From: Desulfuromusa sp.
GTDB lineage: Bacteria > Desulfobacterota > Desulfuromonadia > Desulfuromonadales > Geopsychrobacteraceae
Assembly: GCA_027858895.1 (NCBI GenBank)
Contig: JAQIBX010000069.1
Coordinates: 1-46,767 of the forward strand
DNA length: 46,767 nt
Reading direction: 5' to 3'
Within the stretch, counting starts at the first letter, position 1, and every line of letters begins with the position of its first letter. Both the position numbers and the translations under genes were made by a program. Below the pieces are notes generated by a model. That model searched no databases. It was not told where the DNA came from and saw only the letters and a list, made by a program, of their open reading frames with translations. This document shows, piece after piece, positions 1 to 46,767 of the stretch.

Positions 1-1523
1 GTAATGGTCAGTCCACTCTCACCACGCAGCAGGGGTCGGGCAGCTTCGGTGAGTTTCAACACCGAATAATTGGCGATATCCTGCTCCAGATAGCCACAAT
101 GGATCAATTGCCGCAACAGGTGACTCCAGTGATCCTGATTCTGTTCACGGCCAATGCCGTAGGTCGAGAGCTGATCATGACGCAAATCAAAAATTCGCTG
201 CGTCTTGGCGCCGCGTAACACTTCTATAACGTGTCCAATCCCAAAACGCTGTCCCACCCGATAGACACACGAAAGAACTTTGCGGGCATCTTCACTGGCA
301 TCGTAACGCTGCGGAGGATTAAGACAGATATCGCAATTAGCACAATCTTCCGCGAGTGTTTCACCGAAATAACCCAATAATGCTCGGCGGCGGCAAGTAC
401 CCGATTCGGCAAAAGCGACCATCGCATTCAGTTTGTGAATTTCGATCCGTTTTTGTTCCGGGTTCCCCCCTTTTTCGATCAAACCCCGGCTGATGGCGAT
501 ATCACCATAACCAAACAGTAACAGGGCTTCGGCGGGCAGACCATCCCGCCCGGCTCGGCCGGTTTCCTGGTAATAACTTTCCAAATTTTTCGGCAGATCG
601 TAATGGACGACAAAGCGAACATTAGGCTTGTCAATTCCCATGCCGAAAGCAACCGTCGCCACCACAATCTGGAGATCATCACGGAGGAAATCTTCCTGAA
701 CCTGCCTCCGTTCAGCGGTCGGCAACCCGGCATGATAAGCGGCCGCCTTTAATCCACCCTGGCGTAATTTTCCAGCAACCTCATCAACCCGTTTACGGCT
801 GAGGCAATAAACGATTCCCGCATCATTGTGGCAATTGTCGAGAAATGCATTCAGTTGCAGATAGGGCTTGGCCTTGTTAATCACGGTATAACGGATATTC
901 GGTCGATCAAAGCTGGCAACCACCTGGCGGGCATTGTGTAAATTCAAATGCTGTAGAATATCGAGGCGGGTCTGCTTTTCAGCAGTTGCCGTCAGGGCAA
1001 CCATCGGTACGCCAGGGAAATAATTGCGCAGTTTCCCTAGGCCGGTATATTCGGGGCGGAAATCGTGCCCCCATTGCGAGACACAGTGGGCTTCATCAAT
1101 GGCAAAGAGGGCAATTTCAAAGGATCGCAATCGTTCCAGAAAATCAGAACTTAATAAACGCTCCGGCGCAACATAAAGCAAGTCAAGTTGACCTGCATGC
1201 AACTGGGCCAAAACCTGACGAGCCTCAACTGCCCCCAGAGATGAATTGTAACAAGCGGCACGAACACCATTAGCATGCAAGGCATCGACCTGATCTTTCA
1301 TCAGCGAAATCAAGGGTGACACGACAATCGCGATACCGCTGCGGTGCAGAGCTGGAAGCTGGAAACAGAGCGACTTGCCGCCGCCGGTCGGCATCAGAAC
1401 AAAAGCATCTTCGCCCTGAATCAAACCGTTAATAATTTCTTCCTGAAAGGGACGAAAAGACTGATAACCAAAAACATCATTTAAGGTCTTGCGAACCGAG
1501 GCCTTTTCTGTGGTGTCTAACAT
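1..1523 (-). CDS. recQ: ATP-dependent DNA helicase RecQ (partial, C-terminus off window)
   Basis: 3'-5' DNA helicase of recombination and replication-fork repair, cytoplasmic. Reading from ATG at 1523, 507 codons are open to the window edge with no stop, so the gene is truncated by the window and not broken. Visible motifs: Walker A TGGGKS at residues 46-51, DEAH at 143-146 within AIDEAHCVSQWGHDFRP, motif VI QETGRAGRDG, and the RecQ-specific zinc cysteines in CRRRALLGYFGE...CANCDIC, followed by a winged-helix RQC region. The C-terminal HRDC domain, if present, lies outside. The upstream gene on the same strand (UbiD-like) ends 184 bp away, with a palindromic repeat between them, so co-transcription is uncertain. 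The motif set is unambiguous for RecQ. Confidence 0.96.
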   Translation of the reverse strand, partial: MLDTTEKASVRKTLNDVFGYQSFRPFQEEIINGLIQGEDAFVLMPTGGGKSLCFQLPALHRSGIAIVVSPLISLMKDQVDALHANGVRAACYNSSLGAVEARQVLAQLHAGQLDLLYVAPERLLSSDFLERLRSFEIALFAIDEAHCVSQWGHDFRPEYTGLGKLRNYFPGVPMVALTATAEKQTRLDILQHLNLHNARQVVASFDRPNIRYTVINKAKPYLQLNAFLDNCHNDAGIVYCLSRKRVDEVAGKLRQGGLKAAAYHAGLPTAERRQVQEDFLRDDLQIVVATVAFGMGIDKPNVRFVVHYDLPKNLESYYQETGRAGRDGLPAEALLLFGYGDIAISRGLIEKGGNPEQKRIEIHKLNAMVAFAESGTCRRRALLGYFGETLAEDCANCDICLNPPQRYDASEDARKVLSCVYRVGQRFGIGHVIEVLRGAKTQRIFDLRHDQLSTYGIGREQNQDHWSHLLRQLIHCGYLEQDIANYSVLKLTEAARPLLRGESGLTI

Positions 1524-1573
1524 TAATTATATCCCGATCAGTATCAATCTTCCGCTTAACTTTAATGAACATT

Positions 1574-1706
1574 CCCCTCGCCATGAGGGAGAGGGTCAGG
1601 GTGAGGGGGGGGGCGACACAGCATGACCCAAATTGTATATTCTCAAATACGTTACCTGGATTCCCCTCATCCGGCCTGCAGCCACCTTCTCCCTCATGGA
1701 GAAGGG
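1574..1706. repeat. Palindromic intergenic repeat (GAGGGAGAGGGT type)
   Basis: Left arm 1574-1608 (CCCTCGCCATGAGGGAGAGG then GGTGAGGGG) is nearly the reverse complement of right arm 1663-1706 (CCCCTCATCCGGC then CTCCCTCATGGAGAAGGG); about 54 bp separate the arms. The left arm ends in a run of nine Gs. I recall very similar GAGGGAGAGGG/CCCTCATCCGGC elements as widespread non-coding repeats in many proteobacteria; that is memory, not a search result. It stops 1 bp before the stop codon of the UbiD-family gene, so its hairpin could act as a 3' end structure for that transcript. A short plus-strand reading frame through it is a by-product of the repeat. Confidence 0.75.
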
Positions 1707-1707
1707 T

Positions 1708-3045
1708 TCATAAAGCATATTCATCCCTGCGTCGCTGCAACAGTTCACGTGTTTGCCGATCTTCTACCACTAGCGACGATGGCGTAACCCCGGTTGCATC
1801 AATCGCAATCCGGCCATTATCCTGATAGATGCGCTGATTCTGCAAACAATTGATGGTCCGCCACCAACTGCTCGAGGCAGAACTTAAATTGATATCCTCA
1901 TCGAGTAAAACCAATAACCGTGAGCGGCTTAAGGGACTCATCTGCCAGAGTGCATAAAGCAGCTCTTTATTGTCCGCCTGCGATTGTGGCTTAACTGCCA
2001 ATAGTGCAACTCCATGAAAAATTGTTTCGAGTGGCATCTGTAAATCACGTATCTGAGGATAATCGATCTTCAACATCTGCCGCAGCAAAATCTCATTCGC
2101 CTTGGCAAGATAGATATTTTCGCTCGGCGGCGGCCCAACGACAGTCGTAGGAAATACCGGTTGGGGTCGATGACGAATGGCCGTGACCTGCATCACCGGG
2201 CAATCTGAGCGTGAAACATATTGCCCACTATGGTTGCCAAATGGCCCTTCGGTCGCAGTCTCACCCGGCATGATTTGCCCTTCAATGACAATCTCAGCAT
2301 CAGCAGGAACCGACAGCGGCTGGCTGAAACCAACGGTGAGCTGCAAATCAGGGGCAAACAAAGCGCGACTGAAGGCAAAATCATCACACCCGTCAGGCAA
2401 GGGTGCCGCAGCGACCCACAGTAAAGCTGGATCTGAACCAAGAATCAGGCTTATCGGCAGAGGCTGTTGCTCTTTTGCTGCAACCGCCAGATGTTCAGCA
2501 GCTCCAGAACCAGGGGCAAAGTTAAGCGCCAGGCGAGCAGAATCGATGAGCTGGGCGCGATACAAACCTAAATTTCTGCGACCAGTTTGCGGATGTTGTG
2601 TCAGCGCCATCGACAAATTAAGGTAACGCCCCCCTTCTCCTGGCCAACTCTGAATTGCAGGGAGATTGGTCAATGCAAAATCAGGGTCAAACTGCAGGTC
2701 TGTTTGCGCGGTTAGAAATGTATTTTCTGTTGTTTTAGTAAACCGCAACCGCTCCGCAACCGAACCAGTTTTCTGCTGGAGCAATGTCTTCAGTTTGTCA
2801 GAAAAATGATCAAAACTAGCAGAATGGAGGAGCAAGCTGGCTCGCTGCGCAGATCCAAAAAGATTTGCCGCTACGGAGAAAGGTGAATTGCTGACTTGCT
2901 CAAATAAGAGAGCATGACCACCGTTATCTTTGGTAAATTCACGGCGACAGAGCGCCGCAAGTTCTAATCTGCTGTTAACGCATGCCTTAACCCTCTTGAG
3001 TTTATCTAGCTCAGATAATTGCTGTAGGTATGCCTGAAAATCCAT
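1708..3045 (-). CDS. UbiD-family (de)carboxylase
   Basis: 445-residue member of the prenylated-FMN-dependent UbiD family, which decarboxylates aromatic or unsaturated acids such as quinone precursors. The family's E-R-E catalytic network is visible: R163 in NLGLYRAQL, E255 in VIEGQI and E266 in the hallmark TEGPFGNHSGQY. It is somewhat shorter than classical UbiD (about 490 residues). A role in ubiquinone or menaquinone-type synthesis is plausible next to a quinone-using complex I operon, but no UbiX flavin prenyltransferase gene is in the window and the substrate cannot be read from sequence. The ribosome site is weak. The gene is separated from nuoN by a terminator and so is probably transcribed independently. 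Family assignment is firm, the pathway is not. Confidence 0.88.
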   Translation of the reverse strand: MDFQAYLQQLSELDKLKRVKACVNSRLELAALCRREFTKDNGGHALLFEQVSNSPFSVAANLFGSAQRASLLLHSASFDHFSDKLKTLLQQKTGSVAERLRFTKTTENTFLTAQTDLQFDPDFALTNLPAIQSWPGEGGRYLNLSMALTQHPQTGRRNLGLYRAQLIDSARLALNFAPGSGAAEHLAVAAKEQQPLPISLILGSDPALLWVAAAPLPDGCDDFAFSRALFAPDLQLTVGFSQPLSVPADAEIVIEGQIMPGETATEGPFGNHSGQYVSRSDCPVMQVTAIRHRPQPVFPTTVVGPPPSENIYLAKANEILLRQMLKIDYPQIRDLQMPLETIFHGVALLAVKPQSQADNKELLYALWQMSPLSRSRLLVLLDEDINLSSASSSWWRTINCLQNQRIYQDNGRIAIDATGVTPSSLVVEDRQTRELLQRRRDEYAL

Positions 3046-3120
3046 CTTAACAGTGTACCCATTTCATTTTCAAAAAGCCAACTGAGAAGGTCTTGTAAAA
3101 ATGGAAGATGGCTAAGCTAA

Positions 3121-3153
3121 AAAAGCCCCTCAGTAAGCTGAAGGGCTTTTTAA
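3121..3153 (-). terminator. Rho-independent terminator of the nuo operon
   Basis: On the minus strand, AAAAGCCC-TTCAG, loop CTTA, CTGAG-GGGCTTTT followed by further Ts lies just after the nuoN stop codon at 3174. The stem is A/T symmetric, so it could also work on the plus strand, but no plus-strand gene ends here. Confidence 0.8.
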
Positions 3154-3173
3154 AACGTTATGCAATATTTTTT

Positions 3174-4634
3174 TTAGAAACCAGCTAACTTCGCCAGCTG
3201 AATTACTGACCCAGGAACGATCCCAAGGTAGAGGACACCAACCACAGAAATAATAATTGAAATTGCAGTTGGGACGTTGATTGTCACCCAGGAAAAATCC
3301 TCTTCAGGGTCTTTAAAGTACATTTGCACCATAACCCGCAGGTAGTAATAGAGAGAGACGGCTGAGTTCAGAACACCCAAGACAGCTAGCCAGATATAGC
3401 CAGCCTTAATTGCACCGGAAAAAATGTAAAACTTACCGATAAAACCAGCAGTTGGCGGCAGGCCCATCAGTGAAAACAGGAAGATCGTGAGAACCACACC
3501 TAGAATCGGCTTCTTGTAGCCAAGCCCGGCAATCCCGTCAAGGGTAAGATTATCCTCACCCTTTTTACCGATCAGAATCAAAACGGCAAAGGCACCCATA
3601 TTCATAAAGGTGTAAACGAGCATGTAGAAGAGAATGGCTGACAGCCCAATTTCATTCCAGGCAACCAAGCCAACCATGGCATAACCAGCATGTGAAATAG
3701 ATGAATATGCCAGCATTCGCTTGAGATCTTTTTGACTTAAAGCAATGAAGTTACCAACCGTCATGGTCAGAACGGCAAGAACCCAGAACAGTGCAGTAAG
3801 CTCGGACTGCAACCCTTCCAGTCCAACGATAGTGACTCGCATCAAAGCTGCAAAAGCTGCGGCCTTGGGACCCGCGCTCATAAATGCAGTAATCGGCGTT
3901 GGTGCCCCCTGATAGACATCAGGGGTCCACATATGAAATGGTGCCGCCGCAATCTTGAAAAGAAAACCAACCAGGAGCAACAACCCGCCGGCAATAAACA
4001 TCGTGTTCATTGCACTGGCTGGGTTTGCCTGAACATAGGCAGCAATTCCATCAATCTTGGTGGTTCCCGTCACCGCATAGAGTAACGCAACACCATAGAG
4101 GAGAAATCCGGTGGAAAAAGCGCCAAGAAAGAAGTATTTTAGACCAGCTTCGTTGGAACGGGTCTGAGTGCGGAAGAATCCAGCCAGCACATAGAGTGAA
4201 ACAGACAGAACCTCTAAACCGAGGAAAATTGTCATCAGGTCGGTTCCTGATGCCATCCACATTGCCCCGGCGGTGGTAAACAGAATCAATGGATAATATT
4301 CGCTGACGGGAAAACCTTCACGCCGCAGGTAATCATCCGACATCAGAATCGTCAAGCCGGCAGCCACTAAGCAGATCATACTGAAGAAGGTGGCAAAGTT
4401 ATCTAACAGGACACTTCCAGCAAATCCCGCTTGCGGGTTATTCCAACCAGACAGCGATACAAACCCCGTAACAACCAGAGCAACGATACTCAGCCAAGCC
4501 ACGTGTGTGGTGCTTCCGCGTTTGGAAAAAACTGAGACCATCAGTAGCACCATGCCAAATACACAGAGTACCAGCGATGGCATAATTGCCTGTAAGTTCA
4601 CATTCTGGATGGCTTCTTGAACCAGATTTTCCAT
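3174..4634 (-). CDS. nuoN: NADH-quinone oxidoreductase subunit N
   Basis: 486-residue antiporter-like membrane subunit of respiratory complex I, one of the three proton-channel subunits. It is hydrophobic throughout with about 14 predicted membrane helices. The conserved channel acid is visible as E141 in FLGLEVLSVSLY and the channel lysine as K227 in FLFKIAAAPFHMWTPDVYQG. The YSSISHAGY segment is typical of NuoN/ND2. It is the last gene of the nuo operon, 48 bp after nuoM, and is followed by a clear terminator. Confidence 0.96.
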   Translation of the reverse strand: MENLVQEAIQNVNLQAIMPSLVLCVFGMVLLMVSVFSKRGSTTHVAWLSIVALVVTGFVSLSGWNNPQAGFAGSVLLDNFATFFSMICLVAAGLTILMSDDYLRREGFPVSEYYPLILFTTAGAMWMASGTDLMTIFLGLEVLSVSLYVLAGFFRTQTRSNEAGLKYFFLGAFSTGFLLYGVALLYAVTGTTKIDGIAAYVQANPASAMNTMFIAGGLLLLVGFLFKIAAAPFHMWTPDVYQGAPTPITAFMSAGPKAAAFAALMRVTIVGLEGLQSELTALFWVLAVLTMTVGNFIALSQKDLKRMLAYSSISHAGYAMVGLVAWNEIGLSAILFYMLVYTFMNMGAFAVLILIGKKGEDNLTLDGIAGLGYKKPILGVVLTIFLFSLMGLPPTAGFIGKFYIFSGAIKAGYIWLAVLGVLNSAVSLYYYLRVMVQMYFKDPEEDFSWVTINVPTAISIIISVVGVLYLGIVPGSVIQLAKLAGF

Positions 4635-4682
4635 CTAACAGCTCCTCGGAACCAGTGTTTATTACAATATTAATTCAAATAC

Positions 4683-6272
4683 TTACTTATGACCGTCTGC
4701 TTGAGTTGCGGGTGTAGCTGAATGTGCTGGAGCATGTGTTTCACTGGTAGCAGGTTCGACGACCGCAACCGGATTGGCGCCCATTTGTATCAGCATCTGC
4801 TCCATCGCCGGGTTCATTTTTGAAAAGAAGGTATTGGGAAAAATACCAATCCAGAAAATAAACAGCAGCAGTGGCAACATAATGATAATTTCTCGGACGG
4901 ATAAATCCTTGAGGTTTTCATTTTTAGGATTAGTCACCTTACCAAACATAACCCGTTGATAAACCCAGAGCATATAGACCGCAGCAAGGATAACGCCGGT
5001 GGTTGCAAAGACTGCGTACCAGCGTAAACTGCTTTGAAATGCCCCCATCAGCGCAAGAAACTCACCAACAAAACCGTTCGTCCCAGGCAGGCCGATAGAG
5101 GAAAAAGTAACGATCATAAAGATGGTTGCAAAGATTGGCATTTTCGTCGCGACGCCACCAAACTCTGTAATCAGACGCGTATGGCGACGCTCATAAAGAA
5201 AGCCGACAATAAGGAAGAGTGCACCGGTCGAAATACCATGGTTGATCATCTGAATCATGCCACCGGCAAGACCCTGCAAGTTCAGTGAAAAAACACCCAG
5301 CATAACAAAACCAAGGTGGGCAACCGATGAGTATGCCACCAGTTTTTTGATGTCATCCTGCATCATCGCCACCAGCGAACCGTAGATAATCCCAACCACA
5401 CTCAAGAAGGCTAAAAAGGGGATAAATGTTGGCAGGGCTTCTGGAAACAACGGCATAGCAAAGCGTACATAGCCGTAAGTTCCCATTTTCAGCAGAACAG
5501 CGGCCAGAATAACTGAACCTGCGGTCGGTGCTTCAGTGTGCGCATCAGGCAACCAGGTATGGAGAGGGAACATTGGGACCTTGATCGCGAAACTGAAACC
5601 AAATGCGAGGAACAACCAGAACTGGGCATTATACGGAAGATCCAGTTTATAAAGTTCCTGGATACCAAACCCGTTCATCGGTGCGCCACTTTGTACCGCA
5701 AAATAGTAGACGAAGATAATTGCGACCAGCATCAACAAGGACCCGACCGCGGTATAGATGAAAAACTTGACCGCTGCATAAATCCGGTTTTGACCGCCCC
5801 AAATACCAATCAGGAAGTACATCGGAATGAGCATCAATTCCCAGAAGATATAAAACAGAAACAGGTCAAGCGAAACGAAGGCACCAAGCATACCGGTTTC
5901 AAGCAGCAACAGCATCGCCATGAAACCTTTGATATTTTTGTCAACGGCATTCCAGGTGGAAAGAACGGTAATCGGCACAATAAAAGTCGTCAACATAACC
6001 AGCCAGAGGCTGATACCATCAACCCCAAGATTGTAATTCATCTGGAAAAAATCGCCGATATTGATCCACTGGTAAAATTCACGATAGTGCATTCCGCCTG
6101 ATGTGGTGAACACATTATCAAACGCCAGGGGCAAGCTGATTGCAAAAGTGATCAATGATACTGCCAGGGTAAACCCTTTAAGCAGCCCACCATTGTCCCG
6201 GGGAAGGAAAAGAAGAACCAGTATCCCCAACAACGGGAAGAAAGTCATAATACTGAGAAGGTAATCAGCCAT
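4683..6272 (-). CDS. nuoM: NADH-quinone oxidoreductase subunit M
   Basis: 529-residue proton-channel subunit of complex I, homologous to mitochondrial ND4. Key channel residues are E145 in FWELMLIPMYFLIG and K231 in AIKVPMFPLHTWLPDAHTEAP, the family hallmark. About 14 membrane helices are expected. The C-terminal tail (about residues 505-529) is a soluble stretch rich in Ala, Thr, Pro and His beyond the usual end, without recognisable motif. It lies 50 bp after nuoL and 48 bp before nuoN in one transcription unit. Confidence 0.96.
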   Translation of the reverse strand: MADYLLSIMTFFPLLGILVLLFLPRDNGGLLKGFTLAVSLITFAISLPLAFDNVFTTSGGMHYREFYQWINIGDFFQMNYNLGVDGISLWLVMLTTFIVPITVLSTWNAVDKNIKGFMAMLLLLETGMLGAFVSLDLFLFYIFWELMLIPMYFLIGIWGGQNRIYAAVKFFIYTAVGSLLMLVAIIFVYYFAVQSGAPMNGFGIQELYKLDLPYNAQFWLFLAFGFSFAIKVPMFPLHTWLPDAHTEAPTAGSVILAAVLLKMGTYGYVRFAMPLFPEALPTFIPFLAFLSVVGIIYGSLVAMMQDDIKKLVAYSSVAHLGFVMLGVFSLNLQGLAGGMIQMINHGISTGALFLIVGFLYERRHTRLITEFGGVATKMPIFATIFMIVTFSSIGLPGTNGFVGEFLALMGAFQSSLRWYAVFATTGVILAAVYMLWVYQRVMFGKVTNPKNENLKDLSVREIIIMLPLLLFIFWIGIFPNTFFSKMNPAMEQMLIQMGANPVAVVEPATSETHAPAHSATPATQADGHK

Positions 6273-6322
6273 GTGGAATCGCTCCTTGTAGCTCTATCGT
6301 AATTCTCTGGCGAACAAATTAA

Positions 6323-8287
6323 CTAAAAAATAAAATAGCCGACGATCACGACTGCGCCGATCACCATGGCCACAGCGTAGTTGTACAGATAACCGGACTG
6401 AGTATAGCGGAGACCGGTTCCAATCCCCTTAACAACCCAGGCACAACCATTCACAACACCATCAACGATTTTAACGTCAATTCCACGCCACAAAAAGGTG
6501 CCGATTTTTTTACACGGATTGACAAAAAGGAAATCGTACAGCTCATCAATATACCACTTATTGAAGATAACCTTGTGGGCAGATGCGAACTTGGCGACAA
6601 ATTGCCCTGGAAGTTCAGGATTCTTGATGTACATCACCCATGCAGTAAAAATACCAACGATCGCAATCGCAACGGAAATTGCCATCAACGTATATTCAGT
6701 GGCATGCGTTCCGTGCGCGTGAATTTCATTCAGGTGCTGTGCCTGTTCAAAAACCGGGGCGAGGAACGCATCGAAACGATTGACCCCACCCAGAATTTTC
6801 GGGACACCAATATAGCCACCAACCACAGCAAAGAAACCGAGGACCATCAATGGAATAGTAATTGTAAAAGGTGATTCAGGAATGTGATCTTTTGCCCTAG
6901 CAGCAGTTTTCTGCTCGCCAAAGAAGGTCATGAAGACCAGACGGAACATATAGAATGCCGTCATGCCAGCAGCCGCAGCGCCAAGAACCCAGAGCATCCA
7001 GTGACCACGTGTCGAACCGAAAGACCACCAGAGAATTTCATCTTTAGAGAAAAATCCAGAGAACAGTGGGATACCAGAAATAGCAATGGTTGACACCAGG
7101 AAGGTAATAAAAGTGATCGGCATCTTTTTCCGCAAGCCACCCATATTACGCATATCCTGCGGATCATCATGCAGATGAGCATGATGGTAGGCATGGTGCA
7201 AACCATGAATGACTGAACCTGAACCGAGGAATAGACATGCCTTGAAAAATGCGTGGGTCATCAAGTGGAAAATACCGGCCGAAAAAGCACCAACACCCAT
7301 CGCCAGAAACATATATCCCAACTGAGAAACGGTTGAATATGCCAGCACTCGCTTGATATCGTTTTGCGCCAAGCCGATCGTTGCCGCAAAAAATGCGGTC
7401 AAGCCACCGACGATAGCAATCGTCATCATGGTTGCCGGTGCCATGGCAAACAGGCCATTCATCCGGGCAATCATATAGACACCAGCAGTCACCATGGTTG
7501 CTGCATGGATCAATGCTGAAACAGGAGTGGGGCCTTCCATCGCATCGGGAAGCCAGGTAAACAATGGAATCTGTGCGGATTTTCCGGTCGCGCCCAAGAA
7601 GAAACAGAGTGTCACAACCGTGATCAGCAAGCCACCTGACTCTAGCAGATGTCCACTCTCAGCAATCTTAACAAAGTTGAGAGTCCATACCCCTTTGTCG
7701 GCCAAAGCCCAGAAGAGGGTTAACAAGCCACAGAGAAAACCAAAATCACCAACCCGGTTGACAATGAAAGCTTTGTTAGCAGCAGTACTGGCACTTTTCT
7801 TTTCGTAGTAATAACCGATCAACAGATAGGAACAGAGGCCAACACCTTCCCAGCCGATAAACATGACCAGCGCATTGCCACCCAAAACCAGCATCAGCAT
7901 GGCAAAAGCAAACAAATTCATGTAACTAAAGAATCGGTAGTAACCCTCTTCACCGTGCATATAGCCGATTGAGTAAAGGTGAATCAGGGTACCGACCCCG
8001 GTCACCACCATGATCATCACTGCTGACAACGGATCCAGTAAAAACTCCCAATTAAGTTGGAAGTTACCGACGTTTATCCAGGATGCCATGACCAGCTCAT
8101 GAACTTTTTCAGTATCACCTATCAGCTTAAATAAATTCTGAGTGGCGACCAAAAAAGAAAGAAACATCAGACCGGTAGCAATACCACCAATCGCTGCTTC
8201 ATTTTTAATCTTCTTGCCGAACAGGCCATTGAAGATTGCCCCGACGAGCGGGAAGAATGGGATGAGCCACAGATTACTGTACATCAA
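6323..8287 (-). CDS. nuoL: NADH-quinone oxidoreductase subunit L
   Basis: 654-residue distal proton-channel subunit of complex I, homologous to ND5. Conserved residues include E147 in FIGWEGVGLCSYLLIG, K236 in GATGKSAQIPLFTWLPDAMEGPTPVSAL and a His-rich loop after GSGSVIHGLHHAYHH. The C-terminal part (about 570-654) fits the long lateral helix plus final membrane helix seen in NuoL. It is separated from nuoK by 201 bp containing a 110-bp palindromic repeat, by far the widest gap in the operon. Confidence 0.96.
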   Translation of the reverse strand: MMYSNLWLIPFFPLVGAIFNGLFGKKIKNEAAIGGIATGLMFLSFLVATQNLFKLIGDTEKVHELVMASWINVGNFQLNWEFLLDPLSAVMIMVVTGVGTLIHLYSIGYMHGEEGYYRFFSYMNLFAFAMLMLVLGGNALVMFIGWEGVGLCSYLLIGYYYEKKSASTAANKAFIVNRVGDFGFLCGLLTLFWALADKGVWTLNFVKIAESGHLLESGGLLITVVTLCFFLGATGKSAQIPLFTWLPDAMEGPTPVSALIHAATMVTAGVYMIARMNGLFAMAPATMMTIAIVGGLTAFFAATIGLAQNDIKRVLAYSTVSQLGYMFLAMGVGAFSAGIFHLMTHAFFKACLFLGSGSVIHGLHHAYHHAHLHDDPQDMRNMGGLRKKMPITFITFLVSTIAISGIPLFSGFFSKDEILWWSFGSTRGHWMLWVLGAAAAGMTAFYMFRLVFMTFFGEQKTAARAKDHIPESPFTITIPLMVLGFFAVVGGYIGVPKILGGVNRFDAFLAPVFEQAQHLNEIHAHGTHATEYTLMAISVAIAIVGIFTAWVMYIKNPELPGQFVAKFASAHKVIFNKWYIDELYDFLFVNPCKKIGTFLWRGIDVKIVDGVVNGCAWVVKGIGTGLRYTQSGYLYNYAVAMVIGAVVIVGYFIF

Positions 8288-8372
8288 ACTCTCCTATAAG
8301 CTGAAACACCATTTAAAAGTGGAAATAACTACCACTATATTGATGCACTTACAAATTTTGTGCGGTGGCTAA

Positions 8373-8482
8373 GCAAAAATTTCGTCCTACAAGGCACAGT
8401 GGTTTTTCAGGGGTGAAGTCATACGTAGTGTATGTCGAGATCCTGAAAAATTTCTGAAACGTAGTAGGTCGGACTTTTTGCA
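8373..8482. repeat. 110-bp imperfect palindrome inside the nuo operon
   Basis: Left arm 8373-8410 (GCAAAAATTTCGTCCTAC... to TTTTTCAGG) and right arm 8443-8482 (CCTGAAAAATTTCTG ... GGTCGGACTTTTTGC) are imperfect inverted copies around a centre near 8427, where ATACGTAGTGTAT sits. It can fold into one long hairpin in the nuo transcript between nuoK and nuoL. It resembles intergenic repeats I recall from Desulfuromonadales genomes (GCAAAAAGTCCGACC...), which a genome-wide search would settle. It contains no supported reading frame. Confidence 0.75.
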
Positions 8483-8488
8483 ACGCCA

Positions 8489-8791
8489 TCACCACTTGAG
8501 CATATTGAAATCATCAACATCGATTGAATCACTATTGCGAAAGAATGCAATCATCAACGCTAAACCTACAGCTGCTTCAGCTGCAGCAACCGTCATAACA
8601 AAGAATACAAAAATCTGACCGTCCATATTGCCAACATGACGCGACACAGCAATAAAGGTCAAATTCACCGAATTGAGCATCACCTCAATGCACATAAAAA
8701 TAACAATGGCATTCTTTCGGGTGAGCACCCCAAAGGTCCCAATAGAAAACAAGATGGCACTCAACAACATGTAGTGATTTACGGTAATCAT
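8489..8791 (-). CDS. nuoK: NADH-quinone oxidoreductase subunit K
   Basis: 100-residue, three-helix membrane subunit of complex I (ND4L homologue). The start is taken at 8791 (MITVNHYMLLSAILFSIG), because GGGAG lies about 7 nt upstream and the length then matches the family; an open extension to 8848 would overlap nuoJ and has no homology. The conserved membrane glutamates are in CIEVMLNSVNL and AAAEAAVGLALM. The nuoJ stop lies 25 bp upstream. It is followed by the 201-bp gap with the palindrome. Confidence 0.95.
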   Translation of the reverse strand: MITVNHYMLLSAILFSIGTFGVLTRKNAIVIFMCIEVMLNSVNLTFIAVSRHVGNMDGQIFVFFVMTVAAAEAAVGLALMIAFFRNSDSIDVDDFNMLKW

Positions 8792-8816
8792 GGTCAATCT
8801 CCCGAGTGGAACTCGA

Positions 8817-9320
8817 TTAAACTTCGCGCTTTGAGAGGATAACTGCACCGACTATTGCAACCAGCAACAAGATCGAGGCAATTTCAAAGGGGAGCAAAAA
8901 GTCAACAAACATAGCTTTACCAATCAGTTCGGTGTGGCCATAACTCGATATCACTTCACTAGTGACATCACCACCGATACCTGTCGCTTCACCGGCTCTG
9001 ACCATATATGTGGTGATCAGCAGCACCAGCGCAGAAAGAAACCCACTCGTAGCTAAGCCATGTGAATAACGGGTCTTAACTGTCAAGCCAAGATTCAACA
9101 ACATGATGACAAAAACGATCAGCACCATAATTGCACCGGCATAAACCATAATTTGAATAGCGGCCATGAAGGGAGATTCCAGCATGACATAGAACACCGC
9201 CAGACAAAGAAAAGTAGTCACCAGATTCAGTGCACTGTTGACTGGATTTCGACACTTCGTAACAAAAAAAGCCGAAAGAATCGCAACCGTTGCAGTGAGG
9301 TAAAAAAGAATGGCTTCCAT
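8817..9320 (-). CDS. nuoJ: NADH-quinone oxidoreductase subunit J
   Basis: 167-residue membrane subunit of complex I (ND6 homologue) with about five membrane helices. The segment QIMVYAGAIMVLIVFVIMLL contains the family's conserved VYAGAIxVLFxFVIMLL signature, corresponding to the helix with the pi-bulge that moves during turnover. It sits 18 bp after nuoI and 25 bp before nuoK, in the standard order I-J-K. Confidence 0.95.
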   Translation of the reverse strand: MEAILFYLTATVAILSAFFVTKCRNPVNSALNLVTTFLCLAVFYVMLESPFMAAIQIMVYAGAIMVLIVFVIMLLNLGLTVKTRYSHGLATSGFLSALVLLITTYMVRAGEATGIGGDVTSEVISSYGHTELIGKAMFVDFLLPFEIASILLLVAIVGAVILSKREV

Positions 9321-9338
9321 GATAACTTGAGCTCCTTC

Positions 9339-9737
9339 TTACGACTTGAGAAGACGTTCTTTGTCAAAGTTAAAATCTTCGCGGCTAAAGTTGGCCAGTT
9401 CGTAAGCATTGGTCATCTCAATTGCCCCAACCGGACAAGCCTCAACACAGTAGCCACAGAAAATGCAGCGCAACATATCAATTTCATAAACTTCCGGATA
9501 TTTTTCGCCTTTTTCATTCTCCGCTGACACAACCGTAATACATTTTGCAGGACAGACGGTCGGACAGAGATAGCAAGCGACGCATTTTTCGCGATGCACA
9601 TCAGGAACGAGACGATGTAGCCCCCGAAAACGTGGTGACATTTCAAGCTTCTGCTTTGGGTACTGCACCGTTGTCGTGTTTCCAGGCAACAGATGTTTCA
9701 GCGTAATACTCAAGCCTTTGGCAAACTCTTTAAACAT
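9339..9737 (-). CDS. nuoI: NADH-quinone oxidoreductase subunit I (2x[4Fe-4S])
   Basis: 132-residue ferredoxin-like subunit carrying clusters N6a and N6b, relaying electrons to cluster N2 in NuoB. Two cluster motifs are complete: C52-x2-C55-x2-C58-x3-C62P and C91-x2-C94-x2-C97-x3-C101P. It is short compared with some NuoI proteins but has the full core. Because nuoE, nuoF and nuoG are absent from this operon, NuoI may be close to the electron entry site of the complex, as proposed for ferredoxin-linked relatives; that is inference. It lies 27 bp after nuoH. Confidence 0.95.
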   Translation of the reverse strand: MFKEFAKGLSITLKHLLPGNTTTVQYPKQKLEMSPRFRGLHRLVPDVHREKCVACYLCPTVCPAKCITVVSAENEKGEKYPEVYEIDMLRCIFCGYCVEACPVGAIEMTNAYELANFSREDFNFDKERLLKS

Positions 9738-9764
9738 AACTATCCTCTACACAACGTATGGTTA

Positions 9765-10829
9765 CTACCAGAGAAGAATCGCAATGCCCGAGAGCACAAC
9801 ATTTGCAAGTGCCAACGGGAGCATAATTTTCCACCCCAGGAACATCAACTGGTCGTAACGAAGACGCGGGAAGGTGGCCCGAATCCTGATGAAGAAGAAC
9901 ATGAATCCGAATACTTTAATCAGAAAGTTCATCCAGCCAAAGAATGGTCCGCCCCAGCCACCAAGGAACAGCGTTGTTGCGACCGCAGATACTGTAATCA
10001 TGTTGGCATATTCAGCCATAAAGAACAGTGCATATTTCATCGCTGAATATTCGGTACAGAAACCTGAGACCAGCTCTGTTTCGGCTTCCGGTAAATCAAA
10101 CGGAGTCCGGTTGATTTCAGCCATAGAGCCAACCACAAACAATCCAAAAGCCAAAGGCTGGCAGAAAACATACCAATTGGGGATAAAGCTGAGGGATTCA
10201 ATCCCCCAGAGAGGTAGCTGCTGTGCCGCTACAATCCCACGCAGACTGAGGGTTTCTGAAAGCATAAAAATAGCTATAATGGAGAGCCCAACGGCAAGCT
10301 CATAAGAAATCATCTGCGCCGTCGCACGAATACCACCCAGCAAGGCATACTTACTGTTGGATGCCAGCCCAGCCAATACAATCCCATAAACTCCGAGACC
10401 GGCCATTGCCATGATAAACAACACACCGATATTCAAATCGGTTATCTGCATTGGAACAGCGTAAAGGGTGCCATCATAGGTAAAGTGAATATTCCCACCG
10501 AAAGGGATCACCGCAATCGAGATAAAAGCAGGGGCGAGAATCATCATTGGAGCCAGGATAAAAGCGAAATAGTGCGCCTGTGCCGGGATGATATCTTCTT
10601 TAAAAAAGAGCTTCAAACCGTCTGCAATCGGCTGAAGTAAACCCTTAGGGCCAGTCATAGTCGGTCCCATCCGGGTCTGCATCCGACCAATGATCTTACG
10701 CTCTGCCCAAGTAGCATAAGCGACAATCAACAACGTCACTACAAAAGCCACAGCAATCTTTACCAACATGACCCCTGTAAACAACCAAGGCGTTTGTGAG
10801 AGTGTCAGAACTTCTGGCGTCATGACCAT
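9765..10829 (-). CDS. nuoH: NADH-quinone oxidoreductase subunit H
   Basis: 354-residue membrane subunit (ND1 homologue) that forms part of the quinone-binding chamber with NuoB and NuoD. Signature segments are WAERKIIGRMQTRMGP, GLLQPIADGLKLFFKED and NRTPFDLPEAETELVSGF. Two in-frame ATGs six bases apart (10829 and 10823) share an AAGGAAGAGG ribosome site; either could be used and the difference is two residues. A 93-bp gap without recognisable signals separates it from nuoD. Confidence 0.96.
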   Translation of the reverse strand: MVMTPEVLTLSQTPWLFTGVMLVKIAVAFVVTLLIVAYATWAERKIIGRMQTRMGPTMTGPKGLLQPIADGLKLFFKEDIIPAQAHYFAFILAPMMILAPAFISIAVIPFGGNIHFTYDGTLYAVPMQITDLNIGVLFIMAMAGLGVYGIVLAGLASNSKYALLGGIRATAQMISYELAVGLSIIAIFMLSETLSLRGIVAAQQLPLWGIESLSFIPNWYVFCQPLAFGLFVVGSMAEINRTPFDLPEAETELVSGFCTEYSAMKYALFFMAEYANMITVSAVATTLFLGGWGGPFFGWMNFLIKVFGFMFFFIRIRATFPRLRYDQLMFLGWKIMLPLALANVVLSGIAILLW

Positions 10830-10922
10830 CCTCTTCCTTCATCAGTCAATGGCATTTCTGCCGTTTCCAGCCGGTAAGATCTACCAGCAATCCAATATAG
10901 TTATAATGTGCTGGCGACTTAA

Positions 10923-12107
10923 TCAGCGATCGATCTCACCAAGAACGATATCAAGTGTTCCAATAACAGCAATAACATCGGCTAACAACTTTCCTTCGAC
11001 CATTTGTGGCAGGCCTTGCAGGTTGACGAAAGATGGTGGCCGGATCTTCATTCTGAACGGATGATTTGTGCCATCAGAAACAAGGTAAAAACCAAGCTCA
11101 CCTTTGGGAGCTTCAATACCCTGATAAATTTCACCAATTTCTGGTTTGAATCCTTCAGTAACAATCTTGAAATGATGGATTAAGCCTTCAATATTGTTGT
11201 AAACATCCTCTTTGTCTGGCAAGACAACCTTAGGACAGTCCGCCAGGATTGGTCCAGGCTTCAGTTTATCCAGCGCCTGCAGGACAATCAGAGCCGATTG
11301 GCGCATCTCATCGAGTCGAACCTTATAGCGGTCGAAAGTGTCACAGCCGGTTCTGACTGGAACCTCAAAGCTATAATCCTCGTAACCACTGTAGGGATTA
11401 TCACGCCGGAGATCCCAATCGACTCCGGAAGCCCGTAGAGCCGGACCAGTAATGCCGATGTCGATAGCCGCTTCAGCACTGATTTTACCAACACCGATGG
11501 TTCGCTTCTGCCAGATCCGATTACCCGTCAGCAATCCCTCATATTCTTCAACGTGGGCAGGAATAGATTCAGCAAAAGTACGGATTTCTCCCTCAAGGCC
11601 AGCGGGAAAATCTTCAGCAAGGCCACCGACACGGAAGTAATTGGAGGTCATCCGGGCACCGGAAACCTTTTCATAGATATCGGTAATACTCTCACGCTCA
11701 CGGAAACAGTAGAGAAAAACTGTCATGGCACCAATGTCAAGGGCATGACAGGCCAGCCAGACCAAGTGACTCTTTAAACGCGTCAACTCAGTCATGATGA
11801 CACGAATCCGCTGAACCCGCTCCGGAATTTCGTCTGTAATCCCGAGCAACTTCTCGACCGCCAGGACATAACCGAGGTTGTTACTCATCGGCGCCAGATA
11901 ATCAAGGCGGTCAGTCAGCGGAATGATCTGATGATAAGTACGGTGTTCAGAAAGCTTTTCAATCCCCCGGTGCAAAAAACCTATATGCGGAGTTGCCTTC
12001 TGGACAATCTCACCATCGAGCTCAAGGATCAACTGCAACACGCCGTGTGTCGACGGGTGCTGGGGACCCATGTTGATAGTCATTGTTTCGCTGGTATTTG
12101 CTGCCAT
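10923..12107 (-). CDS. nuoD: NADH-quinone oxidoreductase subunit D
   Basis: 394-residue 49-kDa-type subunit forming the quinone site. The conserved quinone loop is MGPQHPSTHGV at residues 13-23. It lacks the four nickel-binding cysteines of the related [NiFe] hydrogenase large subunits, so this is complex I and not an energy-converting hydrogenase. The C-terminus ends in the typical GTLDIVLGEIDR. ATG at 12107 is preceded by GAGG at suitable spacing. It is not fused to nuoC, unlike the enterobacterial arrangement. Confidence 0.97.
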   Translation of the reverse strand: MAANTSETMTINMGPQHPSTHGVLQLILELDGEIVQKATPHIGFLHRGIEKLSEHRTYHQIIPLTDRLDYLAPMSNNLGYVLAVEKLLGITDEIPERVQRIRVIMTELTRLKSHLVWLACHALDIGAMTVFLYCFRERESITDIYEKVSGARMTSNYFRVGGLAEDFPAGLEGEIRTFAESIPAHVEEYEGLLTGNRIWQKRTIGVGKISAEAAIDIGITGPALRASGVDWDLRRDNPYSGYEDYSFEVPVRTGCDTFDRYKVRLDEMRQSALIVLQALDKLKPGPILADCPKVVLPDKEDVYNNIEGLIHHFKIVTEGFKPEIGEIYQGIEAPKGELGFYLVSDGTNHPFRMKIRPPSFVNLQGLPQMVEGKLLADVIAVIGTLDIVLGEIDR

Positions 12108-12146
12108 TGTATGCCTCGTCCGATTAAGAAATGTCTAAAGCGTTAA

Positions 12147-12629
12147 TTAGGAAAGTCGCCCCTGATAAGGTTCACGGTCAGGACCCTGCACTGGATAATC
12201 TTTGCGCAGCGGGTGTCCTTCCCAGTCGGCAGACATCAAAATCCGTCGCAGATCAGGATGGTTGTTAAACTTAATCCCCATCATATCCCAACACTCCCGC
12301 TCATGCCAGTTGGCCGTCCCCCAGACCGTACACACGGTATCAATATTGGCATTTTGCTCTTCAACCGGTGCCTTGACCCGAATCCGCTGTTTTTTCGTGA
12401 TATTGTAGAGATTATAAACCACCATGAAACGCGGAGACTTCCCCATATAATCCACACCGCAAAGATCACAAAGCAGGTTGTAGCCCAAATCATCACGCAT
12501 AAACGTGCAGATATCGACAATCCGCTCTTTTTTAACCGTGACCGTTGTTTCTCCGCGGAACTCAACAACACTCAGGATTTCAGAGGAGAACTTCGTCTTC
12601 ATTTTTTCAACAATTGCTTGATCGCTCAT
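12147..12629 (-). CDS. nuoC: NADH-quinone oxidoreductase subunit C
   Basis: 160-residue 30-kDa-type peripheral-arm subunit, without cofactor, packing against NuoD and NuoB. The family signature HERECWDMMGIKFNNHPDLR followed by WEGHPLRKDYP is complete. It lies 30 bp after nuoB and 39 bp before nuoD. The ribosome site is weak (GGGAA), suggesting translation coupled to nuoB. Confidence 0.95.
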   Translation of the reverse strand: MSDQAIVEKMKTKFSSEILSVVEFRGETTVTVKKERIVDICTFMRDDLGYNLLCDLCGVDYMGKSPRFMVVYNLYNITKKQRIRVKAPVEEQNANIDTVCTVWGTANWHERECWDMMGIKFNNHPDLRRILMSADWEGHPLRKDYPVQGPDREPYQGRLS

Positions 12630-12659
12630 TGATTATTCCCTGTTATCAACTACCGGCCA

Positions 12660-13187
12660 TCAGGCCTTATTGTGAATCACGTCACCAACACCAATAGCAG
12701 CACCAAAGGTATTGCGCTCAGCCCGGATTTTATCCTGAAGCTTCATCAGACCGTAGAGCAGACCTTCGGGGCGTGGCGGACAGCCGGGAATATAAACATC
12801 GACCGGCAAAAACTCATCAACACCCTGTACCGTGCTGTAGGTATCGAAAATACCGCCCGAAGAAGCACAGGCACCCATCGCAATAACATACTTAGGCTCA
12901 GGCATCTGCTCATAAACGGTTTTGATAACCGGTACCATCTTTTTGGTGACCGTCCCGGCAATAATAATAACGTCGGCCTGACGTGGCGACGCGCGAAACA
13001 GAATCCCCATCCGGTCAAGGTCAAAACGGGCGGCGCCAGTTGCCATCATCTCGATAGCACAGCATGCCAGTCCAAAAGTCAGCGGCCACATAGAGCTAGC
13101 CCGCGACCAGTTAACTAATTTATCCAGACTCGTAGTAACAAAACCACTACCGAGTGTCTTTGGCATTGCTGGTTGCTCTACTCCCAT
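12660..13187 (-). CDS. nuoB: NADH-quinone oxidoreductase subunit B
   Basis: 175-residue subunit holding cluster N2, the last FeS centre before quinone. The four ligands are C42, C43 (the unusual tandem pair in [10 protein letters not shown]), C107 (MGACASSGG) and C136 ([13 protein letters not shown]). The start is placed at 13187 ([10 protein letters not shown]): AAGGAG lies 7 nt upstream, while the longer frame from 13208 has no ribosome site and would begin inside nuoA. With this start it overlaps the end of nuoA by 10 bp, pointing to translational coupling. Confidence 0.96.
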
Positions 13188-13534
13188 TCCAGAGCTCCTT
13201 TTTTCCATACATAGATAAAGCCGACGAGGAGAATGATGATAAATACTCCCATCTCAACAAAGCCGAAAACCCCGAGACGCTTGAACATAACCGCCCAGGG
13301 ATAGAGGAAAACTGCCTCAATATCGAAAAGGATAAAGAGCATCGCAACAATATAAAACTTAATAGAAAAACGATCTTGAGCTGAACCAATCAGCGGCATA
13401 CCACATTCATACGGCGCCAACTTGGTCTCACTGGGCTTTTTAACCCCGACAAGTCGGGACAAAATAACCGACCCGATTGCAAAAGCGAAAGCGATTCCCA
13501 TAACAACAAGAATCGGTAAATAAAGATCAAGCAT
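13178..13534 (-). CDS. nuoA: NADH-quinone oxidoreductase subunit A
   Basis: 118-residue, three-helix membrane subunit (ND3 homologue) and first gene of the operon. The conserved loop [24 protein letters not shown] carries the cysteine that marks the quinone-access loop, followed by [17 protein letters not shown] strong AAGGAAGGAG ribosome site precedes ATG at 13534. The promoter candidate lies about 75 bp upstream. The eleven genes A-B-C-D-H-I-J-K-L-M-N follow without E, F or G. Confidence 0.96.
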
Positions 13535-13613
13535 AAAAACCGCTCCTTCCTTAGAAGAGATTGAACCATTCAGCTATGCCTGACGAGCAATCAGGATACT
13601 CCACAGCGTGTGA

Positions 13614-13642
13614 AAACTAGGATAATTCCCCCGACATGTCAA
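13614..13642 (-). promoter_or_regulatory. Sigma70-like promoter of the nuo operon
   Basis: On the minus strand a perfect TTGACA (13642-13637) is followed after exactly 17 bp by TAGTTT (13619-13614). Predicted transcription start is about 13607, giving a leader of about 73 nt before the nuoA ATG. The -10 box is only a partial match, which fits a promoter that needs an activator. Confidence 0.6.
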
Positions 13643-13648
13643 GAGAAA

Positions 13649-13669
13649 TACCGTATACTGTATGCAATT
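13649..13669. promoter_or_regulatory. Palindromic operator candidate next to nuo -35
   Basis: On the minus strand it reads AATTGCATACAGTATACGGT; its core GCATAC-A-GTATAC is an odd palindrome with one mismatch. It ends about 10 bp upstream of the TTGACA box, a usual place for an activator. A near-identical site occurs at 23165-23181. The symmetry resembles GntR-family operators, but the regulator is unknown. Confidence 0.5.
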
Positions 13670-13849
13670 AAGACAACCGGGACCCTCTACTTTTGCTCTG
13701 ATATTACAGTAGTTTTTAGTTATTTTTGCTTTTTTCTACTTAAGCTTTTTATTGTTTGAATAAAGGAGCAGAAGTAAGCGAATCCCTCCGGGTTTATATT
13801 TTTCCGGCATGGATAATCTGCGGCAGAAAAACTGCTGTCTCGCGGACTC

Positions 13850-14725
13850 CTATGTTGCTCTTTCTATTAATTCACCCATCTGCTCGCGGTTAAAGTGGTA
13901 GTGATGGCGACAGTACTCACAAATAACCTCAACCGGCTCCTGCTCCTCGGTTAGAGAGGTAAGTTCCTTGCGCCCAAGACCGATTAACATCTGCTCAATC
14001 TGCTGCAGACTACAAGGGCAAGAAAAATCCAAAGGGATCTCTTGCTGCACGTGAAAACCGGCAGCGGAAAATATCCGGGCAAGAATCTCAGTTGGCGTCA
14101 TCCCTTGGCGCAGCATACTGGTCGTTGGAGGAAGCCCTTTTATTCGCTCACTCAAAATTTCAATCGCGGCAGAATCTCCTGGAGGTAGGGATTGAACTAG
14201 AAAACCCCCAGCAACCGCAACCTGTCCTTGCAAATCAAGCTCAACTCCCAGCCCGATACTGGATGGAACTTGTTCTGAACTGGTCAGATACCAGGCCAAA
14301 TCCTCAGCGATTTCACTGCTCTGCAGTTGCACCATGCTCTGGTAGGGAGTTTTTAGACCAAGATCCTTCCAGACATGGAGAAAGCCAGCTTTACCTACCG
14401 CTCCAGCCACATCAAAACGATCGCCATCCGGGGGCAAATTAGCCACGGGGTTACGGATTGATCCACGGATTTTCCCCTTGGCATCAGCCTCAACACTCAA
14501 TTTACCCAGTGGGCCATTTCCTTCAACAACCAGAGCAAGGCGTTGTTGACCCTTGAGCAGACAGCCCAACAAAGCGCCGCCGGTCAACAAGCGCCCCAGC
14601 GCAACTGTCGCAGTCAGATCGGTCTGCTGTTTTTCACAGATAGTGCGTACCAATTCGGTTGTGACCGCTGCTGCCGCACGAAACAAACCATCGGGGCTGA
14701 CTACCCGGATTAAATGATCTTGCAT
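13850..14725 (-). CDS. hslO: Hsp33 redox-regulated chaperone
   Basis: 291-residue cytoplasmic holdase chaperone switched on by oxidation. The redox zinc site is complete near the C-terminus: C236-x-C238 (FSCPCS) and C269-x2-C272 (ICEYC). In reduced protein these bind Zn; disulfide formation unfolds the linker and exposes the client-binding surface. The length is normal. Its start lies 24 bp after the stop of the AhpD-like selenoprotein gene, on the same strand, so the two are probably co-transcribed and share an oxidative-stress context. Confidence 0.95.
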   Translation of the reverse strand: MQDHLIRVVSPDGLFRAAAAVTTELVRTICEKQQTDLTATVALGRLLTGGALLGCLLKGQQRLALVVEGNGPLGKLSVEADAKGKIRGSIRNPVANLPPDGDRFDVAGAVGKAGFLHVWKDLGLKTPYQSMVQLQSSEIAEDLAWYLTSSEQVPSSIGLGVELDLQGQVAVAGGFLVQSLPPGDSAAIEILSERIKGLPPTTSMLRQGMTPTEILARIFSAAGFHVQQEIPLDFSCPCSLQQIEQMLIGLGRKELTSLTEEQEPVEVICEYCRHHYHFNREQMGELIERAT

Positions 14726-14749
14726 CGATAAATATTCCTCGCCTGCAAA

Positions 14750-15031
14750 TTAGTTTCCTTTTTCCTTGTATTTATTCTCAACTTCGCGCAATTGTGCATT
14801 TATTTTCCCCGCCGAAACCGCCATGCATATCCCCTGCACTGCGCCGATTTCTTCACCGGTAATTCCCTGTCCCTCAGCCACGCCAAGGTAGTGTGCCATT
14901 CAAGGGCCACATCCGCTTGTCATTGCTGCAGCCAGGCCAATCAAGATAGTGGTTTTTTTATCGAGCGATGACTCATCTCTCACAGCATCATAAAATGTAT
15001 TGAATGCGGTACGGTTTTTTCCTGATAACAT
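14750..15031 (-). CDS. AhpD/CMD-like selenoprotein (in-frame TGA = Sec44)
   Basis: A 93-residue frame starts at ATG 15031 (GGGGAG about 6 nt upstream) and ends at TAA 14750-14752, interrupted only by TGA at 14900-14902. Read as selenocysteine, it gives ILIGLAAAMTSGCGPU-MAHYLGVAEG, a carboxymuconolactone decarboxylase/AhpD-type core with redox motif C41-x2-U44 and the family's His at 47. Downstream sequence (GITGEEIGAVQ, MAVSAGKINAQ) continues the fold without loss of coding character. AhpD-like proteins reduce peroxides or peroxiredoxins through a CxxC pair followed by His; Sec in the second position is known in this superfamily. A bSECIS-like hairpin follows the TGA. The gene starts 14 bp after the ABC permease stop and ends 24 bp before hslO. 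A plain nonsense mutation of CGPC is the alternative. Confidence 0.82.
14872..14888 (-). promoter_or_regulatory. bSECIS-like hairpin after the TGA
   Basis: In the mRNA, 11 nt after the UGA, CCUUGGC pairs with GCUGAGG (seven pairs including two G-U wobbles) around the loop GUG. The loop begins 18 nt after the UGA. Bacterial SECIS elements are small stem-loops whose apical GU lies roughly 16-37 nt downstream of the UGA and is contacted by SelB, so both position and loop fit. Confidence 0.65.
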
Positions 15032-15045
15032 ATCTCTCTCCCCTT

Positions 15046-15834
15046 TCAGGCGCGCAAACGATAGCCCTTGCCAATCAGCCAGGCAGCCCAGGCAAACAAA
15101 ACAGCCGCTATCCCAAAACTGACGCCGAAAGCAATCAGATAACTGGTATCACCAACGCCGATAATCGCATGCCGAAAACCATCAATCAGATAGAATAATG
15201 GATTAAGATAAGAAAATGTCCCCCAGGGATCGGGAAGAATAGAGATGGGGTAAAAAACCCCACCGAGATAGACCAACGGTAAAATTAAAAAATTACTGTA
15301 CATAGAAAGCGTGTCAAAATTATGCGCATAAATTGCAGCAATTAAGCCGAACTGGGCGAACAAAAAACTGGCCAAAATCGCCATCAAGATCGCCAACAAG
15401 GGAGATTCCCATGGCAATTCCGCAAACAAAGTTGAAATCAGCCAGACCACAGTTCCAACCAGCAACCCGCGTAGCATTGCTGCCAGCGTGTAGGCCATGA
15501 TGAACTGTGGTGGACTGACCGGGGTCACCAACAGATCGACAATCCCGCCCAGATAACGCGACATAAATAAAGATGATGAGGTATTGGCGAAAGTATTATT
15601 TATCACCCCCATAATAATCAAGCCCGGGATGACAAATTGGGCGTAACTGAACCCTTCAAGAACATGAAGTCGCTCTCCCAAAGTTGCCCCGAAGATAAAA
15701 AGGTATAATGACGCCGTCACTATCGGGGTTAACAATGTCTGGGTTGAAACTCTGACGAACCGCAAAATTTCTTTGCGCAGCAGGGTGACAAAAGGGAGCC
15801 AGGGATAATATTTATTATCTGGAATGGTGACCAT
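15046..15834 (-). CDS. ABC-2 type exporter permease (YadH-like)
   Basis: 262-residue integral membrane protein with six predicted helices of the ABC-2 (NodJ/DrrB/YadH) family; typical segments are YAQFVIPGLIIMGVINNTFANTSS in the first half and VYLGGVFYPISILP near the end. It would form the membrane channel for the ATPase encoded just upstream, whose gene it overlaps by 20 bp. Length matches YadH (about 256 residues). Substrate unknown; relatives export polyketides, lipids or polysaccharides. The AhpD-like selenoprotein gene starts 14 bp after its stop. Confidence 0.88.
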   Translation of the reverse strand: MVTIPDNKYYPWLPFVTLLRKEILRFVRVSTQTLLTPIVTASLYLFIFGATLGERLHVLEGFSYAQFVIPGLIIMGVINNTFANTSSSLFMSRYLGGIVDLLVTPVSPPQFIMAYTLAAMLRGLLVGTVVWLISTLFAELPWESPLLAILMAILASFLFAQFGLIAAIYAHNFDTLSMYSNFLILPLVYLGGVFYPISILPDPWGTFSYLNPLFYLIDGFRHAIIGVGDTSYLIAFGVSFGIAAVLFAWAAWLIGKGYRLRA

Positions 15835-16750
15835 TGACGCCCCCGTTCATTCCAGTCAGGTGAATAAATACATCCTCCAAACTACTCTGATCAGTCTCAA
15901 CATCTTGAATCTTCAAACCTAATTCTGTGAGTTGGATTAGTACATTTCCGGCCCCTTCGCCGGCAGGCAAGCTAAGCAGAAGTACATTGCCGTCCTCTAT
16001 CAATTTGGGTGCATAAGGTTCCAAGCTCGCAGGAGTTTTCAGCAAGGGCTCCTCCAACCAAAGACGTAACTGGCGATTGGACAGGCGTCGGATCAGCTTT
16101 TGTGTCTCCTCCAGTGCAATCAGTTCACCATGATTCATGATCGCGATTCGGTCACACATCTGTTCAGCTTCTTCCAGATAATGAGTTGTCAACAAAATCG
16201 TGGTTCCCTGCCGATTGATTTCCCGCACAAATTCCCATAAACCATGCCGCAACTCGACATCAACCCCGGCGGTGGGTTCATCCAGTAGCAACAACTTCGG
16301 GCGATGGATAAGCGCCTTGGCGATCATGAAGCGTCGCTTCAAACCACCTGATAATTTCAACATCACCTTATCCAGGTGGGGTTTCAATCCAAGACGTTCG
16401 ATCAACAATTGTCGCCAGGCCGGATCATCTTTGACCCCGTAATAACCGGCATGCAGTTGGAGGGCCTGATCCACAGTAAAGAAATTATCAATGACAATTT
16501 CCTGGTGCACGACTCCCAGCATCCTTCGGGTATAGCGGTAATCGCGCTGATTGTCGTAACCAAAGGCAGTGATACTCCCTGACCCCAGACGGACCACCCC
16601 GGCAATCATGTTGATTGTGGTACTTTTCCCGGCACCATTGGGGCCGAGCAAGCCAAAAATCTCACCCTTATGAATGGTAAAACTGACCCCCTTTACCGCC
16701 GGAACCCCGTCAAAAGACTTGTGCAAATTTTCAATAACCAATGCGCTCAT
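15815..16750 (-). CDS. ABC exporter ATP-binding protein (YadG-like)
   Basis: 311-residue ATPase of an ABC-2 exporter. Walker A GPNGAGKST at about 36-44, signature LSGGLKRR, Walker B LLLLDEPTAGVD and the switch His in LLTTHYLEEAEQ are all present. The start is set at ATG 16750 (MSALVIENLHKSFDG), where homology begins; an open extension to 16801 has no ribosome site and no family similarity. It heads a four-gene run: ATPase, permease, AhpD-like selenoprotein, hslO. Length matches YadG (about 308 residues). Confidence 0.9.
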   Translation of the reverse strand: MSALVIENLHKSFDGVPAVKGVSFTIHKGEIFGLLGPNGAGKSTTINMIAGVVRLGSGSITAFGYDNQRDYRYTRRMLGVVHQEIVIDNFFTVDQALQLHAGYYGVKDDPAWRQLLIERLGLKPHLDKVMLKLSGGLKRRFMIAKALIHRPKLLLLDEPTAGVDVELRHGLWEFVREINRQGTTILLTTHYLEEAEQMCDRIAIMNHGELIALEETQKLIRRLSNRQLRLWLEEPLLKTPASLEPYAPKLIEDGNVLLLSLPAGEGAGNVLIQLTELGLKIQDVETDQSSLEDVFIHLTGMNGGVNGHHSR

Positions 16751-16849
16751 GGCGCGAATATACAACCGCACCTTCAACCTGGCAAGAGCGGAGCACGACA
16801 AAGCTGAATATATTTACCTCCAGAATCAAAGTGCACTTCTTTCAGTTTC

Positions 16850-16878
16850 TTGACACGACCTACAAACCCAACCATTAT
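16850..16878 (+). promoter_or_regulatory. Sigma70-like promoter of the methyltransferase gene
   Basis: TTGACA at 16850-16855, 17-bp spacer, CATTAT at 16873-16878 (four of six matches). It lies about 80 bp upstream of the ATG at 16961 in the divergent gap to the ABC ATPase gene. No clear promoter was recognised for the opposite strand in this gap. Confidence 0.5.
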
Positions 16879-16960
16879 GGTATTACATAGACCAAACGTT
16901 GCTTCATCATGTTTTTGGTAAATCTGGATCAATACAAGTCAATAGAACTGGATCCAACCA

Positions 16961-17611
16961 ATGCCGATAAAAAAAATACGCTCTTTTCTGATTGCCAAAA
17001 GCTATGACTATGCCATGCGGAGCACGGAAAAAAAATGTCTGCACGGATGGCGCAAAGAGCTGCTATCCCAGGCCAGTGGTGACCTTCTGGAGATTGGAGC
17101 AGGGACAGGGGTCAACCTCCCACACTACCCTGAATCGGTCACACAGATTGTCCTGAGTGAGCCAGACACACAGATGCGCAAAAGACTACAGCGCCAAACA
17201 GTAGAAACACAGATAAACAGATTTCATATTACGGATTGGGGTGCAGACTCGATAGAAATGCCGGATGCATCTTTCGATACTATTGTTTCCACCTTAGTCC
17301 TCTGTTCCGTCCCCAGCCTTGAAACCAGTCTCAAAGAAATTTATCGCTTATTACGCCCCAATGGCACATTACTTTTTCTTGAGCATGTTATTTCTAACCA
17401 CCCGTCAACCTTGACCTGGCAACATCGGATCGAACCCTACTGGAGCTTTTGTGCTGGGAATTGCCATTTAACTCGCGACACAGCCGCTGCCATCCATGCT
17501 ACTGGGCTGCAAATCGAACAGTTAACCGAAGCTCCAATGACCGGAACTCCAGCGTTTGTTCGCAGAACAATTCGCGGAACAGCAAGAAAAGCATTGAATT
17601 CCAAGAAATGA
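16961..17611 (+). CDS. Class I SAM-dependent methyltransferase
   Basis: 216-residue protein with a Rossmann-type methyltransferase core: motif I LLEIGAGTGVNLPHYP at about residues 43-58, an acidic residue after strand 2 (LSEPD), and motif LRPNGTLLFLEHV near residue 140, as in the Methyltransf_11 group. Small-molecule substrates (quinones, lipids, thiols) are typical, but none can be assigned here. It is the first gene of a short plus-strand unit; the parvulin-like gene starts 6 bp after its stop. Confidence 0.87.
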   Translation: MPIKKIRSFLIAKSYDYAMRSTEKKCLHGWRKELLSQASGDLLEIGAGTGVNLPHYPESVTQIVLSEPDTQMRKRLQRQTVETQINRFHITDWGADSIEMPDASFDTIVSTLVLCSVPSLETSLKEIYRLLRPNGTLLFLEHVISNHPSTLTWQHRIEPYWSFCAGNCHLTRDTAAAIHATGLQIEQLTEAPMTGTPAFVRRTIRGTARKALNSKK

Positions 17612-17617
17612 ATACCC

Positions 17618-17926
17618 ATGTCAGTTCTGAAAAAAGCACTGCGGCGGTTGTTATCAATCGCTGAAATTTCACCAGAAGAAGTAGCTACCGCCGAGGAAGC
17701 AGATTACTGTGCTTCAGATGATAGGTTTGATTTTGAGAAGGTCGCAATGGAACACTCAACGTGTCCATCAGGTCAACAGGGTGGAGCTCTAGGTGAATTT
17801 TCACCTGGCCAGATGGTTAAAGAATTTGATGAAGTGGTGTTTAGTGGTGATGTCGGCAAGGTTCTGGGCCCGGTTAAAACCCAGTTTGGATATCATCTGA
17901 TTGAAATTACCAGTAGAACCGAATAA
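17618..17926 (+). CDS. Parvulin-type peptidyl-prolyl isomerase, atypical N-terminus
   Basis: 102-residue protein whose residues about 40-102 are a clear PpiC-type parvulin: FEKVAMEHSTCPSGQQGGALGEFSPGQMVKEFDEVVFSG...GPVKTQFGYHLIEI. The first part is unlike the family: where parvulins have A-x-HILV with an active-site His, this has ALRRLLSIAE, and the linker to the DF motif is several residues longer and acid-rich. The cysteine of CPSG and the His of FGYH are kept. It may be a variant with altered activity or a decaying gene; no frame change restores HILV. No signal peptide, so cytoplasmic. Co-transcribed with the methyltransferase and followed by a terminator. Confidence 0.75.
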   Translation: MSVLKKALRRLLSIAEISPEEVATAEEADYCASDDRFDFEKVAMEHSTCPSGQQGGALGEFSPGQMVKEFDEVVFSGDVGKVLGPVKTQFGYHLIEITSRTE

Positions 17927-17936
17927 CAGCATAAAC

Positions 17937-17971
17937 CAAAAGCCCCGCTCATTTCCAGGCGGGGCTTTTGG
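17937..17971. terminator. Bidirectional rho-independent terminator
   Basis: Perfect 13-bp stem CCAAAAGCCCCGC / GCGGGGCTTTTGG around a 10-nt loop, with A and T tracts on both sides. It lies between convergent genes (parvulin-like, plus; membrane protein, minus) and can serve both. Confidence 0.85.
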
Positions 17972-17998
17972 TAGACAAACTACATCATAACGAAAATA

Positions 17999-18514
17999 TC
18001 AGTCTAACAGCTTATCCAACTCCTCTAAAATTTCTGCCTGCTCCTGGATTTTTTCATGGTAATAGTTCCAGACATGATAACTTTGCAGCCCCAGAATCGT
18101 TAATCCAACCACAAAAATCGCCCAGAAGTTTTCTCTCAGACCTGCAGAAAAATGATAAAAAAGGTAGAAGGCTCCCAGGTAGCCAAAATGGGCTAACGCG
18201 CCGCGCGGTTTATTGTCACTGGCCATCTGTGTCAGGATCAGAATAATCGCTGAAAACCCGTACATCACCAGCGCCCAGTTGATATATTTAACCGGAGGAC
18301 CTGCTCCTAAGGCAGCGCGGATGCCTTCACTTAATGGAGGCAGAAAGTCAAAATTACGAAAGGCACCCATGCTAAGGACGGTAAACAGAGCAAGAATCCA
18401 GAGACCCGTACTTGAATGCAACTCCAGCCTTTTAATCTTCGCCTGAACCTGTTTCCTTAGTGGGTTGATGTCCGGCAGAGGAGTTTCTTCGTTTTCATGA
18501 GTCGTCGGATCCAT
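17999..18514 (-). CDS. Four-helix membrane protein with conserved-looking histidines
   Basis: 171 residues, family not recognised. A charged cytoplasmic N-terminus (1-32) is followed by about four membrane helices near 36-52, 77-97, 107-128 and 132-150, and an amphipathic acidic tail (EKIQEQAEILEELDKLLD). Histidines at or near helices (LELHSS, LAHFGY, FYHFSAG, SYHVWNYYH) would suit b-type heme ligation, but this is only a suggestion. Its start overlaps the end of the upstream heme sensor-like gene by 20 bp, so the two are translated together and probably work together. Confidence 0.75.
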   Translation of the reverse strand: MDPTTHENEETPLPDINPLRKQVQAKIKRLELHSSTGLWILALFTVLSMGAFRNFDFLPPLSEGIRAALGAGPPVKYINWALVMYGFSAIILILTQMASDNKPRGALAHFGYLGAFYLFYHFSAGLRENFWAIFVVGLTILGLQSYHVWNYYHEKIQEQAEILEELDKLLD

Positions 18515-19328
18515 CGCCTACATTTCTAGCTGGGGTTCCCATAGCCTGCAAATCCCGCAAGGCTTGATCTCGTTGTTTGACTAATATGCGAAAATCTTTA
18601 TTTAATTTTCCGAGTTTATGATCAGACGTTGGCAGGTCATACTCCGCAACCCCCTGAGTTGCCTGTTCAGCATTATAGGTCAACCGGAGAATTGGCAGAA
18701 AGAGGTTCATTCTCAACAGCGCAGTAACGCCGCCAATGGTCAAGAACAACACCATGATGCTAAAAATTATCATCCGGTATCGGAGCACGGCAAGGGTGTT
18801 TTCCAGATTTTCACTGGAGACACCGACGCTTAAAAACCCCAGAACCGGCTCATCTTCTGCATGGAAGTGACAGGCGGCCGTAGAACATTTTGGTTCATTT
18901 AAAATTGGTAAAGAAACTGAAATATGGCCATTGGCTCGATCCACTTCATGCTGGACGTTTTCTTTTGCCGAAGGATCGATCTGAAGAAATTCTGCAATGT
19001 GGGCATCTATTGTTTTTGAGAGGACTTCTGGTTCTTCCGATCCGTTGTACCGAACTTTGCCAGCTTGATCATAAATTCTGATCAGACCTACATCCGAGCG
19101 CGTCCCGATATTTTCCACAATATTTTGTATAGCACGCTGGTCATCTTCCATCATGGCGTGCTTTGTTGACTTAACCACGGTGCTGGCACAATTGTCCAAG
19201 TTCCGAATCGCCTCGGCCGTCATATCTGACTTGACAAAAGAGTACAACAGGATACAGACGAAGATGACGAACCCTGTGACCGCGATTGTGACTGGCACGA
19301 TAGCTCTGGCGATCAAATTATCAAACAT
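18495..19328 (-). CDS. Membrane sensor-like protein with a CX4CH heme site
   Basis: 277 residues: membrane helix at about 10-32, periplasmic region about 33-184, second membrane helix about 185-207, then a HAMP-like and coiled-coil cytoplasmic part without kinase, methyl-accepting or cyclase domain. The periplasmic domain contains NEPKCSTAACHFHAEDEPVLG with C148-x4-C153-H154, a covalent c-heme site of the spaced type seen in heme-PAS sensors of metal reducers. The layout matches the input half of a redox sensor kinase. It overlaps the next gene (four-helix membrane protein) by 20 bp. Its role as sensor or electron carrier cannot be decided from sequence. Confidence 0.75.
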   Translation of the reverse strand: MFDNLIARAIVPVTIAVTGFVIFVCILLYSFVKSDMTAEAIRNLDNCASTVVKSTKHAMMEDDQRAIQNIVENIGTRSDVGLIRIYDQAGKVRYNGSEEPEVLSKTIDAHIAEFLQIDPSAKENVQHEVDRANGHISVSLPILNEPKCSTAACHFHAEDEPVLGFLSVGVSSENLENTLAVLRYRMIIFSIMVLFLTIGGVTALLRMNLFLPILRLTYNAEQATQGVAEYDLPTSDHKLGKLNKDFRILVKQRDQALRDLQAMGTPARNVGDGSDDS

Positions 19329-19367
19329 ACTCCCTCACTCTAGTTAGTTATGATTTCGCCGATAGTA

Positions 19368-19422
19368 AAATAAAAATCCCTGGCAGGCAAAGGATATCTC
19401 CACCTGGCAGGGATTTTTATTT
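19368..19422 (-). terminator. Long hairpin terminator after the NrfD-like gene
   Basis: Arms 19368-19387 and 19403-19422 pair over 20 bp with one mismatch (AAATAAAAATCCCTG core), loop about 15 nt. It follows the stop of the NrfD/HybB-like gene at 19472 and precedes the heme sensor-like gene at 19328, separating the two units. The T-rich outer stem fits intrinsic termination in either direction. Confidence 0.75.
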
Positions 19423-19471
19423 CATGACTTGCGGGAATTCTTGCCTTCAATTGCTGGCAAAATCCACTCTT

Positions 19472-20728
19472 TTACTTATCAGCCTGCCCCTTAAACTGAT
19501 AGAGAATTGGTAAGCGGTTCAAGATAAAGCGATAGGTTGCTACATAAATTGCAAAGATGGTAATACTGATGATTATCTCCAACTGATGTGGAATTTCCTG
19601 GTACAGCTTCCAGTTGAAAGCGATCAGTGCAGTATTCAGACGGTTCAAGAGAATCCCGGCAACCGTAATAAACGCACCGATACGACACAAACCAACCAGT
19701 TTATGGCGAATCGCATAGGAGAGGATCACCAGCGGAAGGACCACAAATCCGATAATTTCAAACAACCACCAGGCACCCCAGCCAGTCATAAGATAAGCCC
19801 ACTCGTTGTCATGAGCAATGGCCACAAGTTTAATAATGAGATAAGTGCTCAAACCCATTGCCGCGCCCTTGGCCAGAGCAATCGTAATCCAGTCAAGGTT
19901 ATCGACAAATCGCTGATCACAGCGCCATTTCATCGTATAGATGACAACCGTACTCACACAGATCACCATGCAAAGACCGGCTGGAATCGATGAAACAAAA
20001 AAGTGCATCCACTGGAAAGCCGAAGAATACCAAAGCGGATGAACTTTCCCCGGGGCATAGAGAAACAGTGCCCCCAAAGCACCCTGGTGCAGAGTTGAAA
20101 GAATAATGCCGGAAACGGTCAAGCCGATAGTTCCCTTACGGATAAAATCATATCCGCGCTGAAAGCCGATCCACTCGAAAAATGCAGCGGAAACTTCAGC
20201 AACCTGAACCGACAGATAAGTTGCGACGTGCCAACCAACCAGAAACAAAACGGCAGCAGGTCCAAAGGAATAAACCATTGGGTAAGACAGGCGCCAAGGC
20301 TGGCCAAGGTCAACCAGCAAATAAACGACCGCAAAGAAATAACCCAGCAGACCATTCAACAAAGCCAGACGTTCGATCGGTTCAAAGTCATGTCGACCAA
20401 AGATCTCCACTGTTGTTCCAAGCATAAACCCGGAAGCTGACAGCGGAACCATACAGAACAGACCAAAACCAAGGAACAAGCCCCAAGGATAATCGTAGGA
20501 AGCGTGGGTCACGGAACCAAGGCTGAAAATAAAACGGTAAATAATCACCGGAATTCCAATGGCAAAAATAACGGCCAGAATCCAGTTGAATTTATTGCGG
20601 ATAACTTGACCGATATATTGATCCAGGGTCAGACCTAGCAGCAGTTTTTCCATTAGTGACCACTTCTGCCCATCTGACTTCAATGCGGCATCGTGTGGCG
20701 TAACTCCATAGTTAGCTAACTTTTTCAT
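19472..20728 (-). CDS. NrfD/HybB-like quinone-interacting membrane subunit
   Basis: 418-residue protein with about ten membrane helices, of the polysulfide reductase NrfD/HybB family that exchanges electrons between the quinone pool and a periplasmic FeS subunit without heme. Recognisable segments are YDYPWGLFLGFGLFCMVPLSASGF and STLHQGALGALFLYAPGKVHPLWYSS, the latter typical of HybB. Its ATG overlaps the stop of the FeS gene by 4 bp (ATGA), the classic coupling of HybA/HybB-type pairs. It is the last gene of the oxidoreductase operon and is followed by a strong hairpin. Confidence 0.92.
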   Translation of the reverse strand: MKKLANYGVTPHDAALKSDGQKWSLMEKLLLGLTLDQYIGQVIRNKFNWILAVIFAIGIPVIIYRFIFSLGSVTHASYDYPWGLFLGFGLFCMVPLSASGFMLGTTVEIFGRHDFEPIERLALLNGLLGYFFAVVYLLVDLGQPWRLSYPMVYSFGPAAVLFLVGWHVATYLSVQVAEVSAAFFEWIGFQRGYDFIRKGTIGLTVSGIILSTLHQGALGALFLYAPGKVHPLWYSSAFQWMHFFVSSIPAGLCMVICVSTVVIYTMKWRCDQRFVDNLDWITIALAKGAAMGLSTYLIIKLVAIAHDNEWAYLMTGWGAWWLFEIIGFVVLPLVILSYAIRHKLVGLCRIGAFITVAGILLNRLNTALIAFNWKLYQEIPHQLEIIISITIFAIYVATYRFILNRLPILYQFKGQADK

Positions 20729-21666
20729 TTTCCGTGGCCCTCCTGCTCATCGTGGCTATGATCATCCCCATGACCGTGAGATTTTCCTTTAGTTGCAAGC
20801 AGGTGAAAACCTGTAAAAAGCGCTGGCCAAATAGTGAGGACCATAGGAACTATCGCCAGGAAATCCTTGACGTTGTCAATGATTGGCTTGTTCGGTAGAT
20901 CGGTATCAAAACCGGCTTCTTCGAACGGGACGTTGGAAAGATAAAACCAACCGGTTCCGCCAACTTCCTTCTCACCGTAAACATGATTCACATATTTACC
21001 AGGGTTCTTTTTAATCCGATCATGCGCGATCTTCATCAGATCATTCCGCTTACCGAAGGTCATAACCTGCTGCGGACAGCTCTCCACGCATGCCGGTGGC
21101 CTACCCTCTTTTAACCGGGTATCGTAGCAGAAGATACACTTCTTGATCACCGGATTCAAAACAGAATGGTAAGTGTACGCTGGAATATGGAATGGGCAGG
21201 CAATCATACAGTTCCGGCAGCCAACACAAACTTTTTCGTTATAAATAACCGCCCCTTCCGGGGTTTTTTTGTAGGCATTAACAAAGCACGAGGTCAGACA
21301 GGCTGGCTCGTTACAATGGTTACACTGGATCTTCCGGTAAATGGGGTCAGCCCCTTCCGGCTCATACCGATTAACAATGGTGTAAGCTTTATCGGTGGTA
21401 CGGCGTTTTTGACCATGTTTAATTTCATCGAAAACTGAGGTGTCATCAAATGGTAGCGCTGGTTCCGGCAGCTTCTGCTCTACGTTACAAGCAGCTTCAC
21501 AAGTACGACACCCGACACAACGGGTCAGGTCAACCAACACACCCATCCCCTCAGGGAAACCCTCAAATGACCCGGCTGCGAGTGCTTTTTGAGCTGGGGT
21601 CAACATTAATGCAGCCCCACCAGCAGCGCTTCCGGCTAAAAATTTTCTACGTGTTATCTTACCCAT
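20725..21666 (-). CDS. Tat-exported four-cluster FeS subunit (HybA-like)
   Basis: 313 residues. N-terminal twin-arginine signal ITRRKFLAGSAAGGAALML directs the folded protein to the periplasm. Four ferredoxin-type cysteine groups follow: CVGCRTCEAACN (50-61), CNHCNEPACLTSC, CVGCRNCMIACP and CIFCYDTRLKEG...CVESCP, as in DmsB/HybA proteins. A membrane helix near 269-292 (FLAIVPMVLTIWPALFTGFHLL) anchors it as in HybA, then a His/Asp-rich tail (SHGHGDDHSHDEQEGHGK) that could bind metal. It would pass electrons between the pentaheme cytochrome and the NrfD-like subunit. Strong AAGGAG ribosome site. Confidence 0.93.
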   Translation of the reverse strand: MGKITRRKFLAGSAAGGAALMLTPAQKALAAGSFEGFPEGMGVLVDLTRCVGCRTCEAACNVEQKLPEPALPFDDTSVFDEIKHGQKRRTTDKAYTIVNRYEPEGADPIYRKIQCNHCNEPACLTSCFVNAYKKTPEGAVIYNEKVCVGCRNCMIACPFHIPAYTYHSVLNPVIKKCIFCYDTRLKEGRPPACVESCPQQVMTFGKRNDLMKIAHDRIKKNPGKYVNHVYGEKEVGGTGWFYLSNVPFEEAGFDTDLPNKPIIDNVKDFLAIVPMVLTIWPALFTGFHLLATKGKSHGHGDDHSHDEQEGHGK

Positions 21667-21703
21667 AACGAAATCTCCTTGTTATATTCCCACACAGCAA
21701 TCA

Positions 21704-22225
21704 TCAGTGCCCAGATGAATCTGCTGATTTCTTCGGAGTAAACTCTCCAGAACGATAGAACTCATCACCGGCTTCAGTTTTTGCATGGCAGTCTTCACAA
21801 CCGGTCGGCCCACCAACTTCCTGATGACATCCAATACAGTTCAAATGGTAAGCAGCTTTCAAGTTAGGCTTGTCGTTATGATAGATAAAGTCTGTTTTTG
21901 GGTTATTCAGGTTTTCCGCTGAGACCGGACCCGCAGAGTGGCAGTCCTGACAGGATACCCAGTCCATCTCTTCTTTGCCATCGTGGCATTTTGCACAATA
22001 CTCGTTCAAAACCGGGGTGCCAGTTGTATGATGGTGACAGTCAGCACAGCCCTCGGTTAGATCTACGTGCATTGCATGGTCAAAAACAACTGCTTCGTAC
22101 AGATTAGCCAGTACATCAATTTCAACTTCATCTGGATAATCCATTGCGTAACAACTTATTGCCAGGACAGAAGAAAGCAGCAATACTCCCAATCCCACCA
22201 TAAGTTGTTTACCGGCATTTACCAT
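21704..22225 (-). CDS. Periplasmic pentaheme cytochrome c
   Basis: 173 residues with a signal peptide (1 to about 27, SVLAISCYAM) and five CxxCH heme sites beginning at C60, C77, C92, C130 and C143. Additional histidines (FDHAMH, YHNDKP, AAYHLN) provide likely distal ligands, as in class III cytochromes c. A Cys at 25 near the end of the signal could make it a lipoprotein, but the surrounding lipobox is poor. It is upstream of the FeS and NrfD-like genes in the same operon and is the likely periplasmic electron exchange subunit. AAGGAG lies 8 nt before the ATG. Confidence 0.93.
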   Translation of the reverse strand: MVNAGKQLMVGLGVLLLSSVLAISCYAMDYPDEVEIDVLANLYEAVVFDHAMHVDLTEGCADCHHHTTGTPVLNEYCAKCHDGKEEMDWVSCQDCHSAGPVSAENLNNPKTDFIYHNDKPNLKAAYHLNCIGCHQEVGGPTGCEDCHAKTEAGDEFYRSGEFTPKKSADSSGH

Positions 22226-22315
22226 AGCCCTACTCCTTAGTTTTTAATTCTGCCCGCAGAATAATTTCAGCATCTGGCAGATCAATTAAAATACGGTCTG
22301 TTGACCCAAAGCTGA

Positions 22316-22474
22316 CTAATCCTCATCCCCACCATGGATATAACGATAAAAAATGGGGAAAAAGGTGAAAAACAGCAGACAAAGCAGATACTCAAGACCC
22401 TTGATATAGGTGTAGTAATCTACAACGGTATAAATCTGCTCTACATGACCAACATTCATGAAAAAATCAAACAT
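22316..22474 (-). CDS. HmcD-like 52-residue membrane protein
   Basis: A small frame from ATG 22474 to TAG 22316, preceded by GAGAGG about 8 nt upstream. Product: MFDFFMNVGHVEQIYTVVDY, then YYTYIKGLEYLLCLLFFTFF with one membrane helix at about residues 27-45, ending HGGDED. The arrangement FYTFxKGxEYxxxxxFFxxFPxFYR resembles the small HmcD subunit of the Hmc transmembrane redox complex, from memory of that family. It lies in the oxidoreductase operon between the 81-residue membrane protein and the pentaheme cytochrome. A probable small structural subunit of that complex. Confidence 0.75.
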   Translation of the reverse strand: MFDFFMNVGHVEQIYTVVDYYTYIKGLEYLLCLLFFTFFPIFYRYIHGGDED

Positions 22475-22500
22475 CACAAATACCTCTCAAAGAAAATGAT

Positions 22501-22746
22501 TCAGTGTTTCCTGACCGATGCGGCAAGTTTTTTTCCTGATGTGCTCTTGGCAGCTTCCTTGGTCATCCCAAAAAGAGCCAAGACAGCTGGAACCAACTGA
22601 GCAACAATCAACAGAGCACAGAATCCGACGAACAGAAGAACCAGAATGCCGCTGTTATAGGTTTTACTTGTGTCTGTCGCCAAGGCAGGAGAAACAGCCA
22701 TAAGCACCAGGGCAAAAGTTGTTAGTACTGTTTTTACACTTTGCAC
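22501..22746 (-). CDS. 81-residue membrane protein, paralogue A
   Basis: Starts with GTG at 22746 behind a strong AAAGGAGG ribosome site. N-terminal signal peptide or helix (about 5-23, cleavage likely after SPALA), then one membrane helix (about 34-61, ILVLLFVGFCALLIVAQLVP) and a basic tail. Function unknown. The helix matches that of the 81-residue protein at 23756-24001 (LFxGFxAL-IV-x-QLVPA in both), and both proteins have exactly 81 residues. First gene of the oxidoreductase operon, 26 bp before the HmcD-like gene, so probably an accessory subunit of the complex. Confidence 0.8.
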   Translation of the reverse strand: MQSVKTVLTTFALVLMAVSPALATDTSKTYNSGILVLLFVGFCALLIVAQLVPAVLALFGMTKEAAKSTSGKKLAASVRKH

Positions 22747-22847
22747 GAAAACCTCCTTTACAAACGTTTAATGTCACTCATCCGGTGACAGGGTAATAAC
22801 GAATGAGCAATCGTAGGCGTCAAACACCTTAAGCGGTGTACTATACT

Positions 22848-22862
22848 TGTGAATTATTCACA
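22848..22862. promoter_or_regulatory. CRP/FNR-like palindrome TGTGA-N5-TCACA
   Basis: Perfect 15-bp palindrome TGTGAATTATTCACA, about 100 bp upstream of the GTG start of the 81-residue protein that leads the oxidoreductase operon. Half-sites match the CRP/FNR/HcpR superfamily, but the spacer is 5 bp instead of the usual 6 (CRP) or 4 between FNR-type halves. An imperfect GTGTACTATAC palindrome lies immediately to its left. Confidence 0.45.
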
Positions 22863-23164
22863 TTGAAACTTTTTTCTTTTGCGTTATCCACCCGCAAGTA
22901 GTTTTAAATATTCTGGCAAACGCAAATAGAACGAAAAAATGTAAATCCTGAGGCATGAAGTGCAGAGGTTATGCCAGACATGTAGCAATCTTCGATAAAA
23001 GTCTAAGCATTCGTTTTTACTTTACTTATGAGGTAAAAATAACCCTTTTTATCCAGATTAACTGTATAACAATTTTATACACACAAAACCTGTTTAGGAT
23101 TAAAAATGAAGGCAAATATACCTATAACATATTGAGAAATATCAACATTATAAATAGATAAAAA

Positions 23165-23181
23165 TTGTATACAGTATACCG
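23165..23181. promoter_or_regulatory. GTATAC-A-GTATAC palindrome, second copy
   Basis: TTGTATACAGTATACCG contains a perfect 13-bp odd palindrome (GTATAC, centre A, GTATAC). It matches the site at the nuo promoter over about 17 of 20 bases including flanks (AATTG on the left). It lies about 420 bp upstream of the oxidoreductase operon start and just beyond the terminator of the pseudo-receiver gene. Confidence 0.45.
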
Positions 23182-23241
23182 CTAATTGAATATTTTTTAT
23201 ATCCGGTCCGGGAATGGCAAATAGCTGGAAGGAAAAAGAAT

Positions 23242-23258
23242 GGCCCCATAACGGGGCC
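23242..23258 (-). terminator. Terminator of the pseudo-receiver unit
   Basis: GGCCCC-GTTAT-GGGGCC on the minus strand, followed by ATTCTTTTT, 21 bp beyond the stop codon of the pseudo-receiver gene at 23280. Confidence 0.7.
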
Positions 23259-23279
23259 GAAAAATGAAATTATTATCGA

Positions 23280-23729
23280 CTAAATTACGCCAGTATCTCC
23301 TTGCAACTGCGTGGGAGCCTTTGCTCTAAACCACTTGCCCCCGACGCTCTGCCGTGCATGATAATTTTCAAAAGCACAGCTAACGGCCTGGCGAAGTTCA
23401 TCCCAGCTTTCATCCGCAACCGGCCTTAATGCATGGTAGAAAATTCCCTCTTTACGAATTCTGCGCAACAGCTCTAGTGGCATCTCATCGGAAACCAGGA
23501 TAATTGATAAATTCCGGTTACATTTTTTCAGCAACGGAACGTATTTTGAAATTTGCTGCTCATCAAATACCCCGCCAAGAAGAACCACCTGAATTGACTT
23601 ATCGAGAATACCTTCGAGAGAGTTAACCACCGAGTCAGCAGTTGTAACCGCATAACCATCCACTTCAAACAAGGTGGCCATCTGCTCTCGTGCTGCTTGA
23701 TTTTTATTTGCTATAAGAAGACCGTTCAT
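23280..23729 (-). CDS. Pseudo-receiver (response-regulator-like) protein
   Basis: 149 residues with the layout of a CheY-type receiver: hydrophobic strand 1 (NGLLIANKN), strand 3 IQVVLLGG at 46-53, strand 4 LSIILVSDEM, strand 5 GIFYHALRPV. The acidic pair after strand 1 is missing (AN), the phosphorylated Asp at the end of strand 3 is Gly (G52) and the Lys of strand 5 is Arg or Leu, so it should not be phosphorylated. The C-terminal 30 residues form no known output domain. It lies 26 bp after the second 81-residue membrane protein gene, in one unit closed by a terminator. Probably a protein-interaction module for control or assembly. Confidence 0.8.
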   Translation of the reverse strand: MNGLLIANKNQAAREQMATLFEVDGYAVTTADSVVNSLEGILDKSIQVVLLGGVFDEQQISKYVPLLKKCNRNLSIILVSDEMPLELLRRIRKEGIFYHALRPVADESWDELRQAVSCAFENYHARQSVGGKWFRAKAPTQLQGDTGVI

Positions 23730-23755
23730 AAATTCTCCTCACCTTTCTACTGAAT

Positions 23756-24001
23756 TTATTTATCTGCTGGAACTTTGCTGCCAGCCGCATGCTTTCGTGA
23801 GAACAACCCTTTTAAGATTCCAACAAACAATAAACAAGCTGGAACCAACTGAAAAACCACGATCAGAGCAAAAAATCCAATAAAGAGAGTCAATAGCAGC
23901 GAACCACCCTGATCAACAGGAGCCGCCGCAGCAACAGCAGTGGAAACCGCCGTTACAACACAAATTAAAGCTAAAACACTATTCCGAATGATATTTTCCA
24001 T
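23756..24001 (-). CDS. 81-residue membrane protein, paralogue B
   Basis: The start is set at ATG 24001 because GGAGG lies 5 nt upstream; the open frame continues to 24097 but that extension has no ribosome site. Signal peptide or helix at about 6-26 (VTAVSTAVAAAA), then a membrane helix at about 34-61 (LLLTLFIGFFALIVVFQLVP) and a basic tail. It shares the LFxGFxAL...QLVPA core and exact length with the protein at 22501-22746, indicating a duplication. First gene of a two-gene unit with the pseudo-receiver. Function unknown. Confidence 0.78.
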   Translation of the reverse strand: MENIIRNSVLALICVVTAVSTAVAAAAPVDQGGSLLLTLFIGFFALIVVFQLVPACLLFVGILKGLFSRKHAAGSKVPADK

Positions 24002-24517
24002 CCCAACCTCCATGGCATATTTAGATTTATTTTCAAACACGTTCTTTACATATACAGAAGTTATGCCAAAACACATATTATAATTTATATTTTGCATAAA
24101 GCACTGTTATTACGCGATTATTTGTTTATCAAACGGTGCATTTTTCTTTTTTATCGGAGGCAATAAATATCTTTTTCATACAGCAAAAAGGGAAGAAATT
24201 ACCAAATAAACACGAGATTATATGTCTAACGTTCTGTTATTACAGATATTTACGATATAAAATCTAGATAAACCAATTAAAGTTCACTGCCTATTTTATT
24301 TATTCATGTCGGCACCATGTATCCCTTCATGACACCTTTGTATCAATTTTCAGCCAACACTCCACGTTGTCCTTCGGTTTTTCTCGGTTGTTTCTTCACC
24401 TGATCCCTGCTTTCAAAAAGGACTTGCCTTACTGGCAGAAATTTTTCTAGATTGAAGCCTTGATGATATGTCTTACGCATATCCTGTGCGCTAATCCTCC
24501 TCATATAGGTTCTCAAC
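24002..24517. other. Gene-free A/T-rich region
   Basis: 516 bp between the minus-strand paralogue B gene and the plus-strand 65-residue gene. It must contain the promoters of both, but no convincing -35/-10 pair or sigma54 site was recognised. A minus-strand frame of 115 codons at 24343-24690 is rejected as a shadow. Otherwise nothing seen. Confidence 0.5.
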
Positions 24518-24715
24518 ATGGTCAAAAAAAAGCAGCGAAAAAGTGTGTTTAAAGAAGCCCGGGACAACATGTCAGAGGACTTCAACAAATTCATGCCGGA
24601 AAAGCTTCGCGCACAAAAAGGCAAAAAGAAGTTTGTCCTCTGGCTGTTTATTCTGGAGGTAGTTGTCCTGGGAGTGCTTGGCCGATTCATTTACAAGTGG
24701 TGGCTCGAATCATAA
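24518..24715 (+). CDS. Small 65-residue membrane protein (possible)
   Basis: Strongly basic N-terminus (MVKKKQRKSVFKEARDNMSE), a short charged region (EDFNKFMPEKLRAQKGKKK) and one C-terminal membrane helix (about 38-58, FVLWLFILEVVVLGVLGRFI) ending KWWLES. The layout is that of a real tail-anchored small protein, and a frame on the opposite strand has a less natural composition. The ribosome site is weak. Family not recognised and no operon partner; the next 318 bp are gene-free. Confidence 0.5.
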   Translation: MVKKKQRKSVFKEARDNMSEDFNKFMPEKLRAQKGKKKFVLWLFILEVVVLGVLGRFIYKWWLES

Positions 24716-25033
24716 TAGGACTTATTGGTATCCACGTGACTCAAGTTGCCCTGGTTGATCGGTTGAGATTATCATCAGAAGAAAGATAAAGTTTTTGAAC
24801 TAAAGACAAAAGCTATTTCACGCAGAGCTCGCAAATGCGCAAAGAAGATCAAAAGCAAAATCAGGTTTTTTGGATTTTACCAAAGAGTACAAAGGTTTTC
24901 TTGGTGTCCTTGGCGTCTGAGAGAGCGAAGCGAACGGGCGTGAGAAAGATTGTGAACTTTTCTGGCCTTAAAAGAACACGTGTCTACTCTTGCCCATTAG
25001 TGGCTATCATTGAATCGACTGAGCTGAAAAGGT
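24716..25033. other. Gene-free stretch with a repeat
   Basis: 318 bp between the 65-residue gene and the 3' end of the sn-glycerol-1-phosphate dehydrogenase gene. It contains the inverted repeat at 24819-24943. No reading frame, RNA gene or terminator could be supported outside it. Confidence 0.5.
24819..24943. repeat. Imperfect palindromic intergenic repeat (CACGCAGAG type)
   Basis: Left end CACGCAGAGCTCGCAAATGC followed by GCAAAGAAG; right end CTTGGTGTCCTTGGCGTCTG then GAGAGCGAAGCGAACGGGCGTG. The arms are degraded inverted copies around an A/T-rich centre. I recall closely similar CACGCAGAGxCGCAAAGACGC ... GGCGTCTxGAGCGAGCGAAGCGAGCGGGCGTG elements between genes in several Desulfuromonadales genomes; this needs a search. 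Here it appears as an old, mutated copy. Confidence 0.55.
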
Positions 25034-26368
25034 TCAGCGCAAAAGCTGCAGAGCGTCCTCAGCGGCAGCCTCTAGAACCCCCGCATGGGCAGCCAGGTCT
25101 AGAACAGTGATCCGCTCACGGATTGCTCGACTGTTCAGGGCCGCCAGCATAAATTCATCTTGTGTCAACCTGAAAGCTTCAAGACTAAAAGGGGCGCCGG
25201 TACGGGTAAACAGTTCGACAAAATGCTCTGGGGGTTGAACTTGGCGAAATAGCTCCTGAAGCTCTTCCCAGTGTTGCGGTAGAAGAGTATCAAATTTCAA
25301 CAGGGCAGCCCGTTTATTCTGGAATTGTTTGGCAACCTCATCAGCATTGGGGCCCCAGATCTCTGGAATCCGGGCAGTTGTTGCCGAAAAAACCCGCTCT
25401 GCCTGTTGCGGCAAGTCGGCCTTATTTAACTGTGCAAGCCGTCTGTAACAGGCCGTCGAAAGAATGATTCCAACCCCGACCTGCAAACCGTGAAGTTCCG
25501 GTTCCCGTCCTGTAATCGGTTCACGCATATCCCAGAAATGGGAAACCAGATGTTCGCCACCGGAGGCAGGTGCACTCGACCCGGCCAAACTCATGGCAAT
25601 TCCAGACAACAGCAACCCGTTGAACAACCCCATGACCGCAGATTCATCACCACGACCGATTTCTTCAGGGTAATCGGAATAAGTTTTTTCAACCGCTGTC
25701 ATCATCGAAGCGGGCAATCCGCAGTAGCTGTCGCTGAATAGTAACGATTCGCATTGCCAATCGATATCTGAAACCACTTTTGCCAACACGTCGCAGAAAC
25801 CAGCCTGGCGCAATTTTAGCGGGGCCTGTTGAACCACCCCTGGAAACACATAGATTCTTTGCGGTGGAACGGCAGGCAGGGTACGCTTGACCCCCTTGAC
25901 CTTGATTGCTGCAATACCCGAGGTATAACCATTCATGGAGGGTGCCGTTGGCATGCTCCAAAAATCGATACCATTCTGGTCGGCAGCATATTTTCCCAGA
26001 TCATTCACCGTTCCTGAACCGACACTGATAATCAGAGCCTTGTCGCGGCTGACCGTCTGGATTTTTTCGACCAGGTGGTCGGTTGCGACAGGATTGCTCG
26101 GCAAAAAATAGTGCTCTAGAGAGACCTGTGCCTGTTCCAGTTCCTGGCGCACTTTTGCCCCGGCAACGGCATCAGTCTCTGGATCACTGAGCAACAATAC
26201 CGAGCGGTTCCTATAGATTGCCTGACAATCTTCTGCCAGAACTTTGCTGGCATCCATTGCCGAATAGAGGGTGACTTGCGGAGTGGGGTGTTGATTGCCA
26301 CAGGTACAACCAGCAAGGTAGGTTTGCGGATCGACAATGGTGGGATGTTTCTGTGCCTCAGAATTCAC
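25034..26368 (-). CDS. sn-Glycerol-1-phosphate dehydrogenase (AraM/EgsA family)
   Basis: 444-residue NAD(P)-dependent dehydrogenase of the iron-containing ADH/glycerol-1-phosphate dehydrogenase superfamily, interconverting dihydroxyacetone phosphate and sn-glycerol-1-phosphate. Visible: nucleotide loop SVGSGTVNDLGKYAA (115-129), PSMNGYTSG, and metal ligands D193 (GFCDVLAK), H273 (GGEHLVSH) and H293 (ELHGLQVG). The N-terminal GCTCGNQH is typical of bacterial AraM-like proteins. It starts with GTG at 26368, only 3 bp after the stop of the UgpE-like permease gene, so it belongs to the glycerol-phosphate-type transporter operon. That context suggests use of imported glycerol phosphate, although synthesis of glycerol-1-phosphate lipids is an alternative. 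Confidence 0.87.
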   Translation of the reverse strand: MNSEAQKHPTIVDPQTYLAGCTCGNQHPTPQVTLYSAMDASKVLAEDCQAIYRNRSVLLLSDPETDAVAGAKVRQELEQAQVSLEHYFLPSNPVATDHLVEKIQTVSRDKALIISVGSGTVNDLGKYAADQNGIDFWSMPTAPSMNGYTSGIAAIKVKGVKRTLPAVPPQRIYVFPGVVQQAPLKLRQAGFCDVLAKVVSDIDWQCESLLFSDSYCGLPASMMTAVEKTYSDYPEEIGRGDESAVMGLFNGLLLSGIAMSLAGSSAPASGGEHLVSHFWDMREPITGREPELHGLQVGVGIILSTACYRRLAQLNKADLPQQAERVFSATTARIPEIWGPNADEVAKQFQNKRAALLKFDTLLPQHWEELQELFRQVQPPEHFVELFTRTGAPFSLEAFRLTQDEFMLAALNSRAIRERITVLDLAAHAGVLEAAAEDALQLLR

Positions 26369-26371
26369 CCG

Positions 26372-27295
26372 TTATTTCTCCCGCTCAACCAGACCTTTGA
26401 CAAACCAGCGTTGCATAAGCAACACCACGAGAATCGGCGGCAGCATGACAATCAAGGCCCCGGCCATAGCGATGTGCCATTCGGGGGGATCTTCAGGTGA
26501 CGGCAGCAAAGTCTTCAGCCCGATAACTGCGGTCGTCATGTTTGGATTGGTGGTGATCAGCAGTGGCCAGAGATACTGATTCCAGCCATAAACGAATTCG
26601 ATCACCACCAGGGCTGCAATATTCGTTTTAGACAGGGGAAGCAGAATTTTCCAGAAGAAGGTCATCGGCGAAGCACCATCCATTTTTGCGGCTTCACAGA
26701 GCTCTTCCGGAATGGTCAGGAAAAATTGACGAAATAGAAAAGTACAAGTCGCGGAGGCAGTCAACGGCAGGATCAGCCCTGCATAGCTGTCAAGCAAGCT
26801 GAATTCCAGAGAGACCTCAATATCATGTCCCGCAAACCAGCTGACAATCCCATCGAGCCCTAGGGCATCCCAGACTGACTGCAGTGGTCCGAAGATATTT
26901 GCGGCCATTTCGTAAGTCGGCAGAATCCGGACCTCAACCGGTAACATCAGGGTACAGAAAACAGCGGCAAAGGCGACAACGCGGAAACGGTAATCGAAGT
27001 AGACAATTGAAAAGGCGCCAAACAGCGATACAATGATCTTGCCGAAGGTGATGCCGCTGGCCATGATAAATGAATTGAACAGCTGATTACCGAGATTACC
27101 TCTCGACCACGCCTCCCCAACATTATTAAACAGCTGGTCGCCGGGAATCATCGTCATAGGAACGGTCGATACATCATCAAGCGTCAGGGTCGCGGCGATG
27201 ATCGCATACAGAATCGGGAACCCGACCAGCACAATCCCGAAAATCAGCGCAACATAGGTAAAGGCGTCAAGCGCCGGTGTCTTTTCAACCATCAT
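26372..27295 (-). CDS. Glycerol-phosphate-type ABC permease (UgpE-like)
   Basis: 307-residue inner-membrane permease, six helices expected, MalG/UgpE family of carbohydrate ABC importers. The EAA loop that docks with the ATPase is EELCEAAKMDGASPMTFFWK near residue 200, followed by ILLPLSK. It lies 5 bp downstream of the UgpA-like permease gene. The product ends LMQRWFVKGLVEREK, close to UgpE (QRWFVRGLVAGEK, from memory), the main reason for favouring the glycerol-3-phosphate subgroup over other sugars. Confidence 0.85.
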   Translation of the reverse strand: MMVEKTPALDAFTYVALIFGIVLVGFPILYAIIAATLTLDDVSTVPMTMIPGDQLFNNVGEAWSRGNLGNQLFNSFIMASGITFGKIIVSLFGAFSIVYFDYRFRVVAFAAVFCTLMLPVEVRILPTYEMAANIFGPLQSVWDALGLDGIVSWFAGHDIEVSLEFSLLDSYAGLILPLTASATCTFLFRQFFLTIPEELCEAAKMDGASPMTFFWKILLPLSKTNIAALVVIEFVYGWNQYLWPLLITTNPNMTTAVIGLKTLLPSPEDPPEWHIAMAGALIVMLPPILVVLLMQRWFVKGLVEREK

Positions 27296-27300
27296 AAGCG

Positions 27301-28215
27301 TCAGCCTGTGTACTGAACTTTACGTTCTACATATTTGAATTGCAGAACCGTAATCAGAATAATCAAACCCATCAGAACTACCGATTGGGCGGATGAAGAG
27401 CCAAGGTTCAAACCGATAAAGCCATCCTGATAAACCTTGTAGACCAGAATGTTGGTAGACCCACCCGGACCCCCTTGAGTTACTGCGTGAATGATGCCGA
27501 AGGATTCAAAGAAGGAAAAAATAATCGTCATGACAGTGACAAAAAACATCGTCGGCGACAGCAGTGGAAAAGTAATCGCCCAAAAGCGTCGAAACGGGCT
27601 GGCACCATCCATGGCCGCAGCCTCAATCAGCGAATGCGGGATCGCCTGCAATCCGGCGAGGAAAAAGACAAAATTATAACTGATATTTTTCCAGGCACTG
27701 GCCATGACAATCATCAGCATGGCATGCGAGCTTTCCAGCAGAGGATTCCAGTCGATATTGAACCACTCCTCAATAAAAATAGCGACAACGCCATAGGATG
27801 GATGCAGTAGAAAAAGCCATAGAATCCCTGAAATAGCCGGAGCTATCGCATAAGGCCAGATCAGAAACGTTCGCGTTAAAGATGTGAATTTTAGCACCCG
27901 GTTAGCCATAGTGGCGAGAAACAGCCCCCCGCAAATTGAAACCAAAGCCACCGAGCCGCTGAAAAATAACGTGGTTAAAATCGACTTCAAATAGAGTGGA
28001 TCGATAAACAGGGCAATGTAATTATCGAACCAGACGAACTGGGTTCGAAAGCCAAAGGGATCACTCAATTGAAAAGAGGCCACTATTCCCTGAATAGCCG
28101 GCCAATAGAAAAAGGTCGCAGTAACCAGAATTTGTGGCAGAATCAGCAGATAGGGCAATCTTCGTGATTTAAAATAGGAGCGTTTTTTTATCATGTCAAA
28201 GAGAGTATCACTCAT
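27301..28215 (-). CDS. Glycerol-phosphate-type ABC permease (UgpA-like)
   Basis: 304-residue partner permease, MalF/UgpA family, six helices. EAA loop LIEAAAMDGASPFRRFWAIT followed by FPLLSPTMFF, and VTQGGPGGSTNILVYKVYQDGF as in UgpA-type proteins. The N-terminus is short and basic (KKRSYFKSRRLPYLL). Its ATG at 28215 lies at the foot of a perfect 13-bp hairpin that follows the binding-protein gene, so its translation may be restrained relative to the binding protein. Confidence 0.86.
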   Translation of the reverse strand: MSDTLFDMIKKRSYFKSRRLPYLLILPQILVTATFFYWPAIQGIVASFQLSDPFGFRTQFVWFDNYIALFIDPLYLKSILTTLFFSGSVALVSICGGLFLATMANRVLKFTSLTRTFLIWPYAIAPAISGILWLFLLHPSYGVVAIFIEEWFNIDWNPLLESSHAMLMIVMASAWKNISYNFVFFLAGLQAIPHSLIEAAAMDGASPFRRFWAITFPLLSPTMFFVTVMTIIFSFFESFGIIHAVTQGGPGGSTNILVYKVYQDGFIGLNLGSSSAQSVVLMGLIILITVLQFKYVERKVQYTG

Positions 28216-28250
28216 TCAGGGGCATCCTCAATGAGAAGATGCCCCTGAAT
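28214..28250 (-). promoter_or_regulatory. Hairpin covering the UgpA-like start codon
   Basis: ATTCAGGGGCATC (28214-28226) and GATGCCCCTGAAT (28238-28250) pair perfectly over 13 bp with an 11-nt loop. It sits between the binding-protein stop (28281) and the permease gene; the permease start codon is in the stem and the GAGG ribosome site at the loop edge. There is no U-tract, so it is more likely an mRNA-stability or translation-control element than a terminator. Confidence 0.65.
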
Positions 28251-28280
28251 CGTTAATTTACCGAAAATCGCAAACGACGG

Positions 28281-29609
28281 TTATTTATATGTTCTTTCAA
28301 ACTCACGCAGTTTCACGTTACTTCTGGCCACGGCATTATCCATTGCCTGCTTGGGAGTTTTTGAATCGTTCCAGACCAGCTCAAGCTCTTCGTTGATGAT
28401 ATTGCGGATCTGAATAAAGTAACCGAGGCGCAGGCCACGAGATATTTTCGTCGGAATACGGCGAGTCAACTGTTTGATGCCAACTTCCTGAAGCGGGTTC
28501 GCTTCGTAGTACCCATCGGCTTTGAGCTTATCGTAAGCGGTCAGAGTAATCGGGAAGTAACCAGTCTCTTTATGCCAGAGAATTTGTGATTCATTACCTG
28601 CTAAATGTTTCATGAATGCTGCAACACCAGCATAGTCCTTCTTCGGCAGACCTTTAAAAACCCACAAGGATGCACCACCGATGATACTGTTCTGCGGCTC
28701 TTTCATCCAGGCTTCAACCGGCAGCGGAGCAACATCCCAGGAGAAATCATTGACGGCAGATTTCAGCTTGGCAATCCCACTGATTGAATCGATATAAACA
28801 CCCGCGTTCTGAGCGATAAACTCAGATTTCGGCCCCTGGTATTTCTGGCCACCGTAAAAGAAACGCTTATCGGCCATCCAGCTCTTCAAGCGAGCGACAT
28901 GATTAATAACCTTGTCGTTATTAATCATCAGTTCGGTGTCCAGGCCCTCATAGCCATTGGATTTGCTGGCAAATGGAATGTTGTGAATTGCGCTGTAGTT
29001 TTCCACCTGAGTCCAGGACTGCCATGCAGTAACCAGACCGCCTTCGACGCCTGATTTAACCAGCTTGCCGGTGATATCTCCCAATTCATCCCAGGTAATT
29101 GGCGTATCCTTGGAGAGCATCGGGATACCGGCTTGCTTGAACAGATCAACGTTGTAATACATCACCGGTGTCGATGAGTTGAACGGCATCGACATCAGAT
29201 TGCCATCAGCATTCATGTAATAGGAGAGAACCGGTTGCAAGTATTGTGACCAGTCAACTTTATACCCCTTGTCCGCCATCAATTCATGGATCGGGTAAAT
29301 CGCACCCGAGAGCATCATCGTTTGAGTGCCAACCTCGAAGGCTTGCAGGATGTGTGGCTGTTTCCCTGCGCGAACTGCCGCAACCCCGGCATTGACCACT
29401 TCATCGTAAGCCCCTTTGTAGGTGGCGACGACTTTGTAGTCAGACTGTGAGTTGTTAAAACTATCAACGATTGTCTGTACCACTTCACCACGCGAACCAC
29501 GCATGGCATGCCACCAGTGAATTTCGGTCGGGCTAGCAAACGCTGACCCAGCAAAACTGATCAGCAGACCTACCGCCATAACAAGCCAGAAACATTTGAT
29601 TTTTGACAT
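28281..29609 (-). CDS. Glycerol-phosphate-type ABC substrate-binding protein (UgpB-like)
   Basis: 442-residue periplasmic binding protein of the family 1 (MalE/UgpB) group. The start is set at ATG 29609, where AGGAGGAG lies 4-5 nt upstream and a normal signal peptide begins (MSKIKCFWLVMAVGLLISFA, cleavage near SAFA-SP). The mature N-terminus TEIHWWHAMRGSRGEVVQTI closely resembles UgpB (ITFWHSMEGELGKEV type), and NSSTPVMYYNVDLFKQAG is the usual hinge signature. It is first in the operon binding protein, UgpA-like, UgpE-like, dehydrogenase. The ligand is presumably a glycerol phosphate or a glycerophosphodiester, by family. Confidence 0.87.
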   Translation of the reverse strand: MSKIKCFWLVMAVGLLISFAGSAFASPTEIHWWHAMRGSRGEVVQTIVDSFNNSQSDYKVVATYKGAYDEVVNAGVAAVRAGKQPHILQAFEVGTQTMMLSGAIYPIHELMADKGYKVDWSQYLQPVLSYYMNADGNLMSMPFNSSTPVMYYNVDLFKQAGIPMLSKDTPITWDELGDITGKLVKSGVEGGLVTAWQSWTQVENYSAIHNIPFASKSNGYEGLDTELMINNDKVINHVARLKSWMADKRFFYGGQKYQGPKSEFIAQNAGVYIDSISGIAKLKSAVNDFSWDVAPLPVEAWMKEPQNSIIGGASLWVFKGLPKKDYAGVAAFMKHLAGNESQILWHKETGYFPITLTAYDKLKADGYYEANPLQEVGIKQLTRRIPTKISRGLRLGYFIQIRNIINEELELVWNDSKTPKQAMDNAVARSNVKLREFERTYK

Positions 29610-29731
29610 GTGCTCCTCCTGAAATCGGGTTTTAGATAGTGTCATTCTCAACATAAAAGGTATTGCAAGCAAATCTTTGATGACGCAAAATGCTGACGAA
29701 CATAAATCAACACTACAACACTCTAAGTAAA

Positions 29732-29777
29732 GACGAATAATAACGATTCGTCAATGACTAGATTCAAAAAAATCTAG
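29732..29777. promoter_or_regulatory. Two tandem inverted repeats between divergent Ugp-like genes
   Basis: GACGAAT (29732-29738) N7 ATTCGTC (29746-29752), then 5 bp further CTAGATT (29758-29764) N6 AATCTAG (29771-29777); all arms are perfect. They lie in the 273-bp region between the binding-protein gene (minus) and the ATPase gene (plus), roughly midway, a natural place for a regulator controlling both. No regulator gene is adjacent. The rest of this region is A/T-rich, without other supported signals. Confidence 0.5.
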
Positions 29778-29882
29778 ATTAAATAAGAACCATAAATTAT
29801 TCTATAGTTCCCTCAAAAAACTGACCATATTGTTAATATTTTTATATAGTTAAAAACTTCTTACTAGCTGGAGTATTTGTTT

Positions 29883-30986
29883 ATGGCCAACGTGATTTTA
29901 AAGGATGTTTTCAAAAAATATGGCAAACTGGAGGTTGTCCATGGGATCAACCTGAATGTTTTAGACAAGGAATTTGTCGTTCTCGTCGGTCCATCCGGCT
30001 GTGGAAAATCGACAGCTTTGAGAATGATCGCCGGGCTTGAAGATATTACCGCTGGAACTATTGAGATTGCTGATCGAGAAGTCAATGACGTTGCACCGAA
30101 AGACCGCGATGCGGCAATGGTGTTTCAGAACTATGCCCTCTATCCCCACATGAATGTTTACAAAAATATGTCCTTTGGCCTGACTTTAAGAAAAATGCCA
30201 AAAGATGAAATTGAAAAACGGGTTAGAGATGCTGCAGCGATTCTGGAACTTGATGAACTACTCTTCCGCAAGCCGCACGAATTATCGGGTGGCCAGCGAC
30301 AGCGTGTTGCCATGGGACGAGCCATTGTCCGGCGGCCCGCTGTGTACCTGTTTGACGAGCCATTATCCAACCTTGATGCTAAATTACGTGCCCAGATGCG
30401 CCTGGAAATCAAACAACTGCACCATCAGGTGCAAAATACTATCATCTATGTCACCCATGATCAGATTGAAGCCATGACTTTGGCAGATCGGATCGTCGTG
30501 ATGCGCGACGGTTACATTGAGCAAGTTGGTAGCCCGATAGAGATATTCCAGAATCCAGCGAATGCATTTGTCGCCGGATTCATCGGCTCTCCACCAATGA
30601 ATCTGCACCCGGCAAGCATAGTCAACACAACTGACGGTCAAAAAATCAAGCTGAGTGACCGCCTGGAGATACCAATCCCGCAAAAAGAGAATACTCAACT
30701 TACAGATGGACAAAAAGTCATCATGGGGCTACGCACTGAAGACGTGTTCATTGCCCATGAAGATGAGGAGAAAGCAGAAACACTGACCTTTGCTGTCGAA
30801 GGCACGGTCAAAATCGTTGAACCTCTGGGCAGTGAAACCAATTTACATATGGATTTACTGGGAGCGAACCTGGTGGCCAGGTCTGAAGGGCGGCGGCTCT
30901 TTTCTGTCGGTGACCAACTGCAGATGACTCTTGACCTGAATCATCTGCATATTTTTGATGCCGAATCGGAACAATCGATTTATTAA
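29883..30986 (+). CDS. Sugar/glycerol-phosphate ABC importer ATPase (UgpC/MalK type)
   Basis: 367-residue ATPase: Walker A GPSGCGKST, Q-loop MVFQNYALYPHMNVYKNMSFGL, signature [14 protein letters not shown], Walker B YLFDEPLSNLDAKLR, switch His in YVTHDQIEAMTLADR, then a TOBE-type C-terminal domain (about 240-367). ATG 29883 is preferred over TTG 29877 because GGAG lies 9 nt upstream of it. It is transcribed away from the UgpB/A/E-like genes and must supply their missing ATPase, since no other lies in that operon. Such ATPases may serve several importers. Confidence 0.9.
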   Translation: MANVILKDVFKKYGKLEVVHGINLNVLDKEFVVLVGPSGCGKSTALRMIAGLEDITAGTIEIADREVNDVAPKDRDAAMVFQNYALYPHMNVYKNMSFGLTLRKMPKDEIEKRVRDAAAILELDELLFRKPHELSGGQRQRVAMGRAIVRRPAVYLFDEPLSNLDAKLRAQMRLEIKQLHHQVQNTIIYVTHDQIEAMTLADRIVVMRDGYIEQVGSPIEIFQNPANAFVAGFIGSPPMNLHPASIVNTTDGQKIKLSDRLEIPIPQKENTQLTDGQKVIMGLRTEDVFIAHEDEEKAETLTFAVEGTVKIVEPLGSETNLHMDLLGANLVARSEGRRLFSVGDQLQMTLDLNHLHIFDAESEQSIY

Positions 30987-31108
30987 ATTTTTTAATGGGC
31001 CCAAAAGACTCTATCGGACAGAGCTCCGAAGCTTGGAGAACTGGCGTCAAGCCATCTACTTCTTACGACGCCCTGCAAAGGAAAAGTCTTCTGCCGCCGA
31101 ATATCTTT

Positions 31109-32101
31109 TTATTTACCCAGCTCAGCAGCAATCTCAGCCGCCCGTAGACAAGAGGTCAGCCGGCCATCAAACTCTTCCGTCGCTGGTACCCGCTCGGCAC
31201 ACTGTGGTGCTGCATAGGGGCAGCGGGTATGAAAGACACAGCCGGAAGGGGGGGAAAGCGGCGAAGGAAGTTCACCGGAAAGAATAATCCGTTGTTTTCG
31301 ATTCTGCGCTTTCAGGTGGGGGGTTGATGCCAATAACGCCTGGGTGTAGGGATGCCGTGGGCGCTCAAAAATTTGCTCCGCTTGACCATATTCGGCAATC
31401 CGACCTAAGTACATCACCATCACCTTATCGGCAATATAACGCACCACCGACAGATCGTGGGCGATAAACACAAAAGCCAAGGTCATCTCCTGTTGCAGGT
31501 CCTTGAGTAGATTCAATACCTGAGCTTGAACCGAAACATCCAGTGCCGAAACAGGTTCATCTGCCACCACCAATTTGGGTTGAAGCATCAGTGCCCTGGC
31601 AATAGCAACCCGCTGCCGCTGACCACCTGAAAACATATGCGGATAGCGGGTGTAATGCTCTGGGCGCAAACCCACCTTGGTCATAATACCACGAACCCGC
31701 TCCTCTACTTCTATTTTCGCCAGATTACTGTTGATGACCAGAGGTTCTCCAATTATTGTACCGATTTTTTTCCTTGGATTAAGTGAGCCATAAGGGTTCT
31801 GAAAAATCATCTGCACCCGCTGGCGGGCAGTTTTCAGTTCATGATCTGAAGCATTGACCAGATCAAAACCATCAAACTTCAGCTCACCACTGGTCGGACG
31901 CTCAATCATCGTCAACTGACGAGCTAATGTCGACTTGCCACAACCCGACTCACCAACAACCGCCAGAGTCTTTCCCGCCTCAACTTCGAAGCTGACTCCA
32001 TCAAGAGCCTTGACAATTGCAGCAGGCTTGAATGGTCCTTGAGAGACCGAGTAATAGCGGGTAAGATCACGGGCTTCAAGAATCAGATTCTGAAAACTCA
32101 T
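31109..32101 (-). CDS. dppF: Dipeptide ABC transporter ATPase DppF
   Basis: 330-residue ATPase of the oligo/dipeptide importer. Walker [10 protein letters not shown], signature [15 protein letters not shown], Walker [15 protein letters not shown], switch [20 protein letters not shown], and the OppF/DppF C-terminal cysteine region [19 protein letters not shown] that binds an FeS cluster or metal in relatives. ATG 32101 overlaps the dppD stop by 4 bp; an open extension to 32194 lies inside dppD and is rejected. Last gene of dppABCDF. Confidence 0.93.
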
Positions 32102-33081
32102 TGCTGTGGTTTTCCTTCTGTATCCAACGGCGTATGACAACGGACCTGACGCCCATCCAGACCTGTTACCAGTTGTGGCACCTGTTGTCGACACCGGTCA
32201 GTGGCAAAGCGACAACGCGGATGCAAAAGACATCCGGTCGGGCGATCAAACTGCCCGGGAACCACACCGGGAATTGTTTTCAAGCGAACATCGCCAACCG
32301 ATCGTTCCGGCAAAGCTTCCAGAAGGGCCGCAGTATAAGGATGGCGTGGAGATTCAAAAATTGCAGGAACCGGGCCCATTTCAACCACCTGTCCGGCATA
32401 CATCACCACAATTCGCTGCGCCGCTTCAGCAACCACAGCAAGGTCGTGGGTAATCAAGATCAAAGCCATCTGTCGCTGGCGCTGTAAATCAAGTAGCAGG
32501 TCAAGAATTTGCGCTTGAATAGTCACATCAAGGGCGGTGGTCGGCTCATCAGCAATCAGCAATCTAGGGTTACAGGCAATTGCCATGGCGATCATAACCC
32601 GTTGACTCATTCCACCGGAAAGTTGATGGGGAAAAGCTTTAAGCCTTGCTTGAGGATCTGGGATACCGACCTGTTCCAATAATTCCAGGGTGCGGGAACG
32701 ACGCATGGCCCGACTGCCACCTTCGTGAATCTTAAGTGCTTCGGCAATCTGAAAACCGGCAGTAAAGCAGGGATTCAGACTGGTCATTGGCTCCTGAAAA
32801 ATCATTGCTATTTCACGACCGGTGATTTTGCGACGCTGCTTATCCGGCATGGCAAGCATATCCTGCCCGTCAAATTCTACTTTTTCTGCCATGATCCGCC
32901 CAGGCCAATCAATCAGACCCATGACCGCCTTGGCCGTCACAGACTTCCCAGAGCCCGACTCACCAACGATCCCAAGAACTTCGCCCTTTTCAATCTCCAG
33001 ACAAACATTATCAACAGCTCGAAAAGGGTTTTTTTCGCTGCCAAATTCAACGGTTAGATTTTTGATTTCAAGTAGAGACAT
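32098..33081 (-). CDS. dppD: Dipeptide ABC transporter ATPase DppD
   Basis: 327-residue first ATPase of the dipeptide importer. Walker [56 protein letters not shown], and a C-terminal [14 protein letters not shown] cysteine cluster like that of OppD/DppD. Its ATG overlaps the dppC stop by one base (TGATG), and its stop overlaps the dppF start, so C-D-F are tightly coupled. The heterodimer with DppF drives transport. Confidence 0.93.
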
Positions 33082-33983
33082 CAGAGCTTCATTTTCGGAT
33101 CGAGGGCATCACGCAAACCGTCACCCATCAGATTAAAAGCCAGAACCGTTATCAAGATCATCAGTCCAGGAAAGGTGACCACCCACCAGGCTCGCTGGAT
33201 AAATTCCAGAGCGTTGGCCAGCATTGATCCCCATTCGGGACTTGGGGGTTGCGCTCCCAGTCCGATAAATCCAAGCGCCGCTGCGTCAAGAATCGCATTA
33301 GAGAATCCCAGGGAGGCCTGAACAATCAACGGTGCCATGCAGTTCGGCAGGATAGTAATAAAAATCAGCCGCAAGACCCCTGCCCCACTGACTCGAGAAG
33401 CAATCACATAATCCTTGGAGGTTTCAGCTATCACCGAAGCGCGGGTAATCCGAACATAATGGGGAAGGTAGGTGATCGCAATAGCAATCGAAGCATTGAT
33501 CAAACCAGGGCCCAGAATAGTGACAATAGCCAGAGCCAACAACAGACTGGGTAACGCCATGATAATATCTACGGCACGCATAATCAGAGTATCCGTCATC
33601 CCCCTGGCGTAGCCAGACACCAACCCGAAAAAGGTTCCAAGCAGCAGTGACAGAGAAACAACCATCATGCCGATAAACAGCGACAAACGCCCACCAAAAA
33701 TCAGCCGAGTCAAAACGTCGCGTCCAACTTCATCAGTCCCGAGAGGAAAACGCCAGAGGCCACCATCCTGCCAGGCCGGGGGCGTCAGGATGTAGTCACG
33801 GTATTGCTCGTATGGTGAGTGGGGCGTCAGAAAGTTTGCAAACAGTGCTGCCAACAAAACAGTAACAATGATGATGAATCCGATCAGCGCACCACGATTC
33901 CCGCAAAAATAGCTCCAGAATTCCCGAAATGGACCCGGGGGAATATAATCATCGACAACCGCAGCCTGGACCTGATCACTCAT
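33081..33983 (-). CDS. dppC: Dipeptide ABC transporter permease DppC
   Basis: 300-residue inner-membrane permease with an N-terminal cytoplasmic segment and six helices. Signature [20 protein letters not shown], then the docking loop [20 protein letters not shown] and the end [19 protein letters not shown], all typical of DppC/OppC. The start at 33983 ([10 protein letters not shown]) is chosen because AAGGAAG lies about 8 nt upstream; the longer frame overlaps dppB. It follows dppB by 13 bp. Confidence 0.93.
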
Positions 33984-33996
33984 TTTTTCAGCTTCC

Positions 33997-35007
33997 TTAG
34001 CGGTTGTGACGGATCCGTGGATTAACCACGCCGTAGAGAATATCAACAGTTAAATTGACGAAAATCACAATACAAGAAATCAGCAAAATACCACCCTGTA
34101 CCGAGGGATAGTCGCGCCGATAAATCGAATCGAGCATCCATTTACCAACTCCCGGCCAGGAAAAAATTGTCTCGGTCAGAATTGCGCCAGCCATCAGGAC
34201 ACCAACTTGCAGGCCAATCACGGTAATGACCGGGATCAACGCATTTCGCAGGGCGTGAATACAAACGACCAGAGGCATGGACAGCCCTTTAGCGCGAGCA
34301 ACCTGGACATAATCTTCACGCAAAACTTCTAACATTGATGAACGGGTCATCCGGGCAATGACCGCCAGAGGGATGGTTGCCAGGACAATCGACGGCAAGA
34401 TCAGATGGCGTAACGCTGAAATCAAAGCCCCTTCCTCGCCAGAGAGAAAAGCATCTATCACCATAAATCCGGTCACTTCATCGACCCAGAACATGGCTGA
34501 AATCCGGCCTGAAACGGGTGTCCAGCCCAAACCAACGGAAAAGAGAAGGATCAGCAATATACCCCACCAGAAGATCGGCATCGAATACCCGGTGAGGGAT
34601 AACCCCATCACAGTATAATCTGTCATCTTGCCACGCCTTACGGCGGCAATAATGCCAGCAGGGAGACCTATCGAAACCGCAATGATGATGGCACAGAAAC
34701 TCAACTCCAGTGTTGCCGGAAAGAGAGTGAAAAACTCCCGCATAACCGGTTCACGTGTCACAATTGAAGTTCCCAGATCGCCCTGGAAAATACCCGTCAG
34801 ATAATGCCAGTACTGGATCAGCAACGGTTGATCCAGTCCCATCTGCGCCAGTAACTCTGCATGTCGAATCGGATCAACGCCACGCTCACCAGCCATCAAC
34901 TCGACCGGATCTCCGGGAATCAGACGGATCAGAGAAAAGGTCAGCAAGGTCACACCGATAAAAGTCGGGATAACAACGCCAATACGCTTGAGAAGAAAAC
35001 TGAACAT
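33997..35007 (-). CDS. dppB: Dipeptide ABC transporter permease DppB
   Basis: 336-residue permease pairing with DppC. The N-terminal KRIGVVIPTFIGVTLLTFSL helix and RLIPGDPVELMAG, and the docking loop VARAKGLSMPLVVCIHALRN are standard for DppB/OppB. The ribosome site is weak and a terminator-like hairpin lies just upstream, so expression should be lower than that of dppA. The rest of the operon follows closely. Confidence 0.93.
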   Translation of the reverse strand: MFSFLLKRIGVVIPTFIGVTLLTFSLIRLIPGDPVELMAGERGVDPIRHAELLAQMGLDQPLLIQYWHYLTGIFQGDLGTSIVTREPVMREFFTLFPATLELSFCAIIIAVSIGLPAGIIAAVRRGKMTDYTVMGLSLTGYSMPIFWWGILLILLFSVGLGWTPVSGRISAMFWVDEVTGFMVIDAFLSGEEGALISALRHLILPSIVLATIPLAVIARMTRSSMLEVLREDYVQVARAKGLSMPLVVCIHALRNALIPVITVIGLQVGVLMAGAILTETIFSWPGVGKWMLDSIYRRDYPSVQGGILLISCIVIFVNLTVDILYGVVNPRIRHNR

Positions 35008-35025
35008 AAAGGATATTTACCACAT

Positions 35026-35059
35026 AAAAAAGCCGGGAAAGCAAAATTGCTTTCCCGGC
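35026..35059 (-). terminator. Attenuating terminator between dppA and dppB
   Basis: On the minus strand GCCGGGAAAGC, AATTTT loop, GCTTTCCCGGC, followed by TTTTTT: a textbook intrinsic terminator in the 74-bp dppA-dppB gap. Since dppBCDF has no other evident promoter, it probably gives partial termination and excess binding protein. Confidence 0.8.
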
Positions 35060-35081
35060 CAGAAATAACATTCCCCGAGAT

Positions 35082-36674
35082 TTATTTCAAATCAACACCA
35101 TAAAAAATATGGCCACCAAGGGGGTCAATCTTAAAATTAGTCACATTTTTACTCATAGGTATAAAGACCACAGAATGAGCGATTGTTGCCCATGGTGCCT
35201 GCTCTTTAAAAACAATCTGTGCCTGCTCATAAAGTTTGGTACGCTCGGCAGGATCGGCAACAACCTTAGCTTTTTGAATCAGATCTTCAAACGGCTTGTA
35301 GCACCACTGAGAGCGGTTTGATCCACCAACACCGTCACAGCCAAGCAATACGGCCAGGAAGTTGTCCGGATCACCATTGTCACCAGTCCAGCCCAACAGG
35401 ACAGCACCGTCACGATCAACATCTTTAGAGCGCTTGAGGTACTCGCCCCACTCATAAGAAATAATTTCGACCTTGACTCCAACCTTCGCAAAATCTGCCT
35501 GAATAACTTCTGCCATCCGGCGCGCATTAGGATTGTAAGGACGCTGAACAGGCATGGCCCAGATCTTCATCTCAAACCCATTCGGATAACCGGCATCAGC
35601 CAACATTTTTTTCGCCGCAACGGGATCAAAAGTGTCATCCACAGTCGCTTCATTGTACGACCAGATCGTCGGTGGAATTGGGTTTTTGGCAATTTTACCG
35701 GCACCCTGAAAAACGGTATCAATAATCGCCTGCTTGTTCATTGCTTTATTCAGAGCTTTGCGAACCTTGACATTATCAAATGGGGCAACTTTAGTATTGT
35801 AAGCCAAGTAACCGACATTCAAACCTTCCTGCTCCATCAGGTTGATTTTTGGATCAGCTTTCATGGCAGCAACATCTGCCGGGTTTGGGTAAGGCATAAT
35901 TTGACATTCGCCAGTTTGCAACTTTGCATAGCGAACTGAAGCATCGGGGGTAATGGCAAAAACCAGCTTATCGATTGCAGCTTTACCCTTCCAGTAATCT
36001 TTAAAAGCGGTGTAACGAATTTGTGCATCTTTTTTATAACCCGCAAAAACAAAAGGCCCGGTACCGATTGGCCACTGATCAACTTTGTCAGGGGTTCCAG
36101 CCTTCATCATCGCGTCTGCATATTCTGCAGACTGAATAACGGCAAAATCCATCCCCAGGTTCGCCAGCATGGGAGCTTCTGGACGATTGAGAACAAATTT
36201 AACGGTATAATCGTCAACTTTTTCGATTTTATTCAACAGATCAGGCATCGACATGCCATTGAAATATTCGTAATTGCCGCCGGAGATTGCATAAAAGGGA
36301 TGATCTTTTTTCCACTGCCGTTCAAAAGTGAAAATAATATCATCGGCATTCATATCGCGAGTCGGTTTGAAATGTTCGGCAGAATGAAACTTGACCCCCT
36401 TGCGCAATTTGAAGGTGTAAGTTTTAGCGTCCGGTGAAACCTCCCAACTTTCAGCCATTCCTGGCTCAAGTTTGGTCGTGCCCTGGATAAAATGGGTCAA
36501 ACCTTCAAAAACATTTTTTGAAGTCGCGTCAAAAGTTGTCCCAGCCGTGTAGAAAATGGGATTAAACCCTTCTGGACTGCCTTCGGAACAGTAGACCAGC
36601 GTTTTGGCCTGTGCCTGGCCAACAAACAGCAACAGGAGCAGAAATGGTAAAAACCGAATGAGAATTTTTTGCAT
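35082..36674 (-). CDS. dppA: Dipeptide-binding protein DppA
   Basis: 530-residue periplasmic binding protein of the SBP_bac_5 family with a Sec signal (about 1-23, LLFVGQAQA). The mature sequence KTLVYCSEGSPEGFNP, the segment MPVQRPYNPNARRMAE and YEWGEYLKR are, from memory, almost those of enterobacterial DppA, much closer than to generic oligopeptide-binding proteins, so a dipeptide ligand is likely. Strong AAAAGGAGG ribosome site. First gene of dppABCDF; gene order matches the enterobacterial operon. Confidence 0.94.
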   Translation of the reverse strand: MQKILIRFLPFLLLLLFVGQAQAKTLVYCSEGSPEGFNPIFYTAGTTFDATSKNVFEGLTHFIQGTTKLEPGMAESWEVSPDAKTYTFKLRKGVKFHSAEHFKPTRDMNADDIIFTFERQWKKDHPFYAISGGNYEYFNGMSMPDLLNKIEKVDDYTVKFVLNRPEAPMLANLGMDFAVIQSAEYADAMMKAGTPDKVDQWPIGTGPFVFAGYKKDAQIRYTAFKDYWKGKAAIDKLVFAITPDASVRYAKLQTGECQIMPYPNPADVAAMKADPKINLMEQEGLNVGYLAYNTKVAPFDNVKVRKALNKAMNKQAIIDTVFQGAGKIAKNPIPPTIWSYNEATVDDTFDPVAAKKMLADAGYPNGFEMKIWAMPVQRPYNPNARRMAEVIQADFAKVGVKVEIISYEWGEYLKRSKDVDRDGAVLLGWTGDNGDPDNFLAVLLGCDGVGGSNRSQWCYKPFEDLIQKAKVVADPAERTKLYEQAQIVFKEQAPWATIAHSVVFIPMSKNVTNFKIDPLGGHIFYGVDLK

Positions 36675-36770
36675 TGTTGAAGCCTCCTTTTAATATTGAG
36701 TGAAGACAAAATTTCAATGATGTCACAGCAACTCATTAAAATTTTGCCCAAGGAAAAATCTATAGAGAGA

Positions 36771-38192
36771 TCAGAAAGTTGTCAAGAAGAACCCCGTTCT
36801 ATTTTCTATTTCATCGACCTGTAAAGGAATTGGCCGACCCAACAAACGGCTCCCCTCCTTCGTCACCAGAAAGTCATCTTCCAAGCGAATTCCGCCGAAA
36901 TCAAAATACTCTGACAGTTTAGCATAATTAATAAATTCTGCATGCCGCCCCTCAGCTTTCCACTGCTCTATCAATTGCGGGATAAAATAAATTCCCGGCT
37001 CCACCGTCAGCACAAAGCCTTCCTGAAGTTCGCGCCCCAAACGCAGCCCGGAGAGGCCGAACTGGGTTGAACGCAGAATTTTGCCATCGTAACCGACCTC
37101 ATCCTCACCAAGATCCTCCATGTCATGGACATCTAACCCCAACATGTGCCCCAACCCGTGTGGCATAAACAGTGCGTGGGCACCGGCGGCAACAGCATGG
37201 TCAACATCTCCAGACATCAACCCAAGAGACTGCAAACCCTCGACCAATATTCGGCAGGCAGCCAGATGGACATCAAGATAAGCGATACCGGGTCGGATTA
37301 ACTCACGCGCCCGCGCCATAACGGTCAAAACAACCTGATAAACCTCTCGTTGCCGAGGGCTGAACTTTCCCCCGACCGGAACAGTACGGGTATGATCGGA
37401 GGCATAGTGCAAATAGCTTTCTGCACCACAATCGACGAGGAGCAGGTTGCCATCCTGCAACTGGTGATTCCTCTGGTGATTATGCAGAGTTTCTCCATGG
37501 ATGGTCACTATCGGCGGAAAAGAGAGCATCCTTCCGGCACGTGCAGCAACGGCTTCCAGTTCACCATCAATTTCCCATTCATAAACGCCCTCTCGGGCCA
37601 TTCGCATTGCCGCGATATGCAGTTGATAACCCAGATCAGCGGCAGTTTCCAGCTCTGCAATCTCTGCCTCACCCTTAATCGATCGGAGAGACACAACTGC
37701 TTTGATCAACGAGAGAGAAACATCCTTATCCACATTTGCAATACTTTTGCCCAACAGTCCACCCAGCATGATTTTGTTTTCAGCCCGACAGGTCGGCAGG
37801 TAGTGAACCGTTCTCCCCGCAGCGATTGAAGCAAAAAGGAGATTTTTCAAATCGGAAACTGGTGCCACATCGGCCATCCCAATCCGCTCCGCTTTATTCT
37901 GTAACGTTGGCTGCGGTCCGCTCCAGACCACATCATCGAGACCCTGTTGTTTTCCGAACAGAATTTCACGACCGGAATCGACATCCAGCAAGACCGCAAG
38001 TCCAGGTTGGTCCAAACCGCAAAAATAGAGAAAGCTGCTGTCCTGACGAAAACGATAGCAATTGTCTGCTGAGTTAAAGGGGGAATCGACATTTCCCAGC
38101 AGCAGAATTAAACCGCCTTTGACCTGCTGAACTAATTGTTGCCGCCGCAGCTGATAGTTTTCTACTTTGAATGTTATCATCTCGTTACTCAC
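36771..38192 (-). CDS. pepP: Xaa-Pro aminopeptidase (M24B, PepP-like)
   Basis: 473-residue dimetal aminopeptidase that removes an N-terminal residue preceding proline. N-terminal creatinase-like domain about 1-170, then the pita-bread catalytic domain. Metal ligands are visible as D in LLVDCGAES, D in YASDHTRTV, H in MPHGLGHMLGLDVHD, E in TVEPGIYF and E in GIRLEDDF. It lies upstream of dppA on the same strand with about 96 bp between and a good separate ribosome site for dppA. Cleaving imported proline peptides fits the neighbouring dipeptide importer. A start four residues in (MITFKVENY) is possible. Confidence 0.92.
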   Translation of the reverse strand: MSNEMITFKVENYQLRRQQLVQQVKGGLILLLGNVDSPFNSADNCYRFRQDSSFLYFCGLDQPGLAVLLDVDSGREILFGKQQGLDDVVWSGPQPTLQNKAERIGMADVAPVSDLKNLLFASIAAGRTVHYLPTCRAENKIMLGGLLGKSIANVDKDVSLSLIKAVVSLRSIKGEAEIAELETAADLGYQLHIAAMRMAREGVYEWEIDGELEAVAARAGRMLSFPPIVTIHGETLHNHQRNHQLQDGNLLLVDCGAESYLHYASDHTRTVPVGGKFSPRQREVYQVVLTVMARARELIRPGIAYLDVHLAACRILVEGLQSLGLMSGDVDHAVAAGAHALFMPHGLGHMLGLDVHDMEDLGEDEVGYDGKILRSTQFGLSGLRLGRELQEGFVLTVEPGIYFIPQLIEQWKAEGRHAEFINYAKLSEYFDFGGIRLEDDFLVTKEGSRLLGRPIPLQVDEIENRTGFFLTTF

Positions 38193-38219
38193 CTTATTAG
38201 AAAACTTAACAAGTCATAT

Positions 38220-38248
38220 TTTTCAAACAACCTCTTTCGGGTTATGAT
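38220..38248 (+). promoter_or_regulatory. Promoter of the DUF748 gene
   Basis: TTTTCA (38220-38225), 17-bp spacer, TATGAT (38243-38248), expected start near 38255, about 26 nt before the ATG at 38281 and its AAGGAG site. It lies in the short divergent gap with pepP. Confidence 0.45.
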
Positions 38249-38280
38249 AAACTTTGGCATCAATTCCCAAGGAGAAAGCT

Positions 38281-41200
38281 ATGTCACGCTGGTTGAAAAT
38301 TACTCTGATTTCTGTTGTGGTTATTTTCGGGTTGTTGCTTTCTACAATGCTGATCGTCCCCTGGCAGATCAAAAAGCAAGGCAGTCATTGGATTGCCGAA
38401 AACACTGCCCGCAGCTTAACGATAGAAAAAGCATCCTTCAACCCTTTTACGCTGACAGTTGAAATCAGTGGCACAAAACTGACTGAACAGAATAGCGATC
38501 AAACCTTTGTTGCATTTAAAAGGTTGATGCTCTCCGGCAGCGTTAAATCTATCATTAAACAGGCGATCATCCTTGACCGTGTGGAACTTGATGACCCTTT
38601 CGTAAATCTCGAGTTGCTTGGCAAGCAGGAATTCAACTTCTCTGATTTTACCCGACTTGGCAGTGAAAAACCTGACCCGGTTGCCACTGAACCCTCAAAA
38701 CCTCTCTATTTTTCCCTCAATAATATTGTCCTCACCAATGGCAGTATAGATTTTACCGACAAAACCTCGGAGAAGAAGTCTCAACATAAAATCCGCGAGC
38801 TGGCATTGAGAGTTCCTTTTGTTGGCAACATCCCCTATCTAACAGATAAATATGTTGAACCGTTGTTGCGAATGCTTTTAAACGGTGCTGAAATCGAGGC
38901 AGAGGGGAAGTTGAAACCATTCAAGGATTCGCTGGAAACTAATCTTTTCCTGACCCTTGATAATGTTGATCTGGCTTACTACGCCTTTCATTCCCCCATT
39001 CCGCTTCCGATCGATGTCAAGCAGGGAATGCTTGATTGCGAAATTGATCTCTCCTACAAGATTTCCAAATCGGAAAAACCAATATTGATGCTCGGAGGCG
39101 AGCTGGCACTTTCTGATATTGATCTGCGCGAGCTGGATGGCCGTGAGCTGTTCCGGATGCCAACCCTGATTCTCGATCTCGACTGGGCAGATCTCTTTGT
39201 GCAGGACTTCAACCTGGTGTCTCTCGACATCTATGAACCACAGATCTATGTCGACCGGGACAAATCAGGGCGTTGGAATTTTCAGCGCATCATGCTGCCG
39301 GAAGAAACAGCAGCCGTCGCAAAAGAAGAGTCTACGACGGAAGACGCAGCAGCTGGCAGTTTGCCCCTCCTAACGATTGAAAAACTGGCCTTGATGGATG
39401 GACAGATCCATTACCGTGATGATTTTGTCCCCAGTGGTTTTGTTGAAGAGATTCGCCAGATCAACCTGAATTTAGATGGCTTTTCAACCCACCCAGGGAA
39501 AAAAACCGCCGCGACCCTGAAGCTACAGACCGACCGCGACTTTGCCATAGCAATCAACGGCGAACTGGGGATTAATCCAGCAGTTGCAGTTGTGGATTTA
39601 ACCGCTGGCACGCTCCCCCTTAAACCTTACTACCCCTATTTGGAAGGACTGTTGACCGCCCCGATTGAAGGCGTTCTGAATCTTGCCGGGCAAATAATCT
39701 ACACCGCAGATAGCAATATTCAAGTTAAACAGGCTCAGCTGGAGTTAAATGACCTGCTGGTCCCCTTTTCTGGCAAGGATCAGTTTACCTTGTCAGATTT
39801 CAGCATGACCGACAGTTCTTTTGACCTGCAACAACAAACTATCAGCCTCGGCACCATCCAATTGAGCAGTGGGAATATCAAAGCAACCCGACTGGCTGAT
39901 GGCAGTTTTTCACCACTACAACTGCTACGAGAACAACCACCGACCGACAGCGCTGCGACAGTTAAAAACAGCGAACCGAACCAACCCTGGAAAATTCGTG
40001 CTGAAAGTGTTGATCTACAAAAATTCAAACTCCTGTTAACCGATGCCAGCCTGGCCAAAGAACCACAAGTCAATATACCTGACTTCACCCTCCATGCGGA
40101 AAATCTCAGCTATCCGATTGCCGAAAAAAGCCCTTTTGCCCTGACTGCAAAAGTGGGTAAAAAAGGCAGCATCAACGTTGATGGTACGGTTGTTCACACG
40201 CCTCTACAGCTCCAGGCACAAACCCAGATCAAGTCATTCCCGCTGACTTTCTTGAACAATTTTGTTCCGGAAGGAATCGAAATCAGCTTTAAAGATGGTA
40301 AGCTCTACTCGTCTCTGGCAATCCATCTTGAGCAGCAGCCTGAAAAATTCAGCGGGAAATTTTCCGGGAAACTCAATGTCAGCAACTTCGACCTGCGTGA
40401 TCCCATCGGTGAAGGTGAACTTCTCACCTGGGGGAACCTCAACCTTGACGACATTAAAGGGGAGATTACCCCCTTTTCACTTCACGTTAAAGAGGTTGTC
40501 CTGAGCGATTATCTGGCAAACATCCAGATCACTCCAGAGGGGCGGGTCAACTTGACCAGTATAACTGCAACCAAGGCAGCAACTAACCTCGAAGAGGCTA
40601 ACTCTGAACAATCTGGAATCAAAGAAGTCGTTATCACTGAAGATATCTCCCCTTCTGAACCTCCACCTGATATCCGAATTGACGCTCTGACATTGCAAGG
40701 TGGAACCGTCTCCTTTATTGACCGTCACTTGCCTAGTATCTTTTCGACCACCATGTATGAATTAGGTGGCCGGGTAACCGGGTTAGCTTCCGCAGAACAG
40801 ATGCAAGCCGATGTTGATTTGCGCGGCCAACTGGAAAATCATTCGCCACTGACTGTCAGTGGAAAAATCAATCCTTTAAGCCGGGATCTGTTTGCTGATC
40901 TGACCCTCAGTTTCAAAGATATTGATCTGACTCCAATGACCCCTTACTCGGGAACTTATCTTGGTTATGTGATCGACAAAGGAAAGCTTTATCTCGATCT
41001 GAATTACCATATAGAACATCAGAAAATCAGTGCAAAAAACAAAGTTATGATCGATCAGTTTACTTTTGGGGATACCGTTGAAAGTGACAAGGCGACCTCT
41101 CTTCCCGTTGCGTTTGCTATTGCGTTACTGAAAGACAGTAACGACGAAATCCACCTTGATGTTCCCATTTCCGGAGATCTGAGCGACCCTGATTTCAGCA

Positions 41201-41859
41201 TCGTTGGGGTTATCTTCACAGTGCTGAAAAACCTGTTAGTCAAAGCAGCTACGTCGCCATTTTCTCTGCTTGCTTCGATGCTCGGCGGTGATGAAGATTT
41301 CACTGGCATCAGCTTTGCCAGTGGTATCACAACGATTGACGAAGAGCAGTTGACAAAACTTGCAGGTCTGGCTGAAATGCTTGTCAAACGGCCCGCACTG
41401 ACTCTGGAAATCAGTGGTTTCGCCGACAAAGAGCTAGATCCTGAAGGATATCGACAAGAGCAACTGCGACAGAAGCTGGTTGACTCAAAGTGGCGAAAGA
41501 TGGAAGAAGATGGTAACGCCCCAGCATCGAAAGCAGACGTTGTCATCAGCACCGAAGAGCACCCGGAGGTCCTGTTGGAAGTCTACAAAGAGGCCGAATT
41601 TCCTCGCCCGCGTAGTTTTATCGGGATCCTCGAAAAACTGCCGGCACCCGAAATGGAAAAGCTGCTGCTGACCAATATCCTGGCCGGAGAAGAACAGCTT
41701 CAGGAACTGGCAAAATTACGCGCCATGGCAGTGCGTGATGCGCTGGAGGCAGTCAACGCAGAGATCAAACCTCGCCTTTTTCTGAAGAAGACAGATATTT
41801 ATCAGCCGCCCAAAGATGGCCCGGCGAGTCGGGTTGAATTTAATATCAGCAGCAAGTAA
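38281..41859 (+). CDS. DUF748/AsmA-like cell-envelope protein
   Basis: 1192-residue protein with one N-terminal membrane helix (about 5-27) and a very long periplasmic region of repeated beta-rich AsmA-like units (for example LPLKPYYPYLEGLL, DIDLTPMTPYSGTYLGYVIDKGKLYLDLNY, the latter typical of DUF748). A C-terminal part with LTLEISGFADKELDPEGYRQ resembles an OmpA-like peptidoglycan-binding motif. AsmA-like proteins are proposed to carry lipids between inner and outer membranes. The start at ATG 38281 is fixed by AAGGAG 6 nt upstream; an earlier TTG at 38254 has none. The M23 peptidase gene starts 17 bp after its stop. Confidence 0.85.
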   Translation: MSRWLKITLISVVVIFGLLLSTMLIVPWQIKKQGSHWIAENTARSLTIEKASFNPFTLTVEISGTKLTEQNSDQTFVAFKRLMLSGSVKSIIKQAIILDRVELDDPFVNLELLGKQEFNFSDFTRLGSEKPDPVATEPSKPLYFSLNNIVLTNGSIDFTDKTSEKKSQHKIRELALRVPFVGNIPYLTDKYVEPLLRMLLNGAEIEAEGKLKPFKDSLETNLFLTLDNVDLAYYAFHSPIPLPIDVKQGMLDCEIDLSYKISKSEKPILMLGGELALSDIDLRELDGRELFRMPTLILDLDWADLFVQDFNLVSLDIYEPQIYVDRDKSGRWNFQRIMLPEETAAVAKEESTTEDAAAGSLPLLTIEKLALMDGQIHYRDDFVPSGFVEEIRQINLNLDGFSTHPGKKTAATLKLQTDRDFAIAINGELGINPAVAVVDLTAGTLPLKPYYPYLEGLLTAPIEGVLNLAGQIIYTADSNIQVKQAQLELNDLLVPFSGKDQFTLSDFSMTDSSFDLQQQTISLGTIQLSSGNIKATRLADGSFSPLQLLREQPPTDSAATVKNSEPNQPWKIRAESVDLQKFKLLLTDASLAKEPQVNIPDFTLHAENLSYPIAEKSPFALTAKVGKKGSINVDGTVVHTPLQLQAQTQIKSFPLTFLNNFVPEGIEISFKDGKLYSSLAIHLEQQPEKFSGKFSGKLNVSNFDLRDPIGEGELLTWGNLNLDDIKGEITPFSLHVKEVVLSDYLANIQITPEGRVNLTSITATKAATNLEEANSEQSGIKEVVITEDISPSEPPPDIRIDALTLQGGTVSFIDRHLPSIFSTTMYELGGRVTGLASAEQMQADVDLRGQLENHSPLTVSGKINPLSRDLFADLTLSFKDIDLTPMTPYSGTYLGYVIDKGKLYLDLNYHIEHQKISAKNKVMIDQFTFGDTVESDKATSLPVAFAIALLKDSNDEIHLDVPISGDLSDPDFSIVGVIFTVLKNLLVKAATSPFSLLASMLGGDEDFTGISFASGITTIDEEQLTKLAGLAEMLVKRPALTLEISGFADKELDPEGYRQEQLRQKLVDSKWRKMEEDGNAPASKADVVISTEEHPEVLLEVYKEAEFPRPRSFIGILEKLPAPEMEKLLLTNILAGEEQLQELAKLRAMAVRDALEAVNAEIKPRLFLKKTDIYQPPKDGPASRVEFNISSK

Positions 41860-41876
41860 AGGTCAGCAAATTCAAT

Positions 41877-42704
41877 ATGAGATATTATCTATTCCATTTT
41901 ATCCTGATCGTTTTTTTCATCAGCATTACAACTTCCAGCTTTGCTGCACTACAGCTGGAAGGCTCTCCGACGCAGAGTGGGTTACTCCGCGGTCATATCG
42001 ATCCGGGTGAACAAGTTTTTTATGCCGATCAGCAGTTGAAAATTGCCCCGGATGGATCTTTCATTCTTGGGTTTGGTCGCGATGTGACGCCCCAACAATC
42101 TTTGACCCTGATCGATTCTGATGGCATTGAACATATCCACAAATTGACTCTCAAACAGCGTAAATACGACATCCAAAGAATCGATGGCATCAGCAAAAAG
42201 ATGATGAATCCAAGTGAGGAAGATCTAAAACGCATCAGGCAGGAAGCACAGCAGGTTGCAAAAGCTCGGCAACAAGACAGTGGCCGACTTAATTTTCAAG
42301 AAAGTTTTATCTGGCCGGTGATTGGTCGAATCAGCGGGATTTATGGCAGCCAGCGTATTTTGAATGGAGAACCACGCCGACCCCACTTTGGTATCGATAT
42401 CGCCGCTCCCACAGGAACCCCGGTTAAAGCTCCCGCAGGAGGCGTGATAACAATGGTTCATAAAGGGATGTTCTTTTCCGGTGGAACCTTAATTGTCGAT
42501 CACGGTCATGGACTCTCTTCAAGTTTTCTCCATCTAAGTAAAACCCTCGTCAAAGTGGGGGAACACGTTGCTCAGGGGCAGCAGATTGCCAAAGTTGGTG
42601 CATCCGGACGGGTGACAGGTCCACATCTTGATTGGCGGATCAACTGGTTTAAACAACGCCTTGATCCAGCGCTACTGGTTCCCCCGATGCCGAAAAAAAA
42701 CTGA
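41877..42704 (+). CDS. M23 (LytM-type) peptidase, HxD variant
   Basis: 275 residues with a signal peptide (about 1-24, ending SSFA), an N-terminal beta domain (25-100), a short helical linker and an M23 domain (about 143-275). Zinc-site residues H170 and D174 (RPHFGIDIAAP) and H219 (SFLHLSK) are present, but the last motif, normally GPHLHW, reads GPHLDW (H250, D252), replacing one histidine with Asp. This may be a subfamily trait; activity may be altered. M23 enzymes cut peptidoglycan cross-links in the periplasm. Probably co-transcribed with the DUF748 gene, suggesting an envelope role. Confidence 0.88.
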   Translation: MRYYLFHFILIVFFISITTSSFAALQLEGSPTQSGLLRGHIDPGEQVFYADQQLKIAPDGSFILGFGRDVTPQQSLTLIDSDGIEHIHKLTLKQRKYDIQRIDGISKKMMNPSEEDLKRIRQEAQQVAKARQQDSGRLNFQESFIWPVIGRISGIYGSQRILNGEPRRPHFGIDIAAPTGTPVKAPAGGVITMVHKGMFFSGGTLIVDHGHGLSSSFLHLSKTLVKVGEHVAQGQQIAKVGASGRVTGPHLDWRINWFKQRLDPALLVPPMPKKN

Positions 42705-42741
42705 ATCCGCACAGAGAAAACCCTCGGGGAAATAGCGAAAG

Positions 42742-43605
42742 TTAATAGAGCTTCCGCTTTGAAAAACTCGAGCCAAGCACATTAAAGGTGTTTTCAACGA
42801 TAAATAATGCGTGTTCATCTACCGTAAATACAATCTCTTCCAAACGTTTCAGCTGAATGTTGTTGATCACCACCATCAGCACCGTTTTAGCCTCACGGCG
42901 ATAGGCCCCAACCGCTGGCACCATTGTTGTGCCGATTTTCAAATGACTCATTATCTGGTCAGCAACCTCTTCCGCTTGCGGAGAAATAACAAAGACCAGT
43001 TTACGCTGGCTGAACAATGACAAAGTATAATCAATGGTCTGTGCCGCAATAAATACGGCAATCATTGATGCAATCACCAGATCGGTCGACATCGAAAAAA
43101 AACAGGCCAGATAGAGGAGCATATTGAAGCAGAACGAGAACTTACCGACCCCTATATTATATTTCTGAAACAGGATAATCGCCAGAACATCAGCCCCACC
43201 ATTGGATCCCAGTGAACGTAGAACCATACCACTGCCAACCCCTAAGAAAGCGCCGAAAACAATGGCGGCGTAGAGTTGATCATCTATTTGAATCGGGATA
43301 TTGATAAACTGATACGACAATGAAACAATCAACATTGCCAGTGCGCTGTACCAGAGGAAGCGCCGCGATACAAACAGATAACCGAGAATAAACATCGGGA
43401 TATTAAGGCACAGAAAAAGGAGTCCCGGATTCAACCAATGAGTCAGATAGTGGATCAACGAAGCAATCCCGAATAAACCGCCGGGGACAAACTGGTGAGG
43501 AGTTGCAATCCCTTTAATGGCAACGGTTTGAATCAAAGAACCAATAATTATCAACCCGCAGTTCCAGAAAACCGAATAAACATATTTGCGTTTTTTGTCG
43601 CTCAT
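42742..43605 (-). CDS. YitT-family membrane protein (DUF161/DUF2179)
   Basis: 287 residues: about five to six membrane helices (1 to about 200), including ATPHQFVPGGLFGIASLIHY and RSLGSNGGADVLAIILFQKY typical of YitT, then a soluble C-terminal DUF2179 domain (about 205-287) beginning KLVFVISPQAEEVADQI. Function of the family is unclear; transport has been suggested. Convergent with the M23 peptidase gene (37-bp gap, no clear terminator) and divergent from uvrB. Confidence 0.87.
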   Translation of the reverse strand: MSDKKRKYVYSVFWNCGLIIIGSLIQTVAIKGIATPHQFVPGGLFGIASLIHYLTHWLNPGLLFLCLNIPMFILGYLFVSRRFLWYSALAMLIVSLSYQFINIPIQIDDQLYAAIVFGAFLGVGSGMVLRSLGSNGGADVLAIILFQKYNIGVGKFSFCFNMLLYLACFFSMSTDLVIASMIAVFIAAQTIDYTLSLFSQRKLVFVISPQAEEVADQIMSHLKIGTTMVPAVGAYRREAKTVLMVVINNIQLKRLEEIVFTVDEHALFIVENTFNVLGSSFSKRKLY

Positions 43606-43734
43606 ACCTTATCCTTCCACAATAATGATGGTTCTTGTAGTTGGTGCAAAAAAAGCGAAACTTTGAACCCCTAAATGATCCGTGTCAACTAAGATTATCA
43701 AGTTTTTTAAAAAATAATTCATCATGGATAAAAA

Positions 43735-45729
43735 ATGGCTCAATTTGAATTACAATCTGACTATCAACCCTGCGGCGACCAGCCAGAAGCGATTAAGGAA
43801 CTGGTCGAAGGTCTCGACCGTGGCGACCGCCATCAGGTGTTGCTCGGAGTCACTGGCTCGGGCAAAACCTTCACCATGGCCAATGTGGTCAACCAACTGC
43901 AACGCCCAACCCTGGTACTGGCTCACAATAAAACCCTGGCAGCTCAGCTCTATGGTGAATTCAAGGAGTTATTTCCAAACAACGCCGTCGAATATTTTGT
44001 CAGCTATTACGATTACTACCAGCCGGAAGCTTACGTTCCTTCAACCGATACCTTTATTGATAAAGACAGTTCAATCAACGAAGAAATTGATAAATTGCGC
44101 CACAGCGCCACCCGCTCGCTTTTATCACGCAAGGACGTACTGATTGTCGCTTCGGTCAGCTGTATCTATGGCCTTGGGTCACCAGAAGCTTACTATGGGA
44201 TGCTGGTGAATCTGCAGACCGGGATGGAACTCGACCGCAACAAATTTCTCCACAATCTGGTTGAAATCCAGTACGAACGTAACGATATCGATTTTCACCG
44301 TGGCACCTTCCGGGTGCGCGGTGACAGTGTCGAAATATTCCCCGCCTATGAAGAAAAACGGGCTTTGCGGATTGAATTTTTTGGCGATGAAATTGACGCA
44401 ATCAGCGAAATTGATCCTCTGCGAGGCAAGGTAATCGACCGGCTCGACCGCACCGCCATTTTCCCTGCTAGCCATTACGTGGCAACCAAGCCGACCCTGA
44501 AACGGGCAATTACCGAAATTCAGGATGAGTTACAGGAGCGAATTCAGTATTTTAAGGAGCGCAACATGCTCCTGGAAACTCAACGAATCGAACAGCGAAC
44601 CTTGTTCGATATTGAGATGATCGAGGAAATGGGTTATTGCCAGGGAATTGAAAATTATTCCCGCTTTCTTGATGGTCGCAAGGTTGGGGAACCACCAGCA
44701 ACGCTGCTTTCCTACCTGCCGGACAATGCCCTGATGTTTATCGATGAAAGCCATGTCAGTGTCAGCCAGGTCGGTGGGATGTATCGAGGTGACCGCTCAC
44801 GCAAAGAAACTCTGGTCAACTACGGGTTCCGCCTTCCTTCGGCACTCGACAACCGTCCGTTGATGTTTGAAGAATTCCAAAAACGTCAGCCGCAAACGGT
44901 CTATGTTTCAGCCACCCCCGCCGATTATGAACTGGAAAAGGCTCACGGTGTTTTTGTGGAACAGGTTATCCGTCCAACCGGATTGGTCGACCCCCCGATT
45001 GAAATCCGCCCAGCCACCGAACAGGTAGATGATCTGATCGAGGAAATCCGCAAAACTGTCAGTAACAATTCGCGGGTGTTGGTGACCACATTAACTAAAC
45101 GGATGGCTGAAGACCTCACCAGCTATCTCAAGGAATTAAATATCCGCGTAAACTATCTCCATTCTGATATCGACACCCTTGAACGAGTGCAAATCATCCG
45201 CGCTTTACGTGAAGGAGAGTTTGATGTTCTGGTTGGCATCAATCTGTTACGCGAAGGATTGGATATTCCAGAAGTAGCGCTGGTCACCATCCTGGATGCC
45301 GACAAAGAAGGTTTTCTCCGCTCAGCTCGGGCACTGATCCAGACCTGTGGGCGAACAGCACGCAATGTCGACGGAAGGGTGATCATGTATGCTGACAAAA
45401 TCACTAAATCGATGCAAGCCTGTCTCGATGAAACAGAACGTCGCCGCGAAAAACAGTTGGCCCACAATGAAGAACACGGCATCACACCTCAATCAATTAA
45501 AAAGTCAATGCGATCCATTCTTGAAGATCTTTCGGCAAAAACTGATCTCGAACGATCAATGATAGCAGAAGCAGGTGTAGATTATAGCAACCCGGAGCAG
45601 TTGAAAAAGAGAATTACAGAACTCAAAAAAGAGATGCTTGCCGCAGCTGCCGACCTCAATTTTGAAAAAGCAGCCGAGTTACGTGACCAGATGTTGCGCA
45701 TGGAAAAACAGGAATTAGCCTTACGTTAA
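43735..45729 (+). CDS. uvrB: Excinuclease ABC subunit B
   Basis: 664-residue damage-recognition helicase-like subunit of nucleotide excision repair. Walker [15 protein letters not shown] (38-51), beta-hairpin region [41 protein letters not shown], helicase motif [11 protein letters not shown], and the C-terminal UVR motif [20 protein letters not shown] with [11 protein letters not shown] that contacts UvrC. Length is normal. The ribosome site is poor. No LexA-like box was recognised in the 129-bp upstream gap. moeA follows after 9 bp. Confidence 0.97.
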
Positions 45730-45738
45730 GGAATCGTT

Positions 45739-46767
45739 ATGCCAATCTCATTTTATGAAGCCCGCCAGCAGATACTCGATACTGTTCCCTCTCTTGCGAT
45801 TGAAAAAGTTCCGTTGCTTAACGCAGCAGGCCGAGCCATCGCTGAAGATATCATTGCGCATCAATCGTTGCCGCCCTTTGATAATTCTGCGATGGATGGT
45901 TATGCGGTTCGAACGGCAGATTGTCTCCCCGGCACAACCCTTCCCATAGCAGGCTACCTGCCGGCCGGGGAAAACTCTTTCAATACAGTCAAACCGGGAA
46001 CCGTCGTTAAAATTATGACTGGAGCTCCAGTTCCACAAGAAGCCGATGCAGTGATTCCCCTGGAAGACTGCAAAGAAGATCAGGACAAAATAACCATTCT
46101 ACATACGGTGAAAAAGGGGGACCATATTCGCTGGGCAGGAGAAGATATCCGCCCCGGCGATCGAGTTATCCCTGCCGGCACGCTGCTCCGTTCAGCAGAA
46201 ATCAGCTTACTCGCCTCGTTCCGCCTAGCAACTGTTCCCGTTCACCGGCGGGTTCGCGTTGCCATCCTCGCTACCGGAGATGAATTGCAGGAAATTGACG
46301 AGCTCTATTTTGACGGTGGAATCGTCAACAGTAACTCCTGGGCCCTTGCCGCCGCCGTTCAAGAAATTGCCGCTGTACCAGTGATGCTTGGGATTGCCCG
46401 CGACAACCTGCCAAATCTGCGCGAAAAAATCAAAGAGGGGTTGCAGGCTGATGTTTTAATCACCTCAGCTGGCGTCTCTTCCGGGGATCGGGACCTGGTT
46501 CGAGAAGTCCTTGCAGAATTTGGAGTTAAAGAGGTTTTTTGGAAACTTAACATTAAACCGGGGCACCCGACAGCTTTCGGGATGTACAATAATACGCCGG
46601 TTTTTTCACTGCCCGGAAATCCGGTTTCCACACTATTAACTTTCGAAGAATTTGTCCGACCCGCCCTGCTGAAAATGATGGGGCATCGAACCGTGCTGAA
46701 AACACTGCATCGAGCCACCCTGACCGAACCGATCAAGAAAAAAGCAGGACGACTGCAGATATTACGC
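45739..46767 (+). CDS. moeA: Molybdopterin molybdenumtransferase MoeA (partial, C-terminus off window)
   Basis: 343 codons are open to the right edge. MoeA inserts molybdate into adenylylated molybdopterin, the last step of Moco synthesis, needed by molybdo- or tungsto-enzymes common in anaerobes. Visible: FDNSAMDGYAVRTAD, MTGAPVPQEADAV, ILATGDEL, IVNSNSW, SAGVSSGDRD and FSLPGNPVST. The start is ATG 45739 with AAGGA 7 nt upstream. Only the C-terminal domain IV is cut off. It lies 9 bp after uvrB, so co-transcription is likely although the functions are unrelated. Confidence 0.95.
   Translation, partial: MPISFYEARQQILDTVPSLAIEKVPLLNAAGRAIAEDIIAHQSLPPFDNSAMDGYAVRTADCLPGTTLPIAGYLPAGENSFNTVKPGTVVKIMTGAPVPQEADAVIPLEDCKEDQDKITILHTVKKGDHIRWAGEDIRPGDRVIPAGTLLRSAEISLLASFRLATVPVHRRVRVAILATGDELQEIDELYFDGGIVNSNSWALAAAVQEIAAVPVMLGIARDNLPNLREKIKEGLQADVLITSAGVSSGDRDLVREVLAEFGVKEVFWKLNIKPGHPTAFGMYNNTPVFSLPGNPVSTLLTFEEFVRPALLKMMGHRTVLKTLHRATLTEPIKKKAGRLQILR

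Follow-up and report, generated by a model that had tools for sequence, protein, structure and literature searches.

The window, the whole 46,767-nt stretch of Desulfuromusa DNA analyzed here, carries on its minus strand a 93-codon frame that, on sequence grounds, is very probably an intact selenoprotein gene in which UGA is decoded as selenocysteine (Sec). An earlier note on this DNA, which named no strand, had taken the frame for a real selenoprotein gene, and this claim was supported by conservation of the UGA and of the SECIS-type hairpin that follows it, by exchange of Sec and Cys among homologues, and by the presence of selA, selB, and selD.

A frame interrupted by a single UGA

The AhpD/CMD-like frame contained everything the earlier note had described, all of it on the minus strand: its own ribosome binding site, a TGA in the motif CGP-TGA as the sole interruption, and a TAA end (Table 1). 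That UGA is the only in-frame stop within the 93 codons. With UGA read as U, the product is MLSGKNRTAFNTFYDAVRDESSLDKKTTILIGLAAAMTSGCGPUMAHYLGVAEGQGITGEEIGAVQGICMAVSAGKINAQLREVENKYKEKGN; with Cys put at U, it matched the Pfam CMD family (PF02627) at 43.9 bits, above the gathering cutoff of 23. We infer that Sec is inserted here: SelB and tRNA-Sec would decode the codon-44 UGA at the downstream SECIS hairpin and yield a 93-residue, all-helical CMD-fold protein with a Cys-Gly-Pro-Sec redox pair, in which C41 and U44 may form a selenenyl-sulfide.

Table 1. Positions of the selenoprotein gene, its signals, and neighboring genes in the window
Feature	Position	Strand	Evidence
Selenoprotein gene, 93 codons with UGA = Sec (predicted)	14753..15031	minus	Translation; Pfam CMD; 22 intact family orthologues
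TAA stop of the selenoprotein gene	14752..14750	minus	Sequence
Putative Sec codon UGA, codon 44, in C-G-P-UGA	14902..14900	minus	UGA in 22/22 intact family copies
Ribosome binding site AAAGGGGAG, ATG 6 nt further on	15038..15046	minus	Read from sequence
SECIS-type hairpin, 7-bp stem, GUG loop, UGA 11 nt before	14888..14872	minus	Sequence, energy, conservation
ABC-2 type permease, directly upstream	15046..15834	minus	NF011648, 249.6 bits (cutoff, 225)
ABC transporter ATPase, same run	15815..16801	minus	Best NCBIfam match drrA, 250.7 bits, under the cutoff of 312.45
hslO (Hsp33), directly downstream	13850..14725	minus	NF001033, 287.1 bits (cutoff, 244)
moeA-type gene, cut by the contig end	45739..46767	plus	76% to moeA of genome G007, residues 1-343 of 405

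Codon 44 among homologues

Matches were present in 25 of 44 genomes of the family; 22 of these copies are intact with UGA at codon 44, three are broken (G029, G030, and G034), and none has Cys. The intact copies share 50 to 82% identity with the window protein. Within the genus the gene was found in 4 of 14 genomes, the other 10 giving no match. In the order, 51 of 136 genomes matched profile A1 (E value of 1e-8), and in the class 64 of 277 did so (E value of 1e-10). An intact Sec copy is also present in the record of Malonomonas rubra DSM 5091 (L139). By eye, from match lists and sequences, the 64 class matches were divided into 45 stand-alone Sec forms, including one with a frame shift near the C terminus (G185), 10 Cys forms, 1 Leu form (G132), 3 interrupted copies (G030, G124, and G134), and 5 longer frames that end in the domain. 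The last five are MduS-type proteins, four above the cutoff of 380 and the fifth at 303.4. Across the phylum, profile A2 matched 34 of 395 sampled genomes (E value of 1e-10; weak and fused forms counted).

The exchange of Sec and Cys at codon 44, which the earlier note had named as a check, was thus seen among homologues: Cys occupies the Sec place in the 10 class genomes and at one further locus (L158). The same note had named varied sense codons in close relatives, together with an unconserved hairpin, as grounds for refutation. This pattern was not seen; UGA stands in all 22 intact family copies, and the class holds a single Leu copy. Selection also extends past the UGA. For six close copies (15 pairs pooled, hairpin codons excluded), pS/pN was 0.748/0.093 on the 5' side of the UGA and 0.796/0.129 on its 3' side; the sequence past the UGA is thus under protein-level selection.

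In the Leu copy (G132; L083/L140), TTA stands in place of the Sec codon, all 7 hairpin pairs remain, and selA-selB lie behind the gene; either Sec was lost recently or the sequence contains an error. One interrupted copy (L092, the same gene as L159; about 1140-1571, reverse strand) has an insertion of ~140 bp directly past the UGA, bounded by a short direct repeat that contains the UGA. The gene is dispensable, since relatives with Leu, Cys, or interrupted copies (G029, G030, G034, G124, and G134) exist. At most forks the tree was too weak (10 of 74 inner branches starred), and no direction was drawn for the Sec/Cys change. The Cys state required 4 changes over this tree, in which 8 Geobacter-type Cys rows grouped together (support of 87) and two more distant Cys loci, L228 and L229, were plainly misplaced on a branch of 8.14.

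The UGA could instead be a true stop left by a nonsense mutation, making the frame a pseudogene of a CMD-type protein. Decay does occur, as the five truly interrupted copies and the 10 genus genomes without a match illustrate, but it would not account for a UGA retained in every intact family copy down to 50% identity, for constraint that continues beyond it, or for the conserved SECIS described below. We consider decay of the window gene very improbable.

A conserved hairpin downstream of the UGA

The earlier note had proposed a hairpin, CCUUGGC-GUG-GCUGAGG, beginning 11 nt past the UGA with its loop starting after 18 nt, and it lies exactly as claimed. It was compared with the four criteria for bacterial SECIS elements quoted in excerpts of PMC13188914, which set the energy limit at -7.5 kcal/mol. 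The window hairpin agrees with them, having a 3-nt loop that opens with G, a 7-bp stem, a spacing of 18 nt, and an energy of -8.1 kcal/mol (34-mer). When the sequence was synonymously recoded with the window's codon usage, 7 pairs arose with a P value of 0.026 and an equal or lower energy with a P value of 0.22; taken singly, without conservation, the window hairpin is thus only suggestive. All 22 family copies have 7 pairs, with per-sequence P values of 0.014 to 0.086 that are not independent because the sequences are related; their energies were less striking (P values up to 0.22).

Conservation points to selection on the RNA itself. The stand-alone Sec loci number 57 and comprise 55 distinct 48-mers; 52 loci have 7 of 7 hairpin pairs and 5 have 6, and 56 of the 57 lie at or under -7.5 kcal/mol. 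Stem pairs 2, 4, and 5 show two-sided changes, as does pair 1 in a single locus, while pair 6 is invariant. Codon +7, which lies in the loop, varies freely among the 22 family copies, while codon +5 is CTT or CTC, codon +8 is GCC or GCT, and codon +9 always ends in G; in 13 of the 22 it is AGG, the rarest Arg codon in the 25 long frames of the window. The 11 close Cys homologues retain only 1 to 5 hairpin pairs, and a G opens the loop in 57/57 Sec loci versus 0/11 Cys loci. Conservation of the hairpin therefore bears out the proposal: Sec forms preserve it, and the 11 close Cys forms have lost it. Judged by these alignments, the hairpin is under RNA-level selection, and Sec/Cys exchange goes with loss of the SECIS. 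The Cys homologues amount to a natural experiment in which the SECIS vanishes along with selenocysteine.

Further CxPU loci of the phylum (n = 9: L203 to L210 and L212, L203 repeating L163) showed 7 pairs in seven cases and 6 in two, and phylum Cys loci (L211 and L213 to L215) showed 2 to 4. In Cys loci that are more distant, the pairs number 4 (L226), 6 (L228), and 5 (L229); the latter two, read in the same register, lack a G at the start of the loop. MduS-type loci (L108 to L111 and L128) have a hairpin of their own, equally far from the UGA but built on another stem; in this type the SECIS has thus kept its position and changed its sequence.

Selenocysteine machinery and the probable position of selC

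The earlier note had proposed a search for the sel genes. Three of the four, selA, selB, and selD, were found in the same genome, above their cutoffs and together on one contig (C102), but selC was not found in the draft. The SelD frame (L018, on C102) has an in-frame UGA of its own, in SSGUAAKIG, so SelD is probably a selenoprotein too.

The draft assembly gave no selC match above the Rfam cutoff, which was exceeded in 34 of 44 family genomes. Ten tRNA-Sec matches below the cutoff were obtained in the window's genome; those that could be checked (eight loci) were other tRNAs according to ARAGORN. A typed selC pattern, one without a positive control, had no match in this genome, and tblastn of selA in 20 selC loci returned nothing. 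Of these 20 fetched loci, five had their flanks read (L049, L050, L053, and L062 from the genus and L059 from the family), and in all five selC lies directly behind a moeA-type gene. The window has such a gene at its end (Table 1), the best match to that moeA in this genome, with an NCBIfam MoeA-type score of 335.7 bits, under the cutoff of 440. Because selC follows moeA in relatives and the window moeA overruns the contig end, a contig break best explains the absence of selC, and we infer that selC lies just beyond the contig end.

The frame would also be open if UGA coded here for some other amino acid or were read through without selenium. UGA, however, terminates 11 of the 25 long frames in the window and 6 of the 22 family copies of the gene itself, Cys is the exchange partner in class genomes, and selA, selB, and selD are present. 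A UGA of other meaning is thus scarcely credible, and decoding as Sec is the reading we retain.

Fold and active site

A predicted model of the window protein, made with 33 sequences, had a pLDDT of 88.4 and a pTM of 0.70. The nearest solved structures were CMD proteins, with query TM-scores of 0.68 to 0.72 to 3bey and RclX; a structure search with the model gave no match at an E value of ≤0.001. According to excerpts of PMC3141380, AhpD activity depends on Glu118, Cys130, His132, Cys133, and His137. By an ungapped alignment to 7y4r and spacing from the first Cys, the corresponding places in the window protein hold Ile, Cys, Pro, Sec, and Tyr, and hence Glu118, His132, and His137 of the relay are absent. 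In all 22 rows of A1 the Glu118 place is taken by I, V, T, or L and never by Glu; all 33 rows of A2 have Tyr at the His137 place.

The "AhpD-like" label of the earlier note therefore holds for the fold, as the model has a CMD fold, but not for the catalytic relay, and the window protein, as modeled, appears to have an AhpD fold without the AhpD relay. Nor can the His three residues past the UGA be the family His, as had been proposed: the AhpD His sits at Cys133 + 4 (His137), where 57/57 Sec loci and 11/11 Cys loci have Tyr. The U+3 residue itself is His in 42 and Tyr in 12 of the 57 Sec loci.

These features bear on whether the product could be a working AhpD-type selenoperoxidase with the classical proton relay. 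The CMD fold and two redox residues at CxxC spacing, with Sec in the Cys133 place, would fit such an enzyme; however, of the relay residues only the two Cys places are kept. We regard this function as unlikely. Because the relay Glu and His are absent, a role in thiol/selenol redox or metal(loid) handling is likelier than classical AhpD peroxidase chemistry, and we propose this role as a plausible one, with confidence somewhat short of even.

Gene neighborhood

In the window the permease gene, the selenoprotein gene, and hslO are closely spaced and all lie on the minus strand. Permease and hslO genes flank the selenoprotein gene in 22 of 22 intact family loci, and the ATPase gene is present in 21 (the remaining locus, L033, starts at a contig edge). 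A divergent methyltransferase-type gene (16961-17611, plus strand) adjoins this run and lies upstream in several family loci too; its NCBIfam matches are weak, one of them being to the methyltransferase part of ArsM_AhpD_UU (50.9 of 510).

Elsewhere the context differs. All 18 gene-carrying genomes of families f3 and f20, among them those with the Leu copy and the interrupted copy of G134, have selA directly downstream on the same strand, an arrangement that places a selenoprotein gene inside the operon of its own synthesis machinery. The gene stands right before selA at L087, L088, L091, L096 to L107, L152, L083, L085, and L093, and at L152 before selA-selB.

Outside the order, 9 of the 14 gene-carrying class genomes (G183, G185, G187, G206, G245, G249, G250, G252, and G256) have hgcA-hgcB directly upstream on the same strand. 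Behind hgcA-hgcB the Sec form is present in G185, G187, and G206 and the Cys form in the other six. Among the remaining five, G149 has arsM, G155, G200, and G235 have neither in their flanks, and G141 is truncated at the edge of its contig. Outside the class, G551 carries hgcA, hgcB, and the gene in line, and in G425 a single strand carries arsM, the gene, and then hgcA. An arsM neighbor was found in five loci (G149, G425, G407, and two Terriglobia records). By locus, the gene lies behind hgcA-hgcB at L112 to L117, L122 to L124, and L208 (L118 and L119 being exceptions) and between arsM and hgcA at L204; the arsM-adjoining relatives are L119, L154, L157, and L209, with the order arsM, gene, and arsC-like gene and an ArsR-type frame upstream at L157. 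Neighbor identities exceeded their cutoffs for HgcA in 6/6 scanned, for HgcB in 2/2, and for arsenite methyltransferase in 4/4. Absences of neighbors are weak evidence, since flanks often covered only 1 to 1.5 kb.

HgcA was above its cutoff in 156 of the 277 class genomes, far more than carry the gene. At an E value of 1e-30, HgcA was found in 15 of 44 family genomes and in none of the 14 genomes of the genus, the window's own included. Where both were placed in family genomes, HgcA was not near the gene, lying on a different contig or >1 Mb away (the place of HgcA in G036 is unlisted). A mercury methylation link was sought in the window's own organism and not found, its genus being without HgcA.

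Proposed role

The neighbors may carry no information about function. A general small redox selenoprotein could have been inserted by chance in several operons, and contexts do vary by lineage (hslO, selA, hgcAB, arsM, or none in the flanks), while most of the 156 HgcA-bearing class genomes lack the gene. Against chance stand the 9 of 14 class genomes outside the order with the gene right behind hgcA-hgcB, the recurrence of the hgcA link in two further lineages, and the five loci with arsM. In our judgment chance insertion could about equally well be right or wrong.

Tentatively, the subfamily might instead be dedicated to metal(loid) methylation as its selenol/thiol partner. It would serve as the third gene of hgcAB clusters in part of the Geobacter lineage and as an ArsM partner elsewhere; it would be a fused domain in methyltransferase selenoproteins such as MduS; and in the window's lineage, a genus without hgcA, the same chemistry would take place beside an exporter and Hsp33. 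Behind hgcAB, a lost Sec would have been replaced by Cys with its place unchanged. In such chemistry, soft metal(loid)s or organoselenium could be bound, reduced, or passed on. The link of the relatives to metal(loid) methylation is intriguing but unproven; if the hgcAB/arsM neighborhood mirrors function, the gene would be an accessory gene, open to testing, for the formation of methylmercury and the methylation of arsenic. Excerpts of PMC13188914 and PMC11588087 report that in some organisms HgcA and HgcB are selenoproteins themselves. A literature search joining hgcA/hgcB to carboxymuconolactone decarboxylase or alkylhydroperoxidase returned only PMC13188914, where, in the excerpts available, they occupy separate table rows, and a search for AhpD downstream of hgcAB, with most subscription papers outside its scope, found none.

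Comparison with known selenoproteins

An NCBIfam scan of the window protein gave no family above its own cutoff. The nearest models (score/cutoff) were MduS (50.2/380 bits), ArsM_AhpD_UU (47.6/510), and GSU3128 (24.2/110), the first two of which carry selenoprotein names. Because these scores are far below the cutoffs, standard annotation would probably truncate or miss the gene.

MduS (NF045649) shares with the window protein, which aligns to its positions 237 to 315, a CxPU motif in a CMD-type domain, here a C-terminal AhpD domain, and a hairpin at equal distance past the UGA. MduS, however, carries a methyltransferase domain, whereas the window protein stands alone, and MduS-type genes have a different stem and read UTDFGLA where the window has UMAHYLG. 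Likewise, the AhpD domain of the ArsM/AhpD selenoprotein (NF041537) aligns with the window protein, and stand-alone relatives of the latter adjoin arsM, but NF041537 is a methyltransferase fused to its AhpD domain and the 93-residue window protein is unfused. The GSU3128 (seleno)protein (NF041047) is similarly a small CMD-type protein with CxxU or CxxC; all 33 A2 members match its model at an E value of ≤0.001 (best, 1.6e-9), yet the window protein falls far below its cutoff. GSU3128-type proteins correspond to the "distant AhpD homolog" of selenoprotein surveys, as described in excerpts of PMC1794560 and PMC13188914; a literature search for GSU3128 by name found nothing. Mycobacterium tuberculosis AhpD (1gu9) shares the helical fold (query-normalized TM-score of 0.59 to 0.61) and the CxxC spacing, but its chains have 168 to 172 residues versus 93, and the relay Glu and both His residues are lacking in the window protein.

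CxxU AhpD-like and CMD-like selenoproteins are already known (excerpts of PMC2398784, PMC1794560, and PMC13188914), and a CMD-like selenoprotein of Geobacter sulfurreducens was predicted in 2005 (excerpt of PMC1242214). The metagenome sets in the excerpts of PMC2398784 and PMC13188914 have Pfam CMD and CxxU in common with the window protein; likened by description only, the CMD-like set, e.g., MBW1767730.1, may include the window subfamily. We conclude that the window protein appears to represent a new subfamily within the known CxxU CMD-type selenoproteins, set apart from the NCBI models by score.
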